From: Halorarum salinum
GTDB taxonomy: Archaea > Halobacteriota > Halobacteria > Halobacteriales > Haloferacaceae
Length of the DNA: 64,000 nt
Direction of reading: 5' to 3'
Assembly: GCF_013402875.1 (NCBI RefSeq)
Contig: NZ_CP058579.1
Location: 3,534,001 to 3,598,000 of the forward strand
The position numbers and the translations under genes were made by a program. The notes beneath the pieces are model-generated. The model was not told the origin of the DNA, ran no database searches, and saw only the letters and a program-made list of their open reading frames with translations. Below are positions 1 to 64,000 of this stretch, one piece after another. The stretch's first letter is position 1; the number at the start of each line of letters is the position of its first letter.

Positions 1-296
1 CCGAACTGCGGCGCGAGCGCGTGCTCGTCGGCGAGCGGCAGGTGCTCAGGCGGGAGAAGAGCGCGCTCCTGGACGCGGTCCGTTCGGGGGTCGTCGCCGA
101 CGACGTGGGCGAGCGGCTGATGGAGGAGGTGGACCTGAAGCTCGACCTGGTCGACGACGGCCGGTCGACCGTCCGCGAGGACGCCGAGGGGTACACGGAG
201 TTCTGGCGGGAGCGCGCGGAGTCGTTCGGCCTCGACGTTCCCGGCGGCGGGGACGACGGGGGCGTCGACGACGCCGACGACGTGCCGGACGGGTAG
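1..296 (+). CDS. C-terminal end of a probable Na+/H+ antiporter (CPA1/NhaP type), truncated by window start
   Basis: The reading frame is open from position 3, so the GTG at 21 is probably internal and the gene begins outside the window. The visible end is a charged cytoplasmic tail: a helical stretch rich in Arg and Glu (around RREKSALLDAVRSG), then an acidic Gly/Asp-rich terminus. This resembles the tail of haloarchaeal CPA1-family sodium/proton antiporters from memory of that family. No membrane segment is visible here, so the assignment rests on the tail alone and another membrane protein with a regulatory tail is possible. Confidence 0.5.
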   Translation, partial: ELRRERVLVGERQVLRREKSALLDAVRSGVVADDVGERLMEEVDLKLDLVDDGRSTVREDAEGYTEFWRERAESFGLDVPGGGDDGGVDDADDVPDG

Positions 297-341
297 CGGC
301 GGAGGGAAACCCACATACGTTCGTCCCACGATGGCGGACGT

Positions 342-776
342 ATGAGCAACTGGACGGACGCCATCGTCGGCGACCGGATGGCGGTGGATCGCGAGTTCTC
401 CGAGCGCGTCCGGGGGTCGCGCTTCTCGAACCAGGAGTGGGGGCTCATCATGACCGCAGTCGAGTTCGAGATCGAACACGCCGACGACCCCGAGCGCGCC
501 AGCATCGTCGCGGACACGAGCAAACTGTCGAGCATCGTCCCCGAACTCGAGAAGGTCTCGAACCAGATGCAGGGGATGGGCGGCGCCGGCGGCGACTCGG
601 GCGGATCCGTCCTCGACGGCATCAGGGGGGCGCTGTTCGGCGACGGGTCGAGCGGCGACGATCGGGAGAAGCAGGAGGCGGCCGAGCGACTCTCCCAGGA
701 GTACGCCGACGCGCTCCAGGCCCACCTCGAGTCGAAGGGGACCTGGGAGCAGGTGCGGATCGCCTACCAGGAGTAG
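342..776 (+). CDS. Haloarchaeal conserved protein, probably DUF5799 family
   Basis: A soluble acidic protein of 144 residues with no signal peptide or membrane segment. The N-terminal half (residues 1-75, with the motif NQEWGLIMTAVEFEIE) is compact and probably folded. A Gly/Ser-rich linker follows (about 78-110), then a helical C-terminus with an EQVRIAYQ-like end. From memory this matches a haloarchaea-specific family annotated DUF5799, whose function is unknown. The ATG lies 38 bases after a CACATACG sequence that could serve as a weak TATA box. It is monocistronic on the plus strand. Confidence 0.7.
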   Translation: MSNWTDAIVGDRMAVDREFSERVRGSRFSNQEWGLIMTAVEFEIEHADDPERASIVADTSKLSSIVPELEKVSNQMQGMGGAGGDSGGSVLDGIRGALFGDGSSGDDREKQEAAERLSQEYADALQAHLESKGTWEQVRIAYQE

Positions 777-837
777 CGACTCGACCGACGGCCGACCGTG
801 TCGGCCGTCACGAAACCGTTCGCACGCGGAGCCCGAC

Positions 838-987
838 TCAGTACTCGTCGCCCGAGTGGAACATCGTCCGCTCCTCGGCCTCAAGGATGTTGATGAGCTC
901 GTCGATCAACTCGTCGTAGCTCTCGCCGTTCTCGCGGAGCCCGTCGAGCCGCTCGATCGTCTCGTCGCTGACCTCGATCTGGGGCAT
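838..987 (-). CDS. 49-residue haloarchaeal protein with ribbon-helix-helix-like N-terminus (DUF7557-like)
   Basis: ATG at 987 to TGA at 838 encodes 49 residues. The N-terminus (MPQIEVSDETIERLDGL) has a beta strand followed by two predicted helices (SYDELIDELINILEAEE), the arrangement of ribbon-helix-helix antitoxin or regulator proteins. The end, MFHSGDEY, recalls a small haloarchaeal family annotated DUF7557. No toxin gene is adjacent: its neighbours are the convergent gene ending at 776 and leuB. Whether it binds DNA is inference from shape only. Confidence 0.65.
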   Translation of the reverse strand: MPQIEVSDETIERLDGLRENGESYDELIDELINILEAEERTMFHSGDEY

Positions 988-1123
988 GGACGTCCGTTCG
1001 TCGCCGCGGGACAAAAGGGTACAGGCGAACCGCGGCCGCGTCGGAGCGGAATGGTCGTGTCCGAGTCAGCGTGGGCGCGTCGATGTCGCCGTGAGTCGGC
1101 GTGGTACGTCCCGCCCGCGCGGG

Positions 1124-2104
1124 TTACAGGCGGGAACGCACCGCTTCGGCCACTTCGTCGGTGCCGGCGTCGCCGCCGAGGTCGGGCGTCCGCGGGCCGT
1201 CCGAGAGGACGGCCTCGACGGCCGCACGCACGTCCGCGCCCTCCCCGTCGTACCCGAGGTGCTCCAGCAGCATCGCGGCCGAGAGGATGGCCGCCGCGGG
1301 GTTGGCGACGCCCTCGCCCGCGATGTCCGGGGCGGTCCCGTGGACCGGCTCGAACAGGCCGCGCTCGGGGCCGACGTTCGCCGACGGGAGCAGGCCGAGC
1401 CCGCCGACCAGCCCCGCCGCGAGGTCCGAGAGCACGTCGCCCGCGAGGTTCGGGCAGACGACGACGTCGAACGCGGCCGGGTCGAGACAGACGCGCGTCG
1501 CGAACGCGTCCATCAGCACCTCCTCCGTCTCGACGCCGCGCTCGTCCGCGACGCCGACGACCGCGTCGCGGAACCGCCCGTCCGTCTCGCGCATCACGTT
1601 CGCCTTGTGGGCGAGGTGGAAGCCGTCCGCGCCGCGGTCGGCGACGAACTCGCAGGCGAACTCGGCGAGCCGTTCGGACGCCGAGGTGGTGACGACGCGG
1701 GTGAGCGTCGAGAGGTCCCCCGAGAGCCTGCTCTCGTGGCCCGCGTAGACGCCCTCGGTGTTCTCCCGCAGGAACACGACGTCCGTCTCGGGCCGGAGCG
1801 CGTCGACGCCGGGGTACGCGCGGGCGGGACGGACGTTCACGAACGAGTCCACCGCCTCCCGCAGCGGGAGAATGACGTCCGCCGCCGTCTCGCCGGCCGC
1901 GCCGAACAGCGTCGCGTCCGCGGCGGCGACCCGATCGTACGTCTCCGGGGGAAGCGCCTCCCCGGTTCGCTCCTTCACCGCGTCGCCCGCCTCGGCCTCG
2001 ACGAACTCGAACTCGCCGACGGCCTCCAGCACGCTCCGGGCCGCCGGGACGACCTCGTTCCCGACGCCGTCGCCCGGGATGACGACGATCTCCTCGCCCG
2101 CCAT
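1124..2104 (-). CDS. leuB: 3-isopropylmalate dehydrogenase
   Basis: Catalyses NAD-dependent oxidation and decarboxylation of 3-isopropylmalate to 2-oxoisocaproate, the last committed leucine step before transamination. The 326 residues show the beta-decarboxylating dehydrogenase signature: PGDGVG near residues 10-15, RENTEGVY at 113-120, the HKANVM lysine at 167, [17 protein letters not shown] at 219-235 and the nucleotide-binding [12 protein letters not shown] at 252-263. It is the last gene of the ilv-leu operon and begins one base after the leuD stop. Isocitrate dehydrogenase belongs to the same family, but the position in the leucine operon settles the role. Confidence 0.96.
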
Positions 2105-2105
2105 C

Positions 2106-2765
2106 TCAGTCGCTCGCCCCCGGGAGGTGCTCGTCGGTCACGTAGGGGAGCGACTCGGCCGTCCCGCGGACGGCGCCCGCGTTCGAGTCCATCAGCGCGG
2201 TCGTGTCCCACTCGCCCTCGACGAGCGCCCGTCGCTGGGCCTCGTCCACGGACGCCTCGATCGTGGTGTCGCCGTAGGTCACCGTCTCGGCGGCCACGTC
2301 GACCTCGATCTCGCCGTCGGGGTGCTCGTCGATCCAGTCTTGCAGGGCGGTGATCTCTTCATGGCTCGCCGTCAGGGCCGGAATACCCAACGCGAGGCAG
2401 TTACCCTGGAAGATGCCCGCGAACGACTCGCCGACGATCGCGTCGATTCCCCAGCGCATCAGCGCCTGAGGGGCGTGCTCCCGGGAGGAGCCGCAGCCGA
2501 AATTTGCGTTCACCGCGAGCACGCTCGCCCCCCGGAAGCGGTCCTCGTTGAACGGATGCTCCTTCTCCTCGTCCTCCTCGGTGAACCGCTGGTCGAAGAA
2601 CGCGAACTGCCCGAGGCCTTCGAAGGTGACGGCCTTGAGGAACCGGGCCGGGATGATCTGGTCGGTGTCGATGTCGTTGCCGCGGACGGGGATTCCCGTG
2701 CCGGAGACGAACTCGACTGTCTCAGCGGAACCTCGGTCCGAGTCTGCACTAGAATCGGAGGTCAT
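2106..2765 (-). CDS. leuD: 3-isopropylmalate dehydratase small subunit
   Basis: Small subunit of the LeuCD isomerase that converts 2-isopropylmalate to 3-isopropylmalate. The 219-residue product has the swivel-domain motif [13 protein letters not shown] and the family sequence [15 protein letters not shown]. The start was chosen at 2765, although an open frame extends upstream, because this ATG overlaps the leuC stop as ATGA (translational coupling) and the next residues form the conserved beta strand after a short acidic Ser/Asp leader of about 15 residues. Confidence 0.95.
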
Positions 2766-4189
2766 GCTTCCACCACCTCGCGCGCCTCCAGGTCGCGCAC
2801 GTCGGATACTTCGCCTTTGATTGCCGCGGCCGCGACCATCTGTGGGTTCATCAGGACGGTCCGTCCGTCCTTCGAGCCCTGCCGTCCCACGAAGTTGCGG
2901 TTCGAGGAGGAGGCGCATGCCTCGTCGCCCTCGAGCTGGTCCTCGTTCATGCCGAGACACATCGAACAGCCCGCGTTGCGCCACTCGAAGCCGGCCTCAC
3001 GGAACGTGTCCGCGAGCCCTTCTTCCTCGGCGATCCGCTGGACGCGCTGGCTCCCCGGGACCACTAGCGCCCGGACGTCGTCGTGGACTTCGCGGCCTCG
3101 GACGATCTCCGCGGCCCGTCGGAGGTCTGGAAGGCGCGCGTTTGTACACGAGCCGAGGAAGGTGACGTCAATCTGGTACCCCTCCATCGTGTCGCCAGGC
3201 TCGACGCCCATGTGTGCCTGCGCCCGTCGAGCGATCTCTCGCTCGTCCTCGGGGAGATCCTCCGGGGCGGGAACCTCCTCGGAGATGTCGACGCCCTGGC
3301 CGGGCGTCGTCCCCCAGGTTACGACCGGTTCGAGCGCGTCGCCGTCAATGGTGACCACGTCGTCGTACGTGGCGTCGGGTTCCGAAGCAACCGACTCCCA
3401 GTACGGTTTCAGCTCCTCGAACGCCTCGGAGTCGTCGGCGAAGGCGTCGGTCCCACGCAGCCATTCGTAGGTTGTTTCATCCGGATTGACATAGCCCGCG
3501 TGAGCACCGCCCTCGATAGACATGTTGCAGATGGACATCCGTCCCTCCATGCCAAGTGCCTCGACGGCCTCGCCACCGTACTCGTATACGTAACCGACGC
3601 CGCCGTCGGTGCCGAGTTCGCGGATGATCCGGAGAATGACGTCCTTCGCCTCGACGCCCGCGCCAAGTTCTCCCGTCACCTCGATCCGCCGGACGTCCTT
3701 CTTCTCCCTGGCGAGACAGCCGGTCGCGAGCACGTCGCGGATCTGTGAGGTCCCGATGCCGATCGCCAGCGCTCCGAAGGCACCGTGCGTGGCTGTGTGG
3801 GAGTCGCCACAGACGATGGTCTTTCCGGGCTGGGTGAGCCCCTGCTCGGGGCCGACGACGTGGACGATGCCCTGATCGCCAGTCGAGGGGTCGGAGAAGT
3901 CGATGCCCGCCTCGCGGACGTTCCGCTCGAGTTCGCTCATCATCTGTTCGGCTTCGTCGTCGTTGTACGGGCGCGACTGGTCGGCGGTAGGAATGATGTG
4001 GTCCACGGTCGCGTGGGTGAGCGCCGGGTACGCCACCTCCACGTCGCGCTCGCGGAGCATTCCGAACGCCTGCGGGCTCGTCACCTCGTGGATGAGGTGG
4101 AGGCCGACGAACAGCTGGTCCTGGCCGGTCGGCAGCTCGGTCACCTTGTGTCGATCCCACACCTTGTCGTACAGCGTCCCCTCGCTCAT
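2762..4189 (-). CDS. leuC: 3-isopropylmalate dehydratase large subunit
   Basis: Aconitase-family catalytic subunit of LeuCD, 475 residues, carrying the [4Fe-4S] cluster. Cluster-ligand motifs are visible: GSCTNARLPDL in the C-terminal third and NAGCSMCLGMNEDQL further on. CGDSHTATHGAFGALAIGIG is the substrate and cluster region in the N-terminal half. It overlaps the upstream small gene by 4 bases (ATGA) and leuD by 4 bases (ATGA), so translation along this operon is probably coupled. Length is typical of the family. Confidence 0.96.
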   Translation of the reverse strand: MSEGTLYDKVWDRHKVTELPTGQDQLFVGLHLIHEVTSPQAFGMLRERDVEVAYPALTHATVDHIIPTADQSRPYNDDEAEQMMSELERNVREAGIDFSDPSTGDQGIVHVVGPEQGLTQPGKTIVCGDSHTATHGAFGALAIGIGTSQIRDVLATGCLAREKKDVRRIEVTGELGAGVEAKDVILRIIRELGTDGGVGYVYEYGGEAVEALGMEGRMSICNMSIEGGAHAGYVNPDETTYEWLRGTDAFADDSEAFEELKPYWESVASEPDATYDDVVTIDGDALEPVVTWGTTPGQGVDISEEVPAPEDLPEDEREIARRAQAHMGVEPGDTMEGYQIDVTFLGSCTNARLPDLRRAAEIVRGREVHDDVRALVVPGSQRVQRIAEEEGLADTFREAGFEWRNAGCSMCLGMNEDQLEGDEACASSSNRNFVGRQGSKDGRTVLMNPQMVAAAAIKGEVSDVRDLEAREVVEA

Positions 4190-4551
4190 ACGTCGGGGTC
4201 CTCGTCTCCCGTCTCGGCGTCGCCCGCTCGTGCGGGGCCGCGCGTCCAGATGCCCTTCGGCTCGGGGTAGGGCGGCTCGTGGGCCACGTCGGCCAGCGTC
4301 GACCCGTCGTCGCCCGTCGTTCCGGCTGTACCCGCTCGGCCGTCGTCGTCCGGCGCGACCGGCCCGCTCGCGTTCCGCCGGGCCCGCCGGGCGCCGCCGT
4401 CTGCCACCGCGGGGCCGCGACGGTAGACGGCCCAGAACGTCTCGGCCGTGTCGGGGTGGACGTGGCTCACGTCGGCCAGCGTCTCGCCGGCCGCCGTCCG
4501 CTCTGCCGACCCGTCCGTGGACGCCGCGTCCCCCGCGCGTTCCTCGTTCAT
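4186..4551 (-). CDS. Small protein of the ilv-leu operon with a duplicated LADVxH motif, function unknown
   Basis: A 121-residue protein between ilvC and leuC, overlapping both by 4 bases as ATGA, so it is translated within the branched-chain operon. It contains two related segments: [23 protein letters not shown] (from about residue 25) and [21 protein letters not shown] (from about residue 86), separated by a disordered Arg/Asp/Gly linker. Each ends in an aromatic residue and RGP. I recall a hypothetical gene at the same operon position in other haloarchaea. No membrane segment or metal motif is visible. The repeated pattern suggests two copies of a short peptide that binds a partner, but that is inference. 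Confidence 0.8.
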
Positions 4552-5612
4552 TCTCGCATCCCCACGCGGCTCGCCTCCTCGGCCTCCTGCTCCTCGCTCT
4601 CCGTCCCGTCGTCCCACGCGAAGAGGCCGCGGAGGTCCTCGCCGACCGCCTCGATGTCGTGGTTCTTCTCGGCGGTCCGGAGCTGGGTGTAGGAGGGTCG
4701 GCCGGCCTGGTTCTCGGCGATCCACTCGCGGGCGAACGTCCCGTCCTGGACGCCCTCGAGGATCTCGTCCATCCGCTCGCGGACCGCGTCGTCGACCACG
4801 TCGTCGCCGCGGGTGAGCCCGCCGTACTCGGCCGTGTCCGAGACCGAGTCCCACATGGCGCCGATGCCGCCCTCGTACATCAGGTCGACGATGAGCTTCA
4901 TCTCGTTCAAGCACTCGAAGTACGCCATCTCGCGGGAGTAGCCGGCGTCGACGAGCGTCTCGTAGCCCGCCTTCACGAGCGCCGAGATGCCGCCGCACAG
5001 CACGGCCTGCTCGCCGAACAGGTCCGTCTCGGTCTCCTCGCGGAACGAGGTCTCGACGACGCCCGCGTCCGTGCAGCCGATGGCGTGTGCGTACGCCAGC
5101 GCCTCTGCCTTCGCGTCGCCGGTCGCGTCCTGGTACACGGCGAGCAGGCCGGGCGTCCCCTCGCCGTTCTCGTAGTTCCGGCGGACGAGGTGGCCCGGCG
5201 ACTTGGGCGCGATCATCGTCACGTCGACGTCCTCGGGCGGCTGGATCTGGTTGTAGTGGATGTTGAACCCGTGGGCGAACTGGAGCGTGTCGCCCGCGTC
5301 CAGCTCCTCGCGGACGTCCTCGAACACGTCCGGCTGGACGGTGTCGGGGACGAGCATCGAGACGACGTCGGCCTCCGCGGCGGCCTCGACGGGCGTCGCC
5401 ACCCGGAGGCCGTCGTCCTCGGCGGCCCCCCACGAGGAGGAGTCCTCGCGGAGGCCGACGATCACGTCCACTCCGCTGTCCGCGAGGTTCTGCGCGTGGG
5501 CGTGGCCCTGGCTGCCGTAGCCGAGCACGGCCACGGTCTTGTCGTCGATGTAGTCGCGGTTCGCGTCGTCGTCGTAGTATACGGGGCTCTCGAAGGTGTC
5601 GGTGTCAGTCAT
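4548..5612 (-). CDS. ilvC: Ketol-acid reductoisomerase (NADP+)
   Basis: Converts 2-acetolactate or 2-aceto-2-hydroxybutyrate to the dihydroxy acids of valine and isoleucine synthesis. The 354 residues begin with a Rossmann fold ([13 protein letters not shown] at 31-43). The knotted C-terminal domain carries the Mg2+ and substrate acidic residues in [19 protein letters not shown] and later SDTAEYG. It is a class I enzyme by length. The start overlaps the end of ilvN by 8 bases and the stop overlaps the next small gene as ATGA. Confidence 0.97.
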
Positions 5613-6435
5613 CGTAGTTGGGTGTGGTCTGGTCCGTCGCGTCGCCGTCGGCGCTCGTGCCGTCGGCCGCGGCGTCGTCCGTTGCCGCCGAGTGGCCCGG
5701 CTCCTCGCCGGGCGTCGTCGGGGAGTCGCCGCGTTCGAGCGCGGTCTGGCCGGTCCGGGCGATCTCGATGATGCCGAACTGCCGGAACGCGTCGACCGCG
5801 TCGTCGATCTTCCGCTCGTCGCCCGTGATCTGGACGGTGATGGTTCGCGGCCCGGCGTCGAGCGTCCGGCCCTCGTACATCTCGGTGATGGCGTGGACCT
5901 TGTCCGGCTCGGAGCCGCGGACCTTCAGCAGCACCAGCTCCGCGCGCACCGCGTCGGACCCGAGTTCGCCGACGGCGATGACGGGCGTGAGCTTCATGAG
6001 CTGCTTTTTCGCCTGGTCGATGCCGGGGTCCGTCTCCTCGACGACCAGCGTGATGCGGGCGTGGCCCTCGACGGTCGTCGGGCCGACCGTGAGGCTCTCG
6101 ATGTTGAACTGGCGCCGGGAGAACAGCCCGGAGACGCGCGAGAGCACGCCCGGTTCGTGTTCGACCAGCGCCGAGATGACGGCGGTCCGTCGGGGCCGTG
6201 CCGCCTCGGCGTCCGGGTCGACTCGGATTCCCTCCGCGTTGCGCCGGGCGGTCGGCTGCGGTCGCTCGTCCGGGCGGGGGCCGGCCATGCCGCGCTCGGG
6301 CACCGCGGTGTCGGCGCCGGTCGGCGTGGCGTGTTCGGCCGCGGGCGCGTCCGCGGGGTGGGCGTCGAACTCGGCGGGCTCCGGGCCGGACTCGTCCGCG
6401 CTCCCGCCGGCGGTCCCGGGGTCGGCGTCGCTCAT
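5605..6435 (-). CDS. ilvN: Acetolactate synthase regulatory (small) subunit
   Basis: Regulatory subunit that activates IlvB and is the usual site of valine feedback inhibition. The ACT domain is seen in [20 protein letters not shown] and [12 protein letters not shown], followed by the second conserved domain up to [15 protein letters not shown]. The protein has 276 residues, roughly 100 more than common bacterial IlvN. The extra length is a disordered acidic N-terminus of about 80 residues and an acidic Thr/Asp/Ala tail of about 45, as often seen in haloarchaea. The ATG at 6435 overlaps the ilvB stop by 4 bases, which decides the start within a longer open frame. Confidence 0.94.
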
Positions 6436-8249
6436 AGCTGGTCCCCCGTGAGCGCGAACTCGCCGTTCGCGCCGCCGCTGGCCACCATCGGGTAGACGTC
6501 CTCGCGCGGGTCGACGTGAACGTCGACGACCGAGGGGCCGTCGTAGGCGAGCGACTCGCGCACGACGCCGGCGACCTCGTCGTACTCGTCGACGCGGAAG
6601 CCGCGGGCGCCGAACGCCTCGGCAAGCTTGTCGAACTCCGGCATCCAGTCGTACTCGGAGGCCATGTGTCGCCCCTCGAAGAAGGCGTCCTGCCACTGGC
6701 GCACCATCCCGATGTACTCGTTGTTGAGCACGACCACCGTGATGTCGAGGTTCTCCCGGACCGCCACGGACAGCTCCTGGATCGTCATCAGGAACGAGCC
6801 GTCGCCGTCGAAGCAGATCACCTCGCGGTCGTCCTCGGCGGCCAGCCGCGCGCCGATGGCGCCCGGCAGGCCGTAGCCCATCGTCCCGAGGCCGTGCGAG
6901 GAGACGAACGTCCGCGGCTCGGTGTAGGTCCAGTACTGGGCGGCCCACATCTGGTGCTGGCCGACGCCGGTCGTCACGATGGCGTCGTCGCCGGTCGCGG
7001 CGTCGTACGCCTCGACGACGAACTGCGGCTTGACCGGCTCGTCCGGGTCGACCGCGTAGTCCATCGGGTACTCCTCGCGCCAGTCGGCGCACTGCTCGCA
7101 CCACTCGCGGGCCGCCGGCGAGCGCTCCATCGCGGCGTCGATCTGGCCCAGGACCGTCCCGGCGTCGCCAACGACCGGGTAGTCGGCCTCGATGTTCTTG
7201 GAGATCTCCGCCGGGTCGATGTCGACGTGGACGACCTCGGCCCCCGGGGCGAACGTCTCGACGCCGCCGGTCAGCCGGTCGTCGAACCGCGTCCCGACCG
7301 CGATCAGGCAGTCGGTGTGGCTGATCGCCATGTTGGCGTAGCCGGTGCCGTGCATGCCCGCCCACGAGAGACACAGCTCGTCGTCCTCGGGGAACGAGCC
7401 GATGCCCGGCATCGTCGTCACGACCGGGACCTCGTGCTCGCGGGCGAACGCGCGCGCCTCGGCCGTCGCGTTCCCCTTGATGACGCCGCCGCCGAACAGG
7501 CAGAGCGGCTTCTCGGCGCGCTCGATGGCGCGGGCGGCCGCCTCCACCGACTCGGCGTCGGCCTCGGGGTCGGGGACCGACCGCTCGGGCGGCGTCGGCG
7601 CCGCCGGCGCCCGGTCGGTCTCGCCGAAGGAGACGTCCTTCGGCAGGTCGACGAGCGTCGGCCCGGGCCGGCCGGTCCCAGCGAGCGCGAACGCCTCGCC
7701 GACGACGTCGCCGACGGTCGTCGAGTCGCTCGCGAAGTAGTTGTGCTTCGTGATGGGCGCGGTGACGCCGGTGGTGTCGGTCTCCTGGAACGCGTCGGAG
7801 CCGACCATGTGGCTCGGCACCTGTCCGGTCAGCGCGAGCATCGCGTCCGAGTCCATCGAGGCGTCGGCGATGCCGGTGACGAGGTTCGTCGCGCCCGGGC
7901 CCGAGGTGGCGAGACAGACGCCGGGCGTGCCGGCGACGACGCCGTAGGCGTCGGCGGCGTGGGCCGCCCCCTGCTCGTGGGCCATGGTCACGTGGTCGAT
8001 GCTCGAGCCGTACAGCGCGTCGTAGACGGGCATGATGGCGCCCCCCTGGACGCCGAAGGCCGTCTGGACGTCGGCCGATTCGAGGGCGGCGACGACGGCC
8101 GCGGCGCCGTTCTCCGGCGTCGCCGCGGCCGCGACCGCTCCGTCGGGCGTTCGGGCTCCGTCGGCCGGCTCCGCCCCGTCGGCGGCGTCCGCCTCGTCCG
8201 CCTCGTCCGGGTCGGCCGGGTCGGCCGTCGGGTTCGCTGATTCGCTCAT
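6432..8249 (-). CDS. ilvB: Acetolactate synthase large (catalytic) subunit
   Basis: Thiamine-diphosphate enzyme that makes 2-acetolactate from pyruvate, the first common step to valine, leucine and isoleucine. The 605 residues begin with an acidic Ala/Asp-rich leader of about 45. The pyrimidine-domain motif with catalytic Glu (TMAHEQGAAHAADAYG), the central FAD-type domain and the ThDP/Mg2+ motif CFDGDGSFLMTIQEL follow. GGAG lies 7 bases before the ATG, a good Shine-Dalgarno site, which fits a transcript with a 5' leader. The first structural gene of the operon, it lies 163 bases downstream of the leader peptide stop. Confidence 0.96.
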   Translation of the reverse strand: MSESANPTADPADPDEADEADAADGAEPADGARTPDGAVAAAATPENGAAAVVAALESADVQTAFGVQGGAIMPVYDALYGSSIDHVTMAHEQGAAHAADAYGVVAGTPGVCLATSGPGATNLVTGIADASMDSDAMLALTGQVPSHMVGSDAFQETDTTGVTAPITKHNYFASDSTTVGDVVGEAFALAGTGRPGPTLVDLPKDVSFGETDRAPAAPTPPERSVPDPEADAESVEAAARAIERAEKPLCLFGGGVIKGNATAEARAFAREHEVPVVTTMPGIGSFPEDDELCLSWAGMHGTGYANMAISHTDCLIAVGTRFDDRLTGGVETFAPGAEVVHVDIDPAEISKNIEADYPVVGDAGTVLGQIDAAMERSPAAREWCEQCADWREEYPMDYAVDPDEPVKPQFVVEAYDAATGDDAIVTTGVGQHQMWAAQYWTYTEPRTFVSSHGLGTMGYGLPGAIGARLAAEDDREVICFDGDGSFLMTIQELSVAVRENLDITVVVLNNEYIGMVRQWQDAFFEGRHMASEYDWMPEFDKLAEAFGARGFRVDEYDEVAGVVRESLAYDGPSVVDVHVDPREDVYPMVASGGANGEFALTGDQL

Positions 8250-8404
8250 GTGCTGTCTCCTGTCGGGTGTCGTGTCATCTGCTGGTCGGGTGTCGGATCG
8301 CGTCCCGCGTCGACGGACGGGTCGGCCGCCGTCGCGGCGTCCGTCGTCGCGTCGCCTGTCGGTCGGCGGTACGGTCGAACTGGGTCGTGAGAACGGTGAG
8401 TGAT

Positions 8405-8422
8405 AGGGGTGGCTAGACCCCT
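8405..8422 (-). promoter_or_regulatory. Hairpin overlapping the ilvB leader peptide stop codon
   Basis: AGGGGT (8405-8410) and ACCCCT (8417-8422) form a perfect 6-bp stem with a 6-base loop. The loop contains the TAG stop of the leader peptide. A ribosome stalled on the Ile/Val codons just before the stop would cover one arm, so folding could depend on charged tRNA. No U-run follows directly, so it is not a classical intrinsic terminator. A role in attenuation is inference. Confidence 0.45.
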
Positions 8423-8487
8423 ACAATGATCGCGAGGGCGGCCGCTACGCCGGGAGCGCGGGCGTGAGCGACGGGCGCCGTCTTCAT
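8413..8487 (-). CDS. Predicted 24-residue leader peptide upstream of ilvB, rich in branched-chain residues
   Basis: ATG at 8487 to TAG at 8413. The last eight residues are ALAIIVGV: five of the final seven codons are Leu, Ile, Ile, Val, Val. The first part is Ala/Pro/Val-rich (MKTAPVAHARAPGVAAA). A TTTTAG box lies about 26 bases before this ATG, so the transcript probably starts at or a few bases before the peptide start and the peptide would be translated from a leaderless mRNA. The position just ahead of acetolactate synthase, the codon content and the hairpin at its stop all resemble bacterial ilv leader peptides. Expression has not been shown here. Confidence 0.6.
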   Translation of the reverse strand: MKTAPVAHARAPGVAAALAIIVGV

Positions 8488-8513
8488 CTCGACCGTTCCT
8501 ATCGCTCCGGGGG

Positions 8514-8519
8514 CTAAAA
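8514..8519 (-). promoter_or_regulatory. Probable TATA box of the ilvB operon
   Basis: TTTTAG read on the minus strand, with 26 bases to the ATG of the leader peptide. This spacing is that of haloarchaeal leaderless promoters and places the start point at or next to 8487. No better TATA-like sequence lies between it and ilvB. Confidence 0.6.
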
Positions 8520-8622
8520 CCTTGTCCCGTTCGGCAATCGTTGCCCGGGCGCTCCGGGCCCCGGCCCGCCGATCGGGGGTTCACCCGCGGCTGACCGCGG
8601 GGGTCCGACGCGGGCGGGGACA

Positions 8623-9921
<1,299 letters not shown>

Positions 9922-9982
9922 CTCGCCCGACCGCCGTACCGATCGGATCCTCGACCCGATCCGGAAAACCGCCATCCGGCGT

Positions 9983-10026
9983 CGACTACAGTCGTGATCC
10001 CATACCTTATATTCGATAATATTCGA
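9983..10026 (-). promoter_or_regulatory. leuA promoter region with period-10 direct repeats and a small palindrome
   Basis: Read on the minus strand, TCGAATAT occurs twice with its starts exactly 10 bases apart (10019-10026 and 10009-10016). The second copy runs into AATATAAGG, a good haloarchaeal TATA box. CGACT-GT-AGTCG (9983-9994) is a 12-base interrupted palindrome near the predicted start point. Direct repeats in helical phase upstream of and overlapping the TATA box look like a transcription factor site; the factor is unknown. Confidence 0.5.
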
Positions 10027-10316
10027 GCTGCACAGTCGCCGTCCGTCCAGCCGTCGGGCGGTCCACGGGTCGGGACTGGACGCGTGCCCACTTCTTGCGC
10101 GCCGATCACCCGTTCGGCGATTCCGTACCGCTCCGACGGTCCGGCAGAGTCCTACTTCGACGCCCCAACCGAGTCCCGTTCCCGGCACCCCCGTCGAATC
10201 CGACCGTCGGCTCAGTGCGGAGGTGGTCAGTACGCGCCGCGCCGCTCCACTGGTTACCTCGCGACCGGTCCTCGAGTCGACTGACGACGCCCGACCGCGC
10301 CGGACGGATCGGTTTT

Positions 10317-10352
10317 ACGGCGCGTAGGCGGAACGGTTCGACGGCGCGTAGG
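10317..10352 (+). repeat. Pair of 12-bp direct repeats upstream of the 10383 gene
   Basis: ACGGCGCGTAGG occurs at 10317-10328 and 10341-10352, 24 bases apart. The second copy runs into GTTTTTCCC, the probable TATA box of the gene at 10383. They could be regulator half-sites or chance GC-rich duplication. Confidence 0.45.
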
Positions 10353-10382
10353 TTTTTCCCGCAGAGCGCCCAACGTCGGCCC

Positions 10383-10874
10383 ATGAACAAGCCGACGAGC
10401 GCGGTGCTGGGCGGGGCCGCCGGCGTGGCCGTCCTCTCGGTCGCCCTCCTGCTGATCGAGGTCGAGACGCGATCCCGGATCGGGCTGTTCGACGTCGTCG
10501 CCCGGTTCGTCGGCGTTCCCGGGAACCAGGCGCTCGGCTTCCTGCTGTTCGTCGCCGCGGGGACGTTCGCGTGGCCGCTGCTGTTCGTCGCGCTGGAGGC
10601 GTACCTCCCGCTCGGACCCGACCCGGCCATCCGCGGCGTCGGCTTCGCGATCCCGCTGTGGGTCGCGTTCGTCGTCCTCGGGAGGGGAGACCTTTCGGGG
10701 GCCATCCTCGTCGTGTACGGCGTCCTGACGCTGTTCGCCCACGTCGCCTACGGCTTCACCCTGGGGGCCGTCTACGGGCGGCTCTCGGGGGAGACGGACG
10801 CCCGACGGCCGATGCCGGCCTACCCCGAGGAGGACCGCGACGTCGAGACGGGCGCCGGATCCGAGGACAGGTGA
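10383..10874 (+). CDS. Four-helix membrane protein, probably DUF6789 family
   Basis: A 163-residue protein with about four membrane segments (roughly residues 7-24, 50-75, 83-100 and 105-128) and an acidic cytoplasmic tail ending in Glu/Asp/Arg. From memory, haloarchaeal proteins of this kind annotated DUF6789 often sit beside haem-copper oxidase genes, as here: the oxidase subunit I gene starts 85 bases downstream on the same strand. The ATG at 10383 was chosen over the longer open frame because the membrane segment begins there and a T-rich box lies about 30 bases before it. Function unknown. Confidence 0.7.
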   Translation: MNKPTSAVLGGAAGVAVLSVALLLIEVETRSRIGLFDVVARFVGVPGNQALGFLLFVAAGTFAWPLLFVALEAYLPLGPDPAIRGVGFAIPLWVAFVVLGRGDLSGAILVVYGVLTLFAHVAYGFTLGAVYGRLSGETDARRPMPAYPEEDRDVETGAGSEDR

Positions 10875-10959
10875 CCGTGGTCGCGCCGTCACGCCCGACC
10901 GCCGCGACGCCGGCGGACACACCCCCACGGATAAGTCACGAGGCGGCGAAGGGGCGGGC

Positions 10960-12783
10960 ATGAGTTCGCCGCTTCCGGCGTCGGTCGGCGAGTCGCTCGC
11001 GGCCGCCGCCCTCGCCGGAACGCTCCTGCTCGGAGCAGGGTGGCTCTCGTATCGGATCCGTTCGAACGCGTCGCCGGGTTCCCGCGACCCGCCCGGAACG
11101 CGGGCCGACGGCGGGACGCGGACGTCCCGGGTCTCGCGCCTCCGGGCGGGCCTGCCGTACGACCCGGTGCGGTGGCTGACGACCGTGAACCACCGGGACA
11201 TCGGCACGCTGTATCTCCTGTTCGCGGTGGTCGCGGCGCTGTGGGGCGGGACGGACGCGCTGATGATCCGGACCGAACTGCTCACGCCCGCCGCGGACGT
11301 CTGGGACGAGCGGACGTACAACGCGCTGTTCACCACCCACGGGCTGACGATGCTGTTCTTCTTCGTGACGCCGGCGTTCACCGGCGTGGCGAACTACTTC
11401 CTCCCGCTGTTCGTCGGCGCCGACGAGATGGCGTTCCCGCGGGTGAACGCGCTCGCCTTCTGGCTGCTGCCGCCGTCGCTGCTGCTCGTACGGGCCGGAC
11501 TCGTGACGGAGGTGTTCGGGAAGGCGCTCGCGGCGGTCGGCCCGCGCGTGGACGTGCTGTATCTCCTCGAGCCGCCGACGACCGGGTGGACCCTCTACAC
11601 GCCGCTGTCGGCCACCCTGGCGAACCCGCAGATCGACCTGCTGCTGCTGGGACTCCACCTCTCGGGCATCGCCACGGTGCTCGGCGCGGTGAACATCCTC
11701 GTCACGGTGCTCGTCGACCGGGCCCCCGACGTCACGTGGGCGAACCTCGACATCCTCACGTGGACGCTCCTCACCACGGCCGGCATCATCCTGTTCGCGT
11801 TCCCGCTGCTCGGGAGCGCCCTGGTCATGCTGCTGCTCGACCGGAACTTCGGCACGACGTTCTTCGCCGTCGAGGGCGGCGGACCCATCCTCTGGCAGCA
11901 CCTGTTCTGGTTCTTCGGCCACCCCGAGGTGTACATCCTCGTGTTGCCGGCGTTCGGCCTGGTGAGCCTCATCCTCCCGAAGTTTGCCGGGCGGAAGCTG
12001 TTCGGGTTCAAGTTCGTCGTCTACTCGACGCTGGCGATCGGCGTGCTCTCGTTCGGCGTCTGGGCCCACCACATGTTCGCCACGGGCATCGACCCGCGCC
12101 TGCAGGCGTCGTTCATGGCCGTCTCGCTCGCCATCGCGGTCCCCTCCGCGGTGAAGACGTTCAACTGGATGACGACGCTGTGGCGCGGCCGGATCAGGCT
12201 GGCCGCGCCGATGATCCTCTCCATCGGCGGGGTGGGACTGTTCATCGTCGGGGGGGTGACGGGGATCTTCCTCGCGTCCATCCCGGTCGACCGCGTGCTC
12301 CACGACACCCACTACGTCGTCGGCCACTTCCACTTCATCGTCATGGGCGTCATCGCGATGATGGCGTTCGCGGCGTCGTACTACTGGTTCCCGCTCCTGA
12401 CGCGCCGGATGTACGACCGGCGGATGGCGCGGGTGCAGGCGTACACGCTCATCGTCGGCGTGTTCGTGACGTTCTTCCCGTTGCTGTTGCTCGGCATGGA
12501 CGGGCATCCCCGCCGGTGGGCCTCCTACACCCAGGGGATGGATACGAACCCGGGGTGGATGCTCCTCCACTGGATCGCGACCGGCGGGGCCGCCATCATC
12601 GGGGCGAGCGTGACGCTCTGGCTGTTCAACCTCGTGCAGTCGATGCGCGTCGGCGCGCCCGTGACGACGGGGGACCCCTGGAACCTGAAGGAGACCGGAC
12701 AGTTCACCCGCGAGTGGGCGTGGTTCGAGGAGCGGCTGGAGGAACGACGGCGGCGGACGACCTCCGGCGTCGAGGACGACTAG
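10960..12783 (+). CDS. Haem-copper oxidase subunit I (cytochrome c oxidase-like, orphan subunit)
   Basis: Membrane catalytic subunit of a terminal oxidase, 607 residues with about 13 membrane helices. Haem and CuB ligands are present: His127 (TTHGLTM), His321 with Tyr325 (GHPEVYILV), His370-371 (WAHHMF) and His451, His456 and His458 (THYVVGHFHF). Glu323 follows in the GHPE motif, indicating an A-type oxidase. The residue equivalent to the D-channel entry Asp is Glu156 (GADEMAFPR instead of the usual GAxDMAFPR). No subunit II or III gene is next to it; the only partner is the small membrane protein upstream. Electron donor and quinol or cytochrome specificity cannot be read from this subunit alone. 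Confidence 0.9.
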   Translation: MSSPLPASVGESLAAAALAGTLLLGAGWLSYRIRSNASPGSRDPPGTRADGGTRTSRVSRLRAGLPYDPVRWLTTVNHRDIGTLYLLFAVVAALWGGTDALMIRTELLTPAADVWDERTYNALFTTHGLTMLFFFVTPAFTGVANYFLPLFVGADEMAFPRVNALAFWLLPPSLLLVRAGLVTEVFGKALAAVGPRVDVLYLLEPPTTGWTLYTPLSATLANPQIDLLLLGLHLSGIATVLGAVNILVTVLVDRAPDVTWANLDILTWTLLTTAGIILFAFPLLGSALVMLLLDRNFGTTFFAVEGGGPILWQHLFWFFGHPEVYILVLPAFGLVSLILPKFAGRKLFGFKFVVYSTLAIGVLSFGVWAHHMFATGIDPRLQASFMAVSLAIAVPSAVKTFNWMTTLWRGRIRLAAPMILSIGGVGLFIVGGVTGIFLASIPVDRVLHDTHYVVGHFHFIVMGVIAMMAFAASYYWFPLLTRRMYDRRMARVQAYTLIVGVFVTFFPLLLLGMDGHPRRWASYTQGMDTNPGWMLLHWIATGGAAIIGASVTLWLFNLVQSMRVGAPVTTGDPWNLKETGQFTREWAWFEERLEERRRRTTSGVEDD

Positions 12784-12802
12784 CCCCCGCGGGCGGCCGT
12801 CC

Positions 12803-13465
12803 TCACAGCCCGTCGTCGACCCGGAGGTCCCCGAGGTACGCGTGCGGCGACTCCCGGACGTGCGCCGTCGACCCCGGCCGGTCGGTCGTCGTCCGCGAGA
12901 GCATCCCGCCGACGAGCGTCGCGCGGAGGAACTCGGCGGGCCGGTCGACGTCGACCTCGCTGACGACGCCCGACTCGACCGCCTCCTCGAGCAGGCCCCG
13001 GACGTGGAGGTACACGCGCTCCTCGCTCCGGCTCACCTCCTCGCGGAACGTCGCGTCGGTCGCGGCCCGCATCCGGGGCTCCGCGAGCGCGTGCTGGGCG
13101 TCCGCCCGCTCGTCGGGGAGGTCGGCCGGGAGGACGCCGTCGACCAGCGCGTGGAGGGTCGCGATCGGGTCCCCGCCGGACGCGGCCTCGACCTCCGCCA
13201 GGAAGTGGTCGAGCGCGACGTCGAGAAACGAGGTGCGGAGGTCGTCCTTCGAGTCGTAGTGGTAGTACAGCAGCGACTTGCTCTCGTCGAACTCGTCGGC
13301 GATGTCGGCGATGGGGAGGTCCGCGTAGCCGTGTTCCCACGGCGCCCGGAACGTCGCCTCCGTGATCTCGCGTTCCGTCTCGGTGGGACCCCCGTCGCCC
13401 GCCGGTTCGGCGGCGAACGCGGATCCGCTCTCCGACGGCGACCCCCCGTCGGACGCGCCCGTCAC
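12803..13465 (-). CDS. TetR/AcrR family transcriptional regulator
   Basis: A 220-residue regulator. After a Gly/Ser-rich leader of about 25 residues comes a TetR helix-turn-helix: TETEREITEATFRAPWEHGY, then LPIADIADEFDESKSLLYYHYDSKDDL, with the usual YYHYxSKxxL recognition-helix end. The rest is an all-helical ligand domain. The GTG at 13465 overlaps the stop of the upstream gene as GTGA, so the two form an operon. Plausible targets are its own promoter (see the palindrome at 13925) and the divergent GntP gene. Ligand unknown. Confidence 0.88.
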   Translation of the reverse strand: MTGASDGGSPSESGSAFAAEPAGDGGPTETEREITEATFRAPWEHGYADLPIADIADEFDESKSLLYYHYDSKDDLRTSFLDVALDHFLAEVEAASGGDPIATLHALVDGVLPADLPDERADAQHALAEPRMRAATDATFREEVSRSEERVYLHVRGLLEEAVESGVVSEVDVDRPAEFLRATLVGGMLSRTTTDRPGSTAHVRESPHAYLGDLRVDDGL

Positions 13466-13920
13466 TCGACGCGACGAGGGCGCGTCGAGTCCTCCTCTTC
13501 GTCGGCCGGGTCGGCAAAGCGGGCCGTACACCAGTGGCAGAACTCGAGATCGCCCTCGACCTCTCGTCCGCAGTCGGGGCAGGTGACGACGCTCTCCGCC
13601 GCGCTGGCGGCGACCGCCGCGTCGCGCTCGGCGCGGGCGAGCACGTACGCGTCCGCGACGCTCCCGAGCGCGACGAGCAGCGGCGGGAGGAACACGAGCG
13701 GGTCGACCGACGACGGGAGCGACCCCGACGTGGCCGTGAACCCCTCGGCGGCCGCGTCGATCGCCTCAGCGGGGACGAACAGCGCCAGCGACGCGTACAC
13801 CAGCGCGAGCCACCCGAACGCGCGGCCCCACCGGCGGAGGTAGGCGTGCCCCAGGCCGGTGATGGCGAGCGCGAGCAGGGCCGCCAGCCACGGCCGCTTG
13901 GGTGAACGGTTCTCGCCCAT
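13462..13920 (-). CDS. Membrane protein with C-terminal zinc ribbon
   Basis: A 152-residue protein. Residues about 10-45 hold two hydrophobic helices separated by a short loop containing GHAYLRRWGRAFG, a third helix lies around 75-95, and the C-terminus has a zinc ribbon with CPDCGREVEGDLEFCHWC (four Cys in two CxxC pairs). The last residues are acidic and Arg-rich. It is translated with the TetR gene downstream (GTGA overlap). The ATG at 13920 was preferred to the one 27 bases upstream because a TTTTGATA box lies about 22 bases before it. Role unknown. Confidence 0.75.
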   Translation of the reverse strand: MGENRSPKRPWLAALLALAITGLGHAYLRRWGRAFGWLALVYASLALFVPAEAIDAAAEGFTATSGSLPSSVDPLVFLPPLLVALGSVADAYVLARAERDAAVAASAAESVVTCPDCGREVEGDLEFCHWCTARFADPADEEEDSTRPRRVE

Positions 13921-13924
13921 GCCA

Positions 13925-13949
13925 CTGACTGGACGGTCAGGTATCAAAA
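13925..13949 (-). promoter_or_regulatory. Palindromic operator and TATA box of the zinc ribbon/tetR operon
   Basis: CTGAC (13925-13929) and GTCAG (13936-13940) form an inverted repeat with a 6-base spacer. It lies between the TATA-like TTTTGATA (13942-13949, minus strand) and the ATG at 13920. A dimeric TetR protein bound here would block initiation, so autorepression is likely by position. The assignment to this TetR is inference. Confidence 0.5.
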
Positions 13950-14024
13950 GGCCGTCGGTCAGGCGGCACCGCGACCGTCCCTCGTCGGATCTCGTGGGGC
14001 GGTACGTCGCCGTACTTCGTTGCG

Positions 14025-14051
14025 TTTTTTTTTTGACCCCGTCTTTTTATT
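14025..14051 (+). promoter_or_regulatory. T-rich promoter of the GntP permease gene
   Basis: A run of ten T (14025-14034) is followed by TTTTTATT (14044-14051), which lies 21 bases before the ATG at 14073, fitting a leaderless transcript. The ten-T run is unusual for this GC-rich sequence. It might also act as a transcription stop for reads entering from the left, although no gene ends nearby on this strand. Confidence 0.5.
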
Positions 14052-14072
14052 CCCCATCTCAGAGCTACTGTA

Positions 14073-15464
14073 ATGATCATAGAGTTCGCACACAGTCCGT
14101 TGTTGACGTTCCTCGTCGGGCTCGCCGCGGTCGTGCTGTTACTGGTCGTGCTGGACCTGCCCGCGTTCGTCGGCCTCGTCATCTCGGCGTTCCTCGTGGG
14201 GATGATCAACGCGGCGTTCGTGCCGGAGTTCGGCCCGTCACGGGCGGCCGCGAACGTCGCCGAGGCGTTCGGGGACAACATGGCGGGCATCGGCATCCCC
14301 ATCCTGATGGCGGCGATCATCGGAAAGTCGATGCTCGAGAGCGGCGCGGCACAGCGCATCGTCCGCTGGTTCCAGTCCGTCCTCGGACGGGGGAACTCGG
14401 ACGTCGCGCTGTGGGGGAGCAGTTCCGTGCTGGCCATCCCCGTCTTCTTCGACAGCGTGTTCTACCTGATGGCGCCGCTGGCGCGGTCGATGCGGGCCCG
14501 CGTCGGCCGGGACTACACGCTCTTCATCGTCGTCGTCGGTGTCGGTGCCGCGACGACCCACGTGTTCGTGCCGCCGACGCCCGGCCCGCTCGCCGTCGCC
14601 GATCAGGTCGGCGCCGACCTCGGCGTGACCATCCTCGTCGGCCTCGTCACTGCGGTCCCGGCGCTGGTCGCGGGGCTGATGTACGGGCGGTGGCTCAACG
14701 GCCGACTCGACATCCCGCTCCGCGACGCCATGGCGACGTCCACGGAGGAGCTCGAGGAGCTCGCGGGCCGGTCGACGCGGGACCTCCCCGGCGTGCTCGA
14801 GGCGGCGGCGCCGGTCGTCCTTGCGGTGGTCCTCGTCGGGTCGTTCACCGTCGTGGACACGTTCCAGCAGGTCTACCCGGTCCTGAGCCGCGTCAGGCCG
14901 TTCGTCGCCTTCCTCGGCGACAAGAACGTCGCGCTGACCGTCGCCGCGCTGGCGGCCGCGTGGACGTACTACCGCCACGGCGACATGGGCCGGAACGAGT
15001 GGGCCGACGAACTGACGGAGGCGCTGAAGAGCGGCGGCAACATCGCCGCCATCACCGCCGCGGGCGGCGCGTTCGGCGCGCTGCTCGCGGCCTCGGGCAT
15101 CGGCGACTACATCACGGGCGCGCTGAGCCAGGTCGGCATCCCGCTGCTGGTGAGCGCGTGGCTCATCGCGGCCATCGTCCGGATCGCACAGGGGTCGGCC
15201 ACCGCCGCGATGCTCACCGCCGCGGGGATCATGGCCCCCCAGGTACCGGAACTCGCCGTCCACCCGGCGTTCCTCGTCATGGCGATCGGCGCCGGCGGGA
15301 ACGTCTTCTCGTGGTACAACGACAGCGGCTTCTGGCTGGTCAAGGAGATCGGCGGCCTCACGCAGGCCGAGACGTTGAAGACGTGGACGGCGCTCACGAC
15401 GATCATCTCCGTGACGGGCATCGTCACGACGCTGGTCGTCTCGACGGTCGTGCAGACGATCTGA
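14073..15464 (+). CDS. GntP family permease (gluconate or related organic acid:H+ symporter)
   Basis: A 463-residue protein with about 12-14 membrane helices. GntP-family motifs: PVFFDSVFYLMAPLARSM, THVFVPPTPGPLAVAD, RIAQGSATAAMLTAAGIMAP and near the end NVFSWYNDSGFWLVKEIGG followed by TLKTWTALTTI. The family imports gluconate, idonate, glycerate or similar acids with protons; the exact substrate cannot be told. No sugar-acid kinase or dehydratase is adjacent. It is divergent from the zinc ribbon/tetR operon, so TetR control is possible. Confidence 0.9.
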   Translation: MIIEFAHSPLLTFLVGLAAVVLLLVVLDLPAFVGLVISAFLVGMINAAFVPEFGPSRAAANVAEAFGDNMAGIGIPILMAAIIGKSMLESGAAQRIVRWFQSVLGRGNSDVALWGSSSVLAIPVFFDSVFYLMAPLARSMRARVGRDYTLFIVVVGVGAATTHVFVPPTPGPLAVADQVGADLGVTILVGLVTAVPALVAGLMYGRWLNGRLDIPLRDAMATSTEELEELAGRSTRDLPGVLEAAAPVVLAVVLVGSFTVVDTFQQVYPVLSRVRPFVAFLGDKNVALTVAALAAAWTYYRHGDMGRNEWADELTEALKSGGNIAAITAAGGAFGALLAASGIGDYITGALSQVGIPLLVSAWLIAAIVRIAQGSATAAMLTAAGIMAPQVPELAVHPAFLVMAIGAGGNVFSWYNDSGFWLVKEIGGLTQAETLKTWTALTTIISVTGIVTTLVVSTVVQTI

Positions 15465-15522
15465 CCGGGAGACGAGCGGGACACCCCGGACCGAATCCGG
15501 GCCGTATTTCGGTGTTTCGGGG

Positions 15523-16158
15523 TTACGTTCCCTCGACGAGCCGTTCGAGGTGCTCCGGCGGCACCGCCCCGCGCGCGGCGTGGCCGCCGTAGGCGAACGT
15601 CGGCACGCCGGTGACGCCCCGCCGTCGTGCCGCCTCGAACCGGTCCCGGACGGCCCGCCGGCGGCCGTCGTCCCGGAGCGCCGACCGGACTTCCTCGCCG
15701 TCGATCCCCGACTCCTCGGCGAGTTCCACGATCAGATCCCGGTCGCCGATGTCCCGGCCGTCCGCCCAGAGCGCCTCGAGGACGGCCCGGTCGAACGCGA
15801 GCCACCGTTCGTACGGGAACTGCTCCTTCAGGTGGAAGGAGGCGACCTGGGCGTCGAGCGAGTCGACGTCCGTCGCGATCTCCTGGGCCAGTTCCACGTC
15901 GTACCGCTCCTGGAGGCGGCGGACGTTCTCCCGTGCCCGCTCGTAGTACTCCTCGTCCTTGCCGTCGTCGGCCGACGCGTCGATCTCCCCGTCCGGACCC
16001 CGCCTGCCCGCGCGCAGGTCGAACGGGTGCCAGTCGATCTCGAGTTCCTCCTCGCGCGTCCCCTGGTACCGCTCGAGCGACGCGCGTCCGAGGTAGCAGA
16101 ACGGGCAGACGTAGTCCGAGAACACCGTGATCCGATCCTCCGGGTCCGGGTTGGTCAC
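15523..16158 (-). CDS. DsbA family oxidoreductase (FrnE-like)
   Basis: A thioredoxin-fold protein of 211 residues with an inserted helical domain. The active site is VCPFC near residues 17-21 after the first strand (ITVFSDY), and the cis-proline loop is GVTGVPTFAYGG near residue 185. There is no signal peptide, so it works in the cytoplasm, like FrnE-type or 2-hydroxychromene-2-carboxylate isomerase-type DsbA proteins. The start is GTG at 16158, chosen because the conserved strand begins within ten residues and a TTTTTGGG box lies about 25 bases upstream; the longer frame is Arg-rich and unlikely to be coding. Confidence 0.85.
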   Translation of the reverse strand: MTNPDPEDRITVFSDYVCPFCYLGRASLERYQGTREEELEIDWHPFDLRAGRRGPDGEIDASADDGKDEEYYERARENVRRLQERYDVELAQEIATDVDSLDAQVASFHLKEQFPYERWLAFDRAVLEALWADGRDIGDRDLIVELAEESGIDGEEVRSALRDDGRRRAVRDRFEAARRRGVTGVPTFAYGGHAARGAVPPEHLERLVEGT

Positions 16159-16294
16159 GGCCGCCGTTCGGGACGCCCGCCCAAAAAGCGGCCGCCCTCC
16201 GGCACGCGCCGCGCACGACCGGACCGACCGGCACCGCTCACCCCCGGCGACCCGCACTGACGCGTCGTCCGCGGGCGACGTCTCCCCGGGTCGC

Positions 16295-16798
16295 TCACGC
16301 TCGCGTCACGGACGTCTCCTCGGTGACGACCCCGAACGGCCCGTCGAGGTCGAGCCGCCTCGCCGCCCGGGCGACGTGACGGCCGACCGGGTCGCGTGCC
16401 GACCCTCCCTCGAACCCCTCGCCCTCGGAGGCGGAGTCGGTCGCCCCGACGGCGGACCCCCCGGGTCGACGGCCCACCATCCCGCGGACGTGGTACCACC
16501 GTCCCGTCCCGATGTCCACGAGCGGATCGGCGTCCGGGGCGACGAGGACGGGGAACCGATCGCCCTCGAGGTCCGCGACCCGGAGCCGGTGGACCCGCAC
16601 CCCGTCGATCTCGAACGACAGCCGCGAGACGAGTTCGACCGAGACGTCGTGTGCCGCACCGTCGACGATGTCCGCGCGGGTCGTGGACGAGGCCTCCGTC
16701 CGATCGCCGTCCGGGCCGTCCCCGGGGGCGCGGATTCGACCGTCCTTTGCGCCGTCCTCGTGACCTAATCTACATCGTGGTGATCCTTTTCTACCCAT
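16295..16798 (-). CDS. Hypothetical protein, possible OB-fold-like core
   Basis: A 167-residue protein. A conserved-looking core spans about residues 40-110, with alternating beta-type segments (VSVELVSRLSFEIDG, VRVHRLRVADLEGDRFPVLV, GRWYHVRGMVG), the feel of a small beta-barrel such as an OB fold. The N-terminus is basic with one Cys. The C-terminal third is Gly/Ala/Arg-rich. A TTTATC box 27 bases before the ATG at 16798 supports this start. No family is recognised with certainty and no partner gene is adjacent. Codon position G+C fits a real gene better than the plus-strand frames here. Confidence 0.55.
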   Translation of the reverse strand: MGRKGSPRCRLGHEDGAKDGRIRAPGDGPDGDRTEASSTTRADIVDGAAHDVSVELVSRLSFEIDGVRVHRLRVADLEGDRFPVLVAPDADPLVDIGTGRWYHVRGMVGRRPGGSAVGATDSASEGEGFEGGSARDPVGRHVARAARRLDLDGPFGVVTEETSVTRA

Positions 16799-17015
16799 CG
16801 TACCCGGTGTGATGACCCATATCGTGATAAACGCACCGATTAGATGCAATTCACTGGCGAACGTCCACGGATGGAGACGTCTTGACGTCGTTTACCCGAT
16901 GAGGCGCCGTCGAGAACGCAACGCCGGAGCCGCGTGGCCGGAACACGCGTCGCCGTGTCCGGAATCCGTTCGAAACTATCATTGTGACGGGAGTCCAGGC
17001 CACGGACACGACACG

Positions 17016-18581
17016 ATGGCAATCGACGCCGGCGACGCCCTGCTCCGGGCGCTCCACGATGTCAACCCCTGGTGGGAGCGGGGAGCGGAGGCGTTCTCGC
17101 TCCCGGCGCGGCACAAGAGCGACTTCTACCACCTGGCCCGACCGGACGGGCCCGGGAGCCAGTTCGCCGACCAGCCCGTTCTGGGGCTGGTCGGCCGGCG
17201 CGGCGCCGGGAAGACGACGCTGCTCCGCCAGTTCTTCCACCACCGCATCGAGCGTGGCGACCCGCCGGAGCTGTTCCTCCATCTCCCGTTCGACGCGGAC
17301 CCCCTCTACCAGCTCCGTTCGGACGAGCAGCTTCGACGCGCCGTCCGGTACTACGAGAGCCGGATCCTCGGCCGCGTCGACGAGGACCGACCGCACTTCG
17401 TCGTCCTCGACGACGTCCACCGGATCGAACACCCGAACAAGCCGACGATCGACGGGTGGGGGACGCCCGTCTCGGAGCTCCTCGAGGGCCGCCCGGACCG
17501 GCGGGTCGTCGTCACCGCCAGCGCGGGGGTACAGGTCGAACGGGAACTCGACCGCGTCTCCGTCCCCGACGCGGCCTACGACGTCCAGCCGATCCTCCCC
17601 GAGAAGTTCCGCGACTACCTGTTCACCCTCTACCCCGACCTCGAAGAGGGGGACACGCGCGTGAGCCCCACCTCGATCCGGACCGGCGAGGCCGGCCTCC
17701 CCGCCGCGCTCGAGGGGGGCGACCCCGGGCCGCTCGTCGAGGAACTCCGGGGGAAGCACGACCAGGTCGCGGACGAGGCGAACAGGATCCGGTCGCGGGT
17801 GGTCGAGTACCTCGCCATGGGCGGCGTCGTCAGCTACGAGCACGAGGGGGCCGTCGAGTTGGCCGCGGACCTGACCGCCGAGGACTTCACCCGGCTGCGC
17901 GAGGAGGTGCGCGAGGCGCTCTACCAGGACGTTCCCGGCTTCGAGTCCATCAAGACCATCGCCGACCTGGAGCGGCTCTGTGCGCTCGCGGCCCGCAACC
18001 GGGGCGCCGAGCCGTTCCGCTACCAGGAACTCGTCGAACTGTTCGACGTCGACCGGCGAACGATCGCCGACAGCTACCTCCCTGCGCTCTCGGAACTGTA
18101 CCTCCTGACCGGAATCACCGAGTACGACAACAGCCGCCCCCGGTCGGTCCGACTCTACCTCCGGGACACGGGGCTGGTCACCGCGCTCGCGGACGGCGAC
18201 GCCGCGGCCGTCCGCAACGACTTCGACCGCGAGGCGGACCTCGCGCGGGTGGCCGCGTTCGACCACACGATGCGGTTCGCGTACGGCGTCAACGCCGCCC
18301 AGGGGGCGGATTCGGCGCCGTCGGTGTCGTTCTGGCGGGGGCGGGAGGGCGAGGTCGACTTCGTCTTCGAGGTCGCCGGGACGCCCGTCCCCGTCGGACT
18401 CGTCTACCGACCCCGCGACCGGGACGCCACGCTCGCGGCGGTTCGGGAGTTCCGAGGGACCTACGAGGCCCCGCTCGGACTCGTGCTCGCGGGGGACACG
18501 GTCCGAAGCGGGCGGCCGGTCGAGGAGGTCGCCGACGGCGTCGTCCAGCTTCCGTACTGGCTGTACATGCTCCTCTGTTAG
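17016..18581 (+). CDS. ATP-binding protein, AAA domain with C-terminal DUF4143
   Basis: A 521-residue ATPase. Walker A GRRGAGKTT is at residues 60-68 and Walker B HFVVLDDVH at 127-135. The winged-helix region near 350-380 includes FRYQELVELFDVDRRTIADSYL. The C-terminal domain, with FWRGREGEVDFVFEVAGTPVPVGLVYRP, is the DUF4143 domain common in prokaryotic AAA proteins, whose G-E-V-D-F pattern resembles a nuclease-like fold. Such proteins are widespread and mostly uncharacterised. The start at 17016 was chosen over an upstream open frame because the upstream part is Arg-rich and lacks a box. It is flanked by unrelated genes. Confidence 0.85.
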   Translation: MAIDAGDALLRALHDVNPWWERGAEAFSLPARHKSDFYHLARPDGPGSQFADQPVLGLVGRRGAGKTTLLRQFFHHRIERGDPPELFLHLPFDADPLYQLRSDEQLRRAVRYYESRILGRVDEDRPHFVVLDDVHRIEHPNKPTIDGWGTPVSELLEGRPDRRVVVTASAGVQVERELDRVSVPDAAYDVQPILPEKFRDYLFTLYPDLEEGDTRVSPTSIRTGEAGLPAALEGGDPGPLVEELRGKHDQVADEANRIRSRVVEYLAMGGVVSYEHEGAVELAADLTAEDFTRLREEVREALYQDVPGFESIKTIADLERLCALAARNRGAEPFRYQELVELFDVDRRTIADSYLPALSELYLLTGITEYDNSRPRSVRLYLRDTGLVTALADGDAAAVRNDFDREADLARVAAFDHTMRFAYGVNAAQGADSAPSVSFWRGREGEVDFVFEVAGTPVPVGLVYRPRDRDATLAAVREFRGTYEAPLGLVLAGDTVRSGRPVEEVADGVVQLPYWLYMLLC

Positions 18582-18688
18582 CCGAGCGGGCTCGACGTGC
18601 CGCCGGTCGCGGCCGGGGAACGGAGCCGAGTATCACGTTCGAGAACCGAACGCGTAGTTTCTTGGCCGGTCGTCGAAACCGGGCGCGT

Positions 18689-18793
18689 ATGAGCGTCGAG
18701 ACGAACGATCGCCTGCGGCTCAGGCTCGCGACCGCCACCGTCATCGGCGTGACGGCGGCGGCCGCCCTGGCCCTGGCGAGCATCGCGGTGTAG
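18689..18793 (+). CDS. 34-residue single-helix membrane protein
   Basis: ATG at 18689 to TAG at 18791. A short charged N-terminus (MSVETNDRLRLRLA) is followed by one hydrophobic helix (TVIGVTAAAALALASIAV). GTTTCTTGG, a weak TATA-like sequence, lies about 30 bases upstream, fitting a leaderless gene. Tiny single-span proteins like this are common in haloarchaea and usually missed. No partner is evident. Confidence 0.5.
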   Translation: MSVETNDRLRLRLATATVIGVTAAAALALASIAV

Positions 18794-18846
18794 GCGTCGG
18801 GACCGGGCGGGCGTTCCGACCGACCCCGTCGACCTCCCGGACCGGC

Positions 18847-19689
18847 TCAGCCGAGGAACTCGAGGAGGTGGTCGCGGTACGCCCCCGGCCGGTCGGCCGT
18901 CACCCAGTGGTAGGCCGAATCGAGCGCGACGACCTCGCCGTCGCCGGCGGTCGCCTCCACCAGCCGCTCGGCGTTGTCGACCGGCTGGAGCACGTCCTCG
19001 CCGCCCCAGAGACACAGCAGGTCCGCGGTGATCCGCCCGTACTCGATCTCGGTGGTGTGGACCGTGTTCGTCGAGACCGCGGCCCGCGCGAGCGCCGTCC
19101 GGCCGCCCTCCCGCTTCCAGGGTGCCTTCAGGCCGGCGAGCCACTCCGGGTCGGCCTCGTCGTAGGATCCCTCCGCGAACAGGAACTCCAGTTTCCCCTC
19201 CAGCTCCTCGTCGTCCCAGCCCTCGACCTCGCCGGGCACGCCGAGGGAGTTGACGAACTCGACCGGCCAGGAGTCGAAGCAGGCCGCGTTCGAGAGCACC
19301 ATCCGGTCGACCGCGTCGGGTCGGGCCGCGGCGTAGCGGAGCGCCACCGCGCCGCCGATGTCGTGGGCGACGAAGTCGACGTCCCGCACGCCGCGCTCCG
19401 CGAGGAAGTCCGCGAGCGCGACCGTCTGTGCGCGCACCGAGCGGTCGAAGCCGTCCCGGTTCGCCGAGTTGCCGTAGCCGACGAGGTCGGGCGCGAGGAC
19501 GTGCCGCGAGTCGGCGAGCGGCGGCGCCGCGTCCCGCCAGAGGAACGACCACGTCGGGATGCCGTGGAGGAAGACGACCGGGCGTCGGTCGTCGTCGGCC
19601 CCCGCCTCGTAGTACGCGAACGGGAGGTCGTGCCCGTCCACCGTCACCGTCGTCTCGCGCTGGGTCTCGGTCCAGTCGTGGTGGTCCAT
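18847..19689 (-). CDS. Alpha/beta hydrolase of the haloalkane dehalogenase / epoxide hydrolase type
   Basis: A 280-residue soluble hydrolase. The oxyanion motif is HGIPTWSFLWR (42-52). The nucleophile elbow is VAHDIGGAVALRY with Asp110 where esterases have Ser, which marks the Asp-nucleophile subgroup (haloalkane or fluoroacetate dehalogenases, epoxide hydrolases). Asp232 (GGEDVLQPV) and His261 (SAYHWV) complete the triad. HGxPTWSxLWR is closest to dehalogenase sequences. Substrate unknown. It stands alone, next to and on the same strand as the acyl-CoA dehydrogenase gene. Confidence 0.85.
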   Translation of the reverse strand: MDHHDWTETQRETTVTVDGHDLPFAYYEAGADDDRRPVVFLHGIPTWSFLWRDAAPPLADSRHVLAPDLVGYGNSANRDGFDRSVRAQTVALADFLAERGVRDVDFVAHDIGGAVALRYAAARPDAVDRMVLSNAACFDSWPVEFVNSLGVPGEVEGWDDEELEGKLEFLFAEGSYDEADPEWLAGLKAPWKREGGRTALARAAVSTNTVHTTEIEYGRITADLLCLWGGEDVLQPVDNAERLVEATAGDGEVVALDSAYHWVTADRPGAYRDHLLEFLG

Positions 19690-19763
19690 AACACACGTAC
19701 GGAAGCGGAGGGCTTCAGCCCGGCGACGCCCGCAGGGTCACCGCGTGCCGGTCCCCGACGAAC

Positions 19764-20984
19764 TCAGCCGTCGTAGCGGGTGACGTTCGCCAGTTCGTCG
19801 GGGTCGACGTCCGCGAACGCCTCGCGGGCGACGACCCGCTTGTGCACCTCGTCGGCGCCGTCGACCAGTCGGAACTGTCTGACGGCCTCGTAGAAGTCCG
19901 AGATTGGGAGGTCCTTCCCGATCCCGTTGGCGCCACAGGCCTGGAGACACGTGTCCACCACGTCCTGGACGACGTTGGCGGCGAACGTCTTGCTCATCGA
20001 CACCTGAACGCGCGCCTCGTCGCCGCGGGCGATGCGGTCGGCCGCGTCGCGCACGGTCGTCCGGACGGCGTGGAGCCGCGTCTCCGCGTCGGCGACGTCG
20101 TACCTGAGAGACTGCTTCTCGGCCAGCGGGCCGCCGAACCCCTCCCGCTCGGTGGCGTACGCCTTCGCGACGTCCAGGGCGCGTTCCGCCATCCCGGAGT
20201 AGCGCATGCAGTGGGTGAGCCGCGCGGGACCGAGACGCTGCTGTGCGTGCTGGAACCCCTCGTTCCGTTCCCCCAGGAGGTTCCCCTCGGGCACGCGCAC
20301 GCCCTCGAAGACGATCTCCGCGTGACCCGTCCCCGTGACGCCGCCGCCGAGGTGGGGGATGTCGCGCTCGACCGCGACCCCGTCCGCGTCGGCGTCGACG
20401 AGGAACAGCGAGCACCCCTCGTAGGGGTGGGCGTCGGGGTCGGTGCGGGCCATCACGATGAGGAAATCCGCCTCGGTCCCCCCGGTCGTCCACCACTTGT
20501 GGCCGTCGACGACCCACTCGTCGCCGTCCTTCCTGGCGGCCGTCTTCAGCATCTTCGGGTCCGAACCACCCCCCTGCATGGGCTCGGTCATCGAGAACCC
20601 GGAGGAGACCTCCCCGGCGACGAGCGGGCGGAGGTACTCCTCCCGCTGGTCGTCGGTCCCGAGCAGTTCCAGCGTGTGCATGTTCCCCTCGTCGGGCGCG
20701 TCGACCCGGCAGGCGAGGGGGCCGAGCAGCGAGCGCCCGGCGGCCTCGAACATCGGCAGCGCGTCGCGGAAGTCGACGCCCATGCCGCCGAACTCCTCGC
20801 CGATCTGCGGGCAGTACACGTCGTACTCGCGGGCCGCCGCGCGGAGGTCGGCCACCTGCTCGCCGGTCACCGGGTCGCCGCCGAGCACCTCGCGTTCGAC
20901 GGGGATCACCTCCTCGTCCAGGAACTCGCGCGTTCGGGCGGCCAGTTCGCGTGCAGCCTCGCCGTCGTCGTAGCGGACGTCCAT
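19764..20984 (-). CDS. Acyl-CoA dehydrogenase, ACAD10/ACAD11-like
   Basis: FAD-dependent alpha,beta-dehydrogenation of an acyl-CoA, 406 residues. Motifs include GFSMTEPMQGGGSDPKML (flavin region), KWWTTGGTEADFLIVMARTD, and the C-terminal helical bundle with QACGANGIGKDLPISDFYEAVRQFRLVDGADEVHKR. Divergently transcribed from a phosphotransferase-fold gene that matches the N-terminal domain of eukaryotic ACAD10/11, so the pair together looks like a split version of that enzyme. The start at 20984 follows the family N-terminus; the open frame upstream is a shadow of the neighbouring gene. Confidence 0.9.
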   Translation of the reverse strand: MDVRYDDGEAARELAARTREFLDEEVIPVEREVLGGDPVTGEQVADLRAAAREYDVYCPQIGEEFGGMGVDFRDALPMFEAAGRSLLGPLACRVDAPDEGNMHTLELLGTDDQREEYLRPLVAGEVSSGFSMTEPMQGGGSDPKMLKTAARKDGDEWVVDGHKWWTTGGTEADFLIVMARTDPDAHPYEGCSLFLVDADADGVAVERDIPHLGGGVTGTGHAEIVFEGVRVPEGNLLGERNEGFQHAQQRLGPARLTHCMRYSGMAERALDVAKAYATEREGFGGPLAEKQSLRYDVADAETRLHAVRTTVRDAADRIARGDEARVQVSMSKTFAANVVQDVVDTCLQACGANGIGKDLPISDFYEAVRQFRLVDGADEVHKRVVAREAFADVDPDELANVTRYDG

Positions 20985-21089
20985 ACGCCGGTCTCGGACG
21001 GGCCGGACAAAACGGTGCCCCCGCCGAAGGGGCGCGACCCGCGTCCGGGCACCCCCGCGTTTTTGCCCCCACCCGCGGAACGTCGACGC

Positions 21090-22250
21090 ATGACCGACGA
21101 CGCGCCCGGTTCGGACACGGCCGCCGACGGGGAGGGACGTGGCGACGACGTCCACGTCGCCGACGCCGGCCGCGAGGGGGAGGGGAGCCACGGGGACGAC
21201 TACCTCGCCCGACTCGTCGACCCGGAGCGCCTCCGCGCCTTCCTCGACGCGGAACTCGGCCCGGCCGAGTCCTTCGCCCTGGAGCGCCACCCGGAGGGCC
21301 ACTCGAACGAGACGCTGTTCGTGACCCACGGCGACCGTGACCTTGTGGTGCGCCGGCCGCCGCCGGGGGAGACGGCCGAGACGGCCCATGACGTGCTCCG
21401 CGAGTTCCGGGTCGTGGACGCGCTGGGGGACACGCCGGTTCCCGTCCCGGAGACGCTGTGTGCCTGCGAGGACGAGTCGGTGCTCGGCGCGGACTTCTTC
21501 GTGATGGCGCGGACGGCGGGCGACGTGTTACGCGGGGCGGAACCCGTGCGGTTCGCCGCACCCGATCGCCGTCGCCGGGTCGGCGAGGAACTGGTCGACA
21601 CCCTCGCGTCGATCCACTCGGTCGATCCGGGGGCGGTCGGCCTGGACGACTTCGGCCGCCCGGCGGGGTTCACCGACCGGCAGGTCGACCGGTGGTCGAG
21701 GCAGTTCCGGTGGGCGTTCGAGGTGACCGCCGACGAGCGCGAGGTGCCGGCCATCCACGAGACGACGACGTGGCTGACCGAGCACGTCCCCGGCTCACGT
21801 CCCGAGACGCTGGTCCACGGCGACTACAAGCTCGACAACGTGATGTTCGGCCCGGGCACACCCCCCGAACTGGTGGCCGTGTTCGACTGGGAGCTGTCGA
21901 CGCTGGGGGACCCTCGTACGGACCTCGGCTGGATGCTGTCGTTCTGGCACGACCCCGGCGACCCGGAACCGGCGATCCCCGAACTGCAGTCGACGTTCAC
22001 GGCGCGCGAGGGGTACCCCCGCCGGCGCGACCTGGTGGACCGGTACGAGGCGGCGACGGGCATCGAGTACGAGCACGACCGCTTCTACCGCACCCTCGCG
22101 GTGTACAAACTCGCGGCGCTCGGCGAGATGTTCTTCCGGAGACACCTGGAGGGCAACAGCGACGATCCGCTGTACCCGAAGATGGAGGCGGGCGTTCCCG
22201 CGTTGGGGGAGCGGTGTCTGCGGATCATCGAGGGTGACGAGGGGTTGTAG
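21090..22250 (+). CDS. Aminoglycoside phosphotransferase-fold kinase (ACAD10/11 N-domain-like)
   Basis: A 386-residue kinase-like protein. A disordered acidic leader of about 40 residues precedes the APH domain: SNETLFVTHGDRDLVVRRPP (nucleotide strand and Lys/Arg region), VHGDYKLDNVMF (catalytic loop with HGD and Asn) and VAVFDWELSTLGDPRTDLGWML (metal Asp). The family in bacteria and animals is tied to acyl-CoA dehydrogenases of the ACAD10/11 group, where the kinase phosphorylates 4-hydroxyacyl-CoA. A divergent acyl-CoA dehydrogenase gene starts 105 bases away. GTTTTTGCC about 28 bases before the ATG is a probable TATA box. Confidence 0.88.
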   Translation: MTDDAPGSDTAADGEGRGDDVHVADAGREGEGSHGDDYLARLVDPERLRAFLDAELGPAESFALERHPEGHSNETLFVTHGDRDLVVRRPPPGETAETAHDVLREFRVVDALGDTPVPVPETLCACEDESVLGADFFVMARTAGDVLRGAEPVRFAAPDRRRRVGEELVDTLASIHSVDPGAVGLDDFGRPAGFTDRQVDRWSRQFRWAFEVTADEREVPAIHETTTWLTEHVPGSRPETLVHGDYKLDNVMFGPGTPPELVAVFDWELSTLGDPRTDLGWMLSFWHDPGDPEPAIPELQSTFTAREGYPRRRDLVDRYEAATGIEYEHDRFYRTLAVYKLAALGEMFFRRHLEGNSDDPLYPKMEAGVPALGERCLRIIEGDEGL

Positions 22251-22343
22251 GTCAGTCCCGCGGGTGCTCCGTGACGGCCCTTGCCGTCCGGTCGACGAAC
22301 AACCGGGGGTAACGCTAGCTCCCCGTGGAATCAGCGTACGCGG

Positions 22344-22723
22344 ATGGACGAGGTCACAGTCGTCTCGCTGGCCGACCTGCGGACACCGGAGGGGACCGAC
22401 GGCGTGTTCCGCCGACGACGTTCGAGACCGAGGACGCCCCCGCGGTACGATCCGTGGTCGCCGGCGGGGTGACGACGGGCTGGCACCACAACGGTGACCG
22501 CCGCGTCCATGGGGTACGTCGTCCTCGGAGACGCGATTCTCGAACACGGACCGTGCGGGCGAGAGTCGGTCGCGCTTGGCGCGGGCGACTTCGTCCACGT
22601 GCCGCCCCGATCGGTCCATCGGGTGGTGAACTCCTCCCGGGGGGAGTGGGGGTCGTGATCAGCTTCGTCGGCTCCGGACCGCCCGCCGTTACCGTCGACG
22701 GGCCCGAACCGGACGCCGAGTGA
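22344..22723 (+). pseudogene. Cupin-domain protein gene broken by three frameshifts
   Basis: A cupin protein of about 125 residues can be followed by switching frames: MDEVTVVSLADLRTPEG (from 22344), then TFETEDAPAVRSVVAGG to TTGWHHNGDRRVHG in another frame, back near 22508 to YVVLGDAILEHGPCGRES and GDFVHVPPRSVHRVVNSS, and again near 22655 to VVISFVGSGPPAVTVDGPEP. The cupin metal motif (WHHNGDR) and the second motif (GDFVHVPPRSVH) are intact in their frames. Shifts two and three sit in runs of G, and each shift is a single base. It is either a recent pseudogene or a sequencing problem. TGA at 22721 ends the last frame. Confidence 0.8.
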
Positions 22724-22792
22724 GCAGCGTCCGAACGCGAGCGTTCCGACGCACCCGTGCGTTTTTCCTCCCGTGCGTACGGGTTCCGGTCA

Positions 22793-23242
22793 ATGGGCCT
22801 CTCCGCCACCCAGGAGACCGTGCTGGACGAACTCGTGGGGCGAGTCCCGGACGGCGTCACGTGGTGCGTGTTCGGGAGCGCGGCCGCCGCCCTCCACGGA
22901 CACGACGTCGAGCCGTCCGACATCGACGTGTTCACCACGGAGGCCGGGGCCGAGCGGATTCGGAGCGTCTTCCCCGATGCGTTCGTCGGAACGAAGGAAC
23001 TCGGCGTCTCGCAGATCGACGAGTACCGAATGCGCGGCGAGGAGGTCGAAGTCGTGTACAGCGTCTCCGCGAAGGGCAATCAGGAGCCGCTGGTCGACCT
23101 CGCGGACTCCGAGATCGGCTCTTCCGACGGCCGAGGCGTTCCGGTGCTTCCGGTTCGCCCGCTCGTCGCCGCGTACCGGGCGATGGGCAAGCACGACACG
23201 GCGGCCGAACTGGCGGAGTGGTTCGGCATCGAGTCCGATTGA
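22793..23242 (+). CDS. Nucleotidyltransferase-fold protein
   Basis: A 149-residue protein with the nucleotidyltransferase superfamily signature: VFGSAAAALHGHDVEPSDIDVFT (G-S followed by D-x-D), at about residues 23-45. Later segments (EVEVVYSVSAKGNQEPLVDLADSEIG) resemble small polbeta-type or AbiEii/MNT-like transferases. ATG at 22793 is preferred over the in-frame ATG at 22757: GTTTTTCC lies about 28 bases before it. There is no partner HEPN or antitoxin gene nearby, so a toxin-antitoxin role is not supported. Confidence 0.7.
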   Translation: MGLSATQETVLDELVGRVPDGVTWCVFGSAAAALHGHDVEPSDIDVFTTEAGAERIRSVFPDAFVGTKELGVSQIDEYRMRGEEVEVVYSVSAKGNQEPLVDLADSEIGSSDGRGVPVLPVRPLVAAYRAMGKHDTAAELAEWFGIESD

Positions 23243-23323
23243 CGGGCGAGGCTGTTGCGCTGGGTGCCGAGCACCAACTCGGTGGAGTGACCGGATTCTA
23301 AGTGAGCCTGCGAAGTCACCGAG

Positions 23324-23443
23324 TTACAGAACCAGTCCGACGAAGACGAGCATGCAGCCGGGTCCGAAGACGAGGAAGACGCCGGCGGCACGTGCACGGA
23401 GTTCCCGTTTTCGCTTGGCTCTCGGGGTCGTCTTGCCACTCAC
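23324..23443 (-). CDS. 39-residue membrane protein, second gene of a tiny operon
   Basis: GTG at 23443 to TAA at 23324. A basic N-terminus (MSGKTTPRAKRKRELRARA) is followed by one membrane segment (GVFLVFGPGCMLVFVGLVL) with a central Pro-Gly-Cys. The GTG overlaps the TGA of the preceding 33-residue gene as GTGA. The positive-inside arrangement places the N-terminus in the cytoplasm. The clear hydrophobic segment and coupling to another such gene make it credible despite its size. Function unknown. Confidence 0.6.
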   Translation of the reverse strand: MSGKTTPRAKRKRELRARAAGVFLVFGPGCMLVFVGLVL

Positions 23444-23541
23444 GGGCGCTCGCGTAGTTCCTCACACGGTGGGGGAAAGCGGATGGAGACCACCCCAACC
23501 ATCACCAGGAGCGCGCCCAGGACGATGATGACCGGTCGCAT
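23440..23541 (-). CDS. 33-residue membrane protein, first gene of a tiny operon
   Basis: ATG at 23541 to TGA at 23440 encodes an N-terminal hydrophobic helix (MRPVIIVLGALLVMVGVVSI) and a short polar tail (RFPPPCEELRERP) with one Cys. It overlaps the 39-residue gene by 4 bases. Both products carry one Cys near a membrane segment and might pair, but that is inference. Confidence 0.55.
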   Translation of the reverse strand: MRPVIIVLGALLVMVGVVSIRFPPPCEELRERP

Positions 23542-23703
23542 CGTCCCGGGAAAGTTCACACGCGGCCATGATTCTACTCGCTCTCCAGCCGATGAGTTCC
23601 TCACCCGTACCGGACGAATCCTCCGGGGGAACTGCTGTGGTTAGTAGGTCTACGAACCGATCGTCCGCCCACGGGGGCATCCGCGAGCGAAGCGAGCGGT
23701 TCA

Positions 23704-23811
23704 CCGCCGGAGCGGGGTGAAACCCCGCGACGGCGGCATCGACGGGTTTTCCGGGAGTTCGACGAGCGGGGTCGAAGGCCGAGCGAGGAGGACCCCCGGT
23801 GAAAGAGGTCG
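23704..23811 (-). repeat. 3'-end structured repeat, family 2, copy 3 (downstream of ilvE)
   Basis: Read on the minus strand, it begins directly after the ilvE stop with CGACCTCTTTCACCGGGGG, matching the consensus GAACCTCTTTTGCGGGGG of the copies near 62 kb. It continues through TCCTCGCTCGG and CTCGTCGAA, then AAAACCCGTCGATGCC. A nested hairpin follows: CCGCCG (23704-23709) with CGGCGG (23731-23736), and GCGGGGT (23712-23718) with ACCCCGC (23722-23728), with a three-base GAA loop. The outer stem of the first module is CCGGG/CCCGG instead of GCGGGGG/CCCCCGC, a paired change. Confidence 0.7.
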
Positions 23812-24747
23812 TTAGACGTACGTGAACCAGTCGTCGTGCTCGTCGGTCCGGCGCTCCACCAGGTCGAAGAACGCCCCCTGGAGCTCCTCGGTCACCGGGC
23901 CCCGCGACCCGTTCCCGATCGTGACGTTGTCGACCTGCCGGATCGGCGTCACCTCGGCGGCCGACCCGGAGAAGAACAGTTCGTCCGCGGTGTTCAGTTC
24001 CCCGCGCGAGATGCTCACGTCGTCGTGGACCTCGTAGCCGCGCTCCTCGGCGAGCGCGATGACGGTGTTGCGGGTGATGCCGTCGAGGATGGACTCGCTC
24101 AGCCCGGGCGTGAAGATCTCGCCGTCGCGGACGAGGAAGACGTTCTCCCCGGGACCCTCCGCGACGTTGCCCTCCTTGTTCAGGACGATCGCCTCCGCGA
24201 AGCCGTTGCGCCGGGCCTCCTCGCCCGCGAGCAGGGAGTTCACGTACAGCCCGGTGGTCTTCGCGTTCGTCGGGACCTGGCTGGAGGCGTGCTTGCGCCA
24301 GGAGGAGACCTTGACCTTTATCCCGTTCTCCAGGGCCTCCTCGCCGAGGTACGCGCCCCAGGGCCAGGCGGCGACGACGACGTCGGTCGGGCAGTCGCCC
24401 GGCGAGACGCCGAGGCTGTGGTAGCCGTAGTAGGCGATGGGCCGGATGTACGCCGACTCGAGGTCGTTCCGGCGGAGCGTCCCGAGGGTCGCCTCGGTCA
24501 GTTCCTCCCGCGAGTGGCCGATCTCCATGTCGTAGGGCTTGGCCGACTGGTAGAACCGGTCGAGGTGCTCCTCCCACCGGAAGATCGCGGTCCCCCGCTC
24601 GGTGTCGTACGCGCGGACACCCTCGAAGATGCCCGTGCCGTAGTGGAGGCCGTGGGTGAGCACGTGGGTCGTCGCGTCGGCCCAGTCGATGAACTCGCCG
24701 TTCTGCCAGATGACCCCGTTCTCGGCCATCTCCTCGAAGACGGTCAT
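23812..24747 (-). CDS. ilvE: Branched-chain amino acid aminotransferase
   Basis: PLP-dependent class IV aminotransferase making Leu, Ile and Val from their 2-oxo acids with glutamate. The 311 residues show HGLHYGTGIFEGVRAY (the start of the fold), RPIAYYGYHSLGV, the PLP-lysine region NAKTTGLYVNSLLAG, EAIVLNKEGNVAEGPGENVFLV and GSAAEVTPIRQVDN. It completes the pathway of the ilv-leu operon but lies 14 kb away. The first ATG is supported by TTTAAG 24 bases upstream (leaderless). A family 2 repeat follows its stop. Confidence 0.96.
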   Translation of the reverse strand: MTVFEEMAENGVIWQNGEFIDWADATTHVLTHGLHYGTGIFEGVRAYDTERGTAIFRWEEHLDRFYQSAKPYDMEIGHSREELTEATLGTLRRNDLESAYIRPIAYYGYHSLGVSPGDCPTDVVVAAWPWGAYLGEEALENGIKVKVSSWRKHASSQVPTNAKTTGLYVNSLLAGEEARRNGFAEAIVLNKEGNVAEGPGENVFLVRDGEIFTPGLSESILDGITRNTVIALAEERGYEVHDDVSISRGELNTADELFFSGSAAEVTPIRQVDNVTIGNGSRGPVTEELQGAFFDLVERRTDEHDDWFTYV

Positions 24748-24771
24748 ACCCGAGGGGATGCCCCGTCCGGA

Positions 24772-24777
24772 CTTAAA
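24772..24777 (-). promoter_or_regulatory. TATA box of ilvE
   Basis: TTTAAG on the minus strand, 24 bases before the ATG at 24747. There is no room for a leader peptide, so ilvE lacks the attenuator-like arrangement of ilvB. Confidence 0.6.
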
Positions 24778-24839
24778 TCATGAGAAACGATGGCGTCCCG
24801 CGGAGCGGTCGGGCACGCCGACGGCGACGACCCGCCCCG

Positions 24840-25517
24840 CTACCGGAGCGCCTCGACCAGTTCCGACCCCTCGACGTAGGGGACGTCGTGGCGGCGGGCG
24901 TACTCGCGCGCCGCGTCGGGCGGGAGCGCCGCGCCGCTCCCGTCGTCGAGCATCTCGCACACCACGACCGCGGGCGGCCGGCCGGCCTCGGCAGCGAGCG
25001 CCAGCCCGAGTTCCGTGTGGCCGACCCGGTCCGCGATGCCGCCCGGCGCGCCCCGGAGGACGTGGACGTGTCCCGGCGAGCGGAACTCCGCGGCGAACTC
25101 GTCGGGGCCGTACTCGACGCCCGCCTCGACCGCGTCCGCCATCGAGGCGAGTTCGCCGATGGTGCGCGCGCGGTCCTCGTCGGTGATGCCGGTGAACGTG
25201 TCGCGGTGGTTCACCGGGAGCGAGAAGGAGGAGCGGTCGTCGTACGCGAGGTCGTGGTCGCCCGTCGCCGGGTGGGAGAGCGCGTCCTCGAGGAAGGGGA
25301 GTCCGACCGCCTCCGCGACCGCGTCCGAGAGCGCCAGACAGACGAGCCCCCCCGCGTCGTTGCGCATCCGCGCCACGTCAGCCGGCGCGACCGCGTCGGC
25401 GGGGTAGACGATGTCCGTCTCCCCCTCGCGGTCCGCGAAGTCGTGGATCAACACTGGCTCGCCCGCGCGGAACGCCGCCACCGCCCGGTCGAGCCTGCCG
25501 GCCTGCTTGCGGCTCAT
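24840..25517 (-). CDS. ribB: 3,4-dihydroxy-2-butanone 4-phosphate synthase
   Basis: Makes the four-carbon unit of riboflavin from ribulose 5-phosphate. The 225 residues carry the acidic metal site motif [12 protein letters not shown] (about 29-40), the [12 protein letters not shown] region, [27 protein letters not shown] and [14 protein letters not shown]. It is the stand-alone form without a RibA domain. The start at 25517 overlaps the rbkR stop by 4 bases, so it is the second gene of a two-gene riboflavin operon; a longer open frame upstream is the shadow of rbkR. Confidence 0.95.
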
Positions 25518-26242
25518 TCCTCCGCCCCCGGGGCGTCGGCCCGCACCGCGTCCTCGACGCTGACCGACAGCTCGTCGCCGTCCTCCAGCCCGAGCTCCTC
25601 GCGGAGCTTCACGGGCGCGATGACCTCGAGCTGGCTCTCGTCGTGGTGGGTCCGCTCCGGGACGATGACGTGGGCGGGCTCGAAGCTCCCGCCGGTGGCC
25701 TCGACCCGCGCGGCGTAACACGTCGCCGGCCCGAAGGTCCGCTCCTCGTCCTCCCAGCCGTCGATGTGGACGCCGTCCACGGACTCCATCCCGGCGCCGG
25801 CGCGGACGGACGCCTCGGTGAGTTCCACGTTCAGCGTCCCCGGGAACGGTTCGTAGCCGAGCCGTTCCCGGAACTGCTCCATGTACCCCGAAAGCGAGAT
25901 GTAGTGGCGCCCCTCGCCCATCCCGCCGGTGACGCGTCCCGACAGGGTGAGCCCGGCGCCGTTCTCGAACACGCGGCGGTAGTCGGCGTACTCCGCCCGG
26001 AGGCGGCGCTCGCCGTCGTCGGTGACCGACACCCACTGGCCGTCGCTCACCACGTCGCGGTCGAGCAGTCCCGCCTCCTCCAGTCGCTGGAGGCGGCGGG
26101 ACGCGGTCTGGCTCGACGCGCCGAGCCGTTCGCCGAGTGCGGAACAGGAGACCTTGACGGGCTCGCGGAGCCCGCCACGGAGGGCGACCGTCTTCAGCGC
26201 GGCCACCTCGTCGTGGCCGACGGTCCTCGCGCTTGTTGCCAT
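25514..26242 (-). CDS. rbkR: CTP-dependent riboflavin kinase with N-terminal winged helix (RbkR)
   Basis: A 242-residue two-domain protein. Residues about 10-95 form a MarR-like winged helix ([25 protein letters not shown]). Residues about 98-230 are the archaeal RibK domain ([33 protein letters not shown] and the end [19 protein letters not shown]). This fusion is known in archaea as a regulator of riboflavin genes that is also the FMN-forming kinase using CTP. Together with ribB it suggests self-controlled flavin supply. A TTTTGG box lies about 28 bases before the ATG. Confidence 0.94.
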
Positions 26243-26603
26243 CGGTTCGAGTATTCGCCGCGAGGCCCAAAAGCGTATCGAAGGTGGGGAGCGTCCCAGA
26301 ATCGTTACGCCCCGCCCCGACTACGTGACGTCTACCGTTATCGAGGTGACGGTGCGTGAAAAGTTCGTGGGGTCGACCGCTGCGCTCCGATGCCGTCGGT
26401 GCCGCGTCCCGCGCGGCGGATTTCCGCGTCGCGGGGCGGCCGTCGCCCCGACCGCGACGAACGGCGGGGACCGGGCCGGCGGGTCGGTCGAGCGGCGGCC
26501 GGTGGCGGCCCGCCCCAAGACGAACGCGTCCCCCGAACGCCGGAGCGATCGGCCATAGCGTGAAGGGGAGCGCGGTCGAACGACGTGACGAGCGAACGGT
26601 GGA
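26243..26603 (+). other. 361-base gap without a recognised gene
   Basis: It lies between the start of rbkR and the broken membrane-protein gene. The first 40 bases hold the rbkR promoter on the minus strand. The rest has open frames on both strands but all are Arg/Pro-rich and look like GC-driven shadows. TACCGTTATCGAGGTGACGG near 26334 is slightly AT-richer and could be a promoter remnant. I see no structured repeat. Confidence 0.5.
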
Positions 26604-27400
26604 ATGGATCCCCAACGCGTCCGGCCCGCGGAGACGGTGAGCGTCCTGCAACAGCAAGAGGCGGCGAGCGGCGATGCCGGCATCGCGCTCGTCCTCGGGT
26701 CCGCCGCCCTGCTCGCCGCGGTCCACCCGTTCGCCGGAAACCTCCGCGTTCTCGACCGCGTGCCGCGAAGCCGGTGGCTCTCGTTCGCGAGCGGCGTCTC
26801 CGTCGCGTACGCGTTCGTTCACCTCCTCCCCGAACTGGAGGAAGGGGTCGAGGCCGTCGAGGGGAGCGGCCTCTTCCCCGCCGCCCTCGCCGGGCGCCAC
26901 GTCTACCTCGTCGCGCTCACGGGGTTCACGCTGTTTTACGGCCTCGAGCGGCTGGTGGCGCGCTCTCGGAGCGGGGCGGAACCGTTCGAGCGTCGCTGCC
27001 CGACGGCGGCGTCTTCTGGGTCCACGTGGGCTCGTTCGCCGCCTACAACGGGCTCGCCGGCTACCCGCTCCACGACCAGGGTTCCCCGGTGGGCCTCCTC
27101 TCGTTCACCGTCGCGATCGGGTTGCACTTCGTCGTGAACGACTACGGACTTCGGACGGCTCACGAACGCAGCTATCACGACACGGGGCGGTGGGTGATCT
27201 CGGGCGCCGTCGTGGTCGGCGCCCTGCCCGGGGGCGTCGTCGAGGTCGGGCGGGCGGCGCTCGCGATACCGATCGCCTTCCTCGCCGGCGGGGTCGTCCT
27301 CAACGTCATCAAGGAGGAGCACCCCGAGGAGCGCGAGAGCCGGTGGTGGGCGTTCGCCGTCGGCGTCGTCGGGTACAGCGCCGTGCTCCTCCTCGTCTGA
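26604..27400 (+). pseudogene. Multi-span membrane protein gene broken by one frameshift
   Basis: Two overlapping frames each hold half of one membrane protein. Frame one (26604 to about 27000) has segments [40 protein letters not shown] and [19 protein letters not shown]. Frame two (about 26990 to 27400) continues with [54 protein letters not shown] and a final helix. One missing base between about 26975 and 27000, where GGGG occurs, restores a protein of about 265 residues and eight helices. HLLPEL and HFVVND recall the His motifs of ZIP metal transporters, but that link is weak. The stop is TGA at 27398. Confidence 0.75.
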
Positions 27401-27506
27401 CTCCCGTCCGTGCCCCCTGCGACGCGACGGCGTCGCCCCGTCGGCCGCGTTCGACGCCGGCGGCGGGACGCTGCTGGGTCCGACGCGCGCGCCGTTCGGA
27501 AACCCC

Positions 27507-27512
27507 TTTATC
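27507..27512 (+). promoter_or_regulatory. TATA box of argS
   Basis: TTTATC, 22 bases before the ATG at 27535, giving a leaderless argS transcript and fixing its start within a much longer open frame. Confidence 0.55.
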
Positions 27513-27534
27513 GGCGGCGGCGGAACCCTCGCCC

Positions 27535-29298
27535 ATGTTCAGGCAGTTCCGGTCGGCCGTCGAGGCGGCGCTGGCGGACGCGCTCGCCGACCTCGGCCAC
27601 CCGACCGACGACCTCGGCATCGAGGAGCCGCCGGGCGACGTGGACGCGACGCTCGCCTCCTCGGTGGCGTTCCGGCTCGCCAGCGAGGCCGGCGCCCCGC
27701 CGCCGCAGGTGGCCGGCGAGGTGGCCGACGCGCTCGACGTCGCGGGGACCGAGTACCTCGCGCGCGTCGAGACCACCGGGCCGTACCTCAACTTCTTCAC
27801 GGACGACGCGTACCTCGCGGACACCCTCGACGCCGCGCACGCGGACGACTACGGGAGCCTCCCCTCGCGCGAGGAGTCGGTCGTCGTGGAGCACACCTCG
27901 GCGAACCCGACAGGGCCGGTCCACGTCGGCCGCGCCCGCAACCCCATCGTCGGCGACGCCGTCGCGAACGCGCTCTCGTACGCCGGCTACGACGTGGAGC
28001 GTCACTACTACGTCAACGACGCCGGACGGCAGATGGCGGTGTTCACCTGGGCGTTCGAGACGTTCGACGAGTCCGACCTCCCCGAACCGGACCGCGACAA
28101 GCCGGATTACGACCTCGTCCGCTACTACCGGAAGGGGAACAGCTACCTGGAGGAGGCCGACCCCGAGGACGTCGAGGACGCCGAGACGGAGATCGAGTCG
28201 ATCATCCGGGGACTCGAGTCCGGCGACGAGGCGACCTACGAGCGCGTGAGCGAGGTCGTCGACACGGTGCTCGCGGGGATGCAGCAGACGCTCGCCCGAC
28301 TCCCGGCCGGGTTCGACGAGTTCGTCAAGGAGACGCGGTTCATCCGCGACGGCAGCGCGGCCGAGGCCGTCGAGCGGCTGAAGGACAGCGAGCACGCCGA
28401 GATCGACGACGGCGCGTGGGTGCTCGACCTGGAGGAGTGGGGCATCGACAAGGAGTTCGTCTTCCTGCGCTCGGACGGTACCTCGCTGTACACGACCCGC
28501 GACCTCGCCCACCACGAGTGGAAGTTCGAAAACTTCGACCGCGCGGTGACGGTGCTCGGCGAGGACCAGCGCCTGCACGCGAAACAGCTCGAGGCCGCCC
28601 TCGAGGTGCTCGGCAACGACACCGACCGGCTCACGTCGATGTTCTACTCGTGGGTGAACCTCCCCGGCGGCGAGGGGATGAGCACCCGCGAGGGGACGGG
28701 CGTCGACCTCGACGACCTGCTCGACGAGGCGATCGACCGCGCCCGCGCGGAGGTCGAGACCCGGATGGACGACCGCGTCCGCGACGACGACCTGACGGAG
28801 GCGGACGTCGAGCGCATCGCCGAGCAGGTCGGCGTCGGCGCGGTCCGCTACGACATCGTCTCCAAACAGCCGACCAAGACGATCACGTTCGAGTGGGACC
28901 ACGCGCTCGACTTCGAGGCCCAGTCGGCCCCCTACGTCCAGTACGTCCACGCGCGCTGCTGTGGCATCGTCGACGAGGCGGCCGAGCGGGGGACCTCCCC
29001 CGCGGCCGACGTGGACGCCGCCGCGCTCTCGACGCCCGAGGAGCGGGCGTTGCTGGCGTCGATCGCGCGGCTCCCCGCGGTCGTCGAGGAGGCCGCCGAG
29101 GACCTCGAACCCCACCGCGTGGCGACGTACACCCGGGAGTTCGCTGAGACGTTCAACGCGTTCTACCGGGAGTGTCCCGTGCTCACCGCCGAGGAGGAGC
29201 GGACCCGCGAGGCGCGCCTCGCGCTCGTCGCCGCCTCGCGGACGACGATCGCGAACGCGCTCGACGTGCTCGGCGTCGCCGCTCCGGAGTCGATGTAG
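27535..29298 (+). CDS. argS: Arginyl-tRNA synthetase
   Basis: Class I synthetase charging tRNA-Arg, 587 residues. The N-terminal Add1-type domain covers about 1-110. The HIGH-type motif is [13 protein letters not shown] and the KMSKS-type motif is GEGMSTREG. The C-terminal anticodon domain is all-helical and ends with [13 protein letters not shown] and a family-typical [14 protein letters not shown]. An insertion around residues 200-245 is acidic, as in other haloarchaeal homologues. Monocistronic. Confidence 0.97.
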
Positions 29299-29389
29299 AA
29301 GGGCACGGCCGGGAAGCCGCGGTTCGCCGGCCGTCCGTCACCGTCGTCGGCCGCCGCGCCGTTCGCCGCTTACTGCCGTCGCCGCACGC

Positions 29390-29527
29390 TCAGGCGATGA
29401 GCGACCCGCCCGAGGAGGTGACCGCGTACGCGCCGAGACCCAGCGCGAGCAGGAGGAAGGTGAGGATCCACCACAGCGGGACGTCGCCGTTCTCCGCTCG
29501 GACGTCGCCGTTCTCAGCTTGGCTCAT
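29390..29527 (-). CDS. 45-residue single-helix membrane protein with a duplicated AENGDV segment
   Basis: ATG at 29527 to TGA at 29390. The N-terminus contains QAENGDVRAENGDV, a tandem duplication of seven codons that is also visible at DNA level (GGACGTCGCCGTTCTC repeated). It then has PLWWILTFLLLALGLGAYAV, one membrane helix, and a short Ser/Gly tail. It lies between argS and the MinD-type gene, on the minus strand, and is convergent with argS. Function unknown. Confidence 0.6.
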   Translation of the reverse strand: MSQAENGDVRAENGDVPLWWILTFLLLALGLGAYAVTSSGGSLIA

Positions 29528-29623
29528 ACGTCGGTATCGCCCTCGCTCGTAGAAGAGTCCAGCGGTTCGATTCCGGGACTGTCCGCCGGTTCGATCCGAT
29601 CCGACGGTCGCCGCTCGTCCCGA

Positions 29624-31138
29624 TCACCGGAACAGTCGGCTCAGGAAGCCGCCGTCCTTCCCGCCGTCGTCCTCCTCGGATCCCTCGTCGCTTCCGTCGC
29701 CCGACTCCGCTTTCCGTTCGGTCCCGTCCGCGAACGGGATGGCGTCGTCCTCGATCTCCCCGGGGTCGTCCGACCCGGCGGCGCCGTCGACCGCCTGACG
29801 CTCGTCCTCGTCGAGCACCGCCCGGCGGGCGTCCGCCGCGGCTCCGTCCTCCAGGTCGTCCCCCTCGTCCTCGATGATGACCGCGTCGTCCGCGTCGCCC
29901 GCATCCTTCGCGTCGTCCGCATCGTCCACGTCGTCCGCGTCGTTCGCACCGTCCGCATCCCGGGAGTCCGACGTGGAGTCGGCTTCGTCGACCTCGTCGG
30001 CGCCGTCCGCGTCGGTCACCGAGCTCTCCACGTCCGCCGGTTCGGCTTCCACGACCACGTCCTCGACGTCCCCCTCGTCGGCCTCGGGGACCTCGTCGCT
30101 CACGGAGGGGTCGTCGTCCTCGGCGACGTCGGCTTCCGCTTCGCCCTCAGTGACGTCGGCTTCCGCTTCGCCCTCGGCGACGTCGGCTTCCGCTTCGCCC
30201 TCGGCGACGTCGATTCCCGCCTCGTCGTCAGCCCCGGGTCGCTCCCCGTCCTCGACCGACTCCGCGCCGGAGGAGTCAGCGTCGTCGGCGTCCCCTGCGG
30301 TCGCCGGGTCCCCGCCCTCGGTCCCGTCGTCCTCGACGGCGCCGGCGCGTTCCCCGTCGGGCGTCGACGGCTCCCGTTCGCCCTCCTCGACCTCGTAGGA
30401 GAGGGGCGGGCGGATCGGCTCGCCGGTGAGCGAGGAGGCGAGCGAGCGGTACGCCGCGGCCGGATCGCTGCCCGGCGCGTACTCCGAGAGCGGTTCGCTC
30501 GCCGCGAGCGCCTCCGCGACGACCGGGTCCTCCGGAACCCGCGCGGTCACCGGCACGTCGAACGCCTCCGGGTCGACGTTCGCCGCCTCCAGCGCGGACT
30601 CGAGCGAATCGTCGGGACCGACGCGGGTGAGCGCGAGCCCCGCCACCGTGCCGCCCAGTCGTTCGGCCAGTTCGACGGTCTTGCCCGTGTCCGTCAGCGC
30701 GTCGCGGGTCGGCGTCGAGACGAGGAGCACGCCGTCGGCGAGCGAGAGTGGGAGCGCGCTCTCGTGGGTGAGGCCGGCGCCGGTGTCGACGACGACGTAG
30801 TCCGCGTTCGTGATGGAGCCGATCACCTCCCGGATCCGCGAGGGGTCGGCCGACCTGAACGCCGAGAGCGACTCGTCGCCGGGCACCACGGCGAGCCCGT
30901 GGGGCCCGCGGTACGTCGCGTCGACCGGTTCGGCCTCCCCCGCGAGCACGTCGTGGAGCGTGGCGCCGCCCTCGGGGACCTCGAACCCGAGGGCCGGAGC
31001 CAGGTTCGCCGTCCCGATGTCGCCGTCGACGGCGACCGTCTCGAAGCCCGCTGCCGCGAGCGTGGCCGCGAGGTTCGCGGCGGTGGTCGTCTTCCCGACC
31101 CCCCCTTTCGCGCTCGCGACGGCATAAGTCGTCGGCAT
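29624..31138 (-). CDS. MinD/ParA-type ATPase with long acidic repeat tail (MinD4-like)
   Basis: 504 residues. The first 240 form a MinD fold: deviant Walker A KGGVGKTT at 11-18, switch region VDGDIGTANLAP near 38-49, and DYVVVDTGAGL. The rest is an acidic, low-complexity tail with three 9-residue repeats of the VAEGEAEAD type, Asp/Ala runs, and a short C-terminus GGFLSRLFR that could form an amphipathic membrane-targeting helix as in bacterial MinD. Haloarchaea have several MinD paralogues; MinD4, which oscillates and positions motility structures and chemoreceptors, has a long extra C-terminal region and, as I recall, lies near the ATP synthase genes. Assignment to MinD4 is likely but not certain. 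Confidence 0.85.
   Translation of the reverse strand: MPTTYAVASAKGGVGKTTTAANLAATLAAAGFETVAVDGDIGTANLAPALGFEVPEGGATLHDVLAGEAEPVDATYRGPHGLAVVPGDESLSAFRSADPSRIREVIGSITNADYVVVDTGAGLTHESALPLSLADGVLLVSTPTRDALTDTGKTVELAERLGGTVAGLALTRVGPDDSLESALEAANVDPEAFDVPVTARVPEDPVVAEALAASEPLSEYAPGSDPAAAYRSLASSLTGEPIRPPLSYEVEEGEREPSTPDGERAGAVEDDGTEGGDPATAGDADDADSSGAESVEDGERPGADDEAGIDVAEGEAEADVAEGEAEADVTEGEAEADVAEDDDPSVSDEVPEADEGDVEDVVVEAEPADVESSVTDADGADEVDEADSTSDSRDADGANDADDVDDADDAKDAGDADDAVIIEDEGDDLEDGAAADARRAVLDEDERQAVDGAAGSDDPGEIEDDAIPFADGTERKAESGDGSDEGSEEDDGGKDGGFLSRLFR
30125..30205 (-). repeat. Three 27-bp tandem repeats inside the MinD-type gene
   Basis: Units of 27 bp starting GACGTCGGCTTCCGCTTCG at 30125, 30152 and 30179 differ by only a few bases at their ends; a fourth, diverged partial unit starts at 30206. 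They encode the 9-residue acidic repeat. In-frame units of nine codons can expand or shrink without breaking the gene. Confidence 0.85.
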
Positions 31139-31161
31139 TTGGATGGAATCCGGAGGGTGAC

Positions 31162-31169
31162 GTTATAAA
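31162..31169 (-). promoter_or_regulatory. TATA box of the MinD-type gene
   Basis: TTTATAAC on the minus strand, 23 bases before the ATG at 31138. This is the clearest TATA box in the window and lies between the divergent MinD-type gene and prf1. Confidence 0.65.
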
Positions 31170-31278
31170 TGTGGGTCCCATCACCGGTCGGCCGACGGCG
31201 CCCGCTCCAGGGGCGACGTGTGTGTGCTCACGACACCATTCAACAGTTACTTACACGCACGCCGGCGAATACGAGATA

Positions 31279-32538
31279 ATGAGTAGCGACGCCGAGGACG
31301 GGAACGCGCCCTCCGAGGACCGCCGGAAGTACGAGTTCCGGAAGATCCTCGACCAGCTGGACGAGTACGAGGGCTCCGGGACCCAGCTCGTCACCATCTA
31401 CATCCCCGAGGACAGGCAGATCTCCGACGTGGTCGCACACGTCACACAGGAGCACAGCGAGGCGTCCAACATCAAATCCAAGCAGACGCGGACGAACGTC
31501 CAGGACGCGCTCACCTCCATCAAGGACCGCCTCCGCTACTACGACACCTTCCCGCCGGAGAAGGGGATGGTCATCTTCTCGGGCGCGGTCGACTCCGGTG
31601 GCGGCCAGACCGAGATGGTGACCGAGGTGCTCGAGTCCCCGCCCGACCCCGTCGAGTCGTTCCGCTACCACTGCGACTCGAACTTCCTGACGGGGCCGCT
31701 GGAGGACATGATGGCCGACAAGGGGCTGTTCGGGCTCATCGTCCTCGACAGGCGCGAGGCGAACGTCGGCTGGCTGAAGGGCAAGCGCGTCGAGCCGGTG
31801 AAGTCGGCCTCCTCGCTCGTCCCCGGCAAGCAGCGGAAGGGCGGTCAGTCCGCCCAGCGGTTCGCCCGCCTGCGGCTGGAGGCCATCGACAACTTCTACC
31901 AGGAGGTCGCGGGGATGGCGAACGAACTGTTCGTCCCGAAGCGGCACGAACTCGACGGCATCCTGGTTGGCGGCCCGTCGCCGACGAAGGACGAGTTCCT
32001 CGACGGCGACTACCTCCACCACGAGATCCAGGACAACGTGCTCGGCAAGTTCGACGTGGCCTACACCGACGAGTCGGGCCTCTACGACGTCGTCGACGCC
32101 GCCCAGGAGGTGCTCGCCGACCAGGAGATCCTTCAGGACAAGCGGGAGATGGAGGAGTTCTTCGAGAAGCTCCACACCGGCGAGGAGGCCACCTACGGCT
32201 TCGACGAGACCCGGCGGAACCTCGTCATGGGCGCGGTCGACCGCCTGCTGGTCTCGGAGGACCTCCACCACGACGTCGTCCCGTTCGAGTGCCCCAACGG
32301 CCACGAGGAGTACGAGGTCGTCGAGCGGCGCCACTCGACGCCCGAGCACACCTGTTCCAGTTGCGGGGAGGAGGCCGAGCCCGGCGAGCGCGAGGACGTG
32401 GTCGAACACCTGATGAACATCGCCGACCAGCGCGGCACCGAGACGAAGTTCATCTCCACGGACTTCGAGAAGGGCGAACAGCTCATGGACGCGTTCGGCG
32501 GCGTCGCCGGCATCCTCCGGTACCGGACGGGCGTCTAA
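31279..32538 (+). CDS. prf1: Peptide chain release factor aRF1
   Basis: Archaeal class I release factor, 419 residues, which reads all three stop codons and releases the peptide. The stop-codon motif NIKS is at 64-67, the GGQ motif of peptidyl-tRNA hydrolysis at 188-190 (KQRKGGQSAQR), and a mini-domain zinc motif in the C-terminal third (FECPNGHEEYE and CSSCGEEAEPGE). The ATG at 31279 was chosen since the conserved domain begins about 15 residues later and the upstream frame is not protein-like. Divergent from the MinD-type gene. Confidence 0.97.
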   Translation: MSSDAEDGNAPSEDRRKYEFRKILDQLDEYEGSGTQLVTIYIPEDRQISDVVAHVTQEHSEASNIKSKQTRTNVQDALTSIKDRLRYYDTFPPEKGMVIFSGAVDSGGGQTEMVTEVLESPPDPVESFRYHCDSNFLTGPLEDMMADKGLFGLIVLDRREANVGWLKGKRVEPVKSASSLVPGKQRKGGQSAQRFARLRLEAIDNFYQEVAGMANELFVPKRHELDGILVGGPSPTKDEFLDGDYLHHEIQDNVLGKFDVAYTDESGLYDVVDAAQEVLADQEILQDKREMEEFFEKLHTGEEATYGFDETRRNLVMGAVDRLLVSEDLHHDVVPFECPNGHEEYEVVERRHSTPEHTCSSCGEEAEPGEREDVVEHLMNIADQRGTETKFISTDFEKGEQLMDAFGGVAGILRYRTGV

Positions 32539-32609
32539 ACCGGACGGACGCGGGAGCCGGTCGGGTCGCGGCGGCGTTTTTAACCATCGGCGGCGGGAAC
32601 CGTGAACCC

Positions 32610-33296
32610 ATGAGTGGACACGGCACCGCGACCGAACGCGGCTTCGTCCTGTCGGGACGGGAGTGGGCCGTCGTCGGGGGCGCGAGCGCGCTGATGGCGC
32701 TGAACGTGCTAGTGATGTACGCGTTCGTCGCGACGCCGCTCGCGCTCGTCAACGACTACCTGTTCGCGTACCCCATCGTCGGCGTCCTCGTCTACGGCGC
32801 GGCGATCGCGGGCGGGGAGCTCCTCGCGGAACGCGGGGTCGAGCGCGGCGGGACCGGACTGGCGCTCGCCGGCGTGGCGATCCTCCAGGTCGCGTTCGGC
32901 ACCTTCGGCGCCGGCGTCCTCTCGTTCGTGCCGCGGGACGCCCGGCTGCCGATCCTCGCGATCACCGCCGTCGTCGTGACGGCGATGGTCGCGGCGATCG
33001 GGACGTACGTGTACGCCCGATCGAAGCAGTTCGACCACTACCGCTCCTGGGCGAACTACGCGTTCCTCGGGGGCGTCCTCGCCGTCCTCGTCGGGACGTT
33101 CCTCGCGCCGGTGCTCCTCCTCGGCTTCCTCCTCATCTTCCTCGGCTTCCTGTTCCGCCTTGGGTGGGAGATCTGGCGGATCCGGGACGGCCGGGTCGCG
33201 ACGGCCGCGTTGCAGGCCATCGGCCTCTACGTCGCCGTGGCGGGCGTGTTCGTCCACGTGTTACAGATCGTGATCAGGACCGTCGCCCGTCGGTGA
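32610..33296 (+). CDS. Six-helix membrane protein, unknown function
   Basis: A 228-residue protein with about six membrane segments: WAVVGGASALMALNVLVMYAF, YPIVGVLVYGAAIAGG, GLALAGVAILQVAFGTFGAG, ILAITAVVVTAMVAAIGTYV, YAFLGGVLAVLVGTFLAP through the next helix, and the C-terminal IGLYVAVAGVFVHVLQIVI. A soluble loop YARSKQFDHYRSWAN lies between segments 4 and 5. TTTTTAACC about 30 bases before the ATG at 32610 marks the promoter. It follows prf1 by 71 bases but has its own promoter. I recognise no family. Confidence 0.75.
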   Translation: MSGHGTATERGFVLSGREWAVVGGASALMALNVLVMYAFVATPLALVNDYLFAYPIVGVLVYGAAIAGGELLAERGVERGGTGLALAGVAILQVAFGTFGAGVLSFVPRDARLPILAITAVVVTAMVAAIGTYVYARSKQFDHYRSWANYAFLGGVLAVLVGTFLAPVLLLGFLLIFLGFLFRLGWEIWRIRDGRVATAALQAIGLYVAVAGVFVHVLQIVIRTVARR

Positions 33297-33382
33297 CGGG
33301 ACGGACCCCCTCGGGGGAGAAGCCCGCGTCGTCCACCCGACTCGGGACGACCGATCGGCGCCGGACCGACCCGGGCGGAACC

Positions 33383-34279
33383 TCACTCCCTCGCCGTCTG
33401 GACGAGCACCACGCCCGAGAGGATGAGCCCCGCGCCGGCGAGCATCGCGGGCGTGACCGTCTCCCCGAGGAACGCCGCGCCGAGCGCGAGGACGACGGCG
33501 GGTTCGACGGTGGAGACGACGCCCGCGCGGCTCGCGCCGACCCGCTTCAGCCCAGCGAAGAACGCGAAGATGGCGAGCGCGGTCGAGACGGTTCCGAGCC
33601 CCAGGACGACGGCCCAGCCGAACCGGGTCGTCGGGAGCGAGAGCGTGCCCGTGAACGCGCCGGCGAGCCCCGTCGAGACGGCCGCCGCGGGCGCGACGTA
33701 GGCGGTCAACACGCGCTCGTCCGCCGTCCGGAGCGCGACCCGCGAGGCGGTGATGTAACAGGCGTACAGCACCGCGGCCGCGAGCGTCGCCGCCGCGCCG
33801 AGCGGGTCGAACGCGGCGGTCCCGGTCCACGAGACGAGGGCCACGCCGGCGATGGTGAGCACCGCGGCGAGGACGGTCCGCCCGCCGACCCGCTCGTCGA
33901 GCGCCGTCGCGGCGAGCGCGACGACGAACAGCGGATACGTGTACAGTAGCACGGCGGCGAGACCGGCCGACGTCCGCTCGACGCCGACGAAGAAGCCGTA
34001 GCTGACCCCAGCGTAGCCGAGCGCGCCGAGCGCGGCGGCGACGAGGCCGTCCCGCGTCGGGAGCCGGAGCCGCGGGTGCGGCGGCGACGCGAGCAGTCGG
34101 TGGGCCGCCAGCCCGAGCCAGACGACGAGCCCCCCGACGAGAAACCGGAGCGTGAGCGCGGCCGGCACCGACAGCCCCGCCCGGAAGGCGAACTCGCCGA
34201 GGATTCCGAGCGTCGCGAAACAGACCGCAGAGAGGAGGACGAATAGCGTGCCGACGGTCCGCTCCTCGAGACGACCCAT
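33383..34279 (-). CDS. EamA/DMT superfamily transporter
   Basis: A 298-residue drug/metabolite transporter-type protein with ten membrane helices in two repeats of five. Typical segments are LLSAVCFATLGILGEFAFRAG, the GVSYGFFVGVERTSAGLAAVLLYTYP stretch, and in the second half RVGASRAGVVSTVEPAVVLALGAAFLGE. The ATG at 34279 is supported by ATTTAGCC about 27 bases upstream. Substrate unknown; family members export amino acids, sugars or metabolites. Confidence 0.9.
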   Translation of the reverse strand: MGRLEERTVGTLFVLLSAVCFATLGILGEFAFRAGLSVPAALTLRFLVGGLVVWLGLAAHRLLASPPHPRLRLPTRDGLVAAALGALGYAGVSYGFFVGVERTSAGLAAVLLYTYPLFVVALAATALDERVGGRTVLAAVLTIAGVALVSWTGTAAFDPLGAAATLAAAVLYACYITASRVALRTADERVLTAYVAPAAAVSTGLAGAFTGTLSLPTTRFGWAVVLGLGTVSTALAIFAFFAGLKRVGASRAGVVSTVEPAVVLALGAAFLGETVTPAMLAGAGLILSGVVLVQTARE

Positions 34280-34393
34280 TCGTCGCCCACGAGGCGGGGG
34301 CAGGCTAAATCCCTCGCGGTCCCGGGACGCGTTACCGCGACCGGCCGTGGCGTGGCTACTCCGTCGAGTCGGCACGATCCCCGCAGAATCCCC

Positions 34394-34792
34394 CTACCCC
34401 AGGAGGGAACCGAACTGGCCCACGCGCCGCTCCAGGTCGAAGTGGGGATCCACGTCGGCCCCGACCACGCGGTCGAGCGTCAACTCGACGTCCACCCCCG
34501 CGCCCTCCGCGGCCTCGCGGAGGGCCGCGATCGAGTCACGCTTCAGGGTGAGCTTCGGGAGCGCGCCGAGCAGGAGCGCGACGGCGATGCCGCCCTCCCC
34601 GCGGGGGAAGGCGTCGTGGACGCGGCCGAACTCGGGGTCCGTACCGGCCGGTCCGGTCGCCTCCCGCGGGGTGACGCGGAGACAGCGCGGGCAGATCGCG
34701 GCCGCCGCGGCGCCGTCGGGGGCGTGTTCCCGCAGCGCTTCCGGGACGGCGAAGGCGACGAGTTCGACGTCGCAGTGGGGGCAGGTCGGCAT
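34394..34792 (-). CDS. Zinc ribbon protein, probably DUF6276
   Basis: A 132-residue protein beginning MPTCPHCDVELVAF and with CPRCLRVTP at about residue 34, so four Cys form one zinc ribbon. The C-terminal half (FPRGEGGIAVALLLGALPKLTLKRDSIAALREAAEGAG) is alpha-helical and hydrophobic in part. It resembles a haloarchaeal family annotated DUF6276. It lies between the EamA gene and atpD, all on the minus strand, but gaps of about 65-115 bases argue against one operon. Function unknown. Confidence 0.7.
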   Translation of the reverse strand: MPTCPHCDVELVAFAVPEALREHAPDGAAAAAICPRCLRVTPREATGPAGTDPEFGRVHDAFPRGEGGIAVALLLGALPKLTLKRDSIAALREAAEGAGVDVELTLDRVVGADVDPHFDLERRVGQFGSLLG

Positions 34793-34857
34793 GGAGTGTG
34801 GTCGGCGGTGGGGGAACGAAAAGGCGGGGGTCGGACGTCGGTCGGTAACGGACCAGT

Positions 34858-35565
34858 TCAGTCGTCGGCGTTGACCTGTCCGGGTTCCCGTACCTCCTCG
34901 GGGTCGCGGACGGCCTCCTCCTCGGCCTCTTCGGCCTCCTTCTCCTCCTTCTTGGCCTTGATCTTCTTGAGGCGGAAGATCTCCTCGCGCTCCTGCTCCT
35001 CCAGTTTCTGCTCGATGAACTCCTGGTTCTCGTACAGGGACGGCAGCAGCGTGAACTCCAGGGCGTTGACCCGGCGCTTGGTGGTCTCGATCTCGGTGAG
35101 CATCTTCTTCATCGCCGTCTCCACCTCGGCGGCGAGGATGATGCTCTCGAGGAGTTCCTCGTACGCGTCGGCCGCCTCGTCGATGCGGGCCGAGGAGCCG
35201 AGCAGGCCGTAGCCCCGCTCGTCGAGGCTCTTTCGCACCTTCGAGGACTCGATCTGCGGGACGACGACGCCCATGATGTTCTTCGACTGGGTGGTGATCT
35301 CGGGGTGCTCCTTCAGCGCCGCCGCCGCGCCCCGGACCGCCACGTCGCCCTCCATCGCCCGGGCCTTGTCGATGGTCTCCTGGGCGTCCTCGTAGTCGGC
35401 CTCGAGCTTCGAACGGACGTCCTGGGCCTGGTCGAGGATGTCCATGAACTCCATGATGAGCCCGTCACGCTTCTGCTCTAGCGTGTCGTGGCCCCGCTCG
35501 GAGAGTTCGATGCGGTCCTCGATCTCCATCAGGTTCTTGCGAGTCGGCTTGACGTCCTCGGCCAT
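34858..35565 (-). CDS. atpD: A-type ATP synthase subunit D (central stalk)
   Basis: Coiled-coil rotor subunit that links the catalytic head to the membrane ring, 235 residues. Family sequence: [33 protein letters not shown] at the N-terminus and the C-terminal [21 protein letters not shown], followed by a charged Lys/Glu extension of about 45 residues that ends in an acidic tail. It lies 1.9 kb downstream of atpB, separated by a repeat element and a gene on the other strand, so it needs its own promoter. Confidence 0.96.
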
Positions 35566-35671
35566 GGCTCTTGGTCGGAAGTTGCCGGCGGAGGGTGTTA
35601 ACCCTTGTTAGTCCGTCCGCGATTCGCGGGAGTCGGAGCCACGACCGCGGTCAGTGCTCGGTCGGTGACTA

Positions 35672-35892
35672 CTTCGAAAGCCCCCGGGCGCTCGACCGTC
35701 CGCGGTACGCTCTGTGCTCCTCGTCGCTCGCGTTGCTCGCTCCTGCGGTGCTTGAGGCACCGGGGCCGGATCGAGCGCCCGGCCCCTTTCAGTCCCGCCC
35801 GGTGGGACGGTCGGTCGCCATCGCGGTGGCTCCCCACGCCTCCCCGGCGGGCGCGGCTCGCTCCCGTTCGGTCGCTCGCGTGTGCGCCCGCC
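35672..35892 (+). repeat. Structured intergenic repeat, family 1, copy A
   Basis: It starts CTTCGAAAGCCCCC and holds two stems. Module 1: outer GAAAG (35676-35680) with CTTTC (35786-35790), a 3x3 internal loop CCC/CCC, then CCGGGCGCTCGA (35684-35695) pairing perfectly with TCGAGCGCCCGG (35771-35782). Its loop contains a 39-base segment (35716-35754) shared with copy B at 46134-46172 with one difference. Module 2: GGCGGGCGC (35846-35854) with GCGCCCGCC (35884-35892). It lies between divergent atpD and the phosphatase gene. Confidence 0.75.
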
Positions 35893-35986
35893 GCATCCCG
35901 TCGACCGTCGGCCTTCGGCCAGCGACGGTTGAGCAGTGGATCCGGCGAGCGGTGGCTTTTCGGCCCGGCCGCGGGACGTCACCCGT

Positions 35987-37258
35987 ATGACCCCTCCACC
36001 TCGCCTGGTCCACCTCTCGGACCTGGAGACGCTGTTCGACCGGCCCGCCGACGCCGGTCGACTCGCCGGCGCCGTCGGGGAACTCCGGGACGGGCGGACC
36101 GTCGTCGTCGGGACGGGCGACACGACCGCGCTCGGGGCGCTCGCGCTCGCGACCGAGGCGGGCCGCGGCCACGGTCGCCCGTTCCTCGACGCCGTCTCGC
36201 CGGTCGCGAGCACCTTCGGCAACCACGACTTCGACGAGGGGCCGGCCCGGGCCGCCGAGTGGGCGCGCGACACGCCCGGCACGCACCTCGCGGCGAACCT
36301 CGAAGGGCTGGACGGCGACGCCTACGAACCGAGCGCGCTCGTCGACGTCGCCGGCACGCGGGTCGGACTCGTCGGCGTGGTCAACCCGGAGACGCCGGAG
36401 ATGTGCCACGCCGTCGAGTCGCTGGCGTTCACCGATCCCGTCGCGGCGGTCCGCGGGGAGGCGGCCGAACTCCGCCGACGGGGTGCCGAGTTCGTCGTCG
36501 TCCTCTCCCACTGCGGGGACGGCGACGCCGACGTCGCCCGCGGGACCGACGTGGACGCGGTGCTCGGCGGCCACGACCACGAACTCGTCGCCGAGCGGGT
36601 CGACGGGACGCTCGTCGCGCGCACCCGCGGGGGCCAGGCCAACGAGTACGAGGTCGTGACGCTCGGCGGGGAGCCGACGGCGGACGTTCGGACCCCGACC
36701 GACGCGCCGGTCGACGCGGCGATCGAGGCGGAGTACCGCGAGCGCCGGGCGGCCGCCGGCGTCGACGAGTCGGTGCGTTCGTTCGCCGGGCCGCTCTCGA
36801 CGGCGGAGGTCGGCCGCGCCGCGGCGGCGGCGTATCGCGACCGCGGCGGGGCGGACGTCGGTCTGATCGCCGCCGGGTCGGTCCGGGCCGGCCTGCCCGC
36901 GGCGGCGACCGTCGGCGACCTGCTCGGCGTCGTTCCGTTCCCCTCCCACCTCCACACGCTCGCGGTCCGCGGCGGGGACCTCGCCGCCGCGGTCCGCCTC
37001 GGTCGGGACTCGCCCGACGACACGCACGGACACGTGTTCGCCGTCGGCGCGTCGGTACGTGAGGACGGGACGGTCGCGGTCGACGGCGAGCCGGTGTCCC
37101 CCGACCGGACCTACCGCGTCGCCTGCACGAGCTACCTCACGGAGGTCGCCCCGCTCGCGGGGTTCGAACCGGACGCGGTCGTCGACGACCGGGGGCTCCA
37201 GTACGAGCACCTCCTCGCGCACGCGCGGGACGGGGAGTTCGGTCGCGACGCGGGGTGA
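35987..37258 (+). CDS. 5'-nucleotidase / bifunctional metallophosphatase family protein
   Basis: A 423-residue enzyme with an N-terminal calcineurin-like phosphoesterase domain and C-terminal 5'-nucleotidase domain. Metal motifs are partly altered: RLVHLSDLETLFD (usual DxH replaced by S-D), VVGTGDTTA, TFGNHDFDEG (intact), VVVLSHCGDGDAD and VLGGHDHELVA (intact). The C-terminal domain includes GSVRAGLPAAATVGDLLGVVPF. No signal peptide is visible, so it acts in the cytoplasm, unlike most bacterial UshA-type enzymes. It sits on the plus strand between atpB and atpD. The ATG at 35987 was chosen where the domain begins. Confidence 0.85.
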   Translation: MTPPPRLVHLSDLETLFDRPADAGRLAGAVGELRDGRTVVVGTGDTTALGALALATEAGRGHGRPFLDAVSPVASTFGNHDFDEGPARAAEWARDTPGTHLAANLEGLDGDAYEPSALVDVAGTRVGLVGVVNPETPEMCHAVESLAFTDPVAAVRGEAAELRRRGAEFVVVLSHCGDGDADVARGTDVDAVLGGHDHELVAERVDGTLVARTRGGQANEYEVVTLGGEPTADVRTPTDAPVDAAIEAEYRERRAAAGVDESVRSFAGPLSTAEVGRAAAAAYRDRGGADVGLIAAGSVRAGLPAAATVGDLLGVVPFPSHLHTLAVRGGDLAAAVRLGRDSPDDTHGHVFAVGASVREDGTVAVDGEPVSPDRTYRVACTSYLTEVAPLAGFEPDAVVDDRGLQYEHLLAHARDGEFGRDAG

Positions 37259-37447
37259 TCGGCGGCGAGCGATCGTCTCGCCCGACTGCCGACAGTGGGG
37301 GCGAGCGGTAGTCGGGCTACGTCGCCGAACCGAGCTACCGGCGGGGTGGGAACGGATGCCCTCGCGGCCGTGCGGTCGCCACCACGGTACTCGCGGCGCT
37401 GTCCACGAGAGAGGAACCGACCGGAATCGACGAAAACTCGAACCCGA

Positions 37448-38875
37448 CTAGTCCGCGGTGACTTCCTCGGCCGACCCCTCGCCCGAGACGTCCTCGCGGT
37501 AGTGCTCCTCGATGAGGTCCTCGCCGATGCGGTTGAGTTCCTCCTTCGGCAGCGTCGAGAGGAGGTCCCAGCCGATCTCGAGCGTCTCGTCGATGGTGCG
37601 GTCCGTGTCGTACCCCTGCTGGACGAACTCCGCCTCGAAGCGGTCCGCGAAGTCGAGGTACTTGTTGTCGCGCTCGGAGAGCGCCTCGCGGCCGACGATG
37701 TTCACGAGGTCGCGCAGGTCCTCGCCCTCCGCGTACGCCGCGTACATCTGGTCGGAGACGTCGCCGTGGTCCTCGCGGGTGAGGCCCTCGCCGATGCCGT
37801 CGTCCATCAGCCGCGAGAGGCTCGGGAGCACCTGCACCGGCGGCTTGAGACCCTGACTGTGCAGGTCGCGGTCGACGTAGATCTGCCCCTCCGTGATGTA
37901 CCCCGTCAGGTCGGGGATGGGATGGGTGTCGTCGTCGCCCGGCATCGTCAGGATGGGGATCTGCGTCACCGATCCCTCCCGGCCCTCGATCCGTCCGGCG
38001 CGCTCGTAGAGCTGCGCCAGGTCGGTGTACATGTACCCGGGGTAGCCACGCCGCCCCGGAACCTCCTCGCGGGCCGCCCCGATCTCGCGGAGCGCCTCGC
38101 AGTAGTTGGTCATGTCCGTCAGGATGACGAGCACGTGGTACCCCTTGTCGAACGCGAGGTACTCCGCGGTCGTGAGGGCCATCCGCGGTGTGACCGTCCG
38201 CTCGACGGCGGGGTCGTCCGCGAGGTTCGTGAAGACGACCGAGCGCTCCAGCGCGCCGGTGCGCTCGAAGTCCTGCATGAACTCGTTGGCCTCCTCCTGG
38301 GTGATGCCCATCGCGCCGAAGATGACCGCGAACTCGGATGCCTCCTCGCCCTCCTCGGCGGCCTCCTCCGGCACGGTCGCCTGCCGCGCGATCTGGAGCG
38401 CGAGGTCGTTGTGCGGGAGCCCCGACGCCGAGAAGATGGGGAGCTTCTGGCCCCGCACCAGCGTGTTCATGCCGTCGATCGACGACACGCCCGTCTGGAT
38501 GAACTCCTCGGGGTACTCCCGGGAGACGGGGTTGATGGCGGCGCCGACGATGTCGCGCCGCTCGTCCGGGACGATGTCCGGGCCGCCGTCGATCGGCTGG
38601 CCGGAGCCGTCGAGCACCCGCCCGAGGAGGTCCTCGGTGACGGGCATCTTCAGCGTCTCGCCCAGGAAGCGGACGGACGCGTTGCGGTCGATGCCGGTGG
38701 TCCCCTCGAACACCTGGATGGCGACGAGCCCCTCCTCGCTCTCGAGGACCTGGCCGCGCTTGGTTTCGCCTTCGGGCGTCTCGATCTCGACGATCTCGTC
38801 GTAGCCGACGGGCTCGTCGACCTCGGCGTACACCAGCGGGCCGCTGATCTCCGTGATGGTTTGATACTCTTTCAT
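37448..38875 (-). CDS. atpB: A-type ATP synthase subunit B (non-catalytic)
   Basis: Regulatory nucleotide-binding-like subunit of the catalytic head, 475 residues. Family segments are [16 protein letters not shown] at the start, [53 protein letters not shown], and the Pro-rich turn [27 protein letters not shown]. The usual P-loop is degenerate, which fits the B subunit. It starts 4 bases after the atpA stop. An acidic tail of about 10 residues ends it. Confidence 0.97.
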
Positions 38876-38879
38876 TGGT

Positions 38880-40643
38880 CTAGTAGAGCGCCTGGAGCTG
38901 CTCTTCGATCTCCGCCTCGAGTTCCTCGACGTACTCCTCCCAGTTCGCCTGGGTGGCGATGCGGTTCAGCCGCGGCGCGGCGTCGATGCTCTGGATCTCC
39001 TCGACCGGGACGCCGGCGTCGAGGGCGTCGAACGCCTCGTCGTTGAACGTCTGGATGGCGGTGAGGATCGCGTACGTCTTCTCGGGGGGACAGTACATGT
39101 CCTCGTCGACGAACGCGTTCTGCTGGAGGTAGCCCTCGCGGAGGTAGCGGGCCACCTCGAGGGTGAGCTGCTGGTCCTCCGGCAGGGCGTCCTTCCCGAC
39201 GAGCTGGACGATCTCCTGCAGTTCGCCCTCCTCGTCGAGGGTGTCGACGGCCCACTGGCGCTTGTCGGGCCAGTCCTCGGCGACCTCCTCCTGGAACCAC
39301 GGGTCGAGCTGGTCCTGGTACAGCGAGTAGGACTCGTTCCAGTTGATCGCCGGGAAGTGCCGGCGCTCGGCCAGGTCGGCGTCCAGCGCCCAGAACGTCT
39401 TCACGATGCGCAGCGTGTTCTGGGTGACCGGCTCGGAGAAGTCGCCGCCGGGCGGCGAGACCGCCCCGATGACCGAGACGGAGCCCTCCGTGCCGTTGAT
39501 GTTCTCGAAGTAGCCGGCGCGCTCGTAGAACTCCGCGAGGCGTGCGGCCAGGTACGCGGGGTAGCCCTCCTCGCCGGGCATCTCCTCCAGCCGGGAGGAG
39601 ATCTCGCGCATCGCCTCGGCCCACCGCGAGGTGGAGTCGGCCATGAGCGCCACGTCGTAGCCCATGTCGCGGTAGTACTCCGCGATGGTGATGCCCGTGT
39701 ACACGCAGGACTCCCGGGCCGCGACGGGCATGTTCGACGTGTTGGCGATGAGGCTCGTCCGGGCCATCAGCGGGTTTCCGTTCGCCGGGTCCTCCAGTTC
39801 GGGGAAGTCCTCGATGACCTCGGTCATCTCGTTGCCGCGCTCGCCGCAGCCGACGTAGACGATGATGTCCGCGTCCGCGAACTTGGCGAGGCTGTGCTGG
39901 GTGACCGTCTTCCCGGAGCCGAACGGCCCGGGGATGGCGGCCGTCCCGCCCTTCGCGATGGGGAACAGGCCGTCGAGGATGCGCTGGCCCGACACCAGCG
40001 GGGTGCGCGGGGTGCGCTTCTCGAGGGTCGGCCGCTGCTCGCGCACCGGCCACTCCTGGTGCATCGTGATCTCCTCGCCGTTCTCGAGGGTGACGACCGG
40101 TTCGTCCACGGTGGACGGACCGGACTCGGCGCTCTCGACGACGCCGCCCTCCGAGCCGGGGGGCACCATCACCTTGTGGTCGATGGTCACCGTCTCGGGG
40201 ACGATCCCGACGACGTCGCCGGGTTCGACCTCGTCGCCGGCCTCGACCTCGGGGGTGAACTCCCACTCCTTCTCAAGGTCGATGCCCGGGGCGTCGACCC
40301 CCCGGTCGAGGAACGCGCTGTCCATCTTCTCCTCGAGCACGTCGAGCGGGCGCTGCACGCCGTCGTAGATGGCGTCCAGCATGCCCGGGCCGAGGTCGAC
40401 CGAGAGCGGTTCGCCCGTGTTCTCGACGGGCTCGCCGGGGCCGACCCCCGAGGTCTCCTCGTACACCTGGATGGTCGTGACGTCGCCTTCAATCTCGATG
40501 ACCTCGCCCATCAGCCCTTCGTCGCCGACGTAGACGACGTCGTTCATGCGAGCGTCGAGGTCGACGGCCGTCACGACCGGACCACTCACGCTGTTTATGC
40601 GTCCGGTCCCTTCCGTGACTTCCGGTTCGGTTGCTTGACTCAT
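38880..40643 (-). CDS. atpA: A-type ATP synthase subunit A (catalytic)
   Basis: Catalytic subunit, 587 residues. Walker A GPFGSGKT is at 239-246; [15 protein letters not shown] carries the catalytic-site Glu region; [14 protein letters not shown] is the Walker B region; [26 protein letters not shown] follows. The non-homologous insertion typical of A/V-type A subunits covers about residues 115-200. No intein is present at the P-loop, where some archaeal homologues carry one. It starts 3 bases after the atpF stop. Confidence 0.98.
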
Positions 40644-40646
40644 GTG

Positions 40647-40982
40647 TTAGTTGTCCTCGTCGTCGTCCTCCGCCATCAGGTCGATCCCGATGGCGCGTTT
40701 GATCTGTTCGCGCAGGCCGCTCCCGGCGCCGCCGCCGAGCGTGACGAGCACGGGTTCGACGCTCCCCTCGGCGGACTGCCGAACGGACCGCGAGAGGTGG
40801 TCGAGGTCCTCGTCGCGCATCACGACGATGCCGACGTCCTCGGCCGCGAGCGTGCGCTCGACGGCGTCGTCGAGCGACTCGTCCTTCTCGTCGTCGGCGA
40901 CGTTCTCACACCGCCGCACGCCGGCGAGCCGGAAGCCGGTCGTGAACTCGGGGCTGCCGATGACAGCGATCTCCTGACTCAT
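40647..40982 (-). CDS. atpF: A-type ATP synthase subunit F
   Basis: Small stalk subunit of 111 residues that contacts D and modulates the ATPase. The Rossmann-like N-terminus EIAVIGSPEFTTGFRLAGVRR and the middle DVGIVVMRDEDLDHL match the family, and it ends LREQIKRAIGIDLM plus an acidic tail. The ATG at 40982 overlaps the atpC stop by 4 bases, which decides the start in a long open frame. Confidence 0.95.
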   Translation of the reverse strand: MSQEIAVIGSPEFTTGFRLAGVRRCENVADDEKDESLDDAVERTLAAEDVGIVVMRDEDLDHLSRSVRQSAEGSVEPVLVTLGGGAGSGLREQIKRAIGIDLMAEDDDEDN

Positions 40983-42028
40983 AGGATCACCAGTTCCTCC
41001 TCGATCTCCTCCTCGGAGAGGCCGGCCTCCTTCCCGCGGGCGATGGCGCGGATGTTGTCCACCTCGCGCTCCTTGGCGAGGATGTACGACACCACGGGCG
41101 TCACCGACAGCGGGTAGACGTGGCCGAGCGAGTCCGCGTACTCGAGCAGCGCGGCCTCCAGCGCGTGTTCGAAGGCGATGAGGCTCTCCGCCTCCTCCAG
41201 CTCCGTCAGCGCCGACGAGAGGTCCTCGCCGTAGCGGCTCTCGCGGATGCGCTGGAGCAGCTCGTCGCGGTTGCTCGCGAGCGCGCGCAGTTCGTCGGCC
41301 GAGAACAGGACGCCGCCCTCGATGAAGTACTCCGAGGGGTCGACGTCCGCACCCGACCGGGCGAGCCGGAGCGCGTTGATCGCGTTCCGGAAGTCGATCT
41401 CCGACTCCAGGAACTCGCGGTACTCCGAGAGCGCCTCGCCGGAGAGGTCGCTCGTCGAGAGCAGTTCGTAGTACGCGCGGTCGACCGCGTTCTCGAGCGG
41501 GACCAGCACGCCGGTGGACTCGTAGTCGCCGTACGCGTCCTCGAGGCCCGGACCGAACGGCGTGTCCGAGAGCACCTCGACGGCCTCCTCGATGGAGCCC
41601 GCGTCGAGCAGCCGCCCGATGCGGCGCTCGTCGAACTCGCCGGCGCGGATGAGGTCCGCCTCCACCGACTCGCGCTCGGCGTCGGCGTAGAGCCCGCGCA
41701 GGACTGTCTTCACGTTCCACGCGTCGAACTTGCGCAGGTAGCGGGCCACCTGCTCGTACAGCCGCCCCTCACACCAGTCGAGGATGTCCTCGAACTGCTC
41801 CGCCAGGTTCCGGTTCAGCGCGTACTCGATGAGGTCGACGCCGGAGTAACGGGCGCCCAGCTCGTTCACCTGGTCCTCGTAGGCGGACTCCTCCATGAAG
41901 CGGGCGATCTCCGCGGGGCTCATCCGGACCAGCTTCCGGTAGTCGTCGTCGTCGTACAGCGCGCCGCGTCGCGAACGGACGCGGGCGTTCACGTACTCGG
42001 GGTTGGACGTGCCGGCGCGGCTACTCAT
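40979..42028 (-). CDS. atpC: A-type ATP synthase subunit C
   Basis: A funnel-shaped helical subunit, 349 residues, that caps the proteolipid ring and binds the D/F rotor stalk. It corresponds to eukaryotic subunit d (AC39). Family features are RKLVRMSPAEIARFMEES near residue 30, LIEYALNRNLAEQFEDIL, and a C-terminus rich in helix (VVSYILAKEREVDNIRAIARGKEAGLSEEEIEEELVIL). The start overlaps the atpE end by 8 bases and the stop overlaps atpF by 4. Confidence 0.95.
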   Translation of the reverse strand: MSSRAGTSNPEYVNARVRSRRGALYDDDDYRKLVRMSPAEIARFMEESAYEDQVNELGARYSGVDLIEYALNRNLAEQFEDILDWCEGRLYEQVARYLRKFDAWNVKTVLRGLYADAERESVEADLIRAGEFDERRIGRLLDAGSIEEAVEVLSDTPFGPGLEDAYGDYESTGVLVPLENAVDRAYYELLSTSDLSGEALSEYREFLESEIDFRNAINALRLARSGADVDPSEYFIEGGVLFSADELRALASNRDELLQRIRESRYGEDLSSALTELEEAESLIAFEHALEAALLEYADSLGHVYPLSVTPVVSYILAKEREVDNIRAIARGKEAGLSEEEIEEELVIL

Positions 42029-42605
42029 CGTCGAACAGTCGGTCGCTCAGCTCCTTGAGGTTGTCCTCCCAGACGCCCTCGAGGACCGAGTCGAACGTGT
42101 TGTTGACCCGGACGCGGGACTCCTCGCTCTCGACGATCACGCCGCCGAGACAGTCCCGTTCGCCGGCGAACGACCAGCCCTCGTACCCCGAGAGCAGGTC
42201 GGTCAGCAGTTCCTCGTCCTCCGCGCGGCCGTAGACGGCGACCGACTCGTCGTCGTCGAACTCCCCGGCCGCCTCCTCGAGCAGCGCGCGGGTCAGCTCC
42301 TCGCGCCGTTCGCCCTCCAGCCCAGCGATCGCCGCCTCGACCTCCTCGTGGACGGTCTCGAGGGCGTCGCGTCGGGCCTCCAGGCGCTCCTGTTTGGCCT
42401 CGAGCTTCGCGCTGGAGAGCGACTGCTCGCGCTCCTGGGCGATCTTCCGCTCGACGGTCGCCTCGCGCTCCTCGCGGACGCGTTCGGCCTCCGCCTCGGC
42501 CTCGGCGACGATCTCGCCGGCGCGTTCCTCGCCCTCTTCGCGGATTTCCTCCGCACGCGCGCGGGCTTCCTCTCGAATGTCCTCGGCGACTGTTTCCAGA
42601 CTCAT
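42021..42605 (-). CDS. atpE: A-type ATP synthase subunit E (peripheral stalk)
   Basis: A 194-residue subunit. An N-terminal coiled coil of about 90 residues with Glu/Ala/Arg heptads (starting SLETVAEDIREEARARAEEIREEG) precedes a compact C-terminal domain (VAVYGRAEDEELLTDLLSGY, then RDCLGGVIVESEESRVRVNNTFDSVLE). It forms the stator with subunit H. It starts 22 bases after atpK. Confidence 0.95.
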   Translation of the reverse strand: MSLETVAEDIREEARARAEEIREEGEERAGEIVAEAEAEAERVREEREATVERKIAQEREQSLSSAKLEAKQERLEARRDALETVHEEVEAAIAGLEGERREELTRALLEEAAGEFDDDESVAVYGRAEDEELLTDLLSGYEGWSFAGERDCLGGVIVESEESRVRVNNTFDSVLEGVWEDNLKELSDRLFDDE

Positions 42606-42627
42606 TGATGAAAGAGGCGGGGCGGTC

Positions 42628-42882
42628 TTAGCCGACCAGGAAGATGGTGACCAGCGCGAGGATGACGAGCGTCTCCGGCAGGACCGTGAAGATCAGGCCG
42701 GTGACGAACAGGTCCTCGTCCTCGGCGACGGCGCCGACCGCCGCCGAACCGATGCCGCGCTCGGCGTACCCCGCGCCGAACGCCGCGAGACCGACCGCGA
42801 GCGCAGCGGCGGAGTTCTCCGGGATCGCCGGGCTACTTTCCTGCAGTACAACGTTGGCCAGCTCTGGAATGGTGTCGATCAT
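42628..42882 (-). CDS. atpK: A-type ATP synthase proteolipid subunit K (c subunit)
   Basis: An 84-residue membrane rotor protein. After a Ser/Pro/Glu-containing N-terminus it has two helices: ALAVGLAAFGAGYAERGIGSA and LFVTGLIFTVLPETLVILAL. Glu70 in LPETLVIL is the ion-binding carboxylate. One hairpin per subunit is the simple form, unlike the fused proteolipids of some methanogens. The short AEDEDL loop is acidic. It lies 155 bases downstream of atpI with its own promoter-like sequence. Confidence 0.95.
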   Translation of the reverse strand: MIDTIPELANVVLQESSPAIPENSAAALAVGLAAFGAGYAERGIGSAAVGAVAEDEDLFVTGLIFTVLPETLVILALVTIFLVG

Positions 42883-42940
42883 TGGTTTCTAACGGCGGTT
42901 GCCTTGTCTCCGGACAGTCGAAATTTGCACCTACGGAGGC

Positions 42941-42948
42941 CATAAAGC
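42941..42948 (-). promoter_or_regulatory. Probable internal promoter for atpK
   Basis: GCTTTATG on the minus strand in the only sizeable gap within the atp operon (42883-43037). It lies 58 bases before the atpK ATG, giving a leader of about 30 bases that includes CCGGAGACAAGG. Extra transcription here would help supply the many c subunits needed per enzyme. Confidence 0.45.
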
Positions 42949-43037
42949 TTCCCAATCGCGCCGACCGAGACGGCCGAATACGCGGGTCTCGCGGCCCGCT
43001 GCCCGTGCGAGAGAATACCAAATGCCGCCCGTCGGGG

Positions 43038-45275
43038 CTACTCCTCGACGGTGTGTTTCCGCTCCCGACCGAACGGGGTGTACGCCGTGCCGCCGCCGTC
43101 GAAGAACTTCGAGAAGAACTCGTAGTACTCGAGACGGACGGCCTGCAGGCCGGCGGAGGTGACCCCCAGCGCCAGCACGAGCAGGTGGCCGATGACGAGG
43201 ATGACGAGCCCGCCGACGAGCGAGCCGATCCCCCCGTGCATCAGGCCGCCGAACATGACCTCGGTCACCTCGTGGCCGTGGTACATCTCGCCGACCTCGT
43301 ACATGTGGGTCGTGCCGAAGTGCCACTCCGCGCCGTCGCCGGAGCCGGTGACGAACACGCCGAAGAACAGGAGGTTGACGACGAACGCCATCCCCGCCTT
43401 CGCGAGCAGCACCGCGGCGATCCGGGTGTACGAGAGCACGTTCACCAGCACGTCGAAGATCTCGAGCAGTTCGGCCGGTTCGGCCGTCGCGAGCAGCACC
43501 GCGCCCAGGCCGAGCATGCCGAGCCCGAGCCAGCCGACCGGCTCGGAGAAGCCCGAGAAGCCGAGCTGGAACGCCGCGCCGTGCCCGGAGTCGAACACCT
43601 GGAACAGGAAGCCGGGCTTCTTGCTCTGGAACAGCGTGCTGAACACGAACAGCCACATGCCGTTCATGCCGAGGATCCACGAGCCCTTCTCGGTCAGGGC
43701 GGTGCCGAGCCCGTGGAACTCGAGCTCCTCGAGGAAGCCGAAGACGTAGCCGACGTTGAGGTGGAGCAGCGCGAGCAGCGTGCTCACGACGAGCCACGTC
43801 TGGGCCCAGTAGACGTCGGCGGGCTGGAGCCCCTTGTGGAGGGGCGCGCTGCCGCCCCAGAGGGCGTCCGCGATCAGGTGGAGCCCGAAGAGCTCGCCGT
43901 AGAGGACGCCGAACAGCATCGTGAACAGGCCGGCGGCGATCGTCACCCCGCCCATGCTCTTGAACGCCTGCGAGTCGAAGTTGCTGTAGAGGTAGTAGCC
44001 GATGAGGGTGTAGAGGATCCCGTAGCCGAGGTCGCCGATCATGAACCCGAAGAACGCCGGGAACGTGAGGAACAGGACGACGGTCGGGTCGAACTCCGAG
44101 TACTTCGGCCGGCCGACCGCCCGTACCAGCACCTCGAACGGGCTGACGATGCCGGGGTTGTCCTGCACGACCGGCGGGTCGTCGTTCCGCATGACGACCG
44201 TGCCGCCGGAGCCGTCCGCGACCGCGCGCTGGGGCTCCTCCTCGGCGGCCTCCTCCGTCTCGTCGTCGGACTTCGGTTCGCCGGCCTCGGTGGGCACGTC
44301 CTCCCGGACCTGCACCTCGCCGTCCGCGCCGAAGGCGGCCCGCTCCAGCTCCTCGACCTCGGCGTGGCTCCCGACCGCGTCCTCGATCGCGCCCGCGAAC
44401 TCGGCGTAGCGCTCGGTGGGGATCCACCCCTCCGCGACGAACGCGTTCTCGGTCGTCGCGAACGAGAGCGGCGCCTCGGTCTTCTGGACCTCGATGGAGA
44501 GCTGTTCCTCCGCGGCGAGCAGGAAGCCGGCGGCCTCCTCCTTCACCGATTCGAGTCGCTCGTCGAGGTCCGCGAGCTCCGTCTCCAGTTCGGTGCGTCG
44601 GGACTCCAGGTCGTCGAGGTGGCCCTCGGGGCTCACCCGTTCGCCCTCGACGGCCGGCACCTCGACGGCCGCGAACTCGGCGCTCACCAGCGCGTCGGTC
44701 AGCGCGTCCGCGTCCGCGGCGGGTTCGGGCCGGGCGAACACGGCGAGCGTGTCGTCCTCGCCCTCGTACACCTCGAACTCGCCGAGCGCGTCGACCTCGC
44801 GGACCGCGCGCTCGACGGCGTCCCGGTCGCCCTCGCCGACGGCGACCTGCAGGCTGTCGTACCCCTGCAGGAGGTCGAGGTCGATCCCCAGGTCCGCGAA
44901 CGGCTCGACGGCGTCGATCCGGTCCTCCACGTCGCGGAGTTCGGACCGGATCCCGTCGCGCCGGTCGTCGAGGTCGTTCACGCGGTCGCGAACGTCGGCG
45001 AGGTCCTCCCGGAGGGCCTCGTCGGTGAGCACGCGGGCCTCGCCGGCGTCGTCCTCGTCCACCTCGAGGATGGACTCGATGGAGCGGACGGTGACCAGCT
45101 TGTCGGCGGCGTCCTCGGCGCCCTCGATCGGGTTGCCGGGCCGGAAGCCCTCCCAGGAGCCGTCGTAGTCGGTGACGTGCAGTAGGTTCAGGTCGTGGAC
45201 GGCCTCGATGACCGGCTCCATGACGCCGCGGGAGCCGGTCACCGACACCTTGCTCATCCGTTCAGGTCTGAGCAT
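43038..45275 (-). CDS. atpI: A-type ATP synthase subunit I (a subunit)
   Basis: Stator membrane subunit forming the proton half-channels, 745 residues. The N-terminal cytoplasmic half (about 1-400) alternates alpha/beta and coiled-coil parts. The C-terminal half has about seven or eight helices, including FPAFFGFMIGDLGYGILYTLIGYY, NVLSYTRIAAVLLAKAGMAFVVNLLFFGVF with the key Arg (SYTRIAAV), and GLVILVIGHLLVLALGVTSAGLQAVRLEYYEFFSKFF. The first ATG overlaps the atpH end by 14 bases; an alternative ATG is six codons later. Confidence 0.97.
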   Translation of the reverse strand: MLRPERMSKVSVTGSRGVMEPVIEAVHDLNLLHVTDYDGSWEGFRPGNPIEGAEDAADKLVTVRSIESILEVDEDDAGEARVLTDEALREDLADVRDRVNDLDDRRDGIRSELRDVEDRIDAVEPFADLGIDLDLLQGYDSLQVAVGEGDRDAVERAVREVDALGEFEVYEGEDDTLAVFARPEPAADADALTDALVSAEFAAVEVPAVEGERVSPEGHLDDLESRRTELETELADLDERLESVKEEAAGFLLAAEEQLSIEVQKTEAPLSFATTENAFVAEGWIPTERYAEFAGAIEDAVGSHAEVEELERAAFGADGEVQVREDVPTEAGEPKSDDETEEAAEEEPQRAVADGSGGTVVMRNDDPPVVQDNPGIVSPFEVLVRAVGRPKYSEFDPTVVLFLTFPAFFGFMIGDLGYGILYTLIGYYLYSNFDSQAFKSMGGVTIAAGLFTMLFGVLYGELFGLHLIADALWGGSAPLHKGLQPADVYWAQTWLVVSTLLALLHLNVGYVFGFLEELEFHGLGTALTEKGSWILGMNGMWLFVFSTLFQSKKPGFLFQVFDSGHGAAFQLGFSGFSEPVGWLGLGMLGLGAVLLATAEPAELLEIFDVLVNVLSYTRIAAVLLAKAGMAFVVNLLFFGVFVTGSGDGAEWHFGTTHMYEVGEMYHGHEVTEVMFGGLMHGGIGSLVGGLVILVIGHLLVLALGVTSAGLQAVRLEYYEFFSKFFDGGGTAYTPFGRERKHTVEE

Positions 45276-45594
45276 GTACCCCCTCCTCGAACCGTTCGAC
45301 GGCGAACTCGACGGCCTCCCCGGTCCGCTCCTCGGCCTCCTCGACGAGCCGGGCGCGCTCGCGTCTTCCCTCCTCGAGGATCTCCTCGCGCCGTCGTTCT
45401 ATCTCCTCGCGGGCCTCCGAGAGCCGGGCCTCCTCCAGCTCGTCGGCCTCCCGCTCGGCCTCGGAGACGATCTCGTCGGCGCGCTCGCGGGCCTCGGAGA
45501 TCCGTTGCTCGCGGTCCGCCTCCGCCTCGGCGACGATGGCTTCGGCGTCCGCTTCGGCCTCCTTCACACGTTCGAGAACTTCGGGTCTCGGCAT
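45262..45594 (-). CDS. atpH: A-type ATP synthase subunit H (peripheral stalk)
   Basis: A 110-residue, almost entirely coiled-coil stator subunit rich in Glu, Ala and Arg (PEVLERVKEAEADAEAIVAEAEADREQRISEARERAD and onward). It pairs with subunit E. First gene of the atpHIKECFAB operon, with overlapping coding regions to atpI. Confidence 0.94.
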   Translation of the reverse strand: MPRPEVLERVKEAEADAEAIVAEAEADREQRISEARERADEIVSEAEREADELEEARLSEAREEIERRREEILEEGRRERARLVEEAEERTGEAVEFAVERFEEGVHAQT

Positions 45595-45626
45595 AGATAC
45601 TCGTCGTCTCGAATTGTACTACCTGC

Positions 45627-45633
45627 GTATAAG
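45627..45633 (-). promoter_or_regulatory. TATA box of the main atp operon
   Basis: CTTATAC on the minus strand, about 32 bases before the atpH ATG, leaving a 5' leader of only a few bases. Confidence 0.6.
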
Positions 45634-45764
45634 GTGTTTGCGGAACTCCGCGAAGGGACGGCGACGGGGGGAGTCGGACGGGACGAGTCCGGGTCGGGTG
45701 TCGAGTCGATTCTGATTCGTGAATCCCGATGGTTTCGGAGACGGTCCGGTCGTCGCGGAGCAGT

Positions 45765-45870
45765 TCTCGGAAGCCCCCGCGGCTCATCGACCGAGTTGCC
45801 CGCCGCAGCACAGGTGCCGAAAGTCCCACCCGCAGCAACGGCAGCCACACGCCTCCCAAACCGATTTCGC
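45765..45870 (+). repeat. Degenerate copy of the family 1 repeat, opposite orientation to copy B
   Basis: CGGAAGCCCCCGCGG (from 45769) matches the start of a family 1 element (CGAAAGCCCCCGCGG), and GAAAGTCCCACCCGC with CAGCCACACGCCTCCC (around 45819-45857) matches the linker after module 1. The conserved 39-base loop is missing, so this is probably a decayed copy lying head-to-head with copy B. Confidence 0.5.
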
Positions 45871-45934
45871 CCCTCGACTCGCTCGCTCACTCCGTTCGCT
45901 CGGCTCGCCTGCGGTGCTCATCCCTCGCGCGCAT

Positions 45935-46224
45935 CCGGCGGGCACGGAGGCCCGCCGGCACGCGCCACCGCACTCGGCCGGTCCACGCGGCGCGCGGCGG
46001 CCGCGCGGAGCGCGGCCGCTCGTGCGAGGGACGAGTTCGCGACCGGAGGGAGGGAACTCGTCGGCTGGGGAGGGCGTGGCTGCGGTCGGGCAGGACTGAA
46101 AGGGGCCGTGGTTCTCGGCGAACGCGGACCCGGCAAGCACCGCAGGAGCGAGCAACGCGAGCGGCGAGGAGCGCAGCCGTGGTCCCCGGAGCCGAGAACC
46201 GCGGGGGCTTTCGAAGACTTCCCC
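45935..46224 (-). repeat. Structured intergenic repeat, family 1, copy B, with four perfect hairpins
   Basis: On the minus strand it starts CTTCGAAAGCCCCC at 46216. Module 1: GAAAG/CTTTC (46208-46212 with 46098-46102), CCC/CCC internal loop, and GGTTCTCGGC pairing with GCCGAGAACC (46110-46119 and 46191-46200). Module 2: GACGAGTTC (46030-46038) with GAACTCGTC (46054-46062). Two more hairpins follow: GCGGCCGCGC/GCGCGGCCGC (45997-46006 and 46010-46019) and CCGGCGGGC/GCCCGCCGG (45935-45943 and 45950-45958). Stem sequences differ from copy A but pairing is kept; the 39-base loop is nearly identical. Confidence 0.75.
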
Positions 46225-46367
46225 ACGACGGCCGAATCACCCACTGACACCGACGGCTGCGGAGGCTTTCGGGACACGATCGCACGGCGCGAACGAACCG
46301 ACCGAAACGGACGAATACGATGCTCTGCCGTCGGAAAAGCCGACTGGGAGCAGGGGAGCCGACCGAC

Positions 46368-47777
46368 TCAGCCCCACCGCCCGCGAACGCCCTCGACGGC
46401 CTCGACGACGCGACCCCGGGCGAGCGTGAGTTCCGCGAGCCCCCAGCCGAGGAGCACCAGCGCGCCCGCCGCGGCCGAGGCGAACGCCCACGGCCCCATC
46501 CACGCCGGGCGGATCCACGGCGTGACGTGGGCCCAGGTCGTCGCGAACTCCGCCGCGAGCCCCGCCAGCGGCGTCCCCGCGAACGTGTTCTGGACGGTCG
46601 CCGCGAACGTCGACGAGTCGCCGGTGCCGGCGATGAGCCCGGCGCTCCCGTACACCCGATAGCTGCCACGCACGCCTTGGTCGGACATCGTCGGGCCGTT
46701 CGAGCCGCCGCCGTGGGCGACCCGCTCCGCGTCGTACGGCCCCCAGGTCGCGTAGTACTCCCACACGATCTCGCCCTTCGGGGTCACCTCGATGACCCGG
46801 TGGTTCAGCGAGTCGGTGATGAGCGTGTTCCCGTTCGGCAGGCGATCGGCGTCACGCGGCCACGAGAGCTGGCCGGCGCCCACCTCCCAGACGAGTTCCC
46901 ACTCGCCGTCGCGCCGCTCGTACTCGACCACGCGGTCGTTCTCCGAGTCGGCGACGAGGATGACGGGGTTCCCCTCCTCGCTCACCAGCCAGTCGGGGTT
47001 GTGCTGTTCGTTCAGCGTGTCGTGGTCGTCGTCGGAGCCGAGCCGGTAGTCGATCTCGTCCGTGGACCGGTTGATGACGATGGCCTGGTCGAAGTTGCGC
47101 GGCGAGACGAGGTACTGGCCCTCGTCGATGCGCTCGACGTCGTTGACGTGGGTCCAGTCCTCGCTGTACCCGCCGTCGGTCGACTCGGGGTAGTGGTCAC
47201 GGAAGTGCCACTCCCAGTCGACCTCGTCGGTGCTCCGGTTGTAGACGAACACCCGGTCGTCCGACCGGCCCGCCGACTCGTTCCACTGACGCATGTTCGC
47301 GATCAGCAGGTCGCCGTTCGGCAGCTTCTCGACGTCGTGGGTGTCGGTGAGGTCGAACCGCTCCTCCCAGACTCGCTCGCGGGTGTCCGGGTCGAGTTCG
47401 AAGACGACGGTGCCGTCCGGGTTCGTGGAGACGACGAGGAGGTTCCCGTTCTCCAGCGGGTCCACGTCGTAGAACCAGTTCGCGCCCCGCTCGGTGCCGT
47501 TGTACACCCACTCTGTCGTCCCGTTGGCACTGGTGGAGACGAGGCGGGCCGGCTTCTTCGTCGACCCCTGCCCCTCGAAGTGGAAGCCCTGGATGCCGAC
47601 GACGGTGGAACCGTTCGCCTCCGACTCGACGGTCCCGGGTTCGAGGCCGACCGTGCCCGGCGTCCCGGCGTCGCCGGGTGCGACGGCCTGGCCGAGCGCG
47701 GGGAGGAACAGTCCGAGCACGCAGAGGAGCGCGAGCGTTCGCGCGAGACGGCGGCGGGAGACCGTGGAGGCGTCCAT
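46368..47777 (-). CDS. Arylsulfotransferase (ASST) family-like membrane protein
   Basis: 469 residues. An N-terminal signal or anchor segment (LARTLALLCVLGLFLPALGQAVA) is followed by an extracytoplasmic beta-propeller-like domain with repeated segments such as YDVDPLENGNLLVVSTN, HDVEKLPNGDLLIANMR and RDADRLPNGNTLITDSLNHRVIEV. One membrane helix (AFASAAAGALVLLGWGLAELTL) and a short basic C-terminus end it. The N-G-x-L-L pattern is typical of arylsulfotransferase-family propellers. Whether it moves sulfate is unknown, since the active-site His residues of the bacterial enzyme cannot be assigned by eye. Confidence 0.75.
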   Translation of the reverse strand: MDASTVSRRRLARTLALLCVLGLFLPALGQAVAPGDAGTPGTVGLEPGTVESEANGSTVVGIQGFHFEGQGSTKKPARLVSTSANGTTEWVYNGTERGANWFYDVDPLENGNLLVVSTNPDGTVVFELDPDTRERVWEERFDLTDTHDVEKLPNGDLLIANMRQWNESAGRSDDRVFVYNRSTDEVDWEWHFRDHYPESTDGGYSEDWTHVNDVERIDEGQYLVSPRNFDQAIVINRSTDEIDYRLGSDDDHDTLNEQHNPDWLVSEEGNPVILVADSENDRVVEYERRDGEWELVWEVGAGQLSWPRDADRLPNGNTLITDSLNHRVIEVTPKGEIVWEYYATWGPYDAERVAHGGGSNGPTMSDQGVRGSYRVYGSAGLIAGTGDSSTFAATVQNTFAGTPLAGLAAEFATTWAHVTPWIRPAWMGPWAFASAAAGALVLLGWGLAELTLARGRVVEAVEGVRGRWG

Positions 47778-47823
47778 CGTTTCTCCGACGGAAGCCGCCG
47801 GATGAAACTCTTGTGCTTGCCGC

Positions 47824-49287
47824 TCAGAGCGTCGCCCTGAGGATGCCGCCCGTCCGGACCACGAAGTAGGCGACGAACGCGGCCGCGAGCACCCAGTGGC
47901 CGGGCCGCACGTCCTCGAACTCGCCGGCGGCGGCCTTGACGATCGGGTAGGAGATGATGCCGGCGGCGATGCCGTACGCGATGGAGTAGGTGAACGGCAT
48001 CACGAGCATCGTCAGCCCCGCGGGGACCGCGTGGGTGTAGTCGGCCCAGTCGATCTCGACGAGGTTCCGCAGCATCAGCACCGCGATGACGACGAGCGCG
48101 ATGTGGCTCGCGTACAGCGGGACCGCCGAGGCGAGCGGGACGATCGCGAGCGAACCGACGAACAGGATCGCGACGACGAGCGCGGTCATCCCGGTTCGCC
48201 CGCCCTCCTCGACGCCGGTCGCCGACTCGATGTACGTCGTGACCGTCGAGGTGCCGAGGATGCCCCCGACGGTCGTCCCGATCGCGTCCGCCATCAGCGG
48301 CTTGTCGATGTCCGGCAGGTTGCCGTCCTCGTCGAGGAAGCCGGCGATCTGCGAGACGCCAGTGAGCGTGCCGGCGGTGTCGAAGAAGTCGACGAAGAAG
48401 AACGTGAACACGACGAGCGCGAACCCGAGCGCGTCGACGTTCTCGAACCCGGAGAGGAACGCCCCGACCAGCGGCGAGATGTCGTACCCCGCCGCGGAGT
48501 AGGTGAGCGACTCGACCGACGGCGCGAGCGACGCGTCCGCGATGGTGACGCCCATGTTCTCCTGCAGTCGCTGGGGCGAGTACGCGGAGTACCCGAGCCC
48601 CGAGACGACCGCCCCCAGCACCGAGGTGCCGAGGATGCCGAAGACGATGCTTCCGGGGATGCCCCGGGCGTAGAGCGCGAACGTGAACAGCAGGCCGACG
48701 ACCCCGACGACCGCGACGGGGTCCTGGGCGAACACGGGCGAGAGCTGGATGTACGTCACCGGCTCGGAGGCGATGACCCGCATCGCGTCGAGCCCGATGA
48801 TGGCGAGGAACAGCCCGATCCCGCCCCCGACGGCGAACTTCACCGGCTGTGGGAACACCCTGATGATGTACTCACGCGCGCCGGCCGCCGTGAGCAGCAT
48901 GAAGACGACCCCCTCGACCACCACCGCCGCGAGCGCGGTGTTCCACGGGATGCCGAGCCCGAGCACGACCGTGAACGCGAAGAAGGCGTTCAGCCCCAGG
49001 CCGGGCGCCTGTCCGAACGGCCGGTTCGCGTACAGCGCCATGACGAACGTCGCCACCGCGGCCGAGATGAGCGTCACCACCGCGAGCATCTGCTGGACCT
49101 CCGCGAAGCTCCGCCCGACGTCCGGTCCGGGCCCCTCGACGATGGCCACCGCCAGGATGCTCGGGTTCACGATGACGATGTAGCTCATCGTCAGGAACGT
49201 CGTTACCCCCGCGAGCAGTTCCGTGGGCAGGTCGGTGCCGTGTTCCTCGAAGCCGAAGTAGTTCGACAGCGAGTCTGTCAACCCCAT
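47824..49287 (-). CDS. NCS2 family permease (purine/guanine-type, AzgA-like)
   Basis: A 487-residue protein with about 13-14 membrane helices. Family sequences: ELLAGVTTFLTMSYIVIVNP at the N-terminus, GQAPGLGLNAFFAFTVV (substrate site, NAFFA), FVDFFDTAGTLTGVSQIAGF and GILGTSTVTTYIESATGVEEGGRTG. These mark the AzgA/PbuG branch, which imports adenine, guanine or hypoxanthine with protons. Position beside two phosphoribosyltransferase genes fits nucleobase salvage. CTTAAG 23 bases before the ATG marks the promoter. Confidence 0.92.
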   Translation of the reverse strand: MGLTDSLSNYFGFEEHGTDLPTELLAGVTTFLTMSYIVIVNPSILAVAIVEGPGPDVGRSFAEVQQMLAVVTLISAAVATFVMALYANRPFGQAPGLGLNAFFAFTVVLGLGIPWNTALAAVVVEGVVFMLLTAAGAREYIIRVFPQPVKFAVGGGIGLFLAIIGLDAMRVIASEPVTYIQLSPVFAQDPVAVVGVVGLLFTFALYARGIPGSIVFGILGTSVLGAVVSGLGYSAYSPQRLQENMGVTIADASLAPSVESLTYSAAGYDISPLVGAFLSGFENVDALGFALVVFTFFFVDFFDTAGTLTGVSQIAGFLDEDGNLPDIDKPLMADAIGTTVGGILGTSTVTTYIESATGVEEGGRTGMTALVVAILFVGSLAIVPLASAVPLYASHIALVVIAVLMLRNLVEIDWADYTHAVPAGLTMLVMPFTYSIAYGIAAGIISYPIVKAAAGEFEDVRPGHWVLAAAFVAYFVVRTGGILRATL

Positions 49288-49310
49288 ACCGCACGCTCGT
49301 GTACACCATT

Positions 49311-49316
49311 CTTAAG
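49311..49316 (-). promoter_or_regulatory. TATA-like box of the NCS2 permease gene
   Basis: CTTAAG on the minus strand, 23 bases before the ATG at 49287. The 60 bases upstream are AT-richer than average and contain GATGTATGCATC, which could be a regulator site. Confidence 0.5.
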
Positions 49317-49433
49317 CGTTGATGTATGCATCGGGCAACAATACACAGGCGTGCTCAAAACACCCGTCACGTTTCACCTGAACCGGCAGGGAACGGCACG
49401 TTCGTGGGTACCCACCTCCGACCCCGACGCCGG

Positions 49434-50147
49434 CTACTCGAACTGGGCGAGCGCGCCGACCGGGGCGTCGGTCATCGCCTTCGCGCGGTCGGTCCCCTCC
49501 TCGCCGACGGCGATGAGCGCGAACACGCCCACGACGTCCGCGTCGGCCTGCGTGGCGATGTCGAGAAGCAACTCCTGGGTCTCGCCCGACCGGATCAGGT
49601 CGTCGACGACGAGGACGCGATCGCCGGCGTCGAGCGCCCCGGCGGGGAGGTAGTAGGTGAGTTCGATGCCGGAGGCGAGCCGCTGGCGCGACTCGATGAA
49701 CTCCTCGACGGCCGTCTCCTTCGACTTCTTCGCGTACGCGAGTCGCGCGTCGAAGTGCGACGCCATCGCGGCGCCCAGCGTGATGCCGTCCGTCGCGGCC
49801 GTGAGCACCACGTCGGGCGCCTCCAGGTCGAGCGACGCCGCGGCGACGGGGCCGACCAGGTCGAGGAACGGCTGGTCGAAGACGACCCCCGAGTTGTCGA
49901 CGTACCCCTCCTCGTCGAAGGTGACCCGCGCCTCCAGTTCGTCGGCGAGCGCCTCCCGACCGACGCCGCGGACGACCTCGTTCGCCCGTTCGGCGCCGGG
50001 GAGGACGTGGCCGTTGACGTAGCGGTTCAGGTCACCCGCCGGCAGGCCGGTGACCTCGGCGAGTTCCTCGTAGGTCCGCGTCTCCTTCAGCGTCCGGAGG
50101 ACGGCGACCGCCTGTAGCTGGAGGGCGGCCTTCTCGGCTCTGTTCAT
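49434..50147 (-). CDS. gfcR: GfcR-type regulator: HTH domain fused to a PRTase-like domain
   Basis: A 237-residue protein. The N-terminal helix-turn-helix (YEELAEVTGLPAGDLNRYVNGHVLP, about 26-50) precedes an orotate phosphoribosyltransferase-like domain with the PRPP-type motif RVLVVDDLIRSGETQELLL. In Haloferax the homologous protein GfcR, often annotated as PyrE-like, activates sugar-catabolic genes and is not an orotate enzyme. A separate true pyrE lies 160 bases upstream, which supports a regulatory role here. Whether the PRTase domain binds a ligand is not visible from sequence. Confidence 0.88.
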   Translation of the reverse strand: MNRAEKAALQLQAVAVLRTLKETRTYEELAEVTGLPAGDLNRYVNGHVLPGAERANEVVRGVGREALADELEARVTFDEEGYVDNSGVVFDQPFLDLVGPVAAASLDLEAPDVVLTAATDGITLGAAMASHFDARLAYAKKSKETAVEEFIESRQRLASGIELTYYLPAGALDAGDRVLVVDDLIRSGETQELLLDIATQADADVVGVFALIAVGEEGTDRAKAMTDAPVGALAQFE

Positions 50148-50159
50148 GGAGATATGCTA

Positions 50160-50177
50160 GTTCGTGCAAGTATGAAC
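50160..50177 (-). promoter_or_regulatory. Inverted repeat in the gfcR promoter
   Basis: GTTC and GAAC arms, 10 bases apart, lie just upstream of the gfcR ATG at 50147 and overlap the probable TATA region (CATACTT). An autoregulatory site is possible, but the arms are only 4 bases. Confidence 0.3.
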
Positions 50178-50307
50178 ACTTCGAAATCGGGTCGGATATA
50201 GATGGGCAGAATTGTGGAGCACCGGCCCGCACGTCCGGGCCGTCGGCCCGGACGCCGCGCTCGCGTCCCGTCGGACCCGCGACCCGTTCCCTCGTCCCGT
50301 CGCGGCG

Positions 50308-50844
50308 TCAGTCGTCCGCGTCCGCCAGCAGTTCGGAGGCGGTGAGCAGCGCCTCGAGATCGACGTCGTGGTCCGCGAGCAGGTCGCTCGCCCCCTCCTC
50401 GCGGTCGACGACGACGAGCACGCGGTTCACGGTCGCGCCGGCCTCCCTGAGCGCCTCGACGGCGTCCAGCGCGGACCGGCCGGTCGTGGCGATGTCCTCG
50501 ACGACGACGACCTCCTCGCCCTCCGCCAGTTCGCCCTCGATCCGGTTCCCGGTGCCGTACTCCTTGGCCGCCTTGCGCGCGATGACGTACGGCAGGTCGG
50601 CCTCGACGGCGGTCGCGGCCGCGAGGGGGACCCCGCCGAGCGCGACGCCGGCGAGTTTCGTCCCGTCCGCTCGCCCGGCGAACGCCCGCGCGATCAGTTC
50701 CAGGCACCGCGGGTCGGTCTCGAAGCGGTACTTGTCCACGTAGTAGTCGCTGGTGCCGCCGTGGGAGAGTTCGAACTCCCCGAACAGCACGGCGTCGGCG
50801 TCCCGGAGCGCCGCGAGCAGGTCGGATCGGTCGGCGTCGGTCAT
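50308..50844 (-). CDS. pyrE: Orotate phosphoribosyltransferase
   Basis: Converts orotate and PRPP to OMP in pyrimidine synthesis. The 178 residues show [21 protein letters not shown] at the N-terminus, the PRPP loop [21 protein letters not shown] and the flexible loop region [18 protein letters not shown]. Length is typical of the archaeal enzyme. It is upstream of gfcR on the same strand with a 160-base gap. Confidence 0.96.
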
Positions 50845-50892
50845 GTCACGACTCCCGGCGGGACGGGGCGAAAAACTGCCGGTCCGTGCCGC

Positions 50893-51390
50893 TCACCCCG
50901 CTGCCTCGCACCGCTCGACGACGCTCGCCGGGATGGGGGCGTCCACCTCGTAGGTGCTCACCGTCTCGGTCGCACGTCTGTCGTCGAAGACGACCGTGTA
51001 GGTCGCGCCCTGGCGCGGGCACGCCAGCGCCGAGTCCCCGGTCACCGCGGCGGTCCCCGGGCCGGTCCGAACCGCCTCCCAGGTGACCTCGTTGCCCGCT
51101 TCGTCGACGACGAGCACCCGGTCGGCGTTCGGGACCGTCCCGTCGTCGTGGATGATGACCACCGCGGGCGTGTCGCCGTTCCGGTCGACCGTGAACGAGA
51201 AGCCGTCGGGGGCGACGTAGGACGACTCGCCCACGCCGGTCGCGACCGCGCCGCCGATTGCGGCGACGGAGACGGCCGAGGCGAGCATGAGTCCGAGCGC
51301 GAGTGCCGGGAGGTTGGCGCGCGCGCGGCCTCGCAACGAGACCTTGGACTCGTCGTCCTCCCCTTTCTCGAGGTCCCACTCCTCCTCCAT
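50893..51390 (-). CDS. Membrane-anchored haloarchaeal protein with beta-rich outer domain
   Basis: 165 residues. An acidic cytoplasmic N-terminus of about 20, a basic patch (SLRGRARANLP), one membrane segment (ALALGLMLASAVSVAAIGGAV) and an extracytoplasmic beta domain (FSFTVDRNGDTPAVVIIHDDGT, then NADRVLVVDEAGNEVTWEAV). The outer domain looks like those of haloarchaeal type IV pilins, but the classical pilin signal with a cleavage Gly is not obvious. Two Cys (ALACPRQG and the C-terminal ERCEAAG) could form a disulfide. Function unknown. Confidence 0.65.
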   Translation of the reverse strand: MEEEWDLEKGEDDESKVSLRGRARANLPALALGLMLASAVSVAAIGGAVATGVGESSYVAPDGFSFTVDRNGDTPAVVIIHDDGTVPNADRVLVVDEAGNEVTWEAVRTGPGTAAVTGDSALACPRQGATYTVVFDDRRATETVSTYEVDAPIPASVVERCEAAG

Positions 51391-51488
51391 GCCGGAACGG
51401 GGGCGGTCGGTGGCTAAAACTCGTCGCCCCGGCTCTCACGGCTGAGAACTGGCGGCCGGCGGACGTCGACCCCGCGAGCCGAGCGCGG

Positions 51489-52028
51489 TCACCACGGTTC
51501 GGCCTTCAGCCCGGCCGCGTACGCCAGGACGTTCGTCCCGACGTGGAGCAGCGGCGTGACCACCACGACGACCGCGATGCGCGCGAACGAGAACGTCTCC
51601 ACGAACCACGCCGGCGAGAGGAGCGCCGCGAGCGCGAGCGCGCCGACGACGAAGTCGAGCTGGTCGAGCAGGGGGAACGAGGCGCCCCGCTCGCGGCCGG
51701 TGCGTCGTTTGAGGAACGATGCGGCGATGTCGCCGAGCATCGCCCCCAGCGCGAGCCCGACCGCGGCGGCGAGCGGGACCCCCGGCAGCTCGATGCCGAG
51801 CGCGGCTCCGGTCGGCCCCGCGACACGGTCGAGCAGGAGCGCGAGCGCGACGCCGGCCAGCACCCCGATCGCGGTGCCGCGCCACGTCTTCCCGTCGCCG
51901 AGGAGGCGCCGCCCCCGCCAGGTCCGCCCCCCGTCGATGGGGCGACCGCCCCCCGCGAGGACGGCCGCGTTGTTGGGGACGTAGGCGGGCAGCATCGCCC
52001 ACAGCGCGCCCGCGACGAGTTGGAACAT
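51489..52028 (-). CDS. carS: CDP-archaeol synthase
   Basis: Membrane enzyme that activates digeranylgeranylglycerol phosphate with CTP in archaeal lipid synthesis. The 179 residues have about five helices. Conserved parts are MLPAYVPNNAAVLAGGGRPIDGG, DGKTWRGTAIGVLAG, and GDIAASFLKRRTGRERGASFPLLDQLDFVVGAL (acidic and basic active-site residues). The ATG at 52028 is the family start; the longer open frame is repeat-derived. Downstream of a 17-bp tandem repeat array. Confidence 0.94.
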   Translation of the reverse strand: MFQLVAGALWAMLPAYVPNNAAVLAGGGRPIDGGRTWRGRRLLGDGKTWRGTAIGVLAGVALALLLDRVAGPTGAALGIELPGVPLAAAVGLALGAMLGDIAASFLKRRTGRERGASFPLLDQLDFVVGALALAALLSPAWFVETFSFARIAVVVVVTPLLHVGTNVLAYAAGLKAEPW

Positions 52029-52087
52029 GGTCGACGTGTCTCCGTAGTTGGGTTTTGTCTCTTCGGTTTCCCGCGGGGCGGGAGGGT

Positions 52088-52189
52088 CGTCCGAGGCGGA
52101 CGATCGGCCGAAGCGGACGACCGGCCGAAGCGGACGACCGGCCGAAGCGGACGATCGATCGGACCGGACGACGGGCCGAAGCGGACGAC
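52088..52189. repeat. Six 17-bp tandem repeats between carS and mptD
   Basis: Units of consensus CGGCCGAAGCGGACGAC begin at 52088, 52105, 52122, 52139, 52156 and 52173. Units 2 and 3 are identical, unit 4 differs at its last base, and units 1, 5 and 6 differ at one to five positions. The array fills the divergent promoter region of two genes and contains CGGCCG palindromes at regular spacing. It may be a binding-site array or simple slippage product. Confidence 0.85.
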
Positions 52190-52238
52190 CGCACGGGCGG
52201 CCCGGTACGCCTTTGCCGGGCCACCCCCACCCCGACGT

Positions 52239-52601
52239 ATGGTCACGGACCCCCAGCGGGCGTGTTTCGAGGCGGGCATCAAGTTCGGGTCGCTCTACCA
52301 CCAGTTCGCCGGGACGCCCGTCTCCCCCGACAGCGCCCGGTCGCTGGAGCGGGCGATGGCCGAGGCGATCGAGAACCAGCCGTACTGCGAGTCCGTCACG
52401 GTCCGCATCGACGACGACGCGGTGGTCGAGGCCATCGACCACGAGAACGGGTACGCGGAACTGACGGGCCGCCTGATGGACGTCGAGATGCGTATCGAGT
52501 ACGGGGGCGTCGCCGTCCGGACGCGCATGGAGATGGAGGACGGCTACCCCCTGATGAAACTGGTCGGCGTGGACGACGATGACGGCTCCGAGACGGCCTG
52601 A
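52239..52601 (+). CDS. mptD: Archaeal dihydroneopterin aldolase family protein (MptD type)
   Basis: A 120-residue protein of the archaeal-specific aldolase family that cleaves dihydroneopterin derivatives in pterin or folate-type cofactor synthesis. Family features: QRACFEAGIKFGSLYHQFAGTPVS at the N-terminus, then SLERAMAEAIENQPYCESVTV and the C-terminal MEMEDGYPLMKLVGV. It starts at an ATG about 30 bases after CCTTTGCC. The neighbouring creatininase-family enzyme may also act in pterin or flavin chemistry, but they are separately arranged. Confidence 0.85.
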   Translation: MVTDPQRACFEAGIKFGSLYHQFAGTPVSPDSARSLERAMAEAIENQPYCESVTVRIDDDAVVEAIDHENGYAELTGRLMDVEMRIEYGGVAVRTRMEMEDGYPLMKLVGVDDDDGSETA

Positions 52602-52635
52602 GCCCGCGCGCTTCACTTTCACTTTCGGGCGACCG

Positions 52636-52663
52636 TTTAAACGCGAACGGCCCGAACCGTTCG
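52636..52663 (+). promoter_or_regulatory. TATA box with 7-bp inverted repeat at the start point of the 52666 gene
   Basis: TTTAAA (52636-52641) is followed by CGAACGG (52644-52650) and CCGTTCG (52657-52663), perfect arms with a 6-base spacer, ending 2 bases before the ATG. Such a site overlaps the region where the pre-initiation complex sits and could be a repressor operator. Confidence 0.55.
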
Positions 52664-52665
52664 AC

Positions 52666-53109
52666 ATGGGACAGACGACGTTCGACGACGACGAGCTGTT
52701 CGGCGAGGCGGCCGACGAGGCCCGCGCCGACGTCGAGGAGCACCTCCGGAACGCGAAGGCGACCCTCCCCACCGCCGACGCCGTGTGGGACACCGACGCC
52801 GACAACGTGCTCGGCGCGCTCAACGGCCTGCGGTCGGCGCTCGACACGGGCGACGCGACCGAGGAGCTCCGCCAGGCGAAGAAGCGCTACGTGATGGCCG
52901 AGCGCGCCGGCGCGTTCGAGGACGACGAGGAACTGGCCGGCGAGATCGAGGAGGTCGCCGACCTCGTCGGCACCGTGGAGGACGCCCACGAGCAGGTCGG
53001 CGAACTCACGAGCACCGTGCCGGGGCTCCGGGGCCGGTTGGAGGAGATACACGCCGAGGGCGCCGACGCGGACGTCGACGACGCCGACGGCGAGGAAGCC
53101 GAGGCGTAA
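52666..53109 (+). CDS. Haloarchaeal conserved protein, probably DUF5790
   Basis: A 147-residue acidic helical protein: MGQTTFDDDELFGEAADE at the start, LRNAKATLPTADAVWDTDADNVLGALNGLRSALD, then a run of helices and an Asp/Ala/Glu tail. It matches from memory a haloarchaea-only family annotated DUF5790, function unknown. The ATG at 52666 is chosen over an upstream one since the TATA box and the family start agree. Confidence 0.75.
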   Translation: MGQTTFDDDELFGEAADEARADVEEHLRNAKATLPTADAVWDTDADNVLGALNGLRSALDTGDATEELRQAKKRYVMAERAGAFEDDEELAGEIEEVADLVGTVEDAHEQVGELTSTVPGLRGRLEEIHAEGADADVDDADGEEAEA

Positions 53110-53148
53110 CGACGGACGCCCGGAGCGCGACCCGGGGCCGCGCTCCGT

Positions 53149-53868
53149 CTACCGCTCCCGGACGGCCGCGAGCACCTCGGCCAGCGCGTCGCCCGCGCGG
53201 TCGAGCAGCTCGCCCCCGAGTTCGTCGTCCCCCGCGCCCGGGTCGCCGACGACCCCGTTCCCCGTGAACTCGTCGCTGTCGTGTGCGAGGTTCACCCCGC
53301 GAACCCACTCCCCCCAGCGGTCCGACCCGCCCGCCCGCGCCTCCGCCACCCTGTCCTCCCGCACGAGGTTCGGCGCGACCCGCCGGAGCAGCGCGGTCTC
53401 CAGTTTCCCGCCGTGGCCCATCTCCGAGGAGTGCTCGCCGACGGCCTCGAACCAGGTGAACGCGACCACGTAGGCCGTGGTCCCGGCGTCGCGGGAGACG
53501 CGGCGGGCGACCTCCGCGAGCGCCTCGACGTTCCCGCCGTGGCCGTTCACCAGCACGACGCGGTCGACGCCGTGGTGGGCGAGGCTCTCGACCGTCTCGC
53601 GGACGTACGCGCGGAAGGTGTCGGGCGACACCCAGAGCGTCCCGTCGAACGCGCGGTGCTCCTCGGCGACGCCGACGTGGACCGGCGGCGCGACGGCGAC
53701 CCCCTCCCCCGCGAGGTCGGCTGCCGCCTCGGCGACGGCGATCGCGTTCAGCGTGTCGGTGCCCAGCGGCGCGTGGGGCCCGTGCTGTTCGGTGCTCCCG
53801 ACCGGGAGGAGCGCGGCGTCGGGGGCGGCCTCGCGGACGTCGGTCCAGGTCGCCTCGGTCAGCTTCAT
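53149..53868 (-). CDS. Creatininase family amidohydrolase (possible ArfB-type deformylase)
   Basis: A 239-residue metal-dependent amidohydrolase. Metal and catalytic motifs: LLPVGSTEQHGPHAPLGTDT (Glu, His and Asp ligands), VLVNGHGGNVEALAE and EHSSEMGHGGKLETAL. In archaea a member of this family, ArfB, removes formate from the pyrimidine intermediate of riboflavin and F420 synthesis, which fits an organism carrying rbkR and ribB. The sequence alone does not separate it from other creatininase-family enzymes. Confidence 0.85.
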   Translation of the reverse strand: MKLTEATWTDVREAAPDAALLPVGSTEQHGPHAPLGTDTLNAIAVAEAAADLAGEGVAVAPPVHVGVAEEHRAFDGTLWVSPDTFRAYVRETVESLAHHGVDRVVLVNGHGGNVEALAEVARRVSRDAGTTAYVVAFTWFEAVGEHSSEMGHGGKLETALLRRVAPNLVREDRVAEARAGGSDRWGEWVRGVNLAHDSDEFTGNGVVGDPGAGDDELGGELLDRAGDALAEVLAAVRER

Positions 53869-53913
53869 GTGTGGCTCTGTGACCCCGGGCGACTTGTAGC
53901 CCGGCGGTCGCTC

Positions 53914-53985
53914 CGGGTCGGTACGCCGCGCCCGGTCGGCACGTCACGCCAGGTAGGTACATCACACCCAGTAGCGTACGTCGTG
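53914..53985. repeat. Four imperfect 18-bp tandem repeats upstream of the methyltransferase gene
   Basis: Units start at 53914, 53932, 53950 and 53968 with the pattern C-C/G-GG-TCGGTACGTCACGC, each differing by four to seven bases. They lie in the 244-base gap between two divergent genes. No gene is seen in the gap. Confidence 0.6.
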
Positions 53986-54112
53986 CTCGCGTCCCCCACC
54001 GCGCTCGGACCGTCCACTCTCGTACCGTCCAGCCACCGGGTCGCGGACGCCGTTCGCCCGGGGGTCGCCCAAACCCGTTGGGATTATGACCGGCCGGGGA
54101 GAAGACGAACCG

Positions 54113-54829
54113 ATGGGAATCCTCGAGGACAAGGCGCGGGCGCGCCTCTTCTACAGGTACTTCTCGAAGATCTACGACACGGTCAACCCCTACGTCTGGG
54201 ACGACCGCATGCGGAACCGGGCGCTCGAGTGGTTCGACGCCGACCGCGACGACCGCGTGCTCGACGTCGGCTCCGGCACCGGCTTCGCGACCGAGGGACT
54301 GTTGAACCACGTCGACGAGGTCCACGCGCTCGACCAGTCGACGGGCCAGATGGAGCAGGCGTTCCGGAAGTTCGGCAAGCGCGGAAAGGTCCGGTTCGTC
54401 CGCGGCGACGCCGAACGGCTTCCGTTCGCGGACGACAGCTTCGACAAGCTCTGGTCGTCGGGCTCCATCGAGTACTGGCCCAACCCCGTCGACGCGCTCG
54501 CGGAGTTCCGCCGGGTCACCAGGCCCGGGGGCACGGTGCTCGTCGTCGGCCCCGACTACCCGAAAACGAAGCCGTTCCAGGTGCTCGCCGACGCGATCAT
54601 GCTGTTCTACGACGCCGAGGAAGCCGAGCGAATGTTCCGCGAGGCGGGCTTCACGGAGATGAACCACTACATCCAGCAGCGACACAGGGGCGCCCCCCGC
54701 GCGATCACGACCGTCGCTACCGTCCCCGGGGACGACGCGGCCGAACCCGGGGAGCCGGTCGAGGCGACCGAGGCGGCCGAGGTAGAGGCGGCGGAAGCGG
54801 GGGGCGCGGACGCCCCGTCCGAGGACTGA
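54113..54829 (+). CDS. SAM-dependent methyltransferase (quinone methyltransferase-like)
   Basis: A 238-residue class I methyltransferase. Residues 10-30 (RLFYRYFSKIYDTVNPYVWD) resemble the MPBQ/MSBQ or menaquinone methyltransferase group. Motif I is VLDVGSGTGFATEGLL, and LPFADDSFDKLWSSGSIEYWPNP is the post-I/II region. After the fold, a helix-like stretch (VLADAIMLFYDAEEAERMFREAG) precedes an acidic Ala/Glu tail of about 40 residues. The ATG at 54113 was preferred: ATTATG lies about 24 bases before it, none before the ATG at 54086. Role in haloarchaeal menaquinone methylation is plausible. Confidence 0.8.
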   Translation: MGILEDKARARLFYRYFSKIYDTVNPYVWDDRMRNRALEWFDADRDDRVLDVGSGTGFATEGLLNHVDEVHALDQSTGQMEQAFRKFGKRGKVRFVRGDAERLPFADDSFDKLWSSGSIEYWPNPVDALAEFRRVTRPGGTVLVVGPDYPKTKPFQVLADAIMLFYDAEEAERMFREAGFTEMNHYIQQRHRGAPRAITTVATVPGDDAAEPGEPVEATEAAEVEAAEAGGADAPSED

Positions 54830-54875
54830 GGGGACCGATCGGCACCCTACCGGGCGTCGGCCCTCGCTACCCGAC

Positions 54876-55337
54876 TCAGCCGACGGCGGCGAGTCGGACG
54901 AGCCGTGCGTCCCCCGCGTACACGCCGACGGTCACGCGGTCGCCGGGATCGATCGCCGGCGAGTTCGTACCGGCCGGTTCGAGGCTCGCCCGCTCGCCGG
55001 CGGTCCACCGCGGGTCCGCCGCCCCGTTGAACGGGCCGGTCGGCCCGGGGACGAACCCCCGCGCGGAGAAGAAGGGGACCGGCGGCTGGTGGGCGAGCGC
55101 GTCGCCGTCGACGCGCACCCGGAGCCGTAGCTCCCGGACGTCGAGCGCCTCCCCGCCGCCGTGTTCGAAGACGAGCGTCCCGTCCTCGATCGAGAGCGAC
55201 AGGCTCGCGGACGGGGGTGGGTCCCCGACCGAGTCCGCCGCATCGAACGCGGCCGCGCCGACGATCGCCGAGAGGCCGACGGCCACGACCAGGAGGAGGG
55301 CGACGCCGACCGCCGGCGCGGAGGCACGCGAAGACAC
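54876..55337 (-). CDS. Type IV pilin-like protein
   Basis: A 153-residue protein whose N-terminus (SSRASAPAVGVALLLVVAVGLSAIVGAAAF) matches haloarchaeal type IV pilins: a short basic leader, then a hydrophobic helix without charged residues. The rest is a beta-rich outer domain with SLSIEDGTLVFEHGGGEALDVRELRLRVRVDG. The signal peptidase site would be near residue 5-8. It is alone; no pilus assembly ATPase gene is in the window. Confidence 0.7.
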   Translation of the reverse strand: MSSRASAPAVGVALLLVVAVGLSAIVGAAAFDAADSVGDPPPSASLSLSIEDGTLVFEHGGGEALDVRELRLRVRVDGDALAHQPPVPFFSARGFVPGPTGPFNGAADPRWTAGERASLEPAGTNSPAIDPGDRVTVGVYAGDARLVRLAAVG

Positions 55338-55443
55338 GGGGGGACTGGTCGCCCCATCCGCGAAAAGGGTTGGCGTGGCGACCGGGTTGCACGGTCGAGT
55401 GTCGCCCCGACCGGTTCGACGGCGTCCCGCCGCGGACGGTCCG

Positions 55444-56775
55444 CTACGAGCCGTTCTCGGTCCCGTTCGGGGCGTACGCGTCCTCGACCGTCAGGGGATC
55501 CCCGGAGGTCAGTTCGATGGTCGCGAGGTCCTCCGAGTGCTCGTCGATGGCGGTCACGACGAACGTCCCCCGGGGGGCCACCGTCCAGAGCACGCCGTCC
55601 GCGCCGGTGGTGCCGATCTCGCTGCTCCCCTCGCCGCTCCGGGCGATCCGAACGGCGGCGTCCACCGGCTCGCCGGAGTCGGGGTCGACGACCTCGACGC
55701 GGAGCGGTCCACCGGCGTACGTCCGGTTCACGCGGATCGTCAGGTCGATGGTCCGCTCCCGCACGTCGCCGGTCGAGACGTTCCCCAGATCGATCCGCTG
55801 GTACTCCTTGAACACGCGTTCGCTCCCGCCGTCGACGAACGCGGTGAGCCGACCGCCCGGGAAGGGCACGTCGAACACGAACGTCGGTCCGGAGCCCTGG
55901 CCGTTCGCGTTCGTCTGGACGTCCCAGATCTCGGGGTAGCTTCGCGCGGTCACGTTCTGGGCGATCTCGTCCGCGGGACCGCCGCCGTTCGGACGGAGGT
56001 CCGCCCGGTACACCTCCCGCACGTACTCGTCCTCGACGACGGTCGTGAGAACGACGCTCTCACCGCTCGCCGCGGCATACACGCGGGTCGGGGGGGCGTC
56101 GCCGCGAATCGCCAACGTCGCCCGCTCCCGGACCGGGCCGCCGAACGTCCGGAGGTCGTACCGGAGCGCCTCGACGCGGCTCCCCTCGAGTATGCCGTCC
56201 TCGGTCCCGTCGGCTAGCTGGTCGAGCGTGTCGAGTCGCCGCTCCAGCGCCTCGGCCTCGACCTGTACGCTGGCGAGCCGAACGTACAGCGTCCTGGCGT
56301 CGATCTCGCCGGCCGCGTACGCCGAGATGGCGATCCGCTGTTCGGTCCGGAGGGTGACGACGCGCTTCTCCAGTTCGTTCATCCCGTCGAGGATGCGGCG
56401 CTGTCGTTCGTCGGTGGTCTCGGCGGCGGTGACGTGCTGCCGGAGCGCGATGGTCTCCATCCGCTCGGCGGAGACGTTCACGTCGATCCCGACCGCGACG
56501 CCGGCGTCCAGGCGGACCTGGTCGATGTCCGCGCTGGACGCGCTCCCGTTCGGCAGGCCGAGGACCCGGTTCGCGCCGCTGACGTTGGCGGCGTTCGCGG
56601 CCGGGCGGGCAGCGTTCGGCGCGGGGTGGTCGACGTCCGATGCGCGCTCGTCGGCGACCGCGCCGGGTTCGCCCGGCTCGGTCGTCGGGAGGGCGTCCGG
56701 CCCGCCGGCGGCACCGGCGCCGGCGACCGCGGCGCAGACGAGGAGGAGGGCGGCGAGGGCGGGGGCGGCTCTCAT
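55444..56775 (-). CDS. Secreted haloarchaeal protein, probably DUF7096 family
   Basis: 443 residues with an N-terminal signal peptide (MRAAPALAALLLVCAAVAGAGAAGG). A helical coiled-coil-like middle (about 130-210, with QRRILDGMNELEKRVVTLRTEQ) and a beta-rich C-terminal part (about 290-440) follow, the latter with an Ig- or CarboxypepD_reg-like region (VVDPDSGEPVDAAVRIARS). I recall similar haloarchaeal proteins under DUF7096. It is divergent from a membrane-anchored winged-helix gene that starts 104 bases away, so the two may be linked in function. A T6A box precedes the ATG at 56775. Confidence 0.7.
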   Translation of the reverse strand: MRAAPALAALLLVCAAVAGAGAAGGPDALPTTEPGEPGAVADERASDVDHPAPNAARPAANAANVSGANRVLGLPNGSASSADIDQVRLDAGVAVGIDVNVSAERMETIALRQHVTAAETTDERQRRILDGMNELEKRVVTLRTEQRIAISAYAAGEIDARTLYVRLASVQVEAEALERRLDTLDQLADGTEDGILEGSRVEALRYDLRTFGGPVRERATLAIRGDAPPTRVYAAASGESVVLTTVVEDEYVREVYRADLRPNGGGPADEIAQNVTARSYPEIWDVQTNANGQGSGPTFVFDVPFPGGRLTAFVDGGSERVFKEYQRIDLGNVSTGDVRERTIDLTIRVNRTYAGGPLRVEVVDPDSGEPVDAAVRIARSGEGSSEIGTTGADGVLWTVAPRGTFVVTAIDEHSEDLATIELTSGDPLTVEDAYAPNGTENGS

Positions 56776-56800
56776 CGGGGCCGGCTTTCGCCGCCAGGGA

Positions 56801-56807
56801 TAAAAAA
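56801..56807 (-). promoter_or_regulatory. TATA box of the DUF7096-like gene
   Basis: TTTTTTA on the minus strand, 25 bases before the ATG at 56775; it lies in the divergent promoter shared with the winged-helix gene. Confidence 0.55.
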
Positions 56808-56879
56808 CCGCGCGACACGACCGTTCGTCCGCCGCGGCATGGAAAGCGTTTTGCCGGGGCGCCGTGACCGACCCCACGA

Positions 56880-58082
56880 ATGCGGCACGTTGCCCTCCTC
56901 CTCGCCGCCATCTGTCTTCTCGCACCGCTCGCGGGTGCCCTCCCGGCCACCGGGGCCGTGGACCACCACGGGAACGGACAGCCTGCCGTCTCGACGCCGT
57001 TCGAGGACACGCGAACGACCTTCACCGTCTCGCTGCGGGAGAACGGCGACGCGCGGTGGACCGTCGCGGTCGCGTACCGTCTAGAAGACGATCGAAGCCG
57101 TGACGCGTTCGACGCCTACGCCGATGCGTACGAGACCGAGGGCTCGACGACCGGCCCGACCGTGGACATGTTCCGGAACGCCGCGTCGGCCGCGTCGGAC
57201 GCCACCGGGCGCGACATGACCGTCAGGAACGTGAACCGAACGGCCGGCTTCGAGAACGAGACCACGGGCGTCCTCCGGCTCCGCTTCACGTGGACGAACT
57301 TCCTCCGGTCCGAGTCCGAGGGGGTCCTCGTCCTCGACGACGTGTTCCGGGCCGCCCCGGAGGAGACGTGGTTCAGGACCCTCGAGCCGAGCCAGCGGCT
57401 CGTCATCGAGCCGCCTCCGGGCTACGACGCGACCAGCGTCGCCGTCCCCCGTAACCGGATCGTGAGCCAGAACATCATCGTCGACCAGCCCGCCACGTTC
57501 GCATCGGGCGACATCTCCGTGACGTACGAGCGGTCGGAGCTCTGGTGGGAGGACTCGCAGGTCCTCGTCGGCTCCGCCGGCCTGCTCGTCCTGCTCGTCG
57601 CGGCCGCGTACCTCGTCTCCCGACGGCGAACGGACGGTGCCGACGCCGCGGTGACGTCGCTCCCGCCCGCCGGCTCCTCCGGCGCCGGCGTGACTCGCGC
57701 GGGCGTCGACGGGGAGGCGGGCGACGAGGAGACGGAAACGGAGACCGGTCCGTCGACGGTCGGGAGCGTCGGGCCGGCCGACCCCGAACCGAACCTGGAC
57801 CTCCTGTCGGACGAGGAGCGCGTCGAACGCCTCCTCGAACGCAACGGCGGCCGGATGCGGCAGGCCGACATCGTGTCCGAGACGGGGTGGTCGGACGCGA
57901 AGGTGTCCCAGCTCCTCTCGGCGATGGCCGAGGACGGCGACGTCGAGAAGCTCCGGCTCGGCCGGGAGAACCTCATCTCGCTCCCGGACGACGACGGGAC
58001 GGACGGCGGGGACGGCGGTTCCGGAGGCGATGGCGACGGGGACGGCGACGGATCCGGGAGCGGACGCCGCTTCGGACTCTGA
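56880..58082 (+). CDS. Membrane-anchored regulator: extracytoplasmic domain, one TM, cytoplasmic winged helix
   Basis: A 400-residue protein. Residues 1-26 are a signal peptide, 30-220 an outer domain (FTVSLRENGDARWTVAVAYRL at its start), and 228-247 one membrane helix (VLVGSAGLLVLLVAAAYLVS). A Gly/Glu-rich linker leads to a winged helix at about 310-375 (LLERNGGRMRQADIVSETGWSDAKVSQLLSAMAEDGDVEKL) and a Gly/Asp-rich tail. Such one-protein signal systems (DUF7345/DUF7343 in haloarchaea, from memory) probably sense an outside stimulus and act directly on DNA. The divergent secreted-protein gene is the nearest candidate target. Confidence 0.82.
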   Translation: MRHVALLLAAICLLAPLAGALPATGAVDHHGNGQPAVSTPFEDTRTTFTVSLRENGDARWTVAVAYRLEDDRSRDAFDAYADAYETEGSTTGPTVDMFRNAASAASDATGRDMTVRNVNRTAGFENETTGVLRLRFTWTNFLRSESEGVLVLDDVFRAAPEETWFRTLEPSQRLVIEPPPGYDATSVAVPRNRIVSQNIIVDQPATFASGDISVTYERSELWWEDSQVLVGSAGLLVLLVAAAYLVSRRRTDGADAAVTSLPPAGSSGAGVTRAGVDGEAGDEETETETGPSTVGSVGPADPEPNLDLLSDEERVERLLERNGGRMRQADIVSETGWSDAKVSQLLSAMAEDGDVEKLRLGRENLISLPDDDGTDGGDGGSGGDGDGDGDGSGSGRRFGL

Positions 58083-58164
58083 GTCGGCCCCCGGGTGCTG
58101 GAGGGTCGTCGCTCGCCCGTCGTCGCGCACCGACCCGAACCCGCGCGTGAGGGGTTTCGAAAGG

Positions 58165-58170
58165 ATTTAC
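58165..58170 (+). promoter_or_regulatory. TATA box of the etfBA operon
   Basis: ATTTAC, 25 bases before the etfB ATG at 58196. Confidence 0.5.
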
Positions 58171-58195
58171 CGCCGACCGCGGCAATCCACCGGCG

Positions 58196-58987
58196 ATGAA
58201 GATACTCGTAACCGTCAAGGAGGTCGGCGAGGCCGCCGACGACTTCGAGATCGAGGGACTCGACGTCGGCGAGCGGTTCCTTGAGTACGACCTCAACGAG
58301 TGGGACGACTACGCCATCGAGGCCGGCGTCCAGCTCGCCGAGGAGTTCGACGACGTCGAGGTCGTCTCCGCGACCATCGGCCCCGAGCGGAGCGAGGAGA
58401 CCATCCGCATGGCGCTCGCGAAGGGGGTCGACCGCGCGGTGCGCGTCTGGGACGACGACGTCGCGGCCGCGGACCTCGACGTGGCCGCGAAGACCCGACT
58501 TCTCGCGGCGGTCGTCGAGGAGGAGGAGCCGGACCTCGTCCTCTCCGGCGTCCAGGCCAACGACGACAACTTCGGCGCGACGGGCGTCTCGCTCGCGGAC
58601 GAGGTCGGCTTCGAGTGGGCCGCGGTCGTGAACCACCTGGAGATGGCGGAGGACTTCTCGACCGCCAGCCTCCACCGCGAACTGGAGGGCGGCATCGAGG
58701 AGCTGACGGAGGTCGATCTCCCGGCCGTGCTCACCATCCAGACGGGCCTGAACGAGCCGCGGTACGCCAGCCTGCGCGGCATCCGACAGGCGCAGTCGAA
58801 GGAGATCGCCCCGAAGACGCTCGCGGACCTCGGGCTCGACGCGAGCGCCGTCGAGTCGCCGATCGAACGCACGGCGATGTACGAGCCCGAGAGCGAGTCG
58901 GACGCGACCTACTTCGAGGGGGACGCCGACGAGCAGGCCGCACGGTTGGCCGACGTGCTCCGGGAGAAGGGGGTGGTCGGGCGATGA
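58196..58987 (+). CDS. etfB: Electron transfer flavoprotein beta subunit
   Basis: A 263-residue subunit that binds AMP or a second flavin and forms ETF with EtfA, passing electrons from acyl-CoA dehydrogenases to the membrane. MKILVTVKEVGEAADDFEIEG starts the fold; DLVLSGVQANDDNFGATGVSLADEV and the recognition loop region PAVLTIQTGLNEPRYASLRGIRQAQSK mark the family. ATGA overlap with etfA. The acyl-CoA dehydrogenase at 19.8-21 kb could be one electron source. Confidence 0.95.
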   Translation: MKILVTVKEVGEAADDFEIEGLDVGERFLEYDLNEWDDYAIEAGVQLAEEFDDVEVVSATIGPERSEETIRMALAKGVDRAVRVWDDDVAAADLDVAAKTRLLAAVVEEEEPDLVLSGVQANDDNFGATGVSLADEVGFEWAAVVNHLEMAEDFSTASLHRELEGGIEELTEVDLPAVLTIQTGLNEPRYASLRGIRQAQSKEIAPKTLADLGLDASAVESPIERTAMYEPESESDATYFEGDADEQAARLADVLREKGVVGR

Positions 58988-59973
58988 AGCCCGAACCAGT
59001 CACCGACGGCGGCGAGGCGGAGGGAGACGTGCTCGCGGTCGCGGAGCACCGCCGCGGCGACCTCCGGGACGTGAGCTTCGAGGCGATCACCGCCGGCCGG
59101 CAACTGGCCGACGACCTGGGCGGGGAGCTCCACATCGCGGTGATCGCGGGGAACGTCGACGGCTTCGCGGAGACGCTCAACCGCGAGGGCGTCGACACGA
59201 TCCACACCGTCGACGCCGGCGAGGAGTTCAACCACGACCTCTACGCGGGCGCGGTCGAGTCGCTGTTCGAGGAGGTCGAACCGGCCGCGCTGCTGGCGCC
59301 GAACTCGGTCAACGGACTCGACTACGCGCCGGCGGTCGCGAACGCGCTCGACCTGCCGTACGTCGCGGACGCGGTCGACTTCGCCTACGACGGCGGCTTC
59401 GAGGCGACCCGTGAGATGTACGGCTCGAAGGTCGAGACGACCGTCGCCGTCTCCGAGGAGCCGTTCGCGGTCACCGTCCGCGGCGGGGAGTGGCCCGGCG
59501 CCGAGGGCGCCGGCGACGCCGCGGTCGAGCCGTTCGAGTACGAGTTCGACGGGGACGCCGCGGGTTCGCGAGTGGTCGGCTTCGAGGAGGTCGCGGGCGG
59601 CGACGTCGACATCGCCGAGGCGGAGTTCCTCGTCTCCATCGGCCGCGGTATCGAGGAGGAGGAGAACCTCGAACTCATCCAGGAACTCGTCGAGGTCACC
59701 GGTGCGACGCTCTCCTCGTCGCGGCCCATCGTCGACAACGGCTGGCTGCCGAAGAACCGGCAGGTCGGCCAGTCGGGCAAGCAGGTGACCCCCGACGTCT
59801 ATCTGGCCATCGGCATCTCGGGGGCCGTCCAGCACGTCGCGGGGATGAAGGGCGCGGAGACGATCGTCGCGGTCAACACCGACCCGAACGCGCCCATCTT
59901 CGACATCGCGGACTACGGCGTCGTCGGCGACCTGTTCGACGTCGTCCCCGCACTGATAAGTGAATTCAAGTGA
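58984..59973 (+). CDS. etfA: Electron transfer flavoprotein alpha subunit
   Basis: A 329-residue FAD-binding partner of EtfB. The N-terminal domain starts VLAVAEHRRGDLRDVSFEAI. The C-terminal FAD domain has LVSIGRGIEEEENLELIQEL, SSSRPIVDNGWLPKNRQVGQSGKQVTPDVYLAIGISGAVQHVAGM and IVAVNTDPNAPIFDIADYGVVGDLFDVVP, all typical. No bifurcating-type insertion is recognised. The start is fixed by the overlap with etfB. Confidence 0.96.
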   Translation: MKPEPVTDGGEAEGDVLAVAEHRRGDLRDVSFEAITAGRQLADDLGGELHIAVIAGNVDGFAETLNREGVDTIHTVDAGEEFNHDLYAGAVESLFEEVEPAALLAPNSVNGLDYAPAVANALDLPYVADAVDFAYDGGFEATREMYGSKVETTVAVSEEPFAVTVRGGEWPGAEGAGDAAVEPFEYEFDGDAAGSRVVGFEEVAGGDVDIAEAEFLVSIGRGIEEEENLELIQELVEVTGATLSSSRPIVDNGWLPKNRQVGQSGKQVTPDVYLAIGISGAVQHVAGMKGAETIVAVNTDPNAPIFDIADYGVVGDLFDVVPALISEFK

Positions 59974-60166
59974 ACACAACGTGACCCCCGTTCGATAGGG
60001 GCTACGACGTTAGTATTGGTCTTAATTACGGAGTAGTGTCCGTATCTGGGTCAAGCGTAGGAGATGGCTCAACATGGAAAACTCGTACAGAAGACGACGG
60101 GGACACGCCTCTTCTGGTAAATGAAGACCAGGCAGATCCGGATCGTGGGGGTGTCACCTAAGTCTT

Positions 60167-60583
60167 CTACGTTTTCACTCGTTTCCCGTTGTGCTGAACG
60201 ACGATTTCGTCTATTTGATTATTACCCTCACCGACGTCAATTTCTGCGGTATACTCAACTATTAGCGAGCAATCTTTTGGAGATTCGGTGTTTGGAATTG
60301 TCTTGATGGTAATATAGAGCGTCGTACTGTCCAGTGCAACGTCCCCTAACTTCGCCGTTCGTCGTGGTTCCCCGTCCGATATCGCCCCTCGAACGCGTAT
60401 CTGTGACCCCGTTTGTTCGAGTCCGGCACTGTTGCTGTCCTCCACGTCCTCCCCGTCGAGACATTCGTACCCGCGAACGGTGAACTCCGTATCCCATCGG
60501 GAATCTTCACTTCGATCCCCTCCACAGCCAGCGAGGAAGAGCACTCCCAACCCCCATCGTCTCAGTACTTGTCTTCGATTCAT
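60167..60583 (-). CDS. Tat-type lipoprotein in an AT-rich patch, unknown function
   Basis: 138 residues. The N-terminus MNRRQVLRRWGLGVLFLAGCGG has a twin-arginine pattern and a lipobox (LAGC), typical of haloarchaeal lipoproteins. The mature part is beta-rich (FTVRGYECLDGEDVED, LYITIKTIPNTES, LIVEYTAEIDVGEG) with Cys residues at YECLDG and DCSLIVEY that might bridge. Its base composition is much more AT-rich than neighbours, with frequent AA and TT codons, suggesting recent arrival. No homologue family recognised. Confidence 0.7.
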   Translation of the reverse strand: MNRRQVLRRWGLGVLFLAGCGGDRSEDSRWDTEFTVRGYECLDGEDVEDSNSAGLEQTGSQIRVRGAISDGEPRRTAKLGDVALDSTTLYITIKTIPNTESPKDCSLIVEYTAEIDVGEGNNQIDEIVVQHNGKRVKT

Positions 60584-60762
60584 GATGAATTGTTAAAAAG
60601 GGACGGATTAACCTTTTCTGCTGTCGATGGAACGACGAACCGAATGCTCGTCCGTCGGTCGTGACTCTCCGTCCGAGGAACGCCGACCTCCACGCCGGAA
60701 CACGGTGGAGCGGACGGTCGCATTCGGTACCCTCTTTGGGCCCCCACCCCGACGCGGGTGTA

Positions 60763-61605
60763 ATGGAGTACCTGGAGCGCCGGGTCGCGATGGTGAACGA
60801 CCGGCTGGCGGAGGTGACCGGCTCGGTCGAGCCCGCGGAACTCTCCGCGGAGCTGGAGCACGTCGCGCTCGCCGGCGGGAAGCGCGTCCGCCCGACCGTC
60901 ACGCTCCTGGTCTGTGAGACGGCCGGGGGCGACCCCGCCGACGCGGTGGACTTCGCGGTCGGCGCCGAACTGGTCCACAACGCCTCGCTCGTGGTCGACG
61001 ACATCATCGACCGCTCGGACGTCCGGCGTGGCACCCCGAGCGCCTGGGCCGAGTTCGGCTACGGGCCCGCCATCGTCGCCTCCGACGGCCTGCTCGGCGA
61101 GGCGTTCGGCCTCTTCTCGCGGAACGAGCGCGCGATGCAGGTCGTCGCGGAGGCGATGGTCGAACTCGGCGAGGGCGAGGCGACCGAACTCGTCGCCCGG
61201 CCGACGAACGAGGCGGAGTACATGGAACTGGCCCGTCGGAAGACCGGGGCGCTGTTCCGGGCCGCGGCGGAACTGGGCGCGATCGCCGCAGGCGCGGACG
61301 CGTTCACCGTCGAGTCGTTCGGCGAGTACGCCGAGCGCGTCGGCGTCGCCTTCCAGATCCGCGACGACGTGCTCGACGCGACGGCGGACGCGGCGGAACT
61401 CGGCAAGCCGACCGGCCAGGACGAGGCGGAGGACCGCCCGTCGCTGCTACAGGTGACGGACCTGTCCCACGAGGAGGCCGACGAGCGGGCACGCGAGGAG
61501 GCCGACCGCGCGCTGGAGGCGCTGGAGACGGCGACCATCGAGGACTCCGAGGCGTCCGGCTACCTGCGGGACCTGGCGGAGTTCGTGGTCGTTCGGGAGC
61601 GGTAA
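60763..61605 (+). CDS. idsA: Polyprenyl diphosphate synthase (geranylgeranyl/farnesyl type)
   Basis: A 280-residue isoprenyl chain-elongating enzyme supplying C20 or C25 chains for archaeal lipids or longer chains for quinones. The first Asp-rich motif is VVDDIID (77-83) and the second RDDVLD (200-205); GGKRVRPTVTLLVC is at 38-51. A stretch of 60 residues is shorter than in some homologues. Chain length cannot be set from sequence by eye. The ATG at 60763 fits the family start; the frame upstream is not protein-like. Confidence 0.9.
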   Translation: MEYLERRVAMVNDRLAEVTGSVEPAELSAELEHVALAGGKRVRPTVTLLVCETAGGDPADAVDFAVGAELVHNASLVVDDIIDRSDVRRGTPSAWAEFGYGPAIVASDGLLGEAFGLFSRNERAMQVVAEAMVELGEGEATELVARPTNEAEYMELARRKTGALFRAAAELGAIAAGADAFTVESFGEYAERVGVAFQIRDDVLDATADAAELGKPTGQDEAEDRPSLLQVTDLSHEEADERAREEADRALEALETATIEDSEASGYLRDLAEFVVVRER

Positions 61606-61606
61606 A

Positions 61607-61720
61607 CGAACCTCTCGCACGAACCTCTTTTGCGGGGGCGTGTCCTCGCGCGTCGGCTCCGCCGACGCGCTGTGGCCAGACCCCCGCAAAACCCGTTCAT
61701 GCCAAAAGCCGCTCGCTCGG
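61607..61720 (+). repeat. 3'-end structured repeat, family 2, copy 1 (downstream of idsA)
   Basis: CGAACCTCT follows the idsA stop at 61607, then is repeated at 61620 as CGAACCTCTTTTGCGGGGG. Outer stem: TTTTGCGGGGG (61628-61638) with CCCCCGCAAAA (61681-61691), perfect 11 bp. Inner hairpin: GCGCGTCGGC-TCC-GCCGACGCGC (61648-61670). It then reads AAAACCCGTTCATGCCAAAAG. The second hairpin module seen in copies 2 and 3 is missing here. Confidence 0.8.
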
Positions 61721-61927
61721 TACAACCACTGGTGTGACGATGGGGATCCGGCTATCGTAGCGATGGATGCTCGTCAGCCGTCGTGTGCCACGGCGGGTTC
61801 TCCGTGAATCGAGGTGCTGGAGCGGGGGTATCGGGTGCAGACGTTCGGTCCTCCGGCCGAGAAGATAGTGGGAGAGCAGCTGGCGAGCGACGAACCCCGA
61901 CCAGGAGATCAGTCATTCCGATACCCA

Positions 61928-62066
61928 CCGCGAGCGAGGGAGGCGTGGCGAAGCCACGCCGACCGTGGCTCGCGGCCTTTTGGCATGAACGGGTTTTGCG
62001 GGGGTTCGACGAGCGAGGGCGGCCTCCGGCCGCCCGAGCGAGGAGCGACCCCCGCAAAAGAGGTTC
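61928..62066 (-). repeat. 3'-end structured repeat, family 2, copy 2 (adjoining the 2-oxoacid oxidoreductase beta stop)
   Basis: On the minus strand it begins GAACCTCTTTTGCGGGGG at 62066, the base after the TAG stop. Outer stem: TTTTGCGGGGG/CCCCCGCAAAA (61994-62004 with 62049-62059). Inner hairpin: GGGCGGCC-TCC-GGCCGCCC (62017-62035). After AAAACCCGTTCATGCCAAAAG comes a second nested hairpin: GGCGTGGC-GAA-GCCACGCC (61942-61960) inside CCGCGAGC/GCTCGCGG (61928-61935 and 61968-61975). The 207 bases between copies 1 and 2 hold no convincing gene. Confidence 0.8.
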
Positions 62067-62930
62067 CTAGTAGAACTCGCGAACGAGGTCCATCGCGCCC
62101 TCGGGGGCGCCGTCGTCGACCTCGTGCATCGGCGAGTCGAGCCCGTGCTGGGCCTCGTACGGGACGGAGTCCTCGTCCTGATAGAGGACGCCCATGTACT
62201 CCTTGTCCGCGTCGAGAACCCTCTCCTTGGCCGCCTCGCGGTCGGTCGGGTCGTAGTCCTCCTCGTCGAGGTCGACCAGCGAGTCGCGGAAGTAGTCGTA
62301 GGTGTCCACGTCGTTGAACGTCACGCACGGAGAGAACACGTTGACGAACCCGAAGCCGTCGTGCTCGACGGCCCGCTGGACGATCTCCTGGTGGCGGAGC
62401 GCGTCGCTGGAGAACGACTGTGCGATGAACGTCGCGCCCGAGGCGAGCGCGAGCGCGAGCGGGTTGACCGGGGGCTGCTTGGGCCCCTCGGGCGTCGTCG
62501 CCGTCTCGAAGTCCTCGCGCGAGGTCGGGGACGCCTGGCCCTTCGTCAGCCCGTAGATGCGGTTGTCCATCACGACGTAGGACATGTCGACGTTCCGGCG
62601 GACGGCGTGGACGAAGTGGCCCGCGCCGATGGAGTAGCCGTCGCCGTCGCCGCCGGCGACCATCACTTCCAGTTCCGGGTTCGCCATCTTGACGCCGGCG
62701 CCGACCGGGAGCGCCCGGCCGTGGACGCCGTGGATGGCGTAGCTGTGCATGTACGTGCCGATCTTGCCCGAACAGCCGATGCCGGCGACGACGAACGTGT
62801 TGTCGGGGTCGTTCCCCGTCTCCGCGAGCGCCTTCATCATGCCGTTCATCGTGCCGAAGTCCCCGCACCCGGGGCACCACGTCGGCTGCTTGTCGGACTT
62901 GAAGTCCGTGAATCTGACCTGGGAACTCAT
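62067..62930 (-). CDS. korB: 2-oxoacid:ferredoxin oxidoreductase beta subunit
   Basis: A 287-residue thiamine-diphosphate and [4Fe-4S]-cluster subunit. QPTWCPGCGDFGTMNGM holds the first cluster Cys pair; GCSGKIGTYMHSYAIHGVHGRALP has another, and VAGGDGDGYSIGAGHFVHAV is the ThDP/Mg2+ motif. Length is closer to the 2-oxoglutarate (Kor) than the pyruvate (Por) enzyme of haloarchaea, but substrate is not certain. Its ATG overlaps the alpha subunit stop by 4 bases; its stop adjoins a family 2 repeat. Confidence 0.9.
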   Translation of the reverse strand: MSSQVRFTDFKSDKQPTWCPGCGDFGTMNGMMKALAETGNDPDNTFVVAGIGCSGKIGTYMHSYAIHGVHGRALPVGAGVKMANPELEVMVAGGDGDGYSIGAGHFVHAVRRNVDMSYVVMDNRIYGLTKGQASPTSREDFETATTPEGPKQPPVNPLALALASGATFIAQSFSSDALRHQEIVQRAVEHDGFGFVNVFSPCVTFNDVDTYDYFRDSLVDLDEEDYDPTDREAAKERVLDADKEYMGVLYQDEDSVPYEAQHGLDSPMHEVDDGAPEGAMDLVREFY

Positions 62931-64000
62931 GCGCTGAGGGTCTCCTTGATGTCCGTCGCCAGTTCGTCCGCCTTGAAGCGGACGCCGTTGTACTTGTTGA
63001 TTCGTTTCACGCGGGTAAGCGTGTCGTGTTCGAGCACGTCCGCGAACTGCCCGGTCGCGTTGCACTCGACCACGACGACCTCCTCCGCGGCCTCGAACTC
63101 CTCCGAGAGGTCGGGTCGCGGGAAGATGTACGGCACGGAGAGCACCCGCACGTCGACGCCGTCCTCCTCGAGGAACGCGAGCGCCTCGACGAGCGCGCCC
63201 TCGTTCGAGCCCCAGGAGACGACGAGGTTCTCCGCGTCGGGGTTCCCGAACTCGCGGGGACTCCAGTCCTCGCGCTCCCGGGCGGTCGCGACCTTCCGGT
63301 CGCGCTTGTCGACCTGCTTCACCCGCATCTCGGTGTCCTCGGTTCGGCGCCCGAGTTCGTCGTGTTCGAGGCCGGTTGACATGTGCGCGCCGCCAGCGGT
63401 TCCCGGGAACGCGCGCGGGCTGACGCCGTCCTCGGTGAGTTCGTGGGGCTTGAACTGCTCCTGTTCGGTCTGGTGGTCGCCGATCGACTCCTCGTCCACG
63501 ACGTTGCCGCGCTCGATCTCGACCGCGTCCATGTCGAACGCGTCCGGCTCGAACGTCTGTTCGGTGACCGCGAGCGCGAGGTCCGAGGTGAGGTACACCG
63601 GCGTCTGGTACTGCTCGGCGAGGTTGAACGCCTCGACGGTCTTCCAGAAGCACTCCGCGACGGTCGTCGGGGCGAGGATGAACCGCGGGACCTCGCCGTG
63701 CCCGCCGTGCAACAGGGTGTTGAGGTCGCCCTGTTCCTGCTTGGTCGGCATCCCGGTCGAGGGGCCCGAGCGCATCACGTCACAGATCACCAGCGGCGTC
63801 TCGGAGGTCGCAATCAGCCCGAACGTCTCGGTCATCAGGTCGATGCCGGGTCCGGAGGTCGCGGTCATCGAGCGGGCGCCGGAGCGGGCCGCGCCGAGCG
63901 CGAGGTTGATGGCGGCGAGTTCGTCCTCGGCCTGCACCACGTGGCCGCCGAACCGCTCGATGCGGCCGGTCAGGTACGTCATCACGTCGGTCGCCGGCGT
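62927..64000 (-). CDS. korA: 2-oxoacid:ferredoxin oxidoreductase alpha subunit, truncated by window end
   Basis: The frame is open from 64000 so the N-terminus lies outside the window. The 357 visible residues include GHVVQAEDELAAINLALGAARSGARSMTATSGPGIDLMTE (the core pyrimidine domain) and a C-terminal domain (NLVVSWGSNEGALVEALAFLEEDGVDVRVLSVPYIFPRP, then VVECNATGQFADVLEHDT). Full-length haloarchaeal alpha subunits carry a fused gamma domain at the N-terminus, which would be in the missing part. Confidence 0.88.
   Translation of the reverse strand, partial: TPATDVMTYLTGRIERFGGHVVQAEDELAAINLALGAARSGARSMTATSGPGIDLMTETFGLIATSETPLVICDVMRSGPSTGMPTKQEQGDLNTLLHGGHGEVPRFILAPTTVAECFWKTVEAFNLAEQYQTPVYLTSDLALAVTEQTFEPDAFDMDAVEIERGNVVDEESIGDHQTEQEQFKPHELTEDGVSPRAFPGTAGGAHMSTGLEHDELGRRTEDTEMRVKQVDKRDRKVATAREREDWSPREFGNPDAENLVVSWGSNEGALVEALAFLEEDGVDVRVLSVPYIFPRPDLSEEFEAAEEVVVVECNATGQFADVLEHDTLTRVKRINKYNGVRFKADELATDIKETLSA

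Follow-up and report, generated by a model that had tools for sequence, protein, structure and literature searches.

The window analysed in this study, a stretch of 64,000 nucleotides of Halorarum salinum DNA, carries an ilvBNC-leuCDB operon with the gene order ilvB-ilvN-ilvC-leuC-leuD-leuB, and in the interval between a leuA-like gene that ends at 8623 and the ilvB ATG at 8249 there is a short leader ORF. All leader, promoter, hairpin and ilvB elements lie on the minus strand of the window, and they are listed here from the upstream side of the leader towards the end of the operon.

8534..8544, minus strand: palindrome GCAACGATTGC, 5' of the core promoter, a candidate transcription-factor site
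8514..8519, minus strand: TATA-like box TTTTAG, spanning -32 to -27 relative to the leader ATG, the position that a leaderless start would call for
8413..8487, minus strand: leader-peptide ORF MKTAPVAHARAPGVAAALAIIVGV, 24 aa, ATG at 8487-8485, stop codon TAG at 8415-8413, predicted to be leaderless
8419..8430, minus strand: putative core sensing codons ATC ATT GTA GGG (Ile-Ile-Val-Gly), of which GTA and GGG are invariant
8403..8424, minus strand: hairpin GUAGGGGU-CUAGCC-ACCCCUAU whose loop contains the stop codon, supported by folding and by conserved pairing
8395..8412, minus strand: G-free C/U-rich tract directly 3' of the stop codon, a putative termination region
6432..8249, minus strand: ilvB, acetolactate synthase large subunit, first gene of the operon (NCBIfam TIGR00118, E 9.9e-205)
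5605..6435, minus strand: ilvN, acetolactate synthase small subunit, start at MSDADPG, assigned from reading frame, ACT-type sequence and position
4548..5612, minus strand: ilvC, ketol-acid reductoisomerase (NCBIfam NF004017/TIGR00465)
2762..4189, minus strand: leuC, 3-isopropylmalate dehydratase large subunit (NCBIfam TIGR00170)
about 2106-2770, minus strand: leuD-like ORF, taken from the ORF list, between leuC and leuB
1124..2104, minus strand: leuB-type dehydrogenase (NCBIfam TIGR02088, E 4.8e-105, below the curated cut-off)

A first-pass annotation had described the leader as a 24-codon ORF ending in ALAIIVGV, in which Leu, Ile and Val make up five of the last seven codons, and both its coordinates and its sequence are confirmed. 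Its placement of the ORF at the expected leaderless start point agrees with the position of the TTTTAG box, and the ribosome-binding site that it assigned to ilvB, which begins 163 nt after the leader stop, is found as AGGAGA upstream of the ilvB ATG. The stop codon does lie in the loop of a hairpin as claimed, and the ATT-GTA-GGG-GTC end of the ORF leads into this hairpin, but the stem is slightly longer than the 6 bp given there; it consists of seven Watson-Crick pairs plus a G.U pair (UAGGGGU/ACCCCUA), with a folding energy of -12.2 kcal/mol and a z-score of -2.15 relative to shuffled sequences. A mechanically called ORF of 125 aa in another frame (8246-8623, minus strand) runs over the leader and could be misannotated as a gene. 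A search of the window with the Rfam 15 families at their gathering thresholds gave no match.

To follow the leader through the haloarchaea, ilvB loci were drawn from two overlapping sets, one of 60 genomes of relatives and one of 80 named contigs of haloarchaea. The leader precedes ilvB in all 109 of the loci first tested, every one of which had upstream sequence, and among the next 28 loci, mostly from other families, there are 22 standard leaders, two variants and four loci that lack it. A usable region upstream of ilvB was at hand for 16 families, 14 of which have the leader, and removal of duplicates leaves 118 distinct standard leader sequences in addition to the two variants. What the first-pass annotation noted, an ORF start, terminal Ile/Val codons and a hairpin, is kept in relatives from nearly all families sampled; the start position, the reading frame, the terminal codons and the stop of the ORF, together with the hairpin and the G-free tract, are conserved. 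Because it recurs in 118 distinct haloarchaeal sequences, this arrangement is not a product of chance. The four loci without a leader (L139-L141 and L130, in genomes G043, G045, G058 and G011) count against an attenuator; in G043, G045 and G058 the gene before ilvB seems to have a coding sequence that reaches almost to ilvB. Searches with the bare ATYGTAGGGG or hairpin motifs match 240 of 243 and 145 of 145 genomes, respectively, with background matches too frequent for such searches to be of use, and a candidate second copy that a motif search gave in G114 does not resemble a leader. A second ilvB copy with a diverged leader, MSRPLVPDSSAWLSPRRSSVSSGAAVVAIVAIIGVHA, is found in genome G027 (L206, about 1940-2060). 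In this leader GGGGTT/AACCCC brackets the stop and no GTA stands before GGG; in place of GTA there is a longer tail rich in branched-chain residues, AVVAIVAIIGV.

The promoter is also fixed relative to the ORF, with an A/T-rich hexamer that begins 31 or 32 nt 5' of the ATG in 103 of the 118 distinct leaders. Its position across these sequences argues against a transcript start downstream of 8487. Further upstream, 33 of 99 distinct leaders have an exact copy of GCAANNNTTGC between -80 and -30. This palindrome 5' of the TATA box is likely to be a transcription-factor site, so control of the operon may be two-layered.

Several observations suggest that the ORF is read. It lies between a promoter and the first structural gene with the TATA box at a fixed distance, and is by its sequence translatable. 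When the ATG with the best TATA box was picked regardless of frame, it was in frame with GTA in all 99 leaders compared, and 92 of the 99 were also in frame when the ATG next after the strongest A/T heptamer was taken instead, although the distance from ATG to GTA, and with it the ORF length, takes about 20 different values among them. In several Haloferax species the ORF has 33 codons. The stop codon may be TAG (69 leaders), TAA (31) or TGA (18), and the G[CT]N codon for Ala or Val that follows GGG uses all third bases; this variety of stops and third bases is consistent with translation. Openness of the frame was rejected as evidence, since the +2 frame is likewise open in 118 of 118 leaders. 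Nor does Ka/Ks give any support for the peptide body, which is not conserved: it shows 40 synonymous against 131 nonsynonymous codon differences, with no sign of purifying selection and with drift that looks neutral. Drift of this kind would be expected of a leader in which nothing but the end matters. From these features we infer that the leader is translated and that transcription starts at or near its ATG.

The end of the leader is, by comparison, highly constrained. Both GTA and GGG are present in 118 of 118 distinct leaders, the codon before GTA encodes Ile in 115, Val in two and Leu in one, and at least three of the last eight residues are branched-chain amino acids in 116. GTA makes up only 0.5% of the Val codons in ilvB genes, yet it is always used in the leader, and ATT, which accounts for 7.5% of Ile codons in ilvB genes, is found in 82 of the 118. 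Within GTA the T is paired in 73 of 117 leaders and the G in 87 of 117, and both are invariant regardless. Since GTA is kept even where it is unpaired, pairing explains GGG but not GTA, and a fixed rare codon of this kind would suit a sensor of one minor tRNA.

The hairpin overlaps these codons, spanning from GTA to beyond the stop, and in 117 of the 118 leaders pairing includes the first G of the GGG(G) run. Folding becomes weaker when the 20 nt that follow the stop are shuffled (mean z -2.5). Compensated stems occur in L094 and L098 (GGGC/GCCC), in L206, the second ilvB leader of G027, with its GGGGTT/AACCCC stem, and in L138; the compensated stem of a distant family reads GGTGC/GCGCC. In L126 the stem closes within the ORF and the stop follows it. 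The G-free run after the stop has a median length of 21 nt in the 118 leaders against a background mean of 2.65, and TTC occurs within 37 nt after the stop in 100 of them, whereas runs of four or more T in the same 37 nt are found in only 23. Terminators of H. volcanii consist of a T stretch ending in C, of which T5C gave 95% termination, and one hairpin tested there gave 59% (PMC7237163).

Taken together, we think it rather probable that the ilvB leader is a leader-peptide attenuator of the haloarchaeal ilvBNC-leuCDB operon, in which a leaderless peptide probably senses charged Ile- and Val-tRNA and controls a hairpin that probably acts as a transcription terminator. The transcript would begin at the ATG of the leader ORF or a few nucleotides before it, and a ribosome would load at the 5' end and trail RNA polymerase. 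The 5' foot of the hairpin, which has the stop in its loop, would be made of the terminal Ile-Ile-Val codons, among them the very rare GTA. When Ile- or Val-tRNA is uncharged, the ribosome would stall on ATY or GTA and mask the 5' arm, no hairpin would form and polymerase would continue into ilvB. With charged tRNAs, or without translation of the leader, no ribosome would remain there, and the hairpin would form ahead of the G-free C/U-rich tract and end the leader transcript early, either intrinsically or with the help of the archaeal factor aCPSF1/FttA. The sensing of charged tRNA, which the first-pass annotation had likened to the bacterial design, would fit the anatomy of the leader. A scheme with two states, stalled ribosome or hairpin, is the simplest fit to these features. 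Two further observations count against an attenuator. A canonical U-tract is missing from most leaders, and a search for a conserved antiterminator pairing, a feature of classical attenuators, found none; when the 5' arm was covered in folding models, the 3' arm paired elsewhere with a mean probability of 0.21.

The weak U-tract, together with the Shine-Dalgarno-like sequence that ilvB has of its own, would also suit a leader that is truly translated as a sensor and whose output is ilvB translation or mRNA stability rather than early termination. The position of the ribosome would then alter access to ilvB or shield the 5' part of the mRNA. We consider such an output unlikely, as the conserved features all lie where the leader ORF ends, no conserved structure was found toward the ilvB start, and anything from tens to hundreds of nucleotides separates the leader stop from ilvB. 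This distance is usually far above the range of reinitiation, given that termination-reinitiation in H. volcanii fades past 30-40 nt (PMC12548453).

Conservation is highest in an inverted repeat, GTAGGGG/CCCCTAC, and T-ending codons recur before ATY even when they do not encode Ile (GGT 13, CGT 13), which could mean that a regulatory protein binds the hairpin or its palindromic DNA and that the ORF is incidental. A binding site would leave unexplained why the ATG keeps its frame in 99 of 99 leaders over many lengths, why an in-frame stop persists despite changing stop codons and free third bases, and why codon -1 is only ever Ile, Val or Leu. The second ilvB leader of G027, where GTA has given way to a tail rich in branched-chain residues, also speaks against it, and we regard this explanation as improbable. 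The invariant Val and Gly and the nearly invariant Ile close to the stop recall arrest peptides such as TnaC, which senses tryptophan, and the nascent ...IVGA could in principle sense a free metabolite in the exit tunnel. This is very improbable, since only about four residues are conserved while the body drifts, with no extended conserved peptide sequence, and the invariance is at the level of codons, the hairpin being sufficient to explain Gly. That the ORF, conserved and with a promoter of its own, encodes a small functional protein co-transcribed with the operon is hardly credible for a peptide with an unconserved body, lengths of 16-63 aa among the 118 sequences and a simple composition.

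An attenuator at ilvB would not stand alone in these organisms. In a scan for a promoter plus a characteristic tail, pheS was preceded by Phe-rich leaders (..GFGFFFA*) in 19 of 29 relatives and in the Haloferax genomes, and trpS2, which encodes a second tryptophanyl-tRNA synthetase, by leaders with Trp codons (..WRW..) in six of seven relatives and four of four Haloferax genomes. The pheS leader ORFs, at L230 in the H. salinum genome itself and at L207-L235 and L297-L310, end in GFGFFF(A)A or similar and are predicted to be leaderless; GGYGGA and GAAACCG elements are conserved 3' of many of them, and the consensus RNA structure is weak (-4.0 kcal/mol). The trpS2 leaders (L237-L241, L243 and L312-L315) look like Trp attenuators. 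Conserved GGGAGCGGACAGT and GCTCACTC(C)GCTTTCTC elements follow them, with one T5C tract. In Haloferax the pheS leader is often 26 aa with a pI of 5.9 and the trpS2 leader is 23 aa, and uORFs reported in long 5'-UTRs of H. volcanii with mapped transcript starts include one of 26 aa (pI 5.9) at pheS and one of 23 aa at a Trp-tRNA ligase gene (PMC4983044); judged by length and pI, we infer that these are the Phe and Trp leaders found here. The uORF table in Babski et al. 2016, which covers ORFs of 15-31 aa, does not list ilvB, and this counts against our interpretation of ilvB (PMC4983044). Scans of the regions upstream of leuA, trpC and hisG gave no consistent leader of the ilvB kind. The first-pass annotation had expected such control to be unusual in haloarchaea, a view that does not hold, given a near-universal leader before ilvB and analogous Phe and Trp leaders before pheS and trpS2. 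We consider it reasonably likely that haloarchaea use ribosome-mediated attenuation generally, through leaderless leader peptides for Ile/Val at ilvB, Phe at pheS and Trp at trpS2, with ilvB representing a one-hairpin design that fuses control codons, stop and hairpin.

If this interpretation is true, a near-universal haloarchaeal leader in which a rare Val codon never varies shows that archaea sense charged tRNA through coupled transcription and translation. The leader makes this question testable in H. volcanii, and it hints at a regulatory role for leaderless translation itself. A search of the open literature, with subscription journals largely outside its reach, found leader-peptide attenuation described in bacteria only, so a bacterial-style attenuator in haloarchaea appears to be without archaeal precedent there. 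Proteobacterial ilv and pheST/pheM attenuators carry cognate codons in a leader peptide, with the control codons 5' of competing hairpins. The haloarchaeal leaders resemble them in having cognate amino-acid codons ahead of a biosynthesis or tRNA-synthetase operon, and the ilvB leader differs in that its putative control codons lie in the foot of a single hairpin. The H. volcanii uORFs are likewise small ORFs in transcripts with mapped starts, for which the main text of Babski et al. 2016, in its available part, proposes no amino-acid bias, conservation or attenuation (PMC4983044). The nearest systems in design are the actinobacterial ilvB leaders and the leaderless ilvBNC leader of C. glutamicum. 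The former, known from Corynebacterium, Mycobacterium and Streptomyces, also place a short ORF with Ile/Val/Leu codons before ilvB, overlapping a candidate terminator hairpin (PMC1262725). Their terminator has a poly-U run where the tract in the haloarchaeal leader is G-free, C/U-rich and poor in U runs, and the haloarchaeal leader differs further in its archaeal promoter and polymerase and in a GTA-GGG end that is invariant over an order. The C. glutamicum attenuator, MTIIRLVVVTARRLP, shares the leaderless peptide, the branched-chain codons, a GUA valine control codon and the pathway, whereas it forms three alternative hairpins (antiantiterminator, antiterminator and terminator) and the haloarchaeal leader shows one conserved hairpin (PMC11857589).
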